From contig CALITO010000013.1 of assembly GCA_938041455.1 (NCBI GenBank), forward strand, positions 1 through 38,600: a stretch of DNA of 38,600 bases, in the 5' to 3' direction. The stretch is from an uncultured bacterium. GTDB lineage: Bacteria; Armatimonadota; JACIXR01. The notes under the pieces were generated by a model. The model made no database searches and was not told the origin of the DNA. It was given only the letters and a program-made list of their open reading frames with translations. A program made the translations under genes and the position numbers. Positions 1 to 38,600 of the stretch are shown here, piece after piece. Each line of letters begins with the position of its first letter. Position 1 is the stretch's first letter.

Positions 1-554
1 GGAAGTTCACGGTTATGCTCAGGTTGCCATCTACCCTTGAGGGTGGTCGAAAGGGACCCCTCATTATCATATAGTGATAATTGACGGATACGAGATAATC
101 TGTGTTGTGATAGGAGAAGGTGGAGAAGGGGGGATTGAGCGGGCAGACTACCCAAACTTGATAACCTGTGGGGGGGAGGAGCAAACATTATAAGGGGGTG
201 AACTGTAAGTTGTCGTGCTTAATGGACCATCGGAGTGATAATGCTGGGGCTCGTGGACATTTGTCTGCTCCGTTATGTCAACTGAGTCCACAGTGAATCC
301 CGTTACAGGGGAACTGAAATTGGCGATGATATGGAACTCTACCCCTCCAGCAACTGTTCCACTTTTGACGCACTGCCACTGTTGGGGAGAAGCGGTTAAG
401 TCGGGACACCAGCGAGCGTGCAAATCCACCGCAATGGGGTCCGCCCAGGAAAGGGAGACCCCAAGTGCCAAGCTCAATAGGAGGCTACAATACTCCCTCC
501 GAGAGAGAGAGAGAGTAGCCTCTCCAACAACACCGATAACCACTTCCTTAGCAT
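1..554 (-). pseudogene. Secreted protein gene, frameshifted and cut by window edge
   Basis: Family not recognised. An ATG at 554-552 follows a strong SD (GGAGGGA, 5 nt spacing) and a good promoter, but its frame stops after 26 codons. The protein-like frame is entered only if a 15-nt CT repeat (487-505 area) changes by -2 or +1; it then reads a hydrophobic stretch ending LALGVSLSWADP, like a signal peptide, followed by a beta-rich, Cys-containing domain. That frame stops at 148-150. Adding one base to the G7 run at 170-176 instead joins it to an open frame that continues to base 1 with protein-like composition (TGYQVWVVCPLN, then NTDYLVSVNYHYM). So there are two indels, both in slippage-prone tracts. 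It could be a decaying gene, a phase-variable gene, or assembly error. The gene appears monocistronic, downstream of and unrelated to trp. Confidence is good that this was a gene, low on its state and function. Confidence 0.5.
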
Positions 555-610
555 ATTAATCCCTCCTCTTTGTTTTTAACCCACCCAAGAAGGGAAGGTT
601 TCCAATCATA

Positions 611-639
611 ATAGTAACATAATATTTAAAATTGTGCAA
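611..639 (-). promoter_or_regulatory. Promoter of the frameshifted secreted-protein gene
   Basis: On the minus strand, -35 TTGCAC (639-634), 17-nt spacer and -10 TACTAT (616-611). It lies about 57 nt upstream of the ATG at 554, in the 193-nt AT-rich gap after trpA. I see no clear terminator for trpA in this gap. Confidence 0.5.
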
Positions 640-747
640 GTATTTTTGTAGCATTGGTTTTGTTGAATAAACATTTTCGTTTAAAAATTATAACTGCCCT
701 GTCCCCTTTGCGAAGTCAAATTTCGTGTTATAAGCTCTTTGGCTTAA

Positions 748-1557
748 TTATTCGACAAAACCTTTTAAACCAATCGTTTTAATTGTTTCCTTGGAGAGTG
801 AGGAGACGAAATCACGCACTACTTTAAAGCGAGTTTCCCCTTCATACTTTCTAAGAAGCCCCAGTAAGGCGGAACCTACCACCGCTCCATCGGCAAAATC
901 CCTCAGCCACCTTATATGAGAGGTCTTGGAGATACCAAATCCTACCGCTACAGGTTTTCCCGTAACCTCTTTTATCCTCGGCACCTTCTCCTCTATATCC
1001 TTCGGCAATTCCTCCCTCTCCCCAGTAATTCCCTTTACCGAGACATAATAAATGAAACCAGTCGTTACCCCACCCACTATTTTATACCTCTTTTCGTCGC
1101 TAGTTGGGGCTAAGAGAAACACAGTCCGCAAATCGTTTTCTCTAACACTTTCAATTAGTTCTTCAGCCTCTTCGGGTGGGAGGTCGGGGACGATGAGCCC
1201 ATCCACACCCCTTTCCTTCGCCTCCTGGCAAAGTCTACTCAAGCCATATTGATAAAATGGATTGTAATAGCCCATCAACAGAAGGGGCATTTGAAACCTT
1301 TTGCTTATCTCTTTCGCCAACTCCAATATATCCCGTAGGGAGGTGTCCCTCTTCAGAGCGATCTGCATTGCTTCCTGGATTGTTGCTCCATCAGCGAGGG
1401 GGTCTGAGAAAGGAACTCCTAACTCAAGGCAGTCCGCTCCACTTTCTACCAATATCTCAACGATTTTCAGCGTTTCCTCCAAGGGAAACTCCCCCCCTGT
1501 TAGGTAAAATATAAGAGCAAGTTTGTCATCAGAGAAGAGAGCATCAAGTTTGTTCAC
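748..1557 (-). CDS. trpA: Tryptophan synthase alpha subunit
   Basis: The alpha subunit cleaves indole-3-glycerol phosphate to indole and glyceraldehyde 3-phosphate; indole is channelled to TrpB. The protein is 269 aa, the normal family length. The catalytic pair sits in [14 protein letters not shown]: Glu45 and Asp56 match the E. coli Glu49/Asp60 acid-base pair. Phosphate-binding loops are seen near the C-terminus ([16 protein letters not shown]). The start is GTG at 1557 and overlaps the trpB end by 14 nt, so translation is probably coupled and the two subunits made in equal amounts. It is the last gene of the trp operon. The family assignment is secure. Confidence 0.97.
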
Positions 1558-2719
1558 TTCTCAGCACCTCCATTGCCTCGCTTATATCCTTGTCTCCCCT
1601 GCCGGAAAGATTAACGATGATAATGGTATCTTTTGGACAGCGAGGGGCGAGCTTCAAGCAGTGGGCAACTGCGTGGGCGCTCTCTAAGGCGGGGATAATG
1701 CCCTCTAAACGGGAAAGTATCTCAAAAGCTTCCAAAGCTTCCCTATCGTTTACCTTCACATATTCCGCTCGTCCAACCTCTTTATAGAAGGAATGTTCGG
1801 GACCAACCCCAGGATAATCAAGTCCCGGAGCTATCGAATGGGTGCTCCTTATCTGTCCTTCCTCGTCCTGAAGTATATAGGTTTTGCTACCATGGAGAAA
1901 ACCTATCTTGCCCTCACAAAGGGAGGCGGCGTTTCCTTTTTCGTTGCCTCCCCCTTCTACCCCTATGAACTTGACTTCCTTATCCTCAAAGAAGGGGTGG
2001 AAGAAACCCATTGAATTGCTCCCCCCACCCACGCAGGCGATTAAATAATCGGGAAGCCTTCCCTCTATCTCTGAAATCTGCCTCTTCGTCTCTTCACCTA
2101 TGACCGATTGGAAATCCCTGACTATTGCAGGGTAGGGATGGGGACCTACGACGGAGCCCAAAAGATAATAAGTGGTGTCAACATTTGTTATCCAATCTCG
2201 CAATGCCTCGTTTATTGCGTCTTTCAAGGTCCTTGAACCACTTGAAACAGGGACTACCTTCGCCCCTAAAAGTTCCATTCGGAAGACATTCAACTTCTGT
2301 CTTCTCATATCTTCCTCGCCCATATAAATTACACACTCTAAGCCGAAGAGAGCACACACAGTTGCAGTGGCTACTCCATGCTGACCAGCTCCCGTTTCCG
2401 CTATTATCCTCCTTTTCCCCATTTCCATCGCCAAAAGGGCTTGTCCCAAAGTATTGTTTATCTTATGCGCTCCCGTGTGAAGTAAATCCTCCCTCTTGAG
2501 GTAAATCTTTGCACCTCCAAGTTCTCTTGTCATCCGCTCGGCGAAATATAAGGGAGTGGGTCTTCCAGCATAATTTTTGAGGTAATAGTTTAGTTTCTCC
2601 TTGAATTTTCTCGAGTTCTTGGCGCGTTGATAGCTTCTTTCAAGCTCCTCCAGAGCGGGAATCAGGGTTTCGGGAACAAAGCGTCCCCCGAAGGGACCGA
2701 AGTATCCTTTTCTCTCCAT
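1544..2719 (-). CDS. trpB: Tryptophan synthase beta subunit
   Basis: PLP enzyme that condenses indole with serine to give tryptophan, in an alpha2-beta2 complex with TrpA. It is 391 aa with the TrpB1-type N-terminus ([15 protein letters not shown]), the PLP lysine Lys86 in HTGAHKINN, the Glu-containing AETGAGQHG loop, and the phosphate-binding GGGSNS motif. Its ATG lies 58 nt inside the 3' end of trpF in another frame. The start is supported by GGAGGT 9 nt upstream and by the conserved N-terminus, so the long overlap looks real. It overlaps trpA by 14 nt downstream. Function is certain. Confidence 0.97.
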
Positions 2720-3303
2720 TTTCTAATCACCTCCATAAACCTTCTCAATTTGGTCTCGTCCTTTTTCCCCGGATATGCTTCCACTCCGCTTGATACATCA
2801 ACAGCGTAGGGACGAAATATGCTGAGCACAAGTTCCAGATTATAAGGATTGAGTCCGCCGGCTAAGATAACGGGTGTATCACAACGAAAATCCCTCAATA
2901 AATTCCAATCAAAGGGTTGTCCCCTCTTTGGGCTGTCTAAGAGGAAAGCTGATGCCTCGTATTCCTTTAACTTTTCCAAATCCCCTTTGTCCTCGATTTT
3001 GAACGCCTTTATCACCTTCCCTGAGAAAAGTTTGCAATATTGGGGAGGTTCATCCCCATGGAACTGAAGGACACAAATACCGCAAAGCGAGGAAATTTCC
3101 TTTACCTTTTGGATGTCCTCGTTTGCGAATACGCCGACGGTTGTTATGAATGGGGGAAGCCTTTTGATTATCTCCCTTGCCATCAGGGGTTCTATCCTTC
3201 GGGGAGAGGGAGCAAATATGAAGCCGAGAGCATCTGCACCCAGTTCTACAGAGAGCATAGCATCCTTCAAATTGGTTATCCCACAGATTTTAACCCTTAG
3301 CAT
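2662..3303 (-). CDS. trpF: Phosphoribosylanthranilate isomerase
   Basis: TIM-barrel enzyme that carries out the Amadori rearrangement of phosphoribosylanthranilate to CdRP, the step before TrpC. It is 213 aa. The catalytic Cys7 is in the conserved VKICGITN start, and the C-terminal aspartate is in [10 protein letters not shown]. The last ~19 residues (after [10 protein letters not shown]) are read from DNA that also encodes the first residues of TrpB, so the C-terminus is slightly longer than typical and is overprinted. It overlaps trpC by 14 nt. The enzyme is separate here, not fused to TrpC as in E. coli. Confidence 0.95.
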
Positions 3304-4060
3304 AACCCAAAAGTTCCTTCACTTTTTTCTTGACATCTTTAGCCCGCATTATCGCTTCACCCACTAAAAAAGCCCTTATCCCCGCCTTTCTCAACTCTTC
3401 TATCTGTCCCCGTTCCTTTATCCCGCTCTCTGCGACAACCAACAAATGGGGGGGAAGCTCTTCTTTGAGCTGGAAAATCCTTTCCATATTCACCTGAAAA
3501 TTGCCCAAATCTCTGCTATTTATCCCTACCATATCTAATGGTAAACCTTTGATCTTCTCCCAATCCTCCCTATCGTGAATTTCCACGAGACATTGAAGCC
3601 CCTTTTCCTTTGCTATATTGAAAAATTGGGCAAGCTTTTTCTGAGGTAAGCAGCGGGCTATGAGAAGGATAGCATCCGCTCCAAATTTCTCTCCGAGTTC
3701 TATTTGAAATTCATCTATTATAAAATCCTTCATAAGGATGGGAAGATTGGTCTTGGATTTAATCATTGGCAGAAAGTTAAGGGAACCACAGAAGAAATCT
3801 TTATCGGTGAGGACGGACAAAGCAGAGGCTCCCCCAGCCTCCATCTCTTGAGCCAATTCCACTGGTTCAAAATCCCCCCTTATTATGCCAACTGAGGGAG
3901 AACATTTCTTCAATTCACATATAAGGGCTGGGTCCTGGGAGAGGAGGGCGGATTTGAAATCTCGTCGGGGAAGGGTAGAAGATGATAATGAAATGGGGAG
4001 CCTCTTCAGAAGTTCTATCTCCTCCCTTTTCTTTTTCAGAATCCTTTCAAGAATTCCCAT
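3290..4060 (-). CDS. trpC: Indole-3-glycerol phosphate synthase
   Basis: TIM-barrel enzyme that closes CdRP to indole-3-glycerol phosphate, feeding TrpA. It is 256 aa, a monofunctional enzyme. Conserved segments are LICELKKCSPSVG (catalytic lysines), LSVLTDKDFF with the Asp/Phe loop, PILMKDFIIDEFQI (central Lys), GINSRDLGNF, and VAESGI near the C-terminus. It overlaps trpD upstream by 14 nt and trpF downstream by 14 nt, consistent with coupled translation. Confidence 0.96.
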   Translation of the reverse strand: MGILERILKKKREEIELLKRLPISLSSSTLPRRDFKSALLSQDPALICELKKCSPSVGIIRGDFEPVELAQEMEAGGASALSVLTDKDFFCGSLNFLPMIKSKTNLPILMKDFIIDEFQIELGEKFGADAILLIARCLPQKKLAQFFNIAKEKGLQCLVEIHDREDWEKIKGLPLDMVGINSRDLGNFQVNMERIFQLKEELPPHLLVVAESGIKERGQIEELRKAGIRAFLVGEAIMRAKDVKKKVKELLGYAKG

Positions 4061-5078
4061 CGCTCTCTACCTCCCTACTAATTCTCCTCAGGGTTTCCAA
4101 TACATTCATTGTTCTACCTGACCTAAGTGAATCTCTTGCTATCTCTACTCCCTCTTTCAAGTTTCTGGCGAGGCCGGCTACTACCAGAGCGGCAGATGAG
4201 TTGAGGAGGACGGCATCCAAAGGGGGACCGGTTATTTCAAAAGAAAGTATTAATTGGGCTAATTCCACATTGCTCTCTTTGTTTCCCGCCCTTAGCAACT
4301 CCAAGGGATAGCGAGGAATCCCGAATTCTTCAGGTTCTATTAGGTATTCTTTGATGCCACCATCCACTATTTCACTAACTTTTGTAGGGGCGGAGAGGGA
4401 GATCTCGTCCATTCCCTCCATACTACTTACGATCATAGCCCTCTCAACGCCCAATTTGAGGAGCACGGAGGCGATGAAGGAAGTAAGAGTGGGGGAAAAA
4501 ACGCCCAGAAGTTGTCTTCTGACCCTTGCGGGATTGGTGAGGGGCCCCAAAATATTAAAGACAGTTCGCACCCCTAGTTCTCTTCTCGGACCAGCAACAG
4601 TTTTCATCGCCGGATGGTAGAGGGGGGCGAAGAGGAAGGCGAAGTTGCATTCATCCAGAGCTCTGTGAGCGAGGGTAGGGGGCATATCGATCTTCACTCC
4701 AAGAGCTTCCATAAGGTCAGCGCTTCCACAGAGGGAGGAAACGGAACGATTCCCATGTTTGGCTACTTTGACCCCTGCCCCAGCCACCACGAGGGCGGAA
4801 AGGGTGGAAATGTTCAGCGTTCCTATTCCATCCCCACCTGTTCCGCAGGTATCTATAAGCTCACCCGAGTAATCTAAGCGAAGCGATTTATCCCTCATTG
4901 CCCTCGCAAATCCCGAAACCTCCTCCTCAGTTTCACCCTTCATACGCAAAGCGATGAGGAATGCTCCTATTTGGGCTGGAGTGGCTTGCCCCTCCATTAT
5001 GAAACTCATAACCTCATAAGATTCTTCTGAACTAAGGGTATTCCTTCCCAAGACCTTCTCCAAAATCTCCTTAAGCAT
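4047..5078 (-). CDS. trpD: Anthranilate phosphoribosyltransferase
   Basis: Transfers phosphoribose from PRPP to anthranilate. It is 343 aa, a stand-alone enzyme not fused to TrpG. PRPP-binding motifs are DTCGTGGDG near residue 80 and KHGNRSVSS; the anthranilate site is around LFAPLYHPAMK and RRELGVRTVFNILGP. It begins 4 nt after the trpG stop and overlaps trpC by 14 nt. Assignment is secure. Confidence 0.97.
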   Translation of the reverse strand: MLKEILEKVLGRNTLSSEESYEVMSFIMEGQATPAQIGAFLIALRMKGETEEEVSGFARAMRDKSLRLDYSGELIDTCGTGGDGIGTLNISTLSALVVAGAGVKVAKHGNRSVSSLCGSADLMEALGVKIDMPPTLAHRALDECNFAFLFAPLYHPAMKTVAGPRRELGVRTVFNILGPLTNPARVRRQLLGVFSPTLTSFIASVLLKLGVERAMIVSSMEGMDEISLSAPTKVSEIVDGGIKEYLIEPEEFGIPRYPLELLRAGNKESNVELAQLILSFEITGPPLDAVLLNSSAALVVAGLARNLKEGVEIARDSLRSGRTMNVLETLRRISREVESDGNS

Positions 5079-5082
5079 TTTC

Positions 5083-5652
5083 CTACCTCCTTTCTAAGAA
5101 ATTTCTCAAAAGTTCCTTGCCATACTGGGTGGCTATGGATTCCGGATGGAATTGTAATCCCACTATATAGAAATCCTTATGCTTCACCGCCATCACCTCT
5201 CCCTCCTCCGCCCAAGCGAGAAGTTCCAAACAGGAAGGTAATGTATCCCTTCTTATCGCCAGGGAATGGTAGCGAGTAGCTTGGAATGGGGAGGGAATTC
5301 CCCTGAAAATATGTTTGCCGGTATGATAAATGAGAGAGGTCTTCCCATGCATCAATCTTTTGGCACTTACCACTTCCCCACCAAAGGCATAGCCAATTGC
5401 CTGATGCCCGAGGCAAACACCCAGTATAGGTGTTTTCCCCGCGCAATGTCTTATAAGTTCAACACATATCCCCGCCTCTTCTGGTCTCCCAGGCCCAGGG
5501 GATATCACGATAGATGAGGGATTCATAGCATCCACATCCTCAAGGGAAATTTGGTCGTTGCGAAAAACTTCCAATTCGCATCCCATCTCCCCCAAATATT
5601 GCACAAGGTTATAGACGAAAGAATCGTAATTATCTATCACCAAGATTTTCAT
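5083..5652 (-). CDS. trpG: Anthranilate synthase glutaminase subunit
   Basis: Class I glutamine amidotransferase that supplies ammonia to TrpE. It is 189 aa. The triad is visible: nucleophile Cys80 in ILGVCLGHQAIG, and His169/Glu171 in LQFHPESI. Its ATG overlaps the trpE stop (ATGA), the arrangement expected for a 1:1 complex. The same subunit may also serve para-aminobenzoate synthesis, as in several bacteria; no pabB or pabC is in view, so this remains open. Confidence 0.95.
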   Translation of the reverse strand: MKILVIDNYDSFVYNLVQYLGEMGCELEVFRNDQISLEDVDAMNPSSIVISPGPGRPEEAGICVELIRHCAGKTPILGVCLGHQAIGYAFGGEVVSAKRLMHGKTSLIYHTGKHIFRGIPSPFQATRYHSLAIRRDTLPSCLELLAWAEEGEVMAVKHKDFYIVGLQFHPESIATQYGKELLRNFLERR

Positions 5653-7082
5653 AGATATCTCTCCTCATATTGGTGGAGTGCTTTGAGCAGTGCTTTCGCC
5701 TTGTTCTCTATTTCGAGCAATTCCCTTTGAGGAAGGGAATCGGCCACTATACCAGCTCCAGCCTGAATAAACACCTTGCCCTTATAGAAGATAGCCGTCC
5801 TTATAGTTATGCAGGAATCTAAGTTACCGTTAAAACTGAGGTAGCCTACAACCCCAGCATATGGTCCCCTTCTCACTGGTTCAAGCTCCTCTATTATCTC
5901 CATAGCTCTCACCTTGGGGGCTCCCGAGACGGTTCCTGCGGGAAGGGAAGCCTGGAGGGCGTCCAAGGCGTCCCTATCTTCTCGTAGTTTGCCCTCCACA
6001 TAGGAAACGATGTGCATAACATGGGAGTAGCGTTCTGTGACCATAAATTGAGGGACTTTCACACTTCCATATTCGCACACTTTCCCCACATCGTTTCTCG
6101 CAAGGTCAACGAGCATAAGATGCTCCGCTCTCTCTTTTTCGTCCTCCAGCAAATCCATCTCCAGTTCTTTGTCTTCCTCTGGTGTTCTTCCCCTTGGCCT
6201 CGTTCCCGCTATGGGTCGTTGAAATACAACACCGTTATGCACTCGCACCATAATCTCGGGCGAGGAACCCACCATAACCAAGTCGCCCATTTTGAGATAG
6301 AACATATAAGGGGAAGGATTTATGCTGTGGAGTATGCGATACACATCAAAAGGGTCGCCGGCAAAAGGAAGGGAGAATCTGCGTGAGAGGACAACTTGGA
6401 AGATATCGCCTCGCTCTATGTATCTTTTTGCCCTTTCTACCGCCAATATAAACTCCTCATCACTTATGCTCACTTCCAGGTCTCCCAAGTAGCTTCTCCC
6501 TGGAGCGGAGCCCCTTGGGGAATGGGAAGCGATGTTTGTCAGCATCGCCTTAATTTCCTCTATCTTCCTTCTCCCTTCCTCATAGGCCTTATCTGCACCC
6601 TCGTTAACTTCCGCCATATGGACTATGGTCAGTTCCCTCTTTAAGTGGTCTATCATCAGGATAGTCGGGAAAAGCATCATTATTGATGTGGGCAAGCGGA
6701 GGTCATCTCTCTGGAAGGAAGGGAGTTTTTCCCAAGCTCGCACCGCATCGTAGCTTATGTAGCCCACAGCACCCCCCATGAAAGGAGGTAAGTCCCTGAT
6801 TAGTGGTGCTCTTTTGTTGAGGACCCTCTTGCGCAGTAGGGGGATGGGGTCTTCACCGTTTTGGGTAACCCAGACGGCGGTGGGTTTGCAACCGAGGAAG
6901 GAGTATCTGCCAAGCACTTCTCCCCTCTCCGCGCTTTCCAGAAGGAAAGCATATTTTTCCCTCCCCCACAGTTTGCGGAAGAGGGAGATGGGGGTTTCCT
7001 CATCGAAGAGGAAAGATTCCCAGACCGGGATTATCCTGTAATTACTTGCCAAGTTTTGGAACTCTTTTTCGGTGGGTTCCAA
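5649..7082 (-). CDS. trpE: Anthranilate synthase component I
   Basis: Makes anthranilate from chorismate with TrpG; first committed step of Trp synthesis. I choose the TTG at 7082, read as [14 protein letters not shown], because GGAGGTGAT lies just upstream with 7-nt spacing. The in-frame ORF extends 27 codons further up to 7163, but that stretch is the attenuator terminator. From TTG the protein is 477 aa. The Trp feedback-inhibition motif LLES is present ([14 protein letters not shown]), as is the C-terminal chorismate-binding core ([32 protein letters not shown]). It should therefore be controlled both by Trp binding and by attenuation. It is the first structural gene of the operon. Confidence 0.95.
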
Positions 7083-7088
7083 AACTAT

Positions 7089-7239
7089 CACCTCCTTAAA
7101 AAAGAAGCCACGGGCTTTTACCCGTGGCTTATATGGAGGTGGCAAGTTCTGGCTTACCCGCAATCAGCCACGGGTAATGCCCGCTGGGGGGCATACCCGT
7201 GGCTGTTTATTCACCTATTTAGCCCTCGGATATGCCCCC
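7089..7239 (-). promoter_or_regulatory. trp attenuator with five alternative RNA segments
   Basis: On the minus-strand RNA: A, 7239-7227, inside the leader-peptide codons just after Trp; B, 7204-7187; C, 7182-7166; D, 7129-7118; E, 7114-7105. A:B pairs over 13 contiguous bp with one G-U. B:C makes a 16-bp hairpin with a 1-nt bulge. C:D makes 12 bp, an antiterminator. D:E is the terminator. The pairings are mutually exclusive in a chain. Inferred logic: a ribosome stalled at Trp codons leaves A free, so A:B and C:D form and RNA polymerase reads into trpE. A ribosome that reaches the stop codon covers A, so B:C and D:E form and transcription ends. CACCTCC (7141-7135) can also pair with the trpE SD. 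The pairings are seen in sequence; the switching logic is inference. Confidence 0.85.
7098..7130 (-). terminator. trp attenuator, rho-independent terminator
   Basis: Minus strand: 10-bp stem AAGCCACGGG (7130-7121) with CCCGTGGCTT (7114-7105), 6-nt loop TAAAAG, then C and six T (7103-7098). It ends only 2-3 nt before the trpE SD. This is a textbook intrinsic terminator in a 5' leader, so it should act as an attenuator. Confidence 0.9.
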
Positions 7240-7289
7240 TTCATCCATTGCCACCACCAATTGATGGCAGGTATGAAGGGGTTTTCCAT
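7215..7289 (-). CDS. trpL: trp operon leader peptide (24 aa, WWWQW)
   Basis: Short ORF with ATG at 7289-7287 and TAG at 7217-7215: 24 residues starting MENPFIPAIN, then WWWQW, then MKGAYPRAK. Four of 24 residues are Trp, in codons 11-13 and 15. It sits between a sigma-70 promoter and the trp terminator, as expected of a ribosome-sensed attenuator peptide. There is no SD; the predicted transcript start is only about 10 nt before the ATG, so it may be translated as a nearly leaderless message. The peptide itself is not expected to have a function; its translation rate is the signal. The identification is strong because rare Trp codons, location and terminator coincide. Confidence 0.92.
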   Translation of the reverse strand: MENPFIPAINWWWQWMKGAYPRAK

Positions 7290-7304
7290 TTTTAATCATA
7301 AATA

Positions 7305-7332
7305 ATAATAACATAGCTTATTTTTTTGTCAA
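7305..7332 (-). promoter_or_regulatory. trp operon promoter
   Basis: Minus strand: perfect -35 TTGACA (7332-7327), 16-nt spacer, -10 TATTAT (7310-7305). Predicted start is near 7299, about 10 nt ahead of trpL. A 13-nt palindrome, TTGAATAATTCAA (7344-7356), lies 12 nt upstream of the -35 and could be an operator; no regulator is assigned. Confidence 0.75.
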
Positions 7333-7468
7333 CAAAAAGTTCGTTGAATAATTCAAGGGAAGGAACCGCTCAAGGGGAGAATGTTGTTTACCTTTCACCT
7401 TTATTCAACAAAATCCAACAAAACAAATGTTGACGAGGAAAGGGGGAAAAGGAATAATTAAAAATAGG

Positions 7469-8065
7469 ATGAAAATCGGGATAATGGGCGGAACTTTCGA
7501 CCCCATTCATATAGGGCATCTTGTAGCTGCCGAGGAGGCAAGAGCAGTCTTCGGGCTGGATAAGGTTATTTTCGTGCCCAACTATCAGCCTCCTCATAAG
7601 CCGGGTGTTCCCATAACCGATCCCGAGCACCGCTATGCCATGGTGCTCCTTTCCATCTATACTAATCCTTACTTTGAAGTTTCCCGAATAGAGATAGAGC
7701 GTGGCGGTCCCTCCTACGCTATTGACACCGTTAGGGAGTTCAAAAAACTTTACCCTGAAGCGGAGGTATACTTCATAACGGGAGCAGATGCTATAGCGGA
7801 GATACTTTCCTGGAAGGAAGGCAAAGAAATTCTCCAGCTTTGTAAGTTCATAGCGGTTACTCGTCCGGGATATGATATAGAGAGAGTGAAGGAAAAACTT
7901 CGCCCTCTTGATGATAAAGTGGAGTTCCTTAAGATAACAGAAATAAACATCTCCTCAACCGAGATAAGGAAGCGGGTAAGGGAAGGGAAACCCATCAAAT
8001 ACCTTGTTCTGGACACCGTGGAAAACTACATCTACAAGCATGGTCTCTATAGCGGAGGGAAATGA
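7469..8065 (+). CDS. nadD: Nicotinate-nucleotide adenylyltransferase
   Basis: Transfers AMP from ATP to nicotinate mononucleotide, the late step of NAD synthesis. I start at the ATG at 7469, which gives the family N-terminus MKIGIMGGTFDPIHIGHL (the HxGH nucleotidyltransferase motif); an in-frame ATG at 7427 would add 14 atypical residues with no SD. The C-terminal motif ISSTEIRKRVREGKPIKYLV is also present. It is 198 aa, normal length. It overlaps the next gene by 4 nt (ATGA). The order nadD, LCP protein, rsfS is a recurring bacterial arrangement. nadA, for early NAD synthesis, is in the next operon on the other strand; nadB and nadC are not in view. Confidence 0.95.
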   Translation: MKIGIMGGTFDPIHIGHLVAAEEARAVFGLDKVIFVPNYQPPHKPGVPITDPEHRYAMVLLSIYTNPYFEVSRIEIERGGPSYAIDTVREFKKLYPEAEVYFITGADAIAEILSWKEGKEILQLCKFIAVTRPGYDIERVKEKLRPLDDKVEFLKITEINISSTEIRKRVREGKPIKYLVLDTVENYIYKHGLYSGGK

Positions 8066-9222
8066 AATTGAGGAAGCTTTTATGGACAGGCATTATCATC
8101 TTGATTTTGATGCCCGCGAGTTTCTTCGCAGGATTTTACCTGGGGAAGAGCAATCATACCTTTTCGCTTTTGCCAACTTCTTTTTCTCCTGAGGGGACAA
8201 TTACATTCTTGATAGTAGGTATGGACCAGGGCATAGGAATGCCCAAGGGCGAAGGGAGGAGCGATACAATATTAGTGGGTTCTCTTGACTTGAGAAATTC
8301 CAAAGCTTTCTTACTTTCTATCCCAAGAGATACACGGCTTTATATTCCCGATGAGGGACACGAGGATAAGATAAACGCGGCGATAGTAGTAAATGGCATA
8401 AAGGCAACCCAGAAAGCAGTAAGCAACTTATTAGGGGTGCCGATAAATTACTATGTTAAAGTAAGGGTGGAGGGGTTTGAGAGAATAGTGGACCTTTTGG
8501 GAGGGATAGATATATATGTGGACAGAGATATGCATTATGTGGATAAAACTCAGAAGCTTTATATAAATTTGAAAAAGGGATACCAACATTTGAATGGCTA
8601 TCAAGCAATGTGTTTTGTTCGTTTCCGCCATGAGGCATTGGGGGATTTAGCAAGGGTAAAAAGGCAGCAGAGGTTCATCCTTGCCCTTATCCAGAAAATT
8701 TACTCTCCCTCAGTCCTTTCTCATCTCCCCTCTTTATTAAGGGAGATTTACAAAAATGTTGAGACTAACTTCACGCTGGGCGACCTTCTTTTCCTTGCCC
8801 AAAAATTCAAGGACCAGATGCCCCTCGTGGAAACGGATATCTTGCCCGGCGAGCCCCGGACAATAGGTGGCATAAGTTATTATGAACCGGATATTGATAA
8901 TCTGCAATTCATCGCCCAACGCCTCTTGAACCCCGTTTCCGAGGAGAGTGGTCCCATAGTAGAAGTTCTGAATGGAAGCGGTGTGCCAGGAGCAGCTGCT
9001 AAGGCCGCGGAGAAACTATCCCAACTTGGTTTCAATATCTCCTACATAGGCAATGCGGATACATTTTCCAATCACAAGACCCTCATATTAATCCACAGGG
9101 AAGGAATGAATGCGTCGGCAAGGCTGATCCGAGAGATACTGGGTTGTGGAGAGACCAGAGAAGATAATAGTTCTTCCAGAAGCGATTTCACGATTATAAT
9201 AGGGAAGGACTTTTCCCCTTGA
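8062..9222 (+). CDS. LytR-CpsA-Psr family cell-wall protein
   Basis: LCP proteins are membrane-anchored enzymes that move lipid-linked glycopolymers onto peptidoglycan or related acceptors outside the cell. This one is 386 aa: an N-terminal membrane anchor at about residues 8-27, then the LCP domain with the conserved Arg/Asp features (FLLSIPRDTRLYIP, DKINAAI, HLNGYQAMCFVRFRH), and a C-terminal LytR_C domain (IVEVLNGSGVPGAAAKAAEKL) at about 290-375. It overlaps nadD by 4 nt. The acceptor polymer cannot be told from sequence. A weak inverted repeat, TTGATTA/TAATCAA (9219-9246), lies at its stop codon. Confidence 0.92.
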   Translation: MKLRKLLWTGIIILILMPASFFAGFYLGKSNHTFSLLPTSFSPEGTITFLIVGMDQGIGMPKGEGRSDTILVGSLDLRNSKAFLLSIPRDTRLYIPDEGHEDKINAAIVVNGIKATQKAVSNLLGVPINYYVKVRVEGFERIVDLLGGIDIYVDRDMHYVDKTQKLYINLKKGYQHLNGYQAMCFVRFRHEALGDLARVKRQQRFILALIQKIYSPSVLSHLPSLLREIYKNVETNFTLGDLLFLAQKFKDQMPLVETDILPGEPRTIGGISYYEPDIDNLQFIAQRLLNPVSEESGPIVEVLNGSGVPGAAAKAAEKLSQLGFNISYIGNADTFSNHKTLILIHREGMNASARLIREILGCGETREDNSSSRSDFTIIIGKDFSP

Positions 9223-9270
9223 TTAGTTCCTGCTAAAATTAATCAAAAATCAAAGAAAGGAGGGAATTAA

Positions 9271-9621
9271 CTGGAAGAAAAGAAGAAATCTAAAAGGGGT
9301 AGAAGCCCCAAGAGTAAAGCGAACTTATTGGCAAAGGTTTTAGAGAAGAAAAAGGCGGAGAATGTAGTGCTCATTGATATAAGAAGTAAAACTATAGTGG
9401 CTGATTATTTTGTGATTTGTTCGGCTAACTCGGATACTCATGCGAAGGCGTTGATAGAAGCGGTGGAGGAGAGATTGAAAAGGAACGAGAGCGGACCGGT
9501 GGCGATTGAGGGAGGGGGACCCCTAAGATGGTCCCTCATAGATTGCGGTGATGTGATAGTGCATATCCTCTCACCTGAGGCAAGGGAATATTATAACCTG
9601 GAGGAGTTATGGGTTGATTGA
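9271..9621 (+). CDS. rsfS: Ribosomal silencing factor RsfS
   Basis: RsfS (DUF143/Iojap) binds ribosomal protein L14 and blocks subunit joining when nutrients are short. The conserved core is complete: KAENVVLIDIRSKTIVADYF, VICSANSDTHAKAL, GDVIVHILSPEAREYYNLEELW. A TTG at 9328 would begin inside the first conserved helix. The frame is open back to a CTG at 9271 that follows AGGAGGGAATTAA with ideal spacing and comes directly after an in-frame TAA. I therefore place the start at CTG, giving 116 aa with a basic tail (LEEKKKSKRGRSPKSKA). The CTG start is inference. It overlaps the next gene by 8 nt. Confidence 0.9.
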   Translation: MEEKKKSKRGRSPKSKANLLAKVLEKKKAENVVLIDIRSKTIVADYFVICSANSDTHAKALIEAVEERLKRNESGPVAIEGGGPLRWSLIDCGDVIVHILSPEAREYYNLEELWVD

Positions 9622-10177
9622 GGAAGAAAAGGAGAAATTACTCCGATTCGCCCTCCTCTATTTAAGAAGAGGAGAGATAAAGAAAGCGCTTTCTGCCTGT
9701 GAGCAGATTTTAGAAGCGGACCCTCATAACCCCGCTGCTTTGGAATTATTAGGGGATATAAAAGCCGGTCAGAGGGAACTACGGGAAGCTCTGGAGCTTT
9801 ATAAAAGGGCAAAGGAAAATAATCCCTCTCCTGGGGAGGTGGAGAAGAAGATAGCAAGGACGATCCTGCGCATCGCGGAAGAGGAAGGTAAATTTGACCT
9901 CAAGTTAGAACCCATAAAGAAATTGCCTCTTCTTTCGGGATTCCTTTCCCTGGTTTTCGCCGGCCTGGGGCAATTTTACAATGGAGACATCTCAAAGGGA
10001 ATAGCGGGAGTAATACTCTCCTTCCTCTTCCTCACCTTACCATTTCTTCTAAAACGCCCCGAGTTTCTCATCGCTTGGTTTCTTCTCAACATCGGTTTCG
10101 CTTTGGAAGCCCACAGCAGAGCTAAGAAGATGTCTGCTAAAGAGGAAGAAAGGAAGGAACAAGATACACAGGAGTAA
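9614..10177 (+). CDS. TPR and TM2-like membrane protein
   Basis: Function unknown. It is 187 aa from a TTG at 9614, preceded by GAGGAG at 7-nt spacing and overlapping rsfS by 8 nt. Residues ~3-75 form two TPR-like helical repeats (ALLYLRRGEIKKALSACEQI; NPAALELLGDIKAGQRELREAL). Residues ~105-165 contain a glycine-rich LVFAGLGQFYNGDISKGI segment, typical of TM2/DUF5683-like membrane proteins, and two or three hydrophobic helices. The charged tail is lysine/glutamate rich. It is probably a membrane protein with a cytoplasmic protein-binding N-terminus. It is co-transcribed with rsfS, but no functional link is known. Confidence 0.85.
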   Translation: MIEEEKEKLLRFALLYLRRGEIKKALSACEQILEADPHNPAALELLGDIKAGQRELREALELYKRAKENNPSPGEVEKKIARTILRIAEEEGKFDLKLEPIKKLPLLSGFLSLVFAGLGQFYNGDISKGIAGVILSFLFLTLPFLLKRPEFLIAWFLLNIGFALEAHSRAKKMSAKEEERKEQDTQE

Positions 10178-10211
10178 GGCGGCGTTTTTGTTCACATATT
10201 TTTTGACATCT

Positions 10212-10363
10212 TTAAGGAAGGATATCTAGGGCTATCTTTTCCTCCTCCAGCCAATAAAGGGAGACGAGGCCCTGACATGAGGGGCAAACCCCTATTGGTT
10301 CCTCCTCCGATAAGAAAAGGGGCTCGCCACAACGAGGGCAGATCCTGAGTTCTCCATTCCCAT
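10212..10363 (-). pseudogene. Small zinc-ribbon frame, start unresolved
   Basis: Directly after nifU, the minus strand has a frame reading GELRICPRCGEPLFLSEEE, then PIGVCPSCQGLVSLYWLEEE and ending IALDILP. The two CPxC knuckles 18 residues apart make a convincing zinc ribbon of ~50 aa. No standard start codon lies in this frame; it opens after a TGA. An ATG at 10363, immediately after the nifU TAA, is one base out of frame: adding one G to its ATGGG would give MGNGELRICPRCGE. So it is either a frameshifted gene, a base-calling error, or a gene using a non-standard start. A longer overlapping minus-strand ORF (10192-10374) is a shadow. Function is unknown; the position suggests a role with Fe-S or NAD genes. 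Confidence 0.5.
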
Positions 10364-10747
10364 TTAGTCATCACTTCCTTTCTTTTTCCGGTAATCCTCT
10401 ATGGCCGCTCTGATACCCTGCTCAGCTAATAGGGAGCAGTGATATTTTATCGCTGGTAAGCCGTCCAAGGCATCTGCTACCGTTTTGTTGGTTATATTCA
10501 AAGCCTCGTTTATATCTTTCCCTTTCACTAACTCAGTAACCATAGAAGATGTGGCGATCGCGGCAGCACAGCCAAAGGTTTGAAACTTACAATCCACTAT
10601 TTTCTCATCCTTCACCTTTATATATATGACCATAACATCTCCACACATAGGGTTCCCCACTTTCCCCACTCCATCTGCGTCCTCTATCTTTCCTACATTT
10701 CGAGGGTTACGAAAATGTTCCAAAACCTTCTCGGTATATTCCAACAT
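10364..10747 (-). CDS. Fe-S cluster scaffold protein (NifU/IscU-type)
   Basis: Scaffold on which iron and IscS-derived sulfur are assembled into [2Fe-2S]/[4Fe-4S] clusters. It is 127 aa, the N-terminal NifU-type domain only. All three cluster ligands are present: Cys35 (NPMCGD), Cys60 (TFGCAAAIA) and Cys104 (KYHCSLL). The ligand-adjacent Asp37 is also present. It starts 11 nt after nadA and is the third gene downstream of rrf2. The partner desulfurase is two genes upstream. NadA needs a [4Fe-4S] cluster, so the operon pairs a client with its assembly machinery. Confidence 0.95.
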   Translation of the reverse strand: MLEYTEKVLEHFRNPRNVGKIEDADGVGKVGNPMCGDVMVIYIKVKDEKIVDCKFQTFGCAAAIATSSMVTELVKGKDINEALNITNKTVADALDGLPAIKYHCSLLAEQGIRAAIEDYRKKKGSDD

Positions 10748-10758
10748 CCTGTATCACC

Positions 10759-11658
10759 TCATGCGTATTCCAACATTTTCTCCAGAGCTTCCCTGGAGCG
10801 AGATATTATCTCTTGGGGAAGCTCTATTTTATATTTCTCGTAAAGCAGGGAGTTGTAGACATCCTCCAATCTCGTCAATTTCATATTTCTGCACATAAGG
10901 GCGCGGGGAACGAAAAACTTCTTTTGAGGGTTTTCCTTTCTCAAGCGATGAAGGAGCCCCACCTCTGTGCAAATTATGAACTTTTTCCCTTCACTTTCTT
11001 TGGCATATCGGAGCATCTGAGAAGTGGAGAGGACTGCGTCTGCCAAATCCAAGACATCGGGGTCGCATTCAGGGTGGGCGAGGACAATAGCGTCAGGATG
11101 TCTATTTTTTGCTTCCTTTACTTCCTTGCGCTTTATCCTCTTATGAAGGTAGCAAAAGCCATCCCAAGGAATGACCTTTTTCCCATCGACGAAGCGGGCG
11201 CTCCAGAGGGCGAGGTTCCTATCCGGGACGAATAATATCTCCTCCCCATCTATGTTCCTTATCACTTTAACCGCGTTAGCGGAAGTGCAACACACATCCG
11301 CCTCTGCCTTTACATCCGCATTCGTATTAACATAGGCGACAACCTTTATTCTTGGGTGGTTCTTCTTGAAATCCCTTATTTCTTCAACTGTTATCATTTC
11401 CGCCAGGGGGCAGAGCGCCTCGGGGCGGGGAAGAAGAACGGTCTTTTCCGGGGAAAGGATTTTCGCCGTCTCCGCCATAAATTTAACCCCGCAGAAGACC
11501 ACTAACCGATTCTCCATCTGCGCTACCTTCTTGGAAAGTTCCAGACTATCACCTACGAAGTCCGCTACATCCTGCACCTCGGGAAGTTGGTAATTGTGGG
11601 CAACTATCAAGGCGCCCTTTTCCTTCTTTAAATATAAAATCCTATCTATTAGCTCCAC
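10759..11658 (-). CDS. nadA: Quinolinate synthase
   Basis: Condenses iminoaspartate with dihydroxyacetone phosphate to quinolinate, using a [4Fe-4S] cluster. It is 299 aa, the compact form. Conserved: AHNYQLPEVQDVADFVGDSL, and the three probable cluster cysteines Cys83 (ALCPLAEM), Cys124 (DVCCTSANAV) and Cys256 (LMCRNMK). It begins 4 nt after iscS. No nadB or nadC is nearby, so the iminoaspartate source (NadB or aspartate dehydrogenase) must lie elsewhere. Confidence 0.96.
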   Translation of the reverse strand: MELIDRILYLKKEKGALIVAHNYQLPEVQDVADFVGDSLELSKKVAQMENRLVVFCGVKFMAETAKILSPEKTVLLPRPEALCPLAEMITVEEIRDFKKNHPRIKVVAYVNTNADVKAEADVCCTSANAVKVIRNIDGEEILFVPDRNLALWSARFVDGKKVIPWDGFCYLHKRIKRKEVKEAKNRHPDAIVLAHPECDPDVLDLADAVLSTSQMLRYAKESEGKKFIICTEVGLLHRLRKENPQKKFFVPRALMCRNMKLTRLEDVYNSLLYEKYKIELPQEIISRSREALEKMLEYA

Positions 11659-11662
11659 CGGT

Positions 11663-12826
11663 TCATCCCTCCCAGAAGGGGGATACCCTTCTCAACTCCT
11701 CAACTATAGGTGGGAGGACCTCACTTACCTTCTCCACATCTGCCTCCCTGTTGAATTTCCCCAAGCTGAAACGTAAGGAGCCATGGGCTACCTCCGGAGG
11801 GATACCCATAGCGAGTAGGACATGGGAAGGCTCTAAAGAAGCGGAGGTGCAGGCGGAACCGGAGGAGGCACAAATTCCCTCTTTATCTAAGTTCATCAAC
11901 ATGGATTCCCCTTCCACATATTTGACGCAAATTGAGAGGGTGTTGAATAGCCTTTTTTGGGGATGCCCATTTACTATTATCTCGGGAATTTTTTGAACCA
12001 ATTTCTGTTCGAGTTTATCCCTCAACTTCTTAACTCTCTTCTCCTCCTCTTCCATCTCCCTCTGAGCAAGCTCTGCTGCCTTGCCCAAACCCACAATGCC
12101 GGGAACGTTCTCGGTGCCCGCTCTTCTGCCTTTTTCCTGCTCTCCTCCATTGATAAAGGGAAGGATTCTTACTCCCCGCCGAACATACAAAGCACCCACA
12201 CCTTTCGGCCCGTAAAATTTATGAGCGGAGAGGGAAAGGAGATCAACCCCTAAATCATTGACATCAACTGGTATTTTCCCCACTCCCTGAACCGCGTCAG
12301 TGTGGAAATAGACACCGTGTTTTTTTGCTATCTCTGCTATAATTTTGATGGGCTGGATAGTGCCAACTTCATTATTAGCAAGCATTATGGAGATAAGAAT
12401 CGTCTGGGGAGTGATGCTCTTTTCTAAGGCTTCTATATCTACTACTCCCCATCTATCCACAGGTAGATAGGTAACTGGAAAGCCTTGTTTCTCCAAGAAT
12501 TTACAAGCATTGAGGACGGCATGATGTTCTATTTGGGAAGTTATGATGTGCTTCCCTTTGTCTTGATTAGCGTAAGCTACGCCTTTCAAGGCGAAGTTGT
12601 CTGCTTCCGTGCCGCCCGAGGTGAAAATTATCTCTCGTGGGTCGGCATTTAGCAGTTTTGCCACTCTCTCTCTGGCTTGCTCAACTGCATTTCTTGCCCT
12701 TTGAGCGAGGGAATAGATTGAAGAGGGGTTGCCATATTCCTGGCTGAAGTAGGGAAGCATCTCTTCAAGAACCCGCTCATCGGTGGGAGTAGTCGCATTG
12801 TAATCCATATAAATCAATTTAAACAC
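11663..12826 (-). CDS. Cysteine desulfurase (IscS/NifS family)
   Basis: PLP enzyme that takes sulfur from cysteine as a persulfide for Fe-S clusters. It is 387 aa. Features: MDYNATTPTDERVLEEM, the substrate loop FTSGGTEADNFALKG, PLP Lys203 in SLSAHKFYGPKG, and active-site Cys326 in CASSGSACTSAS on the extended loop of class I (IscS/NifS) enzymes. It overlaps the rrf2 3' end by 8 nt. It probably supplies the downstream scaffold protein and the NadA cluster. Whether to call it iscS or nifS cannot be settled from sequence. Confidence 0.96.
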   Translation of the reverse strand: MFKLIYMDYNATTPTDERVLEEMLPYFSQEYGNPSSIYSLAQRARNAVEQARERVAKLLNADPREIIFTSGGTEADNFALKGVAYANQDKGKHIITSQIEHHAVLNACKFLEKQGFPVTYLPVDRWGVVDIEALEKSITPQTILISIMLANNEVGTIQPIKIIAEIAKKHGVYFHTDAVQGVGKIPVDVNDLGVDLLSLSAHKFYGPKGVGALYVRRGVRILPFINGGEQEKGRRAGTENVPGIVGLGKAAELAQREMEEEEKRVKKLRDKLEQKLVQKIPEIIVNGHPQKRLFNTLSICVKYVEGESMLMNLDKEGICASSGSACTSASLEPSHVLLAMGIPPEVAHGSLRFSLGKFNREADVEKVSEVLPPIVEELRRVSPFWEG

Positions 12827-13241
12827 CTCCTAAGGCGAGCTGTCTCCTTGTTAATTCGCCGAGAGTTTTATTCTTAAAAACCTTCTCTAAAGCAAGGGAA
12901 GCCTCTTTCCAAAGTTCCCTTACCCCGCAGAAAGCGACTCTCTTGCAGTAATGGGGATGGTCAAGACAGGGGACAAGGGAGAGAGAACCTCCCATACTCT
13001 TCACTATATCCAAGAGGGAAATTTCTTCAGGAGGACGGGAGAGGACATATCCCCCTCCCGGACCCCTCACGCTTATCAGGAATCCGCTTGTTTCAAGGGC
13101 ATATGCTATCTGCCTCATATATCTTAGGGGTATGGATTGACGCTGAGCGGCCTTCTCCAACTTCACAGGGCCTTTGCCCCAGTGGAGGGCTATCTCCAAC
13201 ATCAACCTCATACCGTAGCGCACCCTTGTGGATAGTTTCAT
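12819..13241 (-). CDS. Rrf2-family transcription regulator, IscR-like
   Basis: Winged-helix repressor/activator, 140 aa. The N-terminus MKLSTRVRYGMRLMLEIA and wing motif GPGGGYVLSRPPEEISLLDI are family hallmarks. Three cysteines, Cys92, Cys99 and Cys105 (spacing 6 and 5 residues), correspond to the IscR [2Fe-2S] ligands (92, 98, 104), so it likely senses Fe-S status. It is the first gene of an operon with the desulfurase, nadA and the scaffold, and a perfect inverted repeat sits at its transcription start. It most likely represses its own operon when clusters are plentiful. The sensing role is inference from family. Confidence 0.93.
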   Translation of the reverse strand: MKLSTRVRYGMRLMLEIALHWGKGPVKLEKAAQRQSIPLRYMRQIAYALETSGFLISVRGPGGGYVLSRPPEEISLLDIVKSMGGSLSLVPCLDHPHYCKRVAFCGVRELWKEASLALEKVFKNKTLGELTRRQLALGGV

Positions 13242-13259
13242 TGGTTTTCTCCTCCTAAT

Positions 13260-13280
13260 AGTTTATTTTTTTGATAAACT
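13260..13280 (-). promoter_or_regulatory. Probable Rrf2 operator
   Basis: Perfect inverted repeat, arms AGTTTAT and ATAAACT with a 7-nt A/T spacer. It lies 9 nt downstream of the -10, over the predicted transcription start and 18 nt before the rrf2 ATG. Position and self-symmetry fit an autorepressor site; binding is not shown. Confidence 0.6.
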
Positions 13281-13289
13281 TTGTGTATT

Positions 13290-13317
13290 ATTATAACCTA
13301 AAAAAGAAAAAAGTCAA
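13290..13317 (-). promoter_or_regulatory. rrf2-iscS-nadA-nifU promoter
   Basis: Minus strand: -35 TTGACT (13317-13312), 16-nt spacer, perfect -10 TATAAT (13295-13290). SD AGGAGGAG precedes the rrf2 ATG. The remaining ~90 bases to the next gene hold only weak hairpins. Confidence 0.8.
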
Positions 13318-13364
13318 AAGATAAAAAATTCGGGAATCGCGGGGGGCAGAATACATTGTATCTT

Positions 13365-13402
13365 ACCCCTCTAGTAAGGGGTGAACAAAGACCTCAGTCT
13401 TT
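13365..13402 (-). terminator. Weak hairpins after the GH32/43-like gene
   Basis: Just past the stop at 13410 the minus strand has AAAGAC-TGAG-GTCTTT (13402-13387) and then ACCCCT/AGGGGT (13382-13365). Neither has a real T tract on this strand, so termination here is only a guess. The first reads into TTTTT on the plus strand, but no plus-strand gene ends here. Confidence 0.25.
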
Positions 13403-13409
13403 TTCCCTT

Positions 13410-14807
13410 TTAGCGAAAACGCAGGGCATAAAGGTCGGCATCCTGAAGCAGGAACCTCATGCGAATCACCCTTCCGGCAAGTTTGCTTAAATCCGAATTG
13501 TTCGCCCACTGGACTTTTCCCTCTATTTCGTCACCGTAAATCTCAAGACAATCATCCAGCGCGAAGCCAGGGATTGGTTTGCCCTCTGCGTCCAATATTT
13601 CAACGAGTATTTTGCCTCCAGCTGATGTAGAATAATTGAGCAGAAGCTCTTTACCTTTAAACTTCAAAGGATAGGTGATGAACTCGCCTCCTTGATAATC
13701 CCCATAGAGCGAAACGAAGCCATCGATGCGCAATGTGAAGCGGCGGAGCCTATTGTCTTTTCCTGGGTATCCCTCACTTGAATAAATGGAGAGCTCTCCT
13801 GGAGCACCAGGGAGATCAGATTTAGTGAGTAAAATTCCCCAAACAGTCATATTGTTGCGGTGGACCCAGCGCTCGGATATTGGACCAGGGCGGATGAAGG
13901 CTTCCAACCAGCGGTGCCAATGTATGCCATCCCTGCTCGTCATAAACACCCCATCGGACAATCCACCGCTAATTACCTTCTTTCGCTCAGGGAAGAACCT
14001 CATAGGGAAGCCAAGGTAGATGTGGGGGGCACGGAAATAGGGGATTATGGCGTTTGTGTAAAGATGTTCCAAAGGAGCGTTTCCATAGTCAAGGAAACGA
14101 GGCTCAGCCCAATGAATGAAGTCTTTGGAAGTAGAAGTCATAATGTCCCTATAGCCCTCACGGAATTCCCGATAGAACACAACATAGCATTCCCTTACTT
14201 CATCCCAGAAAGCAAGGTTTTGAGAATCAAAAGCCCCTTTGGTTATGATAGGTTCGTCTCTCATTAACTCCCAGTGTATGCCATCGGGGGATTGGAAGGC
14301 GTAGAGTCCTCCTTCTCCCCGTCCCAGCGCCTTATAGCGAGCTTCTGATGGGCAGTCGGGGTTTTTGTCTTTGAAAGGGGTGAAGTTGTGGGTGCCGATC
14401 CCCTGCCAAATAATGTTATTTCGCTTTGAGCCGTTGAATTCAAATAGACCCAACTCGGGTTTGGCCCAGTGAATACCATCCTTGCTCTCCGCGTAGCAGG
14501 TGAACTCGGGGTGGGTTTCCCTCCAACTCTCGGGGTCGTGGTCGGAGCCTCGGTAATACATTCGGAAGATGCCTTCGTCTTCAAAAACCGTTACATAGCC
14601 ACAAGTATTCCCCTCCCAGGGTTTATCAAATGTCATCGCAATTTCTCGTGGTATGGGATGGTGGAGTTTGAAATGAACACCTTCCTTCCGCTCTATAAGC
14701 CAATCGTCCACAAAGAGTTCCCAGCGTGAACCGATATCCCTTATAACCATCTCGCTTGACAAACATGTTACACTTATAGGAAAGAAAAGCATTAATCTAT
14801 AAATCAT
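13410..14807 (-). CDS. GH32/GH43-like five-bladed propeller protein
   Basis: It is 465 aa and probably exported: residues 1-20 are hydrophobic (MIYRLMLFFPISVTCLSS). It is built from repeated propeller blades, each with a D-G-I-H-W or similar turn: SKDGIHWAKPEL, SPDGIHWELM, SKDFIHWAEP, SRDGIHWHRW. This pattern is common in GH32/GH43/GH130-type proteins of Planctomycetes and related groups, where the exact activity is usually unknown. A C-terminal beta-domain (about 365-465: GGEFITYPLKFKGKELLLN) resembles a sugar-binding or jelly-roll module. I cannot assign catalytic residues with certainty. It begins 18 nt after the 1459-aa GH gene stop, with SD AAGGTG, and is in that operon. Confidence 0.75.
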   Translation of the reverse strand: MIYRLMLFFPISVTCLSSEMVIRDIGSRWELFVDDWLIERKEGVHFKLHHPIPREIAMTFDKPWEGNTCGYVTVFEDEGIFRMYYRGSDHDPESWRETHPEFTCYAESKDGIHWAKPELGLFEFNGSKRNNIIWQGIGTHNFTPFKDKNPDCPSEARYKALGRGEGGLYAFQSPDGIHWELMRDEPIITKGAFDSQNLAFWDEVRECYVVFYREFREGYRDIMTSTSKDFIHWAEPRFLDYGNAPLEHLYTNAIIPYFRAPHIYLGFPMRFFPERKKVISGGLSDGVFMTSRDGIHWHRWLEAFIRPGPISERWVHRNNMTVWGILLTKSDLPGAPGELSIYSSEGYPGKDNRLRRFTLRIDGFVSLYGDYQGGEFITYPLKFKGKELLLNYSTSAGGKILVEILDAEGKPIPGFALDDCLEIYGDEIEGKVQWANNSDLSKLAGRVIRMRFLLQDADLYALRFR

Positions 14808-14825
14808 ATCCCAACACCTTGCTTC

Positions 14826-17800
14826 TTATTTTTCCAATCTCATAAGCCCACTTAATTCCCCCTTCGCCCTATCCAGGTCGTCGCTCAAAAGGAGCAAAGT
14901 CCACCGCTCGGTTGAGGAAATATTTATGGTTATGTGGTCGCTTGTTTGCTTTATGAGTGGGGTGGATATCTTTCTCCATTTCCCGTTTTCTATCTCTCCA
15001 CTTTCTCCTTCAAGCTTCGTCCTGTCTTTCCTTTTAATCTCTATACTCCCTTCTTGCAAGGGAATGATTAGAAGGGAGTGCGATTCCTCAACACCTCTTT
15101 GATCGAGGGAAAGAAGGATGAAGTGCCCATTACCCTTCACTATTTCTTTCCCGTTTAGTCGCACCTTTCCCTGCCCCTCAACCCCGAGCAATCCCTCTTT
15201 GGAAGATAAGTGGAGGAAGCCGGTTGACCTCTCGGCAAGCTCTATTTCTACATTTCTCCATTTAAGGCTCCGAGACTCGCCGTAGTTGACGAGGGTCAAA
15301 GTTATACCGCCCTCAAGGGTGGGAATGGCGAAAGCAAGAAGGTCTTTGCTCTCTGGTTTTATATCCAATTCTTTTATTCCCGCCATGTTCAAGACTCGTT
15401 TGTAAAGCTCGTAAACCTCGCCCTTCATCTCCACTGGCTCAGGCACATAGAAAACTTCTCCCTTGCCAACTATGTTCCTTATGATGCCCTCTTCCTCTTT
15501 ACCTACTACTATGCTCCTCCTTTCCCCTTTCTCCTTAAAGTTCTCGTCTCTATCAATCTCACCACTTATGTAAAGATTTCCTCCCCTTTGGAGAAAATCC
15601 AAAAGCAAGGAAAATGTTCTATGGGAGATGGCATAAGGGGAGGGATATAAGACAAGTGAGGCATCTTTTAGCAGGGGAAGTTTGTCCTCTGTGACGATTT
15701 CAAAATTTACTTTTAACTGAAGAAGAGCTTGAATAGCTCTGCGAAATGCGGAGTGGAATTTTGTTCTTTCCCCTGAACTGTAGCCTGTTTGGGGAACGAG
15801 GAGGAATACTTTTGGCTTCTGATATTTCGGATGGACTGAGCCGAAGAGGAGCGCCATCGCCCGCATCACATAGCCTGCTTGGCGGGGGGCATAATCGGCG
15901 TGGAGGAGCCCGAAGGGGAAGATACCTTCCATAGGGTCTCTCCAGTGCCAGCTATTGAGAAAGGAGGCACCTTGCCCGAAGGTTAAATGGGTGAGAAAGA
16001 GGAACCTACGGTTATACTCCTCTGTGGGCTCGTGTCCATATCCCTCAAAGCCGGGATGGTTTCTCGCTCCACACTCCCCTATGCTTAAAGGTTTCCCCAG
16101 CCATTGCATATCCATTTCCTTTAACTCGAGGGGGAAGACCTTCAAATCGCCGTAATAATGGCGATTTGTGAAGTCCATATCCTGAGAGAGAAGGACTGGG
16201 TCGTGGATTACATCGTCCCAGCCGAAGCCTTGCAGGCATCCTACAGTTATCAGAAGGGAGGGGTCTTTGCTCTTCATCGCCTGATAAAGTCTATCATACC
16301 AATTCTTCTGCCAGCGGAGATAAAACTCATTGGTATCCCTTGCTCGCACATCGTTTAGATCTGAGGATAAAGGACCAATTTTTATTTCCTCAAAACTTTT
16401 TTCCTTCAATTGCTCCCCCCAAGCTTCTTTAAGCGCCGCAAAAGTTCCATATTTCTCCCTGAGATATCTTTGGAATTCCTCTCTATGCGGAGGAGAGTCC
16501 TCCCTCCTCAGGGACGGCTCATTACAGAGGTCTACTATAAACAGCTTGACCGCCTTGTATCTAAGAGCTATCTCTCCCGCAGTTTTCTCCTCTTCTTCAA
16601 GAGCCCCTCTATCAAGGGAGTTCCAGAGATTTGGGGAAGCGAAGAAGACCACATTATGTTTCTGGGCTAAATAGACGAGGGCATCATTTGCCCTCTTTGC
16701 TCTCTCCGTTTCCCTCTGACTGAAAGGCCAAAAAACTCTTGATATATGGAAGCCCCAATCTTCCATAAGTTGAAAGTCTCTTTCCCAGGCGAGGGGAGAG
16801 CAGGCTGTTACGCTATCTATCTGTCCCCACCAACTTTGAGCACCAATTAGAAAATGGGGCTTGTTCCCAAAGTAGATATAGGAATCCTTTATCCTGGGTC
16901 TTTCTCCTCGCATAAGATTTTCCTGCCAGATGACGAAGGCGTTATCCATCTCGTCTATTTTCTCTCCATTTTCCCACAGTTCATACCTTAAATAGCAGAA
17001 ATCCCTTCTTTCCTTTTCTTCTATCGGATAATCTTGGACGAGTTCTTTTATTTCTCCCCTTTTGAGCTCTACTTCTATCTCCTTACTCCAATCTTGTTTC
17101 CCTTTCTCAAAGCCCAACTCGAACCTGACCTTGCACCTTTTATCCACGTTTCCCATATTGGCTATCCAAACCCTCAATTTAGCGCTCTCCCCCGGACGGT
17201 AGCAAGCCCATTCAGTTCCGCCCCCATAGAGATATAACTTATTTATGAGGCTCTCTACAATACGAGGAAGGAAAGGGAGGAGTCCGTCTTTTCCGAAGAT
17301 ATCTTTATTATCCACACCGAAGATAGCCCAGCTCGAGCCCCTAAAGTAGCCATCGTAATTGTGAATAATGCTGGCGAGGTATCCTCTGAAGCGTCCCTGG
17401 GAATCATAAGAGTTGAGCAAGGGGATGAGACGGGCGACATTGGGACCGAATCCATGCCCTGCTCCCTTTCCGATTGGTCCAACTGCAGCGAAGCCCGCGA
17501 AGGGTCCTTTAAGGCTGAAATCTTTAGGTATAATTGTCTGCCCCTCTGCGGATTTTGCTATTTCAGCGTTTTCCAGAGGATGCGAAGGGTCAAAGACACC
17601 TATCTGCTCGGGAGCCGGCCACATAGCATCCTGAAGCCTACCCAAACGAGTGTTTACCACTTCCTGAAAGAGCATTTCTTCACCCCTTGGGTCGAGCATA
17701 ACCCCTATATCCTTCACTGCAAATTCATAGCTCTTCCCTTCCTGAGCTATCTCTACAGATATTCCGAACGAGAGATGGTCTGCGTTCTCCGGGCGGAAAT

Positions 17801-19205
17801 GGTCCCCACTGCCCCCTCTTCCCACTGAGGGATTATCAGGCCAGTATTCAAGGTCACCGACGGAGATATAATATTCTTTCCATTCGGGGGTTAGGCTAAC
17901 CGCTGTGCGCCAACGGGAACCGTCCTTCTCCTGCCATTCAAAGAATAATTTATCCATCCCTTTCCCTCTGGCTTTGAAAGTGGTGATGATATACTTGGCA
18001 GGGAATTGGGAAGGGTCAACGGGAGGAGAGGCGATGGTAGTCCAACCTCGCAATTCCTCAATATTCACTTGAAGGAAATTTTCGCCGCTTTTGTCCTTAA
18101 GAATTTCGTATCCCGCCTTACCCGCGGGGAAACTAAGCCACCATTTTTCCCCAGCCTGAAGGGGAAAAAGGAGATGTTTTTCCCCTTTTGGTATCGGTAT
18201 GTCACTTTTCTCATACCATCTTCCCTCCGCGAAGAAAAGGGGTGTATCAAAAGCATATCCACCAATCGTTATCATACTACCTCCACCGTTGAGAAATTGC
18301 CTTATCGCCTGGGTTGCGGAGGCAGGGAAATAAGGACCATAGGGGAGAATGAGAAGGTCGAAGTTTGTAGGAGAAAGGATGAAGGGATTAGTGAGTTCCA
18401 CTCGCCCGAGAAGATAGGGCTTATAGCCTGCTTCCCGAAGAGTATCACACATATCCTCTATTGAAGGAGTCCCTTTGGTTTTGGGAAAACTCTCTTCAAA
18501 GAAAATCGCTATATCTTTGCCTTTTTCCCTTCCTTGTTTCATTTTCTCTATGAACTCCTTTCCCTCCTCTTTGCCTTTTTCAAGTTTTACCAAAAGTTCC
18601 TCATCATATAGGGAAGGAGCATAAGGGGTAGGTTCATCGCCGAATTGGAGTTGGACATCGTCAAACCATACAGTGCCGTGGCCGTTTATGAGGAGGATGA
18701 CCCTCATCCGGGTTGTTCCAGGGGGGACGATGGCATTAGTTTCAATGCGTTTCCAATCGTTGTCGCCCCTCAGCTTCTCTTCGCTGTCTTGAAAAGCAAT
18801 CCTCCTATCACCTTGAAAGAAATTTAGAGAACAATAGGCGCCGGCTCCTCCCCGCACATCCTTCGTCTTTACATAAACGCTCAAGGTAAGATGTTGATTG
18901 CGTGGGGATAGGGGGAACTCTTGGTAGACGGAATACCAACCAAGAGGGGCATCGGGAGATATTGAGATGCGTAGTGATGCCCTACCTGAGTGGGAAACGC
19001 TCCAGTCGGTTAACGCTTCGCCCTCCATAGGTAGGTTAAAATACCATTTGAGGGGAGGAACTCCTTCTCTTAAAGGAAATTCGAAACTGGAATTGGGGAG
19101 GAGATTTTCAGCATAGAGAGAAATCCAGATCGAAGGAAAACATATAACGAGCACTATCACTCGCCATATCATATCCCTCTTCAAGAAGCCGTTCTCTGAT
19201 TTCAA
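14826..19205 (-). CDS. Large secreted GH-A clan glycosidase, multi-domain
   Basis: It is 1459 aa from a TTG overlapping the upstream stop (TTGA); an ATG 11 codons later (19172) starts a cleaner signal peptide, so the start is uncertain. Order seen: signal peptide; N-terminal galactose-binding-like domain (LLPNSSFEFPLREG, to ~190); a flavodoxin-like/GATase-like domain (~235-330, LREAGYKPYLLG, LLILPYGPYFP, GGGSMITIGGYAFD); a second carbohydrate-binding-like domain (~345-510); a Cys-poor linker with Ig-like sequence (~640-750); a TIM barrel (~760-1110) with probable acid/base Glu in DLCNEPSLR near 895 and nucleophile Glu in SIGECGARN near 1043; a second GATase-like domain (PKVFLLVPQTGYS, GGNLYISGE), as in GH42; and a C-terminal beta-domain. 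It is most like GH42 or GH5-type beta-galactosidase/mannanase families; the substrate is unknown. Confidence 0.8.
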   Translation of the reverse strand: MKSENGFLKRDMIWRVIVLVICFPSIWISLYAENLLPNSSFEFPLREGVPPLKWYFNLPMEGEALTDWSVSHSGRASLRISISPDAPLGWYSVYQEFPLSPRNQHLTLSVYVKTKDVRGGAGAYCSLNFFQGDRRIAFQDSEEKLRGDNDWKRIETNAIVPPGTTRMRVILLINGHGTVWFDDVQLQFGDEPTPYAPSLYDEELLVKLEKGKEEGKEFIEKMKQGREKGKDIAIFFEESFPKTKGTPSIEDMCDTLREAGYKPYLLGRVELTNPFILSPTNFDLLILPYGPYFPASATQAIRQFLNGGGSMITIGGYAFDTPLFFAEGRWYEKSDIPIPKGEKHLLFPLQAGEKWWLSFPAGKAGYEILKDKSGENFLQVNIEELRGWTTIASPPVDPSQFPAKYIITTFKARGKGMDKLFFEWQEKDGSRWRTAVSLTPEWKEYYISVGDLEYWPDNPSVGRGGSGDHFRPENADHLSFGISVEIAQEGKSYEFAVKDIGVMLDPRGEEMLFQEVVNTRLGRLQDAMWPAPEQIGVFDPSHPLENAEIAKSAEGQTIIPKDFSLKGPFAGFAAVGPIGKGAGHGFGPNVARLIPLLNSYDSQGRFRGYLASIIHNYDGYFRGSSWAIFGVDNKDIFGKDGLLPFLPRIVESLINKLYLYGGGTEWACYRPGESAKLRVWIANMGNVDKRCKVRFELGFEKGKQDWSKEIEVELKRGEIKELVQDYPIEEKERRDFCYLRYELWENGEKIDEMDNAFVIWQENLMRGERPRIKDSYIYFGNKPHFLIGAQSWWGQIDSVTACSPLAWERDFQLMEDWGFHISRVFWPFSQRETERAKRANDALVYLAQKHNVVFFASPNLWNSLDRGALEEEEKTAGEIALRYKAVKLFIVDLCNEPSLRREDSPPHREEFQRYLREKYGTFAALKEAWGEQLKEKSFEEIKIGPLSSDLNDVRARDTNEFYLRWQKNWYDRLYQAMKSKDPSLLITVGCLQGFGWDDVIHDPVLLSQDMDFTNRHYYGDLKVFPLELKEMDMQWLGKPLSIGECGARNHPGFEGYGHEPTEEYNRRFLFLTHLTFGQGASFLNSWHWRDPMEGIFPFGLLHADYAPRQAGYVMRAMALLFGSVHPKYQKPKVFLLVPQTGYSSGERTKFHSAFRRAIQALLQLKVNFEIVTEDKLPLLKDASLVLYPSPYAISHRTFSLLLDFLQRGGNLYISGEIDRDENFKEKGERRSIVVGKEEEGIIRNIVGKGEVFYVPEPVEMKGEVYELYKRVLNMAGIKELDIKPESKDLLAFAIPTLEGGITLTLVNYGESRSLKWRNVEIELAERSTGFLHLSSKEGLLGVEGQGKVRLNGKEIVKGNGHFILLSLDQRGVEESHSLLIIPLQEGSIEIKRKDRTKLEGESGEIENGKWRKISTPLIKQTSDHITINISSTERWTLLLLSDDLDRAKGELSGLMRLEK

Positions 19206-19432
19206 CCGCTTTGTGTTATGAGAAGCAAAAGGGCTTTATAGAGTCCGTAGCCGAAGAAAAGAAGCCCAAAAGCCATCAGGATAACGGGTAGGACGATACT
19301 GGGAGCAGTGACCCGGCTACGGGGAGACACATAGACCTGCACTCGTAATATCAATATTAAGACCCAGATCACTAGGCCTAATGATAAAATTGTAAAACCC
19401 TGAGCTGCGAGAATGAAGCCTTCCAATTCCAA
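19202..19432 (-). CDS. Small two-helix membrane protein
   Basis: It is 76 aa from a TTG at 19432, with AAAGGGGG about 9 nt upstream. Two hydrophobic helices, about 8-28 (FTILSLGLVIWVLILIL) and 46-72 (PSIVLPVILMAFGLLFFGYG), are separated by a polar, Arg-containing loop. No family recognised. Its stop overlaps the start of the 1459-aa glycosidase by 4 nt (TTGA), so it is the first gene of that operon and may help translate or export it. It is clearly a coding frame by hydrophobicity and coupling, but the role is unknown. Confidence 0.7.
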   Translation of the reverse strand: MELEGFILAAQGFTILSLGLVIWVLILILRVQVYVSPRSRVTAPSIVLPVILMAFGLLFFGYGLYKALLLLITQSG

Positions 19433-19584
19433 TAGGGTTACCCCCTTTCTTCAACGTTTACAAGTTCTCTTAAGAATTTTGCTACTCCTTGCCAAAATTA
19501 GCAAGGGGAAATCTCTATTTTATAGCATACTTCATCAGAAGACACCACTGGCGATAAAAGCGGGGGAGTAAAAACCGCTTCTCT

Positions 19585-19604
19585 TATACATCGCTATACA
19601 TCGC
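19585..19604. repeat. Tandem 10-bp repeat upstream of sugar transporter
   Basis: TATACATCGC occurs twice head to tail, 17 nt upstream of the -35 of the sugar ABC operon. One-turn spacing (10 bp) places both copies on the same DNA face, as expected of an activator or dimeric regulator site. A nearby pair AAGCGG (19558-19563)/CCGCTT (19575-19580) may be a second site. No binding protein is known. Confidence 0.45.
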
Positions 19605-19621
19605 CTCTGAGGAAGGAATAA

Positions 19622-19649
19622 TTGACAAATGTGGAAGGTCCTCTAAAAT
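19622..19649 (+). promoter_or_regulatory. Sugar ABC transporter promoter
   Basis: Perfect -35 TTGACA (19622-19627), 16-nt spacer, -10 TAAAAT (19644-19649). SD AAGGAGG precedes the substrate-binding-protein ATG. The rest of the 244-nt gap (19433-19676) also holds a CCTTGC/GCAAGG inverted repeat at 19487-19506 without a T tract. Confidence 0.75.
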
Positions 19650-19676
19650 AAATAAGCAAAAAGGAGGGAAAAAAGT

Positions 19677-20651
19677 ATGCGTCGTGGCTTAGCTATATTT
19701 ATAGGCTTATTGATAGTTATCGCTCTTATCGGGGTAGGGATTTGGTATTCCCAGCGGGGAAAGAAACAGAGGATTCTCATCGGGGTAAGCCTGCTCACGA
19801 AACAACATGTTTTCTATAGGGATTTGGAGCAAGGGATGAGGGAGGAAGCGGAGAAAAGGGGAGTTGAGCTTGCCATAGAGTCGGCGGAGTTTGACAATGC
19901 CCAGCAGACAACCCAGGTAGAGAACTTCATAACTATGGGAGTAGATGCGATAATTGTCTGCCCTGCAGATTCCGAGGGAATAGTTCAAGCGATTAAATCG
20001 GCTAATCAGAAAGGGGTGCCCGTATTCACCGCTGATATAGCTTCTAAAGGAGGAGATGTTATCTGCCATGTTGCTTCAAATAATGTGCAGGGAGGAAGGC
20101 TTGCTGGTGAATATTTAGCCAAACTCCTCAATGGTAAGGGAAACATAGTGATAATAGACCATCCAGTCGTCACATCCGTTCAAGAGAGGGTAAAGGGATT
20201 CTTAGAGGCGATTAATAAATACCCAGGCATTAAGTTGATCGCCCGCCAATCGGGGGAGGGGCAAAAAGACAAGGCAATGGCAGTGATGGAGAACCTCCTT
20301 CAAGCATATCCCAATATAGATGCGGTCTTTGGGATAAACGACGATTCCGCTTTAGGCGCTCTCTCTGCCATAAAGGGGAGCAAAGTTCCTAATAAGGATA
20401 AGATAATCATAATTGGCTATGATGCCACTCCTGAAGCTTGCAAAGCTATCCTTGATGATACAAATCTCAAAGCGGATGTCATCCAGTATCCAAAGAAAAT
20501 AGGGCAGAAGGTGATAGAGGTAGCTGCTCAATATCTTGAGGCGAAGAAACGGGGGGAAACGGTGGATATACCGAAGGTAATCTACATAGATGTAGATATA
20601 GTGGATAAATCTAAACCGGCTCTTCTCAAGTCCTTAGCAGAAAGAGGTTAA
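19677..20651 (+). CDS. Sugar ABC transporter substrate-binding protein (RbsB-like)
   Basis: Periplasmic-binding-protein type 1 (Peripla_BP_4) sugar receptor, 324 aa. N-terminal hydrophobic segment 4-25 without a lipobox cysteine, so it is either a signal anchor or a cleaved signal. Features: ILIGVSLLTKQHVFYRDLEQGMREEAEK, VDAIIVCPADSEGIVQAI, GVPVFTADIASKG, NNVQGGRLAGEYLAKLL, AVFGINDDSALGAL. The family covers ribose, xylose, galactose, allose and inositol, and the sugar cannot be named from sequence. It is the first gene of an operon with its ATPase 4 nt downstream and then the permease. Confidence 0.93.
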   Translation: MRRGLAIFIGLLIVIALIGVGIWYSQRGKKQRILIGVSLLTKQHVFYRDLEQGMREEAEKRGVELAIESAEFDNAQQTTQVENFITMGVDAIIVCPADSEGIVQAIKSANQKGVPVFTADIASKGGDVICHVASNNVQGGRLAGEYLAKLLNGKGNIVIIDHPVVTSVQERVKGFLEAINKYPGIKLIARQSGEGQKDKAMAVMENLLQAYPNIDAVFGINDDSALGALSAIKGSKVPNKDKIIIIGYDATPEACKAILDDTNLKADVIQYPKKIGQKVIEVAAQYLEAKKRGETVDIPKVIYIDVDIVDKSKPALLKSLAERG

Positions 20652-20655
20652 AGGT

Positions 20656-22149
20656 ATGCCTATTCTACAGATGATTGGGATAACGAAGCAATTTCCCGGG
20701 GTTTTAGCCCTGGATAATGTAGATTTTGAGGTGGAGAGAGGGGAGATACACGCTCTCGTAGGCGAGAATGGCGCTGGGAAGTCCACCCTTCTGAAAATCC
20801 TCGCCGGCGCCCTCGCGATGGATAAGGGGAGAATTCTTCTCGATGGTAAACCCCTCCACTTCTCTTCTCCCCTTGATGCGATAAATATGGGCATAGCGGT
20901 AATATACCAGGAGTTCAACCTCGTTCCTTACCTTTCAGCTGGGGAGAATATTTTCTTAGGAAGGGAGCCGAGGAAGTTCAATGGCTTCGTCGATTTCAAA
21001 ACACTTCATACAAAAGCACAAGCCATCCTTGACAGGATAGGTGCTAATTTTAGCTCACGAGAAATAGTATCCCGTCTCTCAGTAGCCCAGCAGCAGATGA
21101 CGGAGATAGCGAAGGCCCTATCGCAAAATGCTCAAATAATAGCTATGGATGAGCCTACATCTGCCCTGACGGAAAGGGAAGTAGAACATCTTTTTGAGAT
21201 AATCAGGGGTCTAAAGGAGGAAGGAGTGGCAATAATTTTTGTTTCTCATCGTTTAGAAGAGGTTTTCCAAATAGCGGAGAGAATCACCGTTCTGCGAGAT
21301 GGCAAATATGTGGGGACGAAGAGAATAGAGGAAACGAACAGGGACGAGGTAATAACTATGATGGTAGGGAGGGAAATAAAGGAGAAAATTCCCAAACGCC
21401 CAGCTCCTATAGGGGAGGAAATCCTCCGAGTGGAAGGTTTAACCCGGAAGGGAGTTTTCAGCGATATATCGTTTTCTCTTCATAGGGGGGAAGTGCTGGG
21501 ATTGGCAGGTTTGGTTGGTTCGGGGAGGACGGAAATAGCAAGAGCTATATTTGGCGCCGACCCCCTTGATGGGGGAAAGATTTACCTTGAAGGAAAAGAG
21601 GTTCGCATCCGCAGCCCCCAGGATGCAATTAGGCTGGGCATAGGACTTCTCACGGAGGATAGGAAACGCTATGGTTTGGTCCTCCCGCTGACCATACGGG
21701 AGAACACCTCCCTTGCAAATTTAATGGAAGTAGCAACCCGGGGGTTCATCAATTTCCCTAAAGAAAGAGCGGTAGCTAAAAGATTTGTGGAGGAGTTGGC
21801 GATAAAAACACCCTCTATAGAACAAATAGCCCGTAACTTATCGGGGGGAACCCAGCAGAAACTTGTCCTCGCTAAGTGGCTATTCACTAAGAGCAAGGTC
21901 TTGATCTTTGATGAACCTACAAGGGGTATAGATGTGGGAGCTAAAGTGGAGATATATGAACTTATGAACCAGTTGGCGGAAAGGGGGGTAGGGATAATAA
22001 TGATTTCCTCCGAGCTTCCCGAGGTGCTGGGTATGAGCGACCGCATCCTTGTCATCCACGAAGGGAAGATAGCCGGCGAACTAACAAGAGAAGAAGCCAC
22101 CCAGGAGAAGATAATGCATCTTGCTACTGGTGGAAGCCTTGCCATCTGA
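20656..22149 (+). CDS. Sugar ABC transporter ATP-binding protein (RbsA-like)
   Basis: Double-NBD ATPase of the carbohydrate uptake 2 (CUT2) class, 497 aa. NBD1: Walker A GENGAGKST (~36-44), signature SVAQQQMTE, Walker B MDEPTSAL. NBD2: degenerate Walker A GLVGSGRTE, signature LSGGTQQK, Walker B FDEPTRGIDVGAK. The degenerate second P-loop is normal for RbsA/MglA. It follows the binding-protein gene by 4 nt and overlaps the permease by ~29 nt if the latter starts at 22121. Assignment to class is sure, substrate is not. Confidence 0.95.
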   Translation: MPILQMIGITKQFPGVLALDNVDFEVERGEIHALVGENGAGKSTLLKILAGALAMDKGRILLDGKPLHFSSPLDAINMGIAVIYQEFNLVPYLSAGENIFLGREPRKFNGFVDFKTLHTKAQAILDRIGANFSSREIVSRLSVAQQQMTEIAKALSQNAQIIAMDEPTSALTEREVEHLFEIIRGLKEEGVAIIFVSHRLEEVFQIAERITVLRDGKYVGTKRIEETNRDEVITMMVGREIKEKIPKRPAPIGEEILRVEGLTRKGVFSDISFSLHRGEVLGLAGLVGSGRTEIARAIFGADPLDGGKIYLEGKEVRIRSPQDAIRLGIGLLTEDRKRYGLVLPLTIRENTSLANLMEVATRGFINFPKERAVAKRFVEELAIKTPSIEQIARNLSGGTQQKLVLAKWLFTKSKVLIFDEPTRGIDVGAKVEIYELMNQLAERGVGIIMISSELPEVLGMSDRILVIHEGKIAGELTREEATQEKIMHLATGGSLAI

Positions 22150-23158
22150 TAAAAAATCCCCCGAGCTTGCCCTTCCCCTTCCCTTTATCGACTTGCTTCT
22201 CCGCTACGGTATCCCCTTTTTCATTCTCCTCCTCTCCCTTTACTTCGCTATAGCCGCTCCCAACTTCCTCACCACAGATAATTTTCTAAATGTTCTCAGG
22301 CAAATCTCCATCAACACTATAGTTGCTTTGGGAATGACCTTCGTCATAATCACCGCTGGAATAGACCTCTCTGTAGGTTCGATAGTCGCTTTATCCGCGG
22401 TAATTTGCACTGGGGTTATGATGAATGGCATAACCCTTTTTGGTCATACCATTCTCTCGCATCCGTCCACCGGTTTAGGTCTTCCCTTGGGCATCTGGAG
22501 TGGTTTACTCGTTGGAGCATTTCTCGGTTTATGCAACGGGTTTTTCATAACTCGATTTAATATACCCCCCTTCGTTGCCACTCTTGCTATGATGACAATC
22601 GCGAGAGGATTGGCTTTCATCTATACTGGTGGTTTCCCCATTGCGAACTTACCAGACTCTTTCGTCTACATTGGGACCGGTTATATAGGTCCATTCCCCC
22701 TGCCCGTAATCATAATGCTCCTTCTTGCCCTCTTAATGCACTACATTCTCACCCGCACAACCTTGGGACGCTATGTCTTTGCCATCGGGGGTAATGAGGA
22801 GGCGGCGCGATTATCTGGCATAAATATAAGCCGTGTCAAGTTGATAGTTTACACTCTAAGCGGATTCCTCGCCGCCCTTGCGGGGATAATCCTCGCCGCT
22901 CGCCTCGGCTCAGGTGACCCTAAGACGGGGCAAATGTATGAGCTCAACGCTATAGCGGCTGTCGTCTTAGGTGGAACGAGTCTCGCAGGTGGAAGGGGAA
23001 ACATTATGGGAACATTCCTTGGAGCGCTCTTGATAGGAATTATAGATAATGGGCTGGTTCTTATGAGGGTTTCTACTTTCTACCAATGGGTTGTGAAGGG
23101 GGTGATAATCCTCGCCGCTGTCCTCTTGGATAGACTGAAGGAAATAAGGAGAGTTTAA
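22121..23158 (+). CDS. Sugar ABC transporter permease (RbsC-like)
   Basis: Inner-membrane permease (BPD_transp_2), 345 aa from the TTG at 22121; GTG at 22130 or TTG at 22139 are equally possible starts, since none has a clear SD. Family segments: NTIVALGMTFVIITAGIDLSVG, GLCNGFFITRFNIPPFVATL, TLGRYVFAIGGNEEAARLSG, YELNAIAAVVLGGTSLAGG. About nine hydrophobic helices. It completes a single-permease CUT2 importer, with the ATPase and binding protein upstream. It ends 14 nt before the DNA ligase gene. Confidence 0.93.
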   Translation: MLLVEALPSDKKSPELALPLPFIDLLLRYGIPFFILLLSLYFAIAAPNFLTTDNFLNVLRQISINTIVALGMTFVIITAGIDLSVGSIVALSAVICTGVMMNGITLFGHTILSHPSTGLGLPLGIWSGLLVGAFLGLCNGFFITRFNIPPFVATLAMMTIARGLAFIYTGGFPIANLPDSFVYIGTGYIGPFPLPVIIMLLLALLMHYILTRTTLGRYVFAIGGNEEAARLSGINISRVKLIVYTLSGFLAALAGIILAARLGSGDPKTGQMYELNAIAAVVLGGTSLAGGRGNIMGTFLGALLIGIIDNGLVLMRVSTFYQWVVKGVIILAAVLLDRLKEIRRV

Positions 23159-23172
23159 GGATATAAATCTAA

Positions 23173-24801
23173 ATGGCAATTTTCAGGGAGTTTGCCCAGC
23201 TTTGTGAGGAAATAGAAAAAGAGAGTGGAAAAAAAGAGAAAGCCAGATTAATAGGTGAATTTCTCCGCCAGCTTTCTCCAGAGGAAGGGAGGATAGCTTC
23301 CCACCTTTTCCTGGGAAGCTTTCCCGCTGGAAGACGAATCTTCGTCTCCTGGAATACCCTGATGGATACCCTGGGCGAAATGTTTCCCCTCTCTCCTAAG
23401 GACCTCCAAAAGATAGGGAAAAGTGCTGTGGACATAGGAGAAATGGTGGAAGGAATATATAAAAGATGGGGAAGATATAAATCACGGGGAATTACAATAA
23501 GGGAAATCTACGAAAAGCTGGCAAGTCTTGCCGAGTTGGAAGGTAAAGGAGCAATGCGCAAGAGAAAGACGATTTTAAAAGGGCTTTTGGTAGGGATGGA
23601 TAGCCTTGAAGCTAAATATCTTACGAAGACCATAGTGGGAGAGATGAGGATAGGGGTGAAGGAAGGGATGGTCTTGGAGGGGCTTGCCTATGCGGTTGGC
23701 ATCTCCATAGGTGAGGTGAGGAAAGGCTTTCTGCTTTATGGTGATATAGGGAAAACCGTTGAGAATTTTCTCTCAAAAGGGAGGACGGCACTTCTCTCTC
23801 TTTCCCTCAAACCATTCCAACCTCTCCAACCTATGCTTGCCCAGATGGCTTACTCGGTGAGGGAGGCTTTTGAGGAGATAGAGGGGGATTTAGCTCTGGA
23901 GTTCAAATACGATGGAGCGAGGGTGCAGATACATAAGGAAGGAGACAAGGTGATGATTTTCTCCCGCCACCTCAACGACTTGACTTCTTCATTCCCTGAG
24001 GTAGTGGAAGAGGTAAAGAGTAATATAAAAGGGGATGCAATTTTGGAGGGAGAGGTGGTGGCGGTGAAAGAAGGAAGGTTTATGCCCTTCCAAGAGATCC
24101 TCCGCCGAGTAACAAGGAAAAGGGAGATAACCAGGATGCAGAGGGAGATTCCTTTAAAACTTTTCCTCTTCGATTGCCTTTATGCGGATGGAGAATCCTT
24201 GATAGAAAGAAGTTACGAAGAAAGATGGGAGAGGTTGAGGGAGATAAAAGGAGGAATTGCCCTTGCGGAGAGGATTGTGCCCGAAGATGTAGAGAAAGGG
24301 GAGGAGTTCTTCCGAAAAGCCCTGGAGAGTGGAGCGGAAGGAGTGATGGCGAAAGCCTTGAAGGGGATTTATACCCCAGGGAGCAGGGGAAAGCTCTGGC
24401 TAAAGGTGAAGAAAAGCGCCACCTTGGATTTGCTTATCATAGGGGCAGAATGGGGATATGGGAGGAGGCATAATTGGCTTTCGGATTATCATTTAGCCTG
24501 CTGGGATAGGGAGAAGAGAGAACTTCTGATGGTGGGGAAGACTTTCAAGGGGTTAACCGATGAGGAATTTGAAGAGATGACGAAGAGGCTTTTGTCCTTA
24601 AAGGTTAGGGAGGAAGGGAAGGTGGTGTATGTTAAGCCGGAGGTTGTTGTGGAGGTAGCTTTCAACGATATACAGAGGAGTCCTCGTTATAAATGTGGCT
24701 ATGCCCTTCGCCTCGCCCGTATATTGAGGATTAGGGAGGACAAAAGACCCGAAGAGGCGGATGACCTCTCCGCAGTGGAGAAAATATACCACTCACAGTA
24801 A
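23173..24801 (+). CDS. ATP-dependent DNA ligase (archaeal LigB-type)
   Basis: Seals nicks in duplex DNA using ATP. It is 542 aa with three parts: N-terminal DNA-binding domain (~1-205), adenylation domain (~210-410) with Lys245 in EFKYDGARVQIH, and OB-fold (~415-542). Further motifs: FSRHLNDLTSSFPEV, LEGEVVAV, GEGVMAKAL-like GAEGVMAKALKGIYTPGSRG, and WLKVKK. Its size and domain order match archaeal replicative ligases and their bacterial relatives, not LigD or short LigC types. It sits 14 nt after the sugar permease, so it may be read from the transporter promoter, a context without obvious logic. It is probably a second ligase beside NAD-dependent LigA; horizontal origin is possible. The start has no strong SD. 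Confidence 0.93.
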   Translation: MAIFREFAQLCEEIEKESGKKEKARLIGEFLRQLSPEEGRIASHLFLGSFPAGRRIFVSWNTLMDTLGEMFPLSPKDLQKIGKSAVDIGEMVEGIYKRWGRYKSRGITIREIYEKLASLAELEGKGAMRKRKTILKGLLVGMDSLEAKYLTKTIVGEMRIGVKEGMVLEGLAYAVGISIGEVRKGFLLYGDIGKTVENFLSKGRTALLSLSLKPFQPLQPMLAQMAYSVREAFEEIEGDLALEFKYDGARVQIHKEGDKVMIFSRHLNDLTSSFPEVVEEVKSNIKGDAILEGEVVAVKEGRFMPFQEILRRVTRKREITRMQREIPLKLFLFDCLYADGESLIERSYEERWERLREIKGGIALAERIVPEDVEKGEEFFRKALESGAEGVMAKALKGIYTPGSRGKLWLKVKKSATLDLLIIGAEWGYGRRHNWLSDYHLACWDREKRELLMVGKTFKGLTDEEFEEMTKRLLSLKVREEGKVVYVKPEVVVEVAFNDIQRSPRYKCGYALRLARILRIREDKRPEEADDLSAVEKIYHSQ

Positions 24802-24824
24802 TGTAAAGGGGTGATAAAGAAGCT

Positions 24825-27404
24825 TTATATACCTTGTTTCTCCGTTTCTTTACGCGAGTAATTGCCTGCTTTGTCCAGAATAGTCGCTAACTTTACTATA
24901 AAAAAGAGGTCAGCTTGGGAAAAGGGAATGTCCAATTTCCCTGTTAGTTCCTTCCAAGATGCGTCCTTTAGCCAAGCTAGAGATTTGAAGGCGTCTAAGG
25001 AGAAATCGGGTGGATCCAAGTAGTTCTCACCATAATGAACTTGCCTTTCCTCTCCCACTAAATGCCATGTAGGACATAAGAGTTGAAAGATCTGCCAAAT
25101 TCTGTTTAAAGCATCGGGCACCTTTTCCTTTAGTAGGGAAGCAACCTCAGGGGTTAAATCGTGGAACAAAGCGAGCTTCGCCTTGTGAGGGCGAATTGAG
25201 AGGAACAAAAAATCGCCTTTCCCTATAAATGTGTCCCATTCCACGATGTTTTGGAATATAGGAAGCTTCAAATTCTCCTCACTCCTCTGCCACCAGCGAA
25301 TTAGGGCAGAGCTCGTGCTCTCCACCATCCTTCTTGCCTCTTCAACTGCCTCAGAATCACCTATCCTCTCTGCTATCTTTTGAAAGGCTATGAGGGAAGC
25401 GAGGTAGCGATTAGCCCATAAATCTCCCTTCTCATCAAGCTGCCATCCCCTCGTTAAGAAATCCTTAAAACTTGCTTTTATCTCCTCCCAGCTTTTTCTA
25501 ACTCTCTCCCATTCTCCGCAGCGCTCGGCGTAAAGCCAAACCGCGTATATATTACCGAAAGGGTGTGGACCGTCTTCTTGAGGTGTTCGAAGATCGAGGG
25601 GGATATCTGCCCATTCCCTCTTATTCCCTTGTTGAAAGTTGTATTCGTAGGAAGGGGAATAGGGAGGATGTTCCTCCCATTCCTTTGCCAGGTAAGTCTT
25701 GACGCGTTTCTGGAACTCTTGTGGGAGATGGGGGAATGCCCAGGACAGCGTTTCAAAGACATCACTACTTCGTCTGAAAAACAGTTCCCCTCCAGCAAGC
25801 CCGGGCTCAATGTAGAGGGGCATCCAATTGGTTGATAGAAACCCTTCAACAGAGGATGAGAGAAGTTCTTTCAGTTGGGAAAGCTCTGTTTGAGGAGGGG
25901 GAGGAGCGAGGTTAGTGGGGACATTTTCACCTTTAATGCCGATATCTTGCCCGGGTTCTCCCTCCTCACCCATGGCTATACAGAGGACCCTGCTTCCAAC
26001 CTGGAGATATATACGCTCATCAACTACAGCGGCACTGCCCCTGGAGGGACCGTGCCATTCATTGCGAGCCCAGGGGAGATTGCGAAACCCCATCCAGCTG
26101 TCTCGCTCGCCCCAGATTGGGAAAAGCTCTTTGGACCTTAAATCAAAACCGCTGAGGGTTCCCTGATGGATGATAAGGAGTTCATCGCCGATGAGGAGGA
26201 AGTTCTGACTTTCATCCGCTGTGCCCCAGAAGGTATTCCAGGGTGGTTGGTGTCCCTGTTTATGAAAGAGGGGAGTTATGCGATTTTTGGTGAGGTCTAA
26301 AATTCCTAAGGATACGAGAGGGGCTACACCGAGGGTCCAATTTCCGTAGGCAGTGCGATAGATGAGGAGGAGTGTTCCATTGGGCAGTGCTACTGGAAGA
26401 TTCCCCACTCCCTGGCAACCACCCGTCCAGAGGATGGGCGGTTGCCCTACTTCCTTCCCCGTCTCCGCATCAAGGACGAAAAAGGTGCGAGCCTCAGGAT
26501 GTTCCTCTAAATAACGGATTATGGCTTCCTGTTCCTTCTCCCAGAGCTCCTCACTACCTCTTGACTCTTCGCTTTTAATCCAAGCATCTATATTCCGCCA
26601 ATCGCTGTCATCTACACCGGCGTTCTGGCAGATAAGCCCGCGGTCCCGGGATAGTAGTTGAGCCATATTTAGGATAGGATTGGTGCGGATAATGAGGAAT
26701 TTTTTGTTACCAACTTTCACGATGATGGGATAATAATCCCTTGCAGTTTGCCCGATAAGGGGTTGGGATGTCCAGAGAAGTTCGCCAGTTTCTCCTTTCC
26801 AGCAACGCACACGCATATCCTCAGCAGTGACAAATAGTTTTCCCTCGGAATAGCTCGCTGTTTGGCGGATAGGAACCCCTATGTCCTTCTGCCAAATAAT
26901 TTTGCCTGAGGCGAGTTCTACCGCGATGAACTTTCCACTTCTTGAGCCTATGAACACCTTCCCTTCGGCGATTGTGGGAGAGGATGAGAAGCCGCCCCTG
27001 CCTCCAAATACCCGCCAGCGCATCTCTCCACTCCCAGCTTCTAAAGCGTAGAGGAAGCCGTCGGTATTTCCCGCTATGACCAAATCTCGGGCAAACGCGG
27101 GGGAGTGGAGGAATGCGCCGTGGGCTTGAAAGCGCCAAATGGGCTCCCCCGTCCGTGCATCAAGGGCATAGAGATTGCGGTTGTGTGTTGGTATGAAGAG
27201 CTTACCATCGGCTATTATGGGTTCAACGCAGGTGGATATTCGTTCCCCTTCAAAATGTCTGACCCAAACAAGGCGGAAAGGTGGGCGGAGACTGCCGGTC
27301 AAATAACCTGTTCTCTCCAAGTCCCCCCTCAGCGTCGTCCATTCTTTCGCAAAGCAAAGAGCAACGCTGAGTAGGGAAATTACCAAAAAATTATTCAGTC
27401 CCAT
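24825..27404 (-). CDS. Secreted PQQ-propeller protein with alpha-helical C-domain
   Basis: Exported: signal peptide MGLNNFLVISLLSVALCFA from ATG 27404. Residues ~30-520 are a PQQ/YWTD-type beta-propeller with repeats such as IIADGKLFIPTHNRNLYAL, SPAFARDLVIAG, SSSPTIAEGKVFIG, ASYSEGKLFVTAED. The rest (~530-860) is mostly helical with Trp-rich helices, maybe (alpha/alpha) toroid-like. No catalytic residues assigned. A good SD (AAAGGAGG) lies about 28 nt before that ATG; an ATT at 27425 would have ideal spacing and add 7 residues. It follows the GH123-like gene by 34-73 nt, so they are probably an operon. Possibly a scaffold or a sugar-processing protein; function unknown. Confidence 0.75.
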   Translation of the reverse strand: MGLNNFLVISLLSVALCFAKEWTTLRGDLERTGYLTGSLRPPFRLVWVRHFEGERISTCVEPIIADGKLFIPTHNRNLYALDARTGEPIWRFQAHGAFLHSPAFARDLVIAGNTDGFLYALEAGSGEMRWRVFGGRGGFSSSPTIAEGKVFIGSRSGKFIAVELASGKIIWQKDIGVPIRQTASYSEGKLFVTAEDMRVRCWKGETGELLWTSQPLIGQTARDYYPIIVKVGNKKFLIIRTNPILNMAQLLSRDRGLICQNAGVDDSDWRNIDAWIKSEESRGSEELWEKEQEAIIRYLEEHPEARTFFVLDAETGKEVGQPPILWTGGCQGVGNLPVALPNGTLLLIYRTAYGNWTLGVAPLVSLGILDLTKNRITPLFHKQGHQPPWNTFWGTADESQNFLLIGDELLIIHQGTLSGFDLRSKELFPIWGERDSWMGFRNLPWARNEWHGPSRGSAAVVDERIYLQVGSRVLCIAMGEEGEPGQDIGIKGENVPTNLAPPPPQTELSQLKELLSSSVEGFLSTNWMPLYIEPGLAGGELFFRRSSDVFETLSWAFPHLPQEFQKRVKTYLAKEWEEHPPYSPSYEYNFQQGNKREWADIPLDLRTPQEDGPHPFGNIYAVWLYAERCGEWERVRKSWEEIKASFKDFLTRGWQLDEKGDLWANRYLASLIAFQKIAERIGDSEAVEEARRMVESTSSALIRWWQRSEENLKLPIFQNIVEWDTFIGKGDFLFLSIRPHKAKLALFHDLTPEVASLLKEKVPDALNRIWQIFQLLCPTWHLVGEERQVHYGENYLDPPDFSLDAFKSLAWLKDASWKELTGKLDIPFSQADLFFIVKLATILDKAGNYSRKETEKQGI

Positions 27405-27443
27405 ATCTGGATTCGTTTTATAAATATCCAACCTCCTTTGCAA

Positions 27444-27458
27444 GAAATTTTTAATTTC
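27444..27458 (-). promoter_or_regulatory. Palindrome before the PQQ-protein gene
   Basis: GAAATT-TTT-AATTTC is a perfect 6-bp inverted repeat with a 3-nt centre, directly ahead of the SD. It is very AT-rich and could be an operator or chance. No -10/-35 pair was recognised in this short gap. Confidence 0.25.
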
Positions 27459-27477
27459 AACGTGGATTAAAGCGTGT

Positions 27478-30400
27478 TTATCTTCGTTTTTGTAGCGAGT
27501 TTTTTGAGAGTTTTTCCAAGGCTGTGGCCACTCTCAAGCGAACCGCTTGAAGTTCTTCAGGAGAATGAGAGAATTCAGTCTGGCTTGGGACGAGTGATTT
27601 AGCGAGGCTTAGAGCTTCAAGTGCATCCGCTGGCGGGTTTTTCATCTTGGCTATCTTCTCCTGCAACATCCATAGATACTCCGCATCCTCTATGCCTTCC
27701 CTTATTAACTTTATTCTTATTGAAGCTACAGGTCCCTCTATCACTTTCTCCGTCGCCTCGCCCCTGTGGGGTGGATAGAGAAGATAACCATCACCGTTTC
27801 CCCACATCCCTTTATCGTCAGGGGTGTATGACATAGGTGTTTGCCAGGGATTCCTATGCCAGTATGTGGTGGACCAATAAAGGTCGCCCGTTACATTATA
27901 TTTCCAGTTCATCCAAAACCTTATCCTATGTTCTATTCCCGGATAGTCTATGAAGTTATTGGGATAAGGATGGCGAGGTCCACAGCACACATACCACCAT
28001 ACTTCCTGACCTGCTCTCTGCCTTTCCTTGCAATGCTCCTCATTATATAAGTGAAATACGGGCACCCAGATGTCGACATATCTATAAAGCGGAGGTTCAG
28101 GTTGCTCCGTGAGCAATCTCCGGACACTGGGGAAGGTAGCTTTCAATAGCCTCATTCCCTTTATCACGAAGGGATAGGCGCTTTCCTCTGGCTCATCATA
28201 CCAATAGCAATATGCTTTTTTCAACCAGCCCTGCTTTCTTAAGAAATCTTCCACCTTTTTTCCCAGTTGGGCATAAAGTTGTTTCTCCTCCTCGGCAAGC
28301 GCCTCGTTTCGCCATAGCCAGCTCATATCTAAAGCAGATGAGATGTTGTAATCGGAGAAGCCCAACTCATCAAGAGCATAACGGGCGGAGGGCGTGAAGG
28401 AGGAAAAATCGATATCTACTGAAGGAGGGATTTCTCTTATAATGAGCCCTTCGCCCTTCCACGGGGAATTCGCCCTCTTAACCCTTATCACAGCCTTACC
28501 ATTTGCTGGCAAATCAACAAGGAGGGTGAGCTCTTCACCATCAAGTTGGGATGGTATCTCCTTATCACCCATCCAAGCTCTTGCATACTTCCAATCCTTG
28601 GCTAATTCCCCTAAAGATACCACAAGGGGTTCCTTCTCCCGCTTTATACCTGCTTTCTCCCTGATACTAAGAAGCAAATCGCTACCCCGCTTCTCAAGTT
28701 CTACTTCCAAAGGATGGGAAAGCCCCTTCTTTATCGCTTGCATTTCCTCCTCGCTTCTCACCATAGCAAGAAAAAGAGGTGGTTGGGATTCCTCAAAGGC
28801 GGGCTTGCTCTTTTCCATCCCCGAATTTATATTTCTTGTTATATCCCCGTGTGCTCCACCTCCCGCGTCAATCCAGAAGCCAAAGCCGAACTCTCCTCCC
28901 AAGGTGGAGAAACCACTCGCCACTCCCTGAGGCATTTTCCAGGCTGACCAATCTGGTCCGTTCAATGGTTGAGCCCCTGCTTGAATTGGTCCGAGGAGGA
29001 GAAAGTAGCAGGCGATGAAATAGGGGTTAGAATCTGTTGATTTTAACGATAAAAGGCGGCGGGCAATCCACTTCTGACCAGCAAATACCTCTATCTCCTC
29101 CAGCGTCTCAAAAGACCTATTAGCAGGTAGTGAGCTAATCCTTTCTCCCTTTATCCTGATCTTACAGCGGAGAGGCCCCTTTATCGTCACCTGGGGAGTG
29201 ACCCTCTCCAGACTGGGCCAAGAAATAATCTCACCTTCTCTCTGCTCCAAACAGAAGTGGAGGTAAGCAAGAGGAACACCCCCAAGGGAGAGTTTGGCGA
29301 TAGAGGGACCTGCTTTAGGGAAGTAAAGGTCAAGTTCTCCATTGGAGAGCGATATTCCACTGAAGTTGAGGGTATAGTTTATGGGGGAAACGAAGGGGCC
29401 ATAGGGGCTGATATGATGGTCGGCAAGCAGTCGGAGGTAGAGTGGTAGGATTTTTGCCCTATCTTCCAGCGCCGCTTTGTGATAGTCCAAATTTATACCC
29501 ATTCCATAAGCGGTATGAATGTGGAATCCATCGGGCTTTAAGGGGAGAGAGAGATTGAAGACGCGCAACTCCAAAGGGATAGAAGTCAATCTTGTAGTTC
29601 CGTTATAGGCGATGACCTCGCCCCTATATATACCTGACTTAGCATCTGAGGGAACGCGAAGCTCCAACCAAAAAGGGTGATTCCTTTCCCCCTCCAGGTA
29701 GAGGATGTGGTTCACCTTTACAAGTGGATCGGGATAATCGCCAGGCACCCCATCGGGGTCAGTAGGTATGGTTATAGGGACATATTCAACCTTATAGATA
29801 TCTACGAGGTGGGAGGGGATGATGGTTGGTCCCTTTAAATCGCTAATCTCAAGGCGGAAATCGGTAAGGTCTGAGGTGGGGCGAAAGATTATCTGGAATG
29901 GCTCCCATTCGTTCCTTCCAGCAAAGAGGGAAATTTTTGCCGTTTTCCTTGGAGGGGGAACTTGTTCCTTGAAAACTTTATACATAGGATCGGCAGTCCA
30001 AACGGTTAATAGAGGGTCTTCATAAAGGGTTGCCCCAAAATCCTCAGGAAAATAAGGAACGAATACCTTTAGACGGGAAAGCAGATGGTTCTCCTTGAAA
30101 ATATCAAGAGCGTAAGTTCCGGGATTAAGAGAGTTAAGGGCAGGGAGACTTTGTAATAGCCCTTCTTCAGTTAGTGAAATTTTTTGAGGTGGTAGGGCTT
30201 TATCATATCTGCGGGTGGCTATTACTAATTCACCATTTATTTCCGGCTTTTCCTCTAAAGCGATTAGGGAGAAATTTTCGGGGTTATGAAACCCACCCTT
30301 GACTGGTGAAAAACTCACAAGGACGTGGGAAGGATGATAGAGGGAAACACAAATATTGAAGGGGAAGACCATACCCTTTTGAAAGTGGGAAATTGATAAA

Positions 30401-30909
30401 TCCTCTGCAGGTATACACATCTCAACATTCCAGCCATCTTCACTTCTTGTGGTCTTCGCTATCCACTTGCCATTCCAACTTTCCGCTCCTTTACTGCCAA
30501 TTTCATCGAACTTATAGCCTTCTTCATTGACGACATAATGACGATAAGTATTGAGTGGTTGGTTAGGTGAAGGATTATCCAGGAAAACTTCAACGCAAGA
30601 GTCCCGCCAGACGGGGTCATCGTCCTTGCGATGCGAAACCCGGGGCTGTTGTTCCCTTATTTTCCCAGCAATATATAGGTTGTTGTCGTCGTATAAAAGT
30701 TTGAAGGAAAGCTCGTCACCCCCAACTGTTCCACTCAGGGAATTTGAGGCAAGTTGCCAGTCTGCGGTTTTCCAACATTCGTCGTTGAGAATGCCGTCTA
30801 TAACTGGCGGAGAGTTAGTCCTATTAATCAATAAATATGGGTTCGGCGAAATCGTGTAGGCGAGGAGAAGCAAGGGAACAAAAAGGAGCAATAAAATCCG
30901 ACCCATCAT
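27478..30909 (-). CDS. Secreted GH123-like protein with CBM9-type domain
   Basis: It is 1143 aa from the ATG at 30909, chosen because GGAGGAGATA precedes it (a further in-frame ATG 6 codons up lies before the SD). Signal peptide MMGRILLLLFVPLLLLAY. Residues ~25-220: CBM9/DOMON-like domain (PVIDGILNDECWKTADW, DSCVEVFLDN, GWNVEMCIPAEDL). Residues ~300-500: GH123 N-terminal beta-domain, with WLELRVPSDAKSGIYRGEV. C-terminal GH123/DUF4091 TIM barrel: YWYDEPEESAYPF, whose Asp-Glu pair near residue 905 matches the substrate-assisted catalytic pair of GH123, and DLYWSTTYWHRNPWQ, IKLIREGIEDAEYLWML. GH123 enzymes remove beta-GalNAc. Substrate here is inference. Confidence 0.85.
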   Translation of the reverse strand: MMGRILLLLFVPLLLLAYTISPNPYLLINRTNSPPVIDGILNDECWKTADWQLASNSLSGTVGGDELSFKLLYDDNNLYIAGKIREQQPRVSHRKDDDPVWRDSCVEVFLDNPSPNQPLNTYRHYVVNEEGYKFDEIGSKGAESWNGKWIAKTTRSEDGWNVEMCIPAEDLSISHFQKGMVFPFNICVSLYHPSHVLVSFSPVKGGFHNPENFSLIALEEKPEINGELVIATRRYDKALPPQKISLTEEGLLQSLPALNSLNPGTYALDIFKENHLLSRLKVFVPYFPEDFGATLYEDPLLTVWTADPMYKVFKEQVPPPRKTAKISLFAGRNEWEPFQIIFRPTSDLTDFRLEISDLKGPTIIPSHLVDIYKVEYVPITIPTDPDGVPGDYPDPLVKVNHILYLEGERNHPFWLELRVPSDAKSGIYRGEVIAYNGTTRLTSIPLELRVFNLSLPLKPDGFHIHTAYGMGINLDYHKAALEDRAKILPLYLRLLADHHISPYGPFVSPINYTLNFSGISLSNGELDLYFPKAGPSIAKLSLGGVPLAYLHFCLEQREGEIISWPSLERVTPQVTIKGPLRCKIRIKGERISSLPANRSFETLEEIEVFAGQKWIARRLLSLKSTDSNPYFIACYFLLLGPIQAGAQPLNGPDWSAWKMPQGVASGFSTLGGEFGFGFWIDAGGGAHGDITRNINSGMEKSKPAFEESQPPLFLAMVRSEEEMQAIKKGLSHPLEVELEKRGSDLLLSIREKAGIKREKEPLVVSLGELAKDWKYARAWMGDKEIPSQLDGEELTLLVDLPANGKAVIRVKRANSPWKGEGLIIREIPPSVDIDFSSFTPSARYALDELGFSDYNISSALDMSWLWRNEALAEEEKQLYAQLGKKVEDFLRKQGWLKKAYCYWYDEPEESAYPFVIKGMRLLKATFPSVRRLLTEQPEPPLYRYVDIWVPVFHLYNEEHCKERQRAGQEVWWYVCCGPRHPYPNNFIDYPGIEHRIRFWMNWKYNVTGDLYWSTTYWHRNPWQTPMSYTPDDKGMWGNGDGYLLYPPHRGEATEKVIEGPVASIRIKLIREGIEDAEYLWMLQEKIAKMKNPPADALEALSLAKSLVPSQTEFSHSPEELQAVRLRVATALEKLSKNSLQKRR

Positions 30910-30985
30910 TATCTCCTCCTTTTTCATTACTATGATAGGGCTTCATTAGAGAGAGTGTCCATACCTTCATTATATATGTTTCAAT

Positions 30986-31013
30986 TTGACACCTTTAATA
31001 AGAATGTTAATAT
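30986..31013 (+). promoter_or_regulatory. DUF2905-queA promoter
   Basis: -35 TTGACA (30986-30991), 16-nt spacer, -10 TAATAT (31008-31013); the start should fall near 31020, with TGAGGA just before the ATG at 31030. On the opposite strand TATAAT (in CATATATAAT near 30970) may be the -10 of the GH123-like gene; its -35 is poor. Confidence 0.65.
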
Positions 31014-31029
31014 TTTCTACTGAGGACAT

Positions 31030-31266
31030 ATGAATTGGCTATCGTTTATGGCAAAATGCCTCATAATGATGGGAGGTTTTCTCCTCTTGTTCGGCATCGT
31101 CCTTTTCCTTCTATCCACCGTGGGGTGGAGGTGGAAGCCTCTACCAGGTGATATTTTCGTTCAAAGGGATAACTTTACCTTTTTCTTCCCCATCGCTACT
31201 TGTATTCTTTTAAGCTTCATCCTGACCATTATTTTCACACTTCTCTCTATTCTTTTGAGAAAATAA
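31030..31266 (+). CDS. DUF2905 family membrane protein
   Basis: It is 78 aa with two hydrophobic helices (~8-30 and ~52-75) around the family signature WKPLPGDIFVQRDNFTFFFP. DUF2905 proteins are small membrane proteins often found beside ruvB and queA; queA follows here with no gap. Function unknown. The match to DUF2905 is by the central PGDI motif and neighbourhood. Confidence 0.85.
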   Translation: MNWLSFMAKCLIMMGGFLLLFGIVLFLLSTVGWRWKPLPGDIFVQRDNFTFFFPIATCILLSFILTIIFTLLSILLRK

Positions 31267-32283
31267 ATGCGAGTCTCGGAATTCGTATACGAGCTACCCT
31301 CTCACCTCATTGCCCAAAACGGTGTTGAGCCAAGGGATGCTTCCCGTTTGCTCCTCCTACAGAGAAAAGAGGGAAAGATAGAGCACCTTCCCACATTTAG
31401 AGAGATAATCAATTTAATAGAACCTGGTGAAGTGTTGGTTTTAAATGATACCGAGGTCATCCCAGCGAAATTAAGGGGCGAGAAGGATACGGGGGGGAAG
31501 ATAGAAGCGCTCCTTGTGAGGGAGGTGGAGCCCAACATATACGAGGTCCTGCTCCGCCCTGGGAGAAGAATAGATGTAGGAAGGAGGATAAGGTTTCTGT
31601 CCGAAAAGGGGGAGGAGCTTCTTTGCGAGGTGGTCGGTAGGGCGGGGAAACTTTGGAGGTTGCGAGTTCTCTCGGGTGGTCCCCCCTTCTCGCTGGGAGA
31701 GTTACCACTTCCTCCTTACATAAAGAAGCCCTTAAAAAATCCTTTAAGATACCAGACAGTTTATGCAAGACGAAAGGGTTCACTTGCAGCTCCTACAGCA
31801 GGTCTTCACTTTACCCCTTCGCTTTTAGAGGCTTTACGAAGAAAGGGTGTGGAGATAGTCTTCATATCCTTAACTGTGGGTTTAGGGACTTTTCAACCTA
31901 TTCGGGTAGAGAATGTGGAGGAGCACAAAATGGAGGAGGAAGAATACGAGATAAGTGAGGAAACAGCGGAGAAGATAAATAGCGCTAAGGAGAGAGGAAA
32001 ACGCATAATAGCAGTGGGGACGACTGTCACGAGGGCTTTGGAAAGCAGTGCGGAGGTTAATAGAGTGCGAGCGGTCAAGCAATCTACCTCTCTCTTCATC
32101 TATCCCGGCTATCAATTTAAGATAATAGATGCTCTTATAACTAACTTCCACCTCCCCGCCTCCACTCCTTTGCTCCTTACTTGTGCCTTTGCCGGTAAGG
32201 AATTAGTCTTCAGGGCTTACGAGGAAGCGAAGAAGCTCGGTTACAGATTCCTCAGCCTCGGGGACGCTATGTTCATAACCTGA
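31267..32283 (+). CDS. queA: tRNA queuosine synthesis enzyme QueA
   Basis: S-adenosylmethionine:tRNA ribosyltransferase-isomerase, which adds the ribosyl moiety of SAM to preQ1 in tRNA to make epoxyqueuosine. It is 338 aa. Features: N-terminal YELPSHLIAQNGVEPRDASRL, VLVLNDTEVIPAKLRG, RKGSLAAPTAGLHFTPSLL, TVGLGTFQPIRV, VGTTVTRALES, NFHLPASTPLLLTCAFAG. It starts right after the DUF2905 stop. No other queuosine genes are in view, so the rest of the pathway or preQ1 salvage lies elsewhere. Confidence 0.97.
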   Translation: MRVSEFVYELPSHLIAQNGVEPRDASRLLLLQRKEGKIEHLPTFREIINLIEPGEVLVLNDTEVIPAKLRGEKDTGGKIEALLVREVEPNIYEVLLRPGRRIDVGRRIRFLSEKGEELLCEVVGRAGKLWRLRVLSGGPPFSLGELPLPPYIKKPLKNPLRYQTVYARRKGSLAAPTAGLHFTPSLLEALRRKGVEIVFISLTVGLGTFQPIRVENVEEHKMEEEEYEISEETAEKINSAKERGKRIIAVGTTVTRALESSAEVNRVRAVKQSTSLFIYPGYQFKIIDALITNFHLPASTPLLLTCAFAGKELVFRAYEEAKKLGYRFLSLGDAMFIT

Positions 32284-32312
32284 AGTGAATACCCGCTAAC
32301 CCTTTAAAAGTA

Positions 32313-32340
32313 TTGACGGAATAACGATGTAGTATAAAAT
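32313..32340 (+). promoter_or_regulatory. Promoter of HTH-protein/ftsY operon
   Basis: -35 TTGACG (32313-32318), 16-nt spacer, -10 TAAAAT (32335-32340), in the 106-nt gap after queA. AAAGGGG about 10 nt before the ATG is the SD. Confidence 0.6.
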
Positions 32341-32389
32341 TTCTCATAATACTTGATAAAACTTATAAAATCTAAAGGGGTGAGCTTCA

Positions 32390-32866
32390 ATGCGAAGTTT
32401 GAGAGAATGGTTTGAATATGTAGAAAGGCAAGCAAAGGAACTGGAAAAGAAAAGGAAGGAAGCGGAGGCGAAGCCTCCTCAAGAAAGGGAGGAAACCCCC
32501 AAGGGAAGAGGTATTGTCTTTGATGAGATTTATCTTGGTGGGAAGGGAGAAGCTGCGGGGGGTAAAGGGGTGACGTTTGTTAGATTGCCACAGGGTGTCA
32601 GGGGAGAGGAAAGAGCTATAAAAGGATATAAGAGGACAAAGAAAGAAAGCCGAGAGGAGTTTCTTCAGCGTCTCTTGGACCCTGTGTTAACCCTCCAAGA
32701 GGTAGCCCGCCTTCTCAATGTTTGTCCTATGACGGTGAGGAGATATACAAACAAAGGTATATTGCCCTCTTTCCGGACCGCGGGAAATCAGAGGAGATTT
32801 CGCCTCTCGGATGTTCTGAAATTTTTAGAGGAACGAGAGGCAAGGGAAGGAGGTAAGCAAGAATAA
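32390..32866 (+). CDS. Excisionase/MerR-like helix-turn-helix protein
   Basis: It is 158 aa. Residues ~98-150 form an HTH_17/MerR-type DNA-binding domain: LTLQEVARLLNVCPMTVRRY, then TNKGILPSFRTAGNQRRFRL and SDVLKFLEER. The first ~95 residues are highly charged (Lys/Glu/Arg) with a coiled-coil-like beginning (WFEYVERQAKELEKKRKEAE) and no recognised domain. Its 3' end carries the ftsY SD, so the two are co-transcribed. The binding target is unknown; there are no phage or integrase genes nearby, so it is probably a chromosomal regulator rather than an excisionase. Confidence 0.85.
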   Translation: MRSLREWFEYVERQAKELEKKRKEAEAKPPQEREETPKGRGIVFDEIYLGGKGEAAGGKGVTFVRLPQGVRGEERAIKGYKRTKKESREEFLQRLLDPVLTLQEVARLLNVCPMTVRRYTNKGILPSFRTAGNQRRFRLSDVLKFLEEREAREGGKQE

Positions 32867-33696
32867 GAGGAATATTTGCTCGTATAAGGGAGATACTCCG
32901 AGGGGGAAGACCTGACCCTAACCTCCTTCAAGAGATAGAAGAAATCTTGTTAACCGCTGATGTAGGGGTAACGATGACCAAGGAACTACTTCCTCTTATA
33001 AAAGGAGGTGATTATAGTCAACTTGAAAACAAGATAATAGAGATTCTCTCCCCTACTGAGCCCTTGAAAGTATCTCCCATTCCTCCTACTGTCTATATTT
33101 TCCTGGGCGTTAATGGGACAGGCAAGACTACTACCATCGCTAAACTCGCCCATAGATTGAAGAAGGAAGGCAAGGAATCGTTATTGGTAGCGGGTGATAC
33201 ATTTCGTGCCGCTGCAGGGGAACAACTTGAGGAATGGGGCAGAAGAGTGGGCGTGGATGTTATAAAACAGAGGGAGGGAGCGGACCCCGCTGCTGTTGTA
33301 TTTGATGCTATTTCCGCAGCCAAAGCAAGAGATATCCCTTTCGTCTTAATAGATACTGCAGGGCGTCTGCACACCAAGGTTAACCTGCTGGAGGAATTGA
33401 AGAAAATCAACAGGGTGATCGAGAGGCAGATAGAAAGGAAAGCGGACGAAAGGCTCCTCGTTCTCGACGCTACAATCGGACAGAACGCTATCCAGCAAGC
33501 GAGGGTTTTTCTGGAAGCCTGTGATATCACGGGAATCGTGCTCTGTAAATACGATGGAACAGCCAAGGGAGGGGCGATAATACCCATAAGGAAGGAACTG
33601 GGGATACCCATAAAACTACTGGGGACAGGGGAAAATCTGGAAGATTTAATGAGTTTTGACCCCGTTACATTTACTAAGGCTCTTTTCCAACAATAA
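32863..33696 (+). CDS. ftsY: Signal recognition particle receptor FtsY
   Basis: SRP-receptor GTPase that delivers ribosome-nascent chains to the Sec translocon. NG domain: GVNGTGKTTTIAKLAHRLKK (G1), DTFRAAAGEQLEEW, LIDTAGRLH (G3), GIVLCKYDGTAKGG (G4 region), GTGENLEDLMSFD. A TTG at 32947 would delete the first helices of the N domain. Upstream in frame reads RGIFARIREILRGG, a typical FtsY start, but there is no ATG, GTG, TTG or CTG there. GGAGGT (32849-32854) sits 8 nt before an ATA at 32863, overlapping the previous stop (ATAA). I place the start there, giving about 277 aa; the ATA is inference. There is no long acidic A domain, so the protein is the short form. It runs 23 nt into the convergent gene's 3' end. 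Confidence 0.92.
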   Translation: MRGIFARIREILRGGRPDPNLLQEIEEILLTADVGVTMTKELLPLIKGGDYSQLENKIIEILSPTEPLKVSPIPPTVYIFLGVNGTGKTTTIAKLAHRLKKEGKESLLVAGDTFRAAAGEQLEEWGRRVGVDVIKQREGADPAAVVFDAISAAKARDIPFVLIDTAGRLHTKVNLLEELKKINRVIERQIERKADERLLVLDATIGQNAIQQARVFLEACDITGIVLCKYDGTAKGGAIIPIRKELGIPIKLLGTGENLEDLMSFDPVTFTKALFQQ

Positions 33697-36022
33697 GCAT
33701 CTCCTTAACTGCTCGTTCGACATCTTCAACCTCTATCATTTTCATACAGGTCAGCTCGGGACAGGAAGTTCTCCGTTTATCCCATAAGCACGGTCGGCAG
33801 TCTATATTGGCGTAGAGGGGTCTAAACCTCGCGTCCTTCGGCAGAACCTCCTCCTCATCTGAGGGTCCGAAAAGCGCTAACAATTTGCTCCCGGTAGCCA
33901 CAGCCAAATGCATAGGAGCGGAATCCAAGCAAAGAAGTAGGGAACTTCTTTCTATAAGGGCAGCGAGTTTGAAAATATCCTCAAGAACTACGAAGATGGA
34001 AGAAGCTTCTTCCAATTCCTCCTTCATATCCCTCTCATCCGGACCTAAGCTCACCACCACTGTTTGCCCGCTGTCCTTTAATTTTCTAATCAATTGAACC
34101 CATTTCTCGTTCTCCCACCTTCTATCTATTCCCCTTTTGATGCTCATCTTCCCTATGCCGGGATGGATAAGTATAAAACTGTCATCTAAGCCCACCTCTT
34201 TGAGGAAATTATCTACCCACTCTCTTGCGTAGGCAGGGACTTCTATTCTGGGTAAGGAAGGCGGGTCTTTAATTCCCAAAGCCTGGGCTAACCTATAATG
34301 GACGAAAGCCATATAATCATTCCTTGTTCCATCGGCCTTCTTTGTATATAGAAAGGATAGCTTGCTTTGCTTATAACCAACTCTTTGGCTTGCCCCACAA
34401 AGAAAAAGGGTTAGGGGTATATAAGGGGATGTTCCCGATGCTAAAGCGATATCCGGCTTTAGATATCTTATATAGGAGAGAAACCTGAGAAATTTACCTG
34501 CTTTCAAACCACCTTTAACATCCAGGGGAATGACCTCATCTGCTTCTCTTTCCAATACACAAACGCTCCGAGGTTCCGCTACAATCGCGAGGCGAGCTTT
34601 AGGAAAACAATTCCGTAAGGCTCTCAAAGTGGGTAAGAAAAGGATTTCATCTCCTATACCCCCGAAATTAATGGCTAAAACGCTCCTTACTTCCCTCGGT
34701 CTCCCTACTATTAGGGAGGCAGAAAGCCAGAAAAGCATCTGGGGCTGGGGGCGATACCAGATTGTATCAACTAATCCGTGGAATAAAGGGGCTAAGCAGG
34801 CAGAAATAGCCCCTATTAACAGGATTGCGTTCGGTATGCTTTCCTGGGAAAGGCGTTTTAATCCCGTAGAGAAAAGAACATAAAGCATAGCAATGAAGCA
34901 GATAAGCCCTATCACGCCGTTCTCTATCCCCACTTCTAAGAACACATTATAGGAAGCGAGGGAGTTGAAGCGAGGACGCATATAGAAAGCGTATACCCTT
35001 CGGAAAACATCGTTTCCGGGGCCTATGCCCAAAAACAAGTGGTCTTTAAACATCTTTAAAGAGGATTGCCAAATCGTGAACCTCGTCACATTGGATGTAT
35101 GTTCCCAGATGGAAAAGATGCTCCTAACCCTTCCTTTAATAGTTGGAGAGACCACCACCCCAAAGGAGGCAAGGGAAAAGAAGAAAACAAGGGATAAAAG
35201 GATGGCGATTCGTGTTCTCCTTCTTCCCCTCTGCCAGGCAAGGCGCATAAGCAAAAGGAAGAAGAAAATTATAGAAGCGAGGAAACCGATGTAAGCTCCT
35301 CGGGAATAGCTCCAAACTAAAGCGAATAGGGAAGAGGTGAGCGCCAGAGCGAGGAGTGGTCTCCTCCAATCCCTTCGCATAATGAGAAGGCTCAGGCATA
35401 ATGGTATTACTCCAATGAGATATCCTCCTAAAAGATTTGGATTCTTCAAAGTTGAGTAAACTCTTACCACATTTTCGCCCATTGCTTCTATATCCTCCCA
35501 AAGGGCGAGGGGAGGGGCGCCTATTAATTCCTGCCATACCCCATAAAGAGAAACCATAAGGGCTGAGAGGGAGACTATGAAAACTGCTCTTTCCTTTCTC
35601 TCAGTTGTGTCGAAATTGGAAAGGAATAGGAAATACGCGGTGAGATAAACCAAGAATTTGGCTAAACCCTTCAGGGAGGGGAGAACAAAGGGAGAGGCGC
35701 CAGTTGAGAGGAGGGAGAGACCTACCCAGATAAGAAAGAGTAGTGAGAAAAGGTCTAACTTGGGAAGCCACTCCTCCCTTTTCGTTAAGCCTTTCCCTAT
35801 CCAGAGCACCAGGGATATAAAGGTTAGGAGAGCGATTTTCCCTGAGGATATGAAAGGCATAAGAAATAGAAGTAGGAGAAGGGAAAGCTGGAGGAGAGGT
35901 TCAAGCCAGCCTGTCACTATAGATGTGAGAGCATAAGGTTGTAGCAACCTCCTCAGCCCATCCCCTACCTTCTTAAGAGTTCTATAAAGGAAGCTTTTCT
36001 CCCAGATCGCCAGAGATTCCAT
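33674..36022 (-). CDS. O-antigen ligase/GT9 fusion protein
   Basis: It is 782 aa. Residues ~1-435: polytopic membrane part with about ten or eleven helices, and the Wzy/WaaL-type loop (NLLGGYLIGVIPLCLSLL, TRFTIWQSSLKMFKDHLFLGIG-type core) typical of O-antigen ligase/polymerase proteins. Residues ~441-782: a GT9 ADP-heptose-type glycosyltransferase, from VRSVLAINFGGIGDEILFLP through FILIHPGIGKMSIKR, LLLCLDSAPMHLAVATG, KLLALFGPSDEEEVLP, to a Cys-rich end DCRPCLWDKRRTSCPE. The two are normally separate proteins. The predicted role is joining or building a cell-surface glycan, with the GT9 part in the cytoplasm. It begins one base after the DUF4330 stop. Confidence 0.88.
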   Translation of the reverse strand: MESLAIWEKSFLYRTLKKVGDGLRRLLQPYALTSIVTGWLEPLLQLSLLLLLFLMPFISSGKIALLTFISLVLWIGKGLTKREEWLPKLDLFSLLFLIWVGLSLLSTGASPFVLPSLKGLAKFLVYLTAYFLFLSNFDTTERKERAVFIVSLSALMVSLYGVWQELIGAPPLALWEDIEAMGENVVRVYSTLKNPNLLGGYLIGVIPLCLSLLIMRRDWRRPLLALALTSSLFALVWSYSRGAYIGFLASIIFFFLLLMRLAWQRGRRRTRIAILLSLVFFFSLASFGVVVSPTIKGRVRSIFSIWEHTSNVTRFTIWQSSLKMFKDHLFLGIGPGNDVFRRVYAFYMRPRFNSLASYNVFLEVGIENGVIGLICFIAMLYVLFSTGLKRLSQESIPNAILLIGAISACLAPLFHGLVDTIWYRPQPQMLFWLSASLIVGRPREVRSVLAINFGGIGDEILFLPTLRALRNCFPKARLAIVAEPRSVCVLEREADEVIPLDVKGGLKAGKFLRFLSYIRYLKPDIALASGTSPYIPLTLFLCGASQRVGYKQSKLSFLYTKKADGTRNDYMAFVHYRLAQALGIKDPPSLPRIEVPAYAREWVDNFLKEVGLDDSFILIHPGIGKMSIKRGIDRRWENEKWVQLIRKLKDSGQTVVVSLGPDERDMKEELEEASSIFVVLEDIFKLAALIERSSLLLCLDSAPMHLAVATGSKLLALFGPSDEEEVLPKDARFRPLYANIDCRPCLWDKRRTSCPELTCMKMIEVEDVERAVKEMLIVGKEP

Positions 36023-36508
36023 TTAAAGCATTCTTATGCCTGCCACTTGTCCCTTTACATCTATCATCTTTCCCTCTAAATCTATGGGAATCCCCACTTT
36101 CAACTTTGTTCCCACGATGATTCCGTCGCTCCGCACATATCCTTGTGCTTGTAGGGTAAATAAAATATCAACAGTATAGGGCTCGGAAGGGCTTGGTATA
36201 AGTTTATAATTCCCATCGCCTGTGGGCACTACCGCCTGGCGAGGGATAAATTTCACATCTTTTAAAATCACCCAATCGAATGGCTGATTCTTGACCCTTA
36301 TGAAAAGCTTCTCCCCCGGCTTTACGCAATTCGTATCAGTGCAGGGGAAGGATTTCACAATGACATCTATCTCCACTCTTTTCAATTGTCCTTCCCCCGC
36401 AACAGGGTGTTTGCCCGTCTTCTCCAAGACAAGAAATACCAAAAAAGCCACTATCAGCAACAGCGCTAAAAGGTCAATAGGGTTTATAAAAAATCTTTTC
36501 CTTTCCAT
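36023..36508 (-). CDS. DUF4330 family single-helix membrane protein
   Basis: It is 161 aa from the ATG at 36508 (MERKRFFINPIDLLAL), set by GGAGGTAATAATT upstream; an in-frame ATG 8 codons earlier lies before the SD. One membrane helix, about 9-28 (PIDLLALLLIVAFLVFLV), then a periplasmic beta-rich domain with two similar halves (EIDVIVKSFP... and TVDILFTLQAQ...), as in DUF4330. Two cysteines (FPCTDTNCVK) could form a disulfide. The function of the family is not known; the gene is in an operon with the O-antigen-ligase/GT9 fusion, pointing to the cell envelope. Confidence 0.75.
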   Translation of the reverse strand: MERKRFFINPIDLLALLLIVAFLVFLVLEKTGKHPVAGEGQLKRVEIDVIVKSFPCTDTNCVKPGEKLFIRVKNQPFDWVILKDVKFIPRQAVVPTGDGNYKLIPSPSEPYTVDILFTLQAQGYVRSDGIIVGTKLKVGIPIDLEGKMIDVKGQVAGIRML

Positions 36509-36631
36509 AATTATTACCTCCTTATTTATCAAAAATTATACCGAATGAGTAGAGCTTGGACAATTACTGTCATACTCGCTATAGAGATTCCCGCGGGGGT
36601 TGAATCCACATTGCGGGCTTTATTTGCTATA

Positions 36632-37741
36632 ATGGATTTGGATATGAGGTGTCCGCTTTGTGGAAAAGAGAAAATTGTATCAAGGGTCATAGGAGTTTGT
36701 CGTGATTGTCTCATCGCCAATCCTCCTCTCCTTAGGGAGATAGGAGTGAGACACAACCGGGTCCGTGCCCTTTATGGATTTCCTCCCTTTCCCCAAAGGG
36801 AAGGGGATACAACCTGCAAGCTTTGTGCTAATGCCTGTGTTTTAAGGGAGGGGGAGAAAGGTGTTTGTAGGGCAAGGGAGGCAAATAACGGAGAGGTTGC
36901 CCCCATCGCAGGGGAAGCTGCTTTTGTGGATTGGTACAAAGACCCTTTACCCACAAATTGCGTAGCGGATTGGGTTTGCCCAGGAGGTAGCGGCAGTGGA
37001 TACCCTCGTTTTGCTCTATCTCCGAGAGCGGAGGTAGGTTACTACAATCTCGCTGTCTTTTTCGGTGCTTGCACTTTTAATTGCCTGTTCTGCCAAAATT
37101 GGCATTATAGAACGCTTTCTCGCCGAAGAAGCGTTGAGGAACTGTTAGAAGACTTAACCGAGAGGGTTACCTGTATATGCTACTTCGGCGGCGACCCTAC
37201 CCCTCAGTTGGAGTTTGCTATAAGAGCCTCTCAGCAAGCCTTGAAGAAAAGAGAGGGCAGGATATTGAGAATCTGTTGGGAAACCAATGGGAGTATGTCA
37301 AGGGACAAGTTAGAAGAGATGGTAGAGCTTTCTTTAATAAGCGGTGGTTGTATAAAGGTTGATATAAAGGCATGGAGCAAAGAAGTGTATTTCGCCCTTA
37401 CGGGCACAGAGGCAAGGGATAGGGTTTTTGATAATTTCGCCTTCATCGCAAAATATATCAAGAAACGCCCAGAACCTCCTCTTCTCGTCGCCAGCACCCT
37501 CTTGGTTCCCGGCTATGTGGACATTGAAGAAGTCAAAGATATTGCGAAGTTTATTGCTTCTCTTGACAGGAATATTCCCTACGCTCTTTTAGCTTTTTAT
37601 CCCTGCTTCCAAATGGAAGACCTTCCCACCACTTCTCGCCAGCACGCCCAGCGATGCTTTAACATAGCAAAAGAAGCCGGCTTAACAAGGGTGAGGCTGG
37701 GGAATATCCACTTGCTTTCCCTTAAGGATTATCCCTCCTAA
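36632..37741 (+). CDS. Radical SAM protein with N-terminal cysteine clusters
   Basis: It is 369 aa from the ATG at 36632 (MDLDMRCPLCGKEK; an ATG 4 codons on is as likely). The in-frame extension to 36545 has poor protein character and overlaps promoter-like DNA. Order: CPLC...CRDC zinc-ribbon-like pair (residues 7-26), CKLCANAC...C (62-79), and the radical SAM CxxxCxxC at Cys147, Cys151, Cys154 (GACTFNCLFCQNW). It ends with the TIM-barrel half (CICYFGGDPTPQ, WETNGSM, KVDIKAWS). It resembles the COG1180/COG1313 activase-like and AmmeMemoRadiSam-type enzymes, with the C-x-LC...C motif. No Memo or AMMECR1 gene is adjacent, so the substrate is unknown. Confidence 0.85.
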   Translation: MDLDMRCPLCGKEKIVSRVIGVCRDCLIANPPLLREIGVRHNRVRALYGFPPFPQREGDTTCKLCANACVLREGEKGVCRAREANNGEVAPIAGEAAFVDWYKDPLPTNCVADWVCPGGSGSGYPRFALSPRAEVGYYNLAVFFGACTFNCLFCQNWHYRTLSRRRSVEELLEDLTERVTCICYFGGDPTPQLEFAIRASQQALKKREGRILRICWETNGSMSRDKLEEMVELSLISGGCIKVDIKAWSKEVYFALTGTEARDRVFDNFAFIAKYIKKRPEPPLLVASTLLVPGYVDIEEVKDIAKFIASLDRNIPYALLAFYPCFQMEDLPTTSRQHAQRCFNIAKEAGLTRVRLGNIHLLSLKDYPS

Positions 37742-37749
37742 TAAGAATG

Positions 37750-38256
37750 CTACTTCTTTAAAGCAGCGAGGACCTTCTCCTTTACCTCGGAGAGTGTATA
37801 TTGTGCTATCGGTTTATAAGCTATAGGTTCGCCGTTGACCAGTATCCCCGGCGCAGCTATCCCCGCCCGTGTCCTTTCCCTAAGTCCTTCGGGGGTATCT
37901 GCATCAAAAATCCTCAACCCCATAAGCTGGGGATACTCCTTAACCAACGATTCCACCACGGAAACAAGTTGAGATTGATGCCTATCAGAAAGTGAAACGA
38001 AGGCATCCACAACTACTTTGCCCCTGAGATTACCAAGGCTTTTCGTTGGGATAAGGGAAGCTAAAGTGCCCAGGGACGAAGGGGTTATAGACTGCTCTGC
38101 TTCCCTCGCTAAAATGCTCAGACTATGAGCTCGCTCTTGGGTATGCTCACCCGAGGTTGTCGGAAGCTTCTTCCCGCCAAGTGTTAGGTTAACTATCCCG
38201 AGTAAACCTAAAAGCGACAATACCAATAAAACAGATATAACCGGGTCTCTTCTCAT
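37750..38256 (-). CDS. Membrane-anchored thioredoxin-like protein without cysteine
   Basis: It is 168 aa; ATG at 38256 with AAAAAGGAGG upstream. One N-terminal helix (~8-27, SVLLVLSLLGLLGIV), a polar linker to ~75, then a thioredoxin-like fold: VVVDAFVSLSDRHQSQLVSV, LRIFDADTPEGLRER, PGILVNGE (cis-Pro-like region), LSEVKEKVLAALKK. The place where CxxC would sit reads SLSD and there is no cysteine in the whole protein. So it cannot be a redox enzyme; a binding or scaffold role is more likely. Not a known family by eye. The radical SAM gene is convergent, ending 8 nt away. Confidence 0.75.
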   Translation of the reverse strand: MRRDPVISVLLVLSLLGLLGIVNLTLGGKKLPTTSGEHTQERAHSLSILAREAEQSITPSSLGTLASLIPTKSLGNLRGKVVVDAFVSLSDRHQSQLVSVVESLVKEYPQLMGLRIFDADTPEGLRERTRAGIAAPGILVNGEPIAYKPIAQYTLSEVKEKVLAALKK

Positions 38257-38279
38257 ATCAAACCTCCTTTTTAATAAAT

Positions 38280-38308
38280 ATTATATTTTCTCCAGAGAAA
38301 ATTAGCAA
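38280..38308 (-). promoter_or_regulatory. Promoter with an operator palindrome in the spacer
   Basis: Minus strand: -35 TTGCTA (38308-38303), 17-nt spacer, perfect -10 TATAAT (38285-38280). A perfect 18-nt palindrome (38285-38302, arms ATTTTCTC and GAGAAAAT, 2-nt centre) fills the spacer exactly, the classic position of a repressor site. It drives the thioredoxin-like gene. Confidence 0.6.
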
Positions 38309-38357
38309 GAGCGTGGAATATACTTTCCTTTTTCTCATCATTTAACGAAACAAAAAT

Positions 38358-38385
38358 TTGCTATATTTGTTTTTTGTTCCATAAT
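38358..38385 (+). promoter_or_regulatory. Possible promoter of the last gene
   Basis: -35 TTGCTA (38358-38363), 16-nt spacer, -10 CATAAT (38380-38385). The start would lie within about 8 nt of the ATG at 38397, and there is no clear SD, so this is tentative. Confidence 0.35.
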
Positions 38386-38396
38386 TTTCCATTGGT

Positions 38397-38600
38397 ATGT
38401 TGAGAGTAGGATGCTTTTCCCTCCTTGTCTTGTTATTGAGCTGTTCGTTCGCCTTGGGTAATGGCAAACTCATAAATCTGAAGAAGGTATCAAACCCGCC
38501 TCGTCTGGATAGTGTATTTGATGAGGAATGCTGGAAGGAGGTGGAGTGGATAGGTGGTTTCGTTCAATCGGAGCCCATAAGGAAAGCACCCCCTTCCGAA
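38397..38600 (+). CDS. Secreted CBM9-like protein, 5' end only
   Basis: Open frame running off the right edge with 68 codons seen. N-terminus MLRVGCFSLLVLLLSCSFAL is a signal peptide; the SCS cysteine gives only a weak lipobox (LLSC), so lipoprotein status is open. It continues with NPPRLDSVFDEECWKEVEW, which matches the start of the CBM9/DOMON-like domain of the GH123-like protein in this window (PPVIDGILNDECWKTADW). So it is another extracellular carbohydrate-binding protein, probably with a further domain beyond the edge. The start ATG is the first with a signal peptide. Confidence 0.75.
   Translation, partial: MLRVGCFSLLVLLLSCSFALGNGKLINLKKVSNPPRLDSVFDEECWKEVEWIGGFVQSEPIRKAPPSE

Follow-up and report, generated by a model that had tools for sequence, protein, structure and literature searches.

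The leader of the trp operon in the window (the whole 38,600-nucleotide stretch of DNA analysed here) is probably a ribosome-mediated trp attenuator, with a six-segment layout as in the enterobacterial his leader and a default state that would be OFF. In the his leader the segments pair either as AB, CD and EF, which gives termination, or as BC and DE, which gives read-through (PMC10989985). In the leader described here, Z:A1 (the first or pause hairpin), B:C (an extra middle hairpin) and D:E (the terminator) would alternate with A:B and C:D (antitermination), and both sets of helices are found in three genomes. Base pairing, its conservation and the preferences among folds were shown here by computation, and all statements on mechanism are computational as well.

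The trp operon and its leader peptide

Genes read from the ORF translations form a complete tryptophan operon, trpEGDCFBA, on the minus strand from 7082 down to 748. Relatives of TrpE were found in 41 of 41 genomes searched, and the protein is 77% and 74% identical to its counterparts in two genomes of the same genus. The leader was compared across these two genomes (G001 and G002) and that of the window (G000). The features are listed in Table 1. A consensus scan of the predicted promoter gave 11 of 12 matches, and by eye both same-genus loci have an equal promoter layout. The transcript is predicted to start at about 7298-7295.

A short ORF with Trp codons lies ahead of trpE. The orthologous leader ORFs in the two same-genus genomes encode MSTPFVVAIIWQWQWTKGAYPQAE and MQNPFIYAHNWQWQWMKGAYPMAE, and Trp codons 1, 3 and 4 are kept across the three genomes. 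In all three, only some 6-9 nt separate the predicted transcript start from the leader ATG, and no Shine-Dalgarno sequence is seen before it. Translation of the leader peptide may therefore begin on an almost leaderless mRNA.

Table 1. Positions of the trp leader features in the window.
Feature	Position	Strand	Remarks
trpE	5649..7082	-	TTG start; Shine-Dalgarno AAGGAGGTGA at 7097-7088; first operon gene; from ORF list
Predicted sigma-70 promoter	7305..7332	-	TTGACA 7332-7327, 16-nt spacer, TATTAT 7310-7305
Leader peptide ORF	7215..7289	-	MENPFIPAINWWWQWMKGAYPRAK*; 24 codons; ATG 7289-7287, TAG 7217-7215
Sensing Trp codons (TGG x4; predicted role)	7245..7259	-	7259-57, 7256-54, 7253-51, 7247-45
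Segment Z (true segment 1)	7264..7281	-	5' arm of first hairpin, inside leader ORF
Segment A1	7236..7254	-	3' arm of first hairpin; Trp codons; overlaps A by G-run (7239-7235)
Segment A	7221..7239	-	13 pairs with B via 7239-7227, plus GGCU extension 7224-7221
Segment B	7187..7205	-	Partner A (antitermination relay) or C (termination relay)
Segment C	7165..7182	-	Partner B (17 bp, one bulge) or D (12 bp, antiterminator)
Segment D	7118..7130	-	Partner C (antiterminator, 7129-7118) or E (terminator, 7130-7120)
Segment E and U-run	7098..7115	-	E 7115-7105, U-run 7103-7098; intrinsic terminator with D

Base pairing in the leader RNA

A preliminary description of this leader had recognised five segments, A to E, and had placed the sensing site upstream of segment 1. 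Neither claim is supported. There is a sixth segment, Z, whose partners are the stretch of Trp codons and the leading GGGGG of A. Z is the true segment 1, whose pairing a ribosome on the Trp codons would disrupt, as in the E. coli his leader. In the no-ribosome fold the Z:A1 hairpin has 17 bp between 7281-7264 and 7254-7236, and its energy is about -29 kcal/mol in each of the three genomes. Synonymous recodings of the same peptide reached the strength of Z:A1 in only 59, 4 and 0 of 5000 cases in the three genomes. Thus, the leader codons appear to have been chosen for the hairpin. The inner part of the stem drifts among the genomes, and in G001 an A-U pair has become G-C via Ile-to-Val and Met-to-Thr codon changes. 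The covariation score of Z:A1, which comes from three sequences and this one compensatory pair, was equalled by 170 of 500 shuffles, and the covariation is suggestive, not proof. Z:A1 and A:B share GGGGG only, five bases.

The helices among A to E were largely as first described. A (7239-7227) and B (7199-7187) form 13 contiguous pairs, one of them G-U, with a duplex energy of -25.6 kcal/mol, and C:D (12 pairs) and the D:E terminator (11 pairs, followed by CTTTTTT) were likewise recovered. B:C was found in its expected place with its single bulge, although it has 17 pairs and not the 16 claimed. A:B also has a second stem that had been missed, in which GGCU (7224-7221) pairs with AGCC (7204-7201); it measures 4-7 bp across the three genomes. 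All four helices are kept in both same-genus genomes. The complementarity of A and B exceeds chance. Among 3000 dinucleotide shuffles, 16 had 13 or more consecutive complementary bases joining the leader ORF to the segment downstream, as did 24 of 5000 synonymous recodings. Segment B is nearly invariant across the three genomes though it lies outside any coding frame, as would be expected if B must pair with both A and C. Compensatory changes had been proposed as a check on A:B, and the three sequences hold one single-sided change (A-U/G-U). Because segments A to E are almost invariant, covariation carries no verdict on this helix.

D:E is the sole terminator-like site of the stretch. It is present in all three genomes and adjoins the trpE Shine-Dalgarno sequence, just upstream of it. 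The antiterminator C:D and the terminator D:E with its U-run are mutually exclusive and lie before the first gene of the operon. A core (AGCCACGGG/CCCGTGGCT) is common to the B:C hairpin (7205-7165) and the terminator (7130-7105) and is nearly invariant in the three genomes. The two structures may derive from a duplicated hairpin.

Ribosome position and the default state

The leaders of the three genomes were folded at successive lengths with the ribosome footprint masked. With the mask at Trp1-3, which leaves A free, A:B and C:D formed once D had been made, and with the mask of a stop-codon ribosome, which covers A, the leaders folded mainly into B:C and D:E. Both results were obtained in all three genomes and agree with the preliminary description. 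In silico, then, the masked position of the ribosome selects the fold. The fold for stalls at Trp1 and Trp3 was robust to an assumed ribosome leading edge of +9 to +13. A ribosome at Trp4 mostly gave termination, its edge covering the G-run of A, and sensing should thus take place at the first Trp codons. In G000 the A:B and C:D fold of the Trp stall lasts to the U-run. The Trp-stalled leaders of G001 and G002, once complete, prefer the terminator at equilibrium, so the switch in these two genomes relies on C:D being made first.

Read-through had been proposed as the default of the untranslated leader. The equilibrium folds point the other way: with no ribosome, the complete leader of every genome folds into Z:A1 (16-18 pairs), B:C and D:E at both 37 and 65 °C, which is the terminating state. 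In G001 at 37 °C the fold is a mixture of A:B and B:C, and the terminator forms nonetheless. Read-through was favoured only when Z was masked or E was half made. With transcription about to enter E, the terminating fold of the intact leader is ahead by 4.9 kcal/mol in the window and by 1.4 and 0.6 kcal/mol in the two relatives. With Z masked at the same point, the read-through fold is ahead by 4.5, 1.9 and 1.2 kcal/mol. Masking Z thus flips the preference in all three genomes, which indicates that Z sets the default. When E is half made, the balance in the three genomes lies with read-through, by 1.9 to 4.8 kcal/mol; in the complete intact leader it lies with termination, by 1.4 to 11.7 kcal/mol. 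Termination also regains the lead once a leader with Z masked is complete. Read-through on stalling therefore depends in part on the earlier formation of C:D, a dependence shared with other attenuators. With six segments, an even number, the default is termination as in E. coli; the odd count of five had given the opposite.

The order in which the helices form bears on this default. As long as C has yet to be transcribed, A:B forms in spite of Z; once C is complete, the equilibrium fold in the three genomes is Z:A1 with B:C. Default termination thus needs fast strand exchange: C would have to take B over from A while the polymerase is still moving from C to E. The same early helix is what speaks for a leader of five working segments. 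There, Z:A1 would be irrelevant in the cell, and without a ribosome A:B and C:D would form first co-transcriptionally, so that the default would be read-through. A:B does form once B has been transcribed; with only five bases in common, the greater part of Z:A1 can persist beside it; and the half-made E leaves the read-through fold favoured in every genome. However, the equilibrium reached once C is complete and the preference of the complete leader both oppose this reading, and Z looks selected, its pairing being conserved, carrying a compensatory change and exceeding synonymous recodings in strength. We consider it unlikely. The kinetic course in which A:B forms before C and is never displaced, so that Z is kinetically irrelevant and read-through follows wherever no translating ribosome gets as far as the stop codon, seems to us slightly less likely still. 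If A:B were never displaced, the leader would be an amino-acid attenuator that is ON when left untranslated.

Under the six-segment relay with default termination, which we prefer, we infer a course that runs from the promoter through translation and stalling to termination. When Trp is scarce, a ribosome on Trp1-3 would break Z:A1 and free A. The freed A would take B and leave C for D; no terminator would form, and transcription would enter trpE. When Trp is plentiful, a ribosome at the stop codon would cover A, B:C and then D:E would form, and transcription would stop. With no ribosome, Z would hold the first bases of A, and B:C and D:E would again stop transcription, as in E. coli. Z may act by competing for GGGGG, exposing the C-run of B as a toehold for C.

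Known attenuators and the distribution of the leader

The leader resembles the E. coli/Salmonella his attenuator (hisL) in its six segments, in the additional hairpin that separates the first hairpin from the terminator, and in that stalling would disrupt the first hairpin (PMC1183508, PMC10989985). Unlike hisL, it would sense the Trp codons of a trp operon, its control codons lie in the loop and the 3' arm of the first hairpin, and its ATG is placed very near the predicted transcript start with no visible Shine-Dalgarno sequence. With the four-segment trpL of E. coli it shares a Trp-codon leader peptide before trpE, read-through as the expected outcome of stalling and a predicted default of termination. 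It differs from trpL in two extra relay steps, A:B and C:D standing in for the single 2:3 pairing, and unlike in the E. coli system no TrpR was found in the three genomes. The searches for TrpR (PF01371) and TRAP (PF02081) gave no match in these genomes, and the positive controls matched. Modelling suggests that the extra his hairpin reduces basal read-through in operons that have no control other than attenuation, and E. coli trp, which is also controlled by TrpR, lacks the hairpin (PMC1183508). The missing TrpR and TRAP fit this model for attenuation-only operons. Ribosome-mediated trp attenuation outside Proteobacteria is also represented by the Corynebacterium and Streptomyces leaders, which the available excerpt of the source describes as classical antiterminator/terminator structures, with no mention there of a six-segment relay (PMC1262725). 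A non-exhaustive search of the literature found no description of a six-segment trp leader.

A covariance model spanning Z to C (R1) was searched against 291 genomes of the phylum. It matched three of them, all from one genus, and the remaining matches were weak and on the opposite strand of the same loci. Nothing significant for the window leader was found at 33 other trpE loci. The TrpE of a Fimbriimonadia MAG has its nearest matches in the TrpE of these phylum members, which hints that the phylum may be Armatimonadota. Trp-run leader peptides (WWWR and similar) occur upstream of trpE at L016, L017, L018, L021, L024, L026 and L029. Ribosome-mediated trp attenuation thus seems common in this phylum, judging from the frequency of such peptides.

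Phylum members with readable Trp leaders are mostly compact and four-segment in appearance, with the exception of one locus (L013) in a genome of another family (G017). About 250 nt upstream of its trpE lies a leader encoding MTGSNSWWWWRPFARSATRARISGAWQT. As in the window, the segment that directly follows its Trp codons pairs with a B further downstream; relays of B:C, C:D and D:E come next. This single sequence also folds like the window leader, a stall giving A:B and C:D and a stop-codon ribosome giving B:C and D:E, but its no-ribosome fold terminates through another pairing. No similarity between L013 and the window leader was detected.

The prevalence of compact leaders, in which the Trp codons adjoin the first hairpin and no middle hairpin is seen, would suit an ordinary four-segment trp attenuator in the window as well, with A:B playing no part and C:D versus D:E switched by other means. 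However, the 13 positions of A:B are paired in all three genomes and such a run is rare in shuffles, and B would have little reason to stay nearly invariant outside any coding frame; we regard the four-segment alternative as very unlikely. That the Trp-rich ORF is an accident and the operon is instead controlled by TRAP, a T-box or a different RNA family is hardly credible: no evidence in its support was found, the Trp codons hold conserved positions and no TRAP protein was found in the three genomes, and in Rfam searches no family reached its gathering score in the window, the leader gave only sub-threshold, chance-like matches and no T-box RNA, and neither Trp_leader nor His_leader appeared up to E = 10.

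On the folding evidence, the leader would add to a known kind of attenuator, and no inverted new design is supported. The segment count decides the default state, and a single overlooked hairpin inverts the predicted logic. What the window appears to hold is a his-style six-segment relay in the trp operon of an uncultivated lineage in which neither TrpR nor TRAP was detected.
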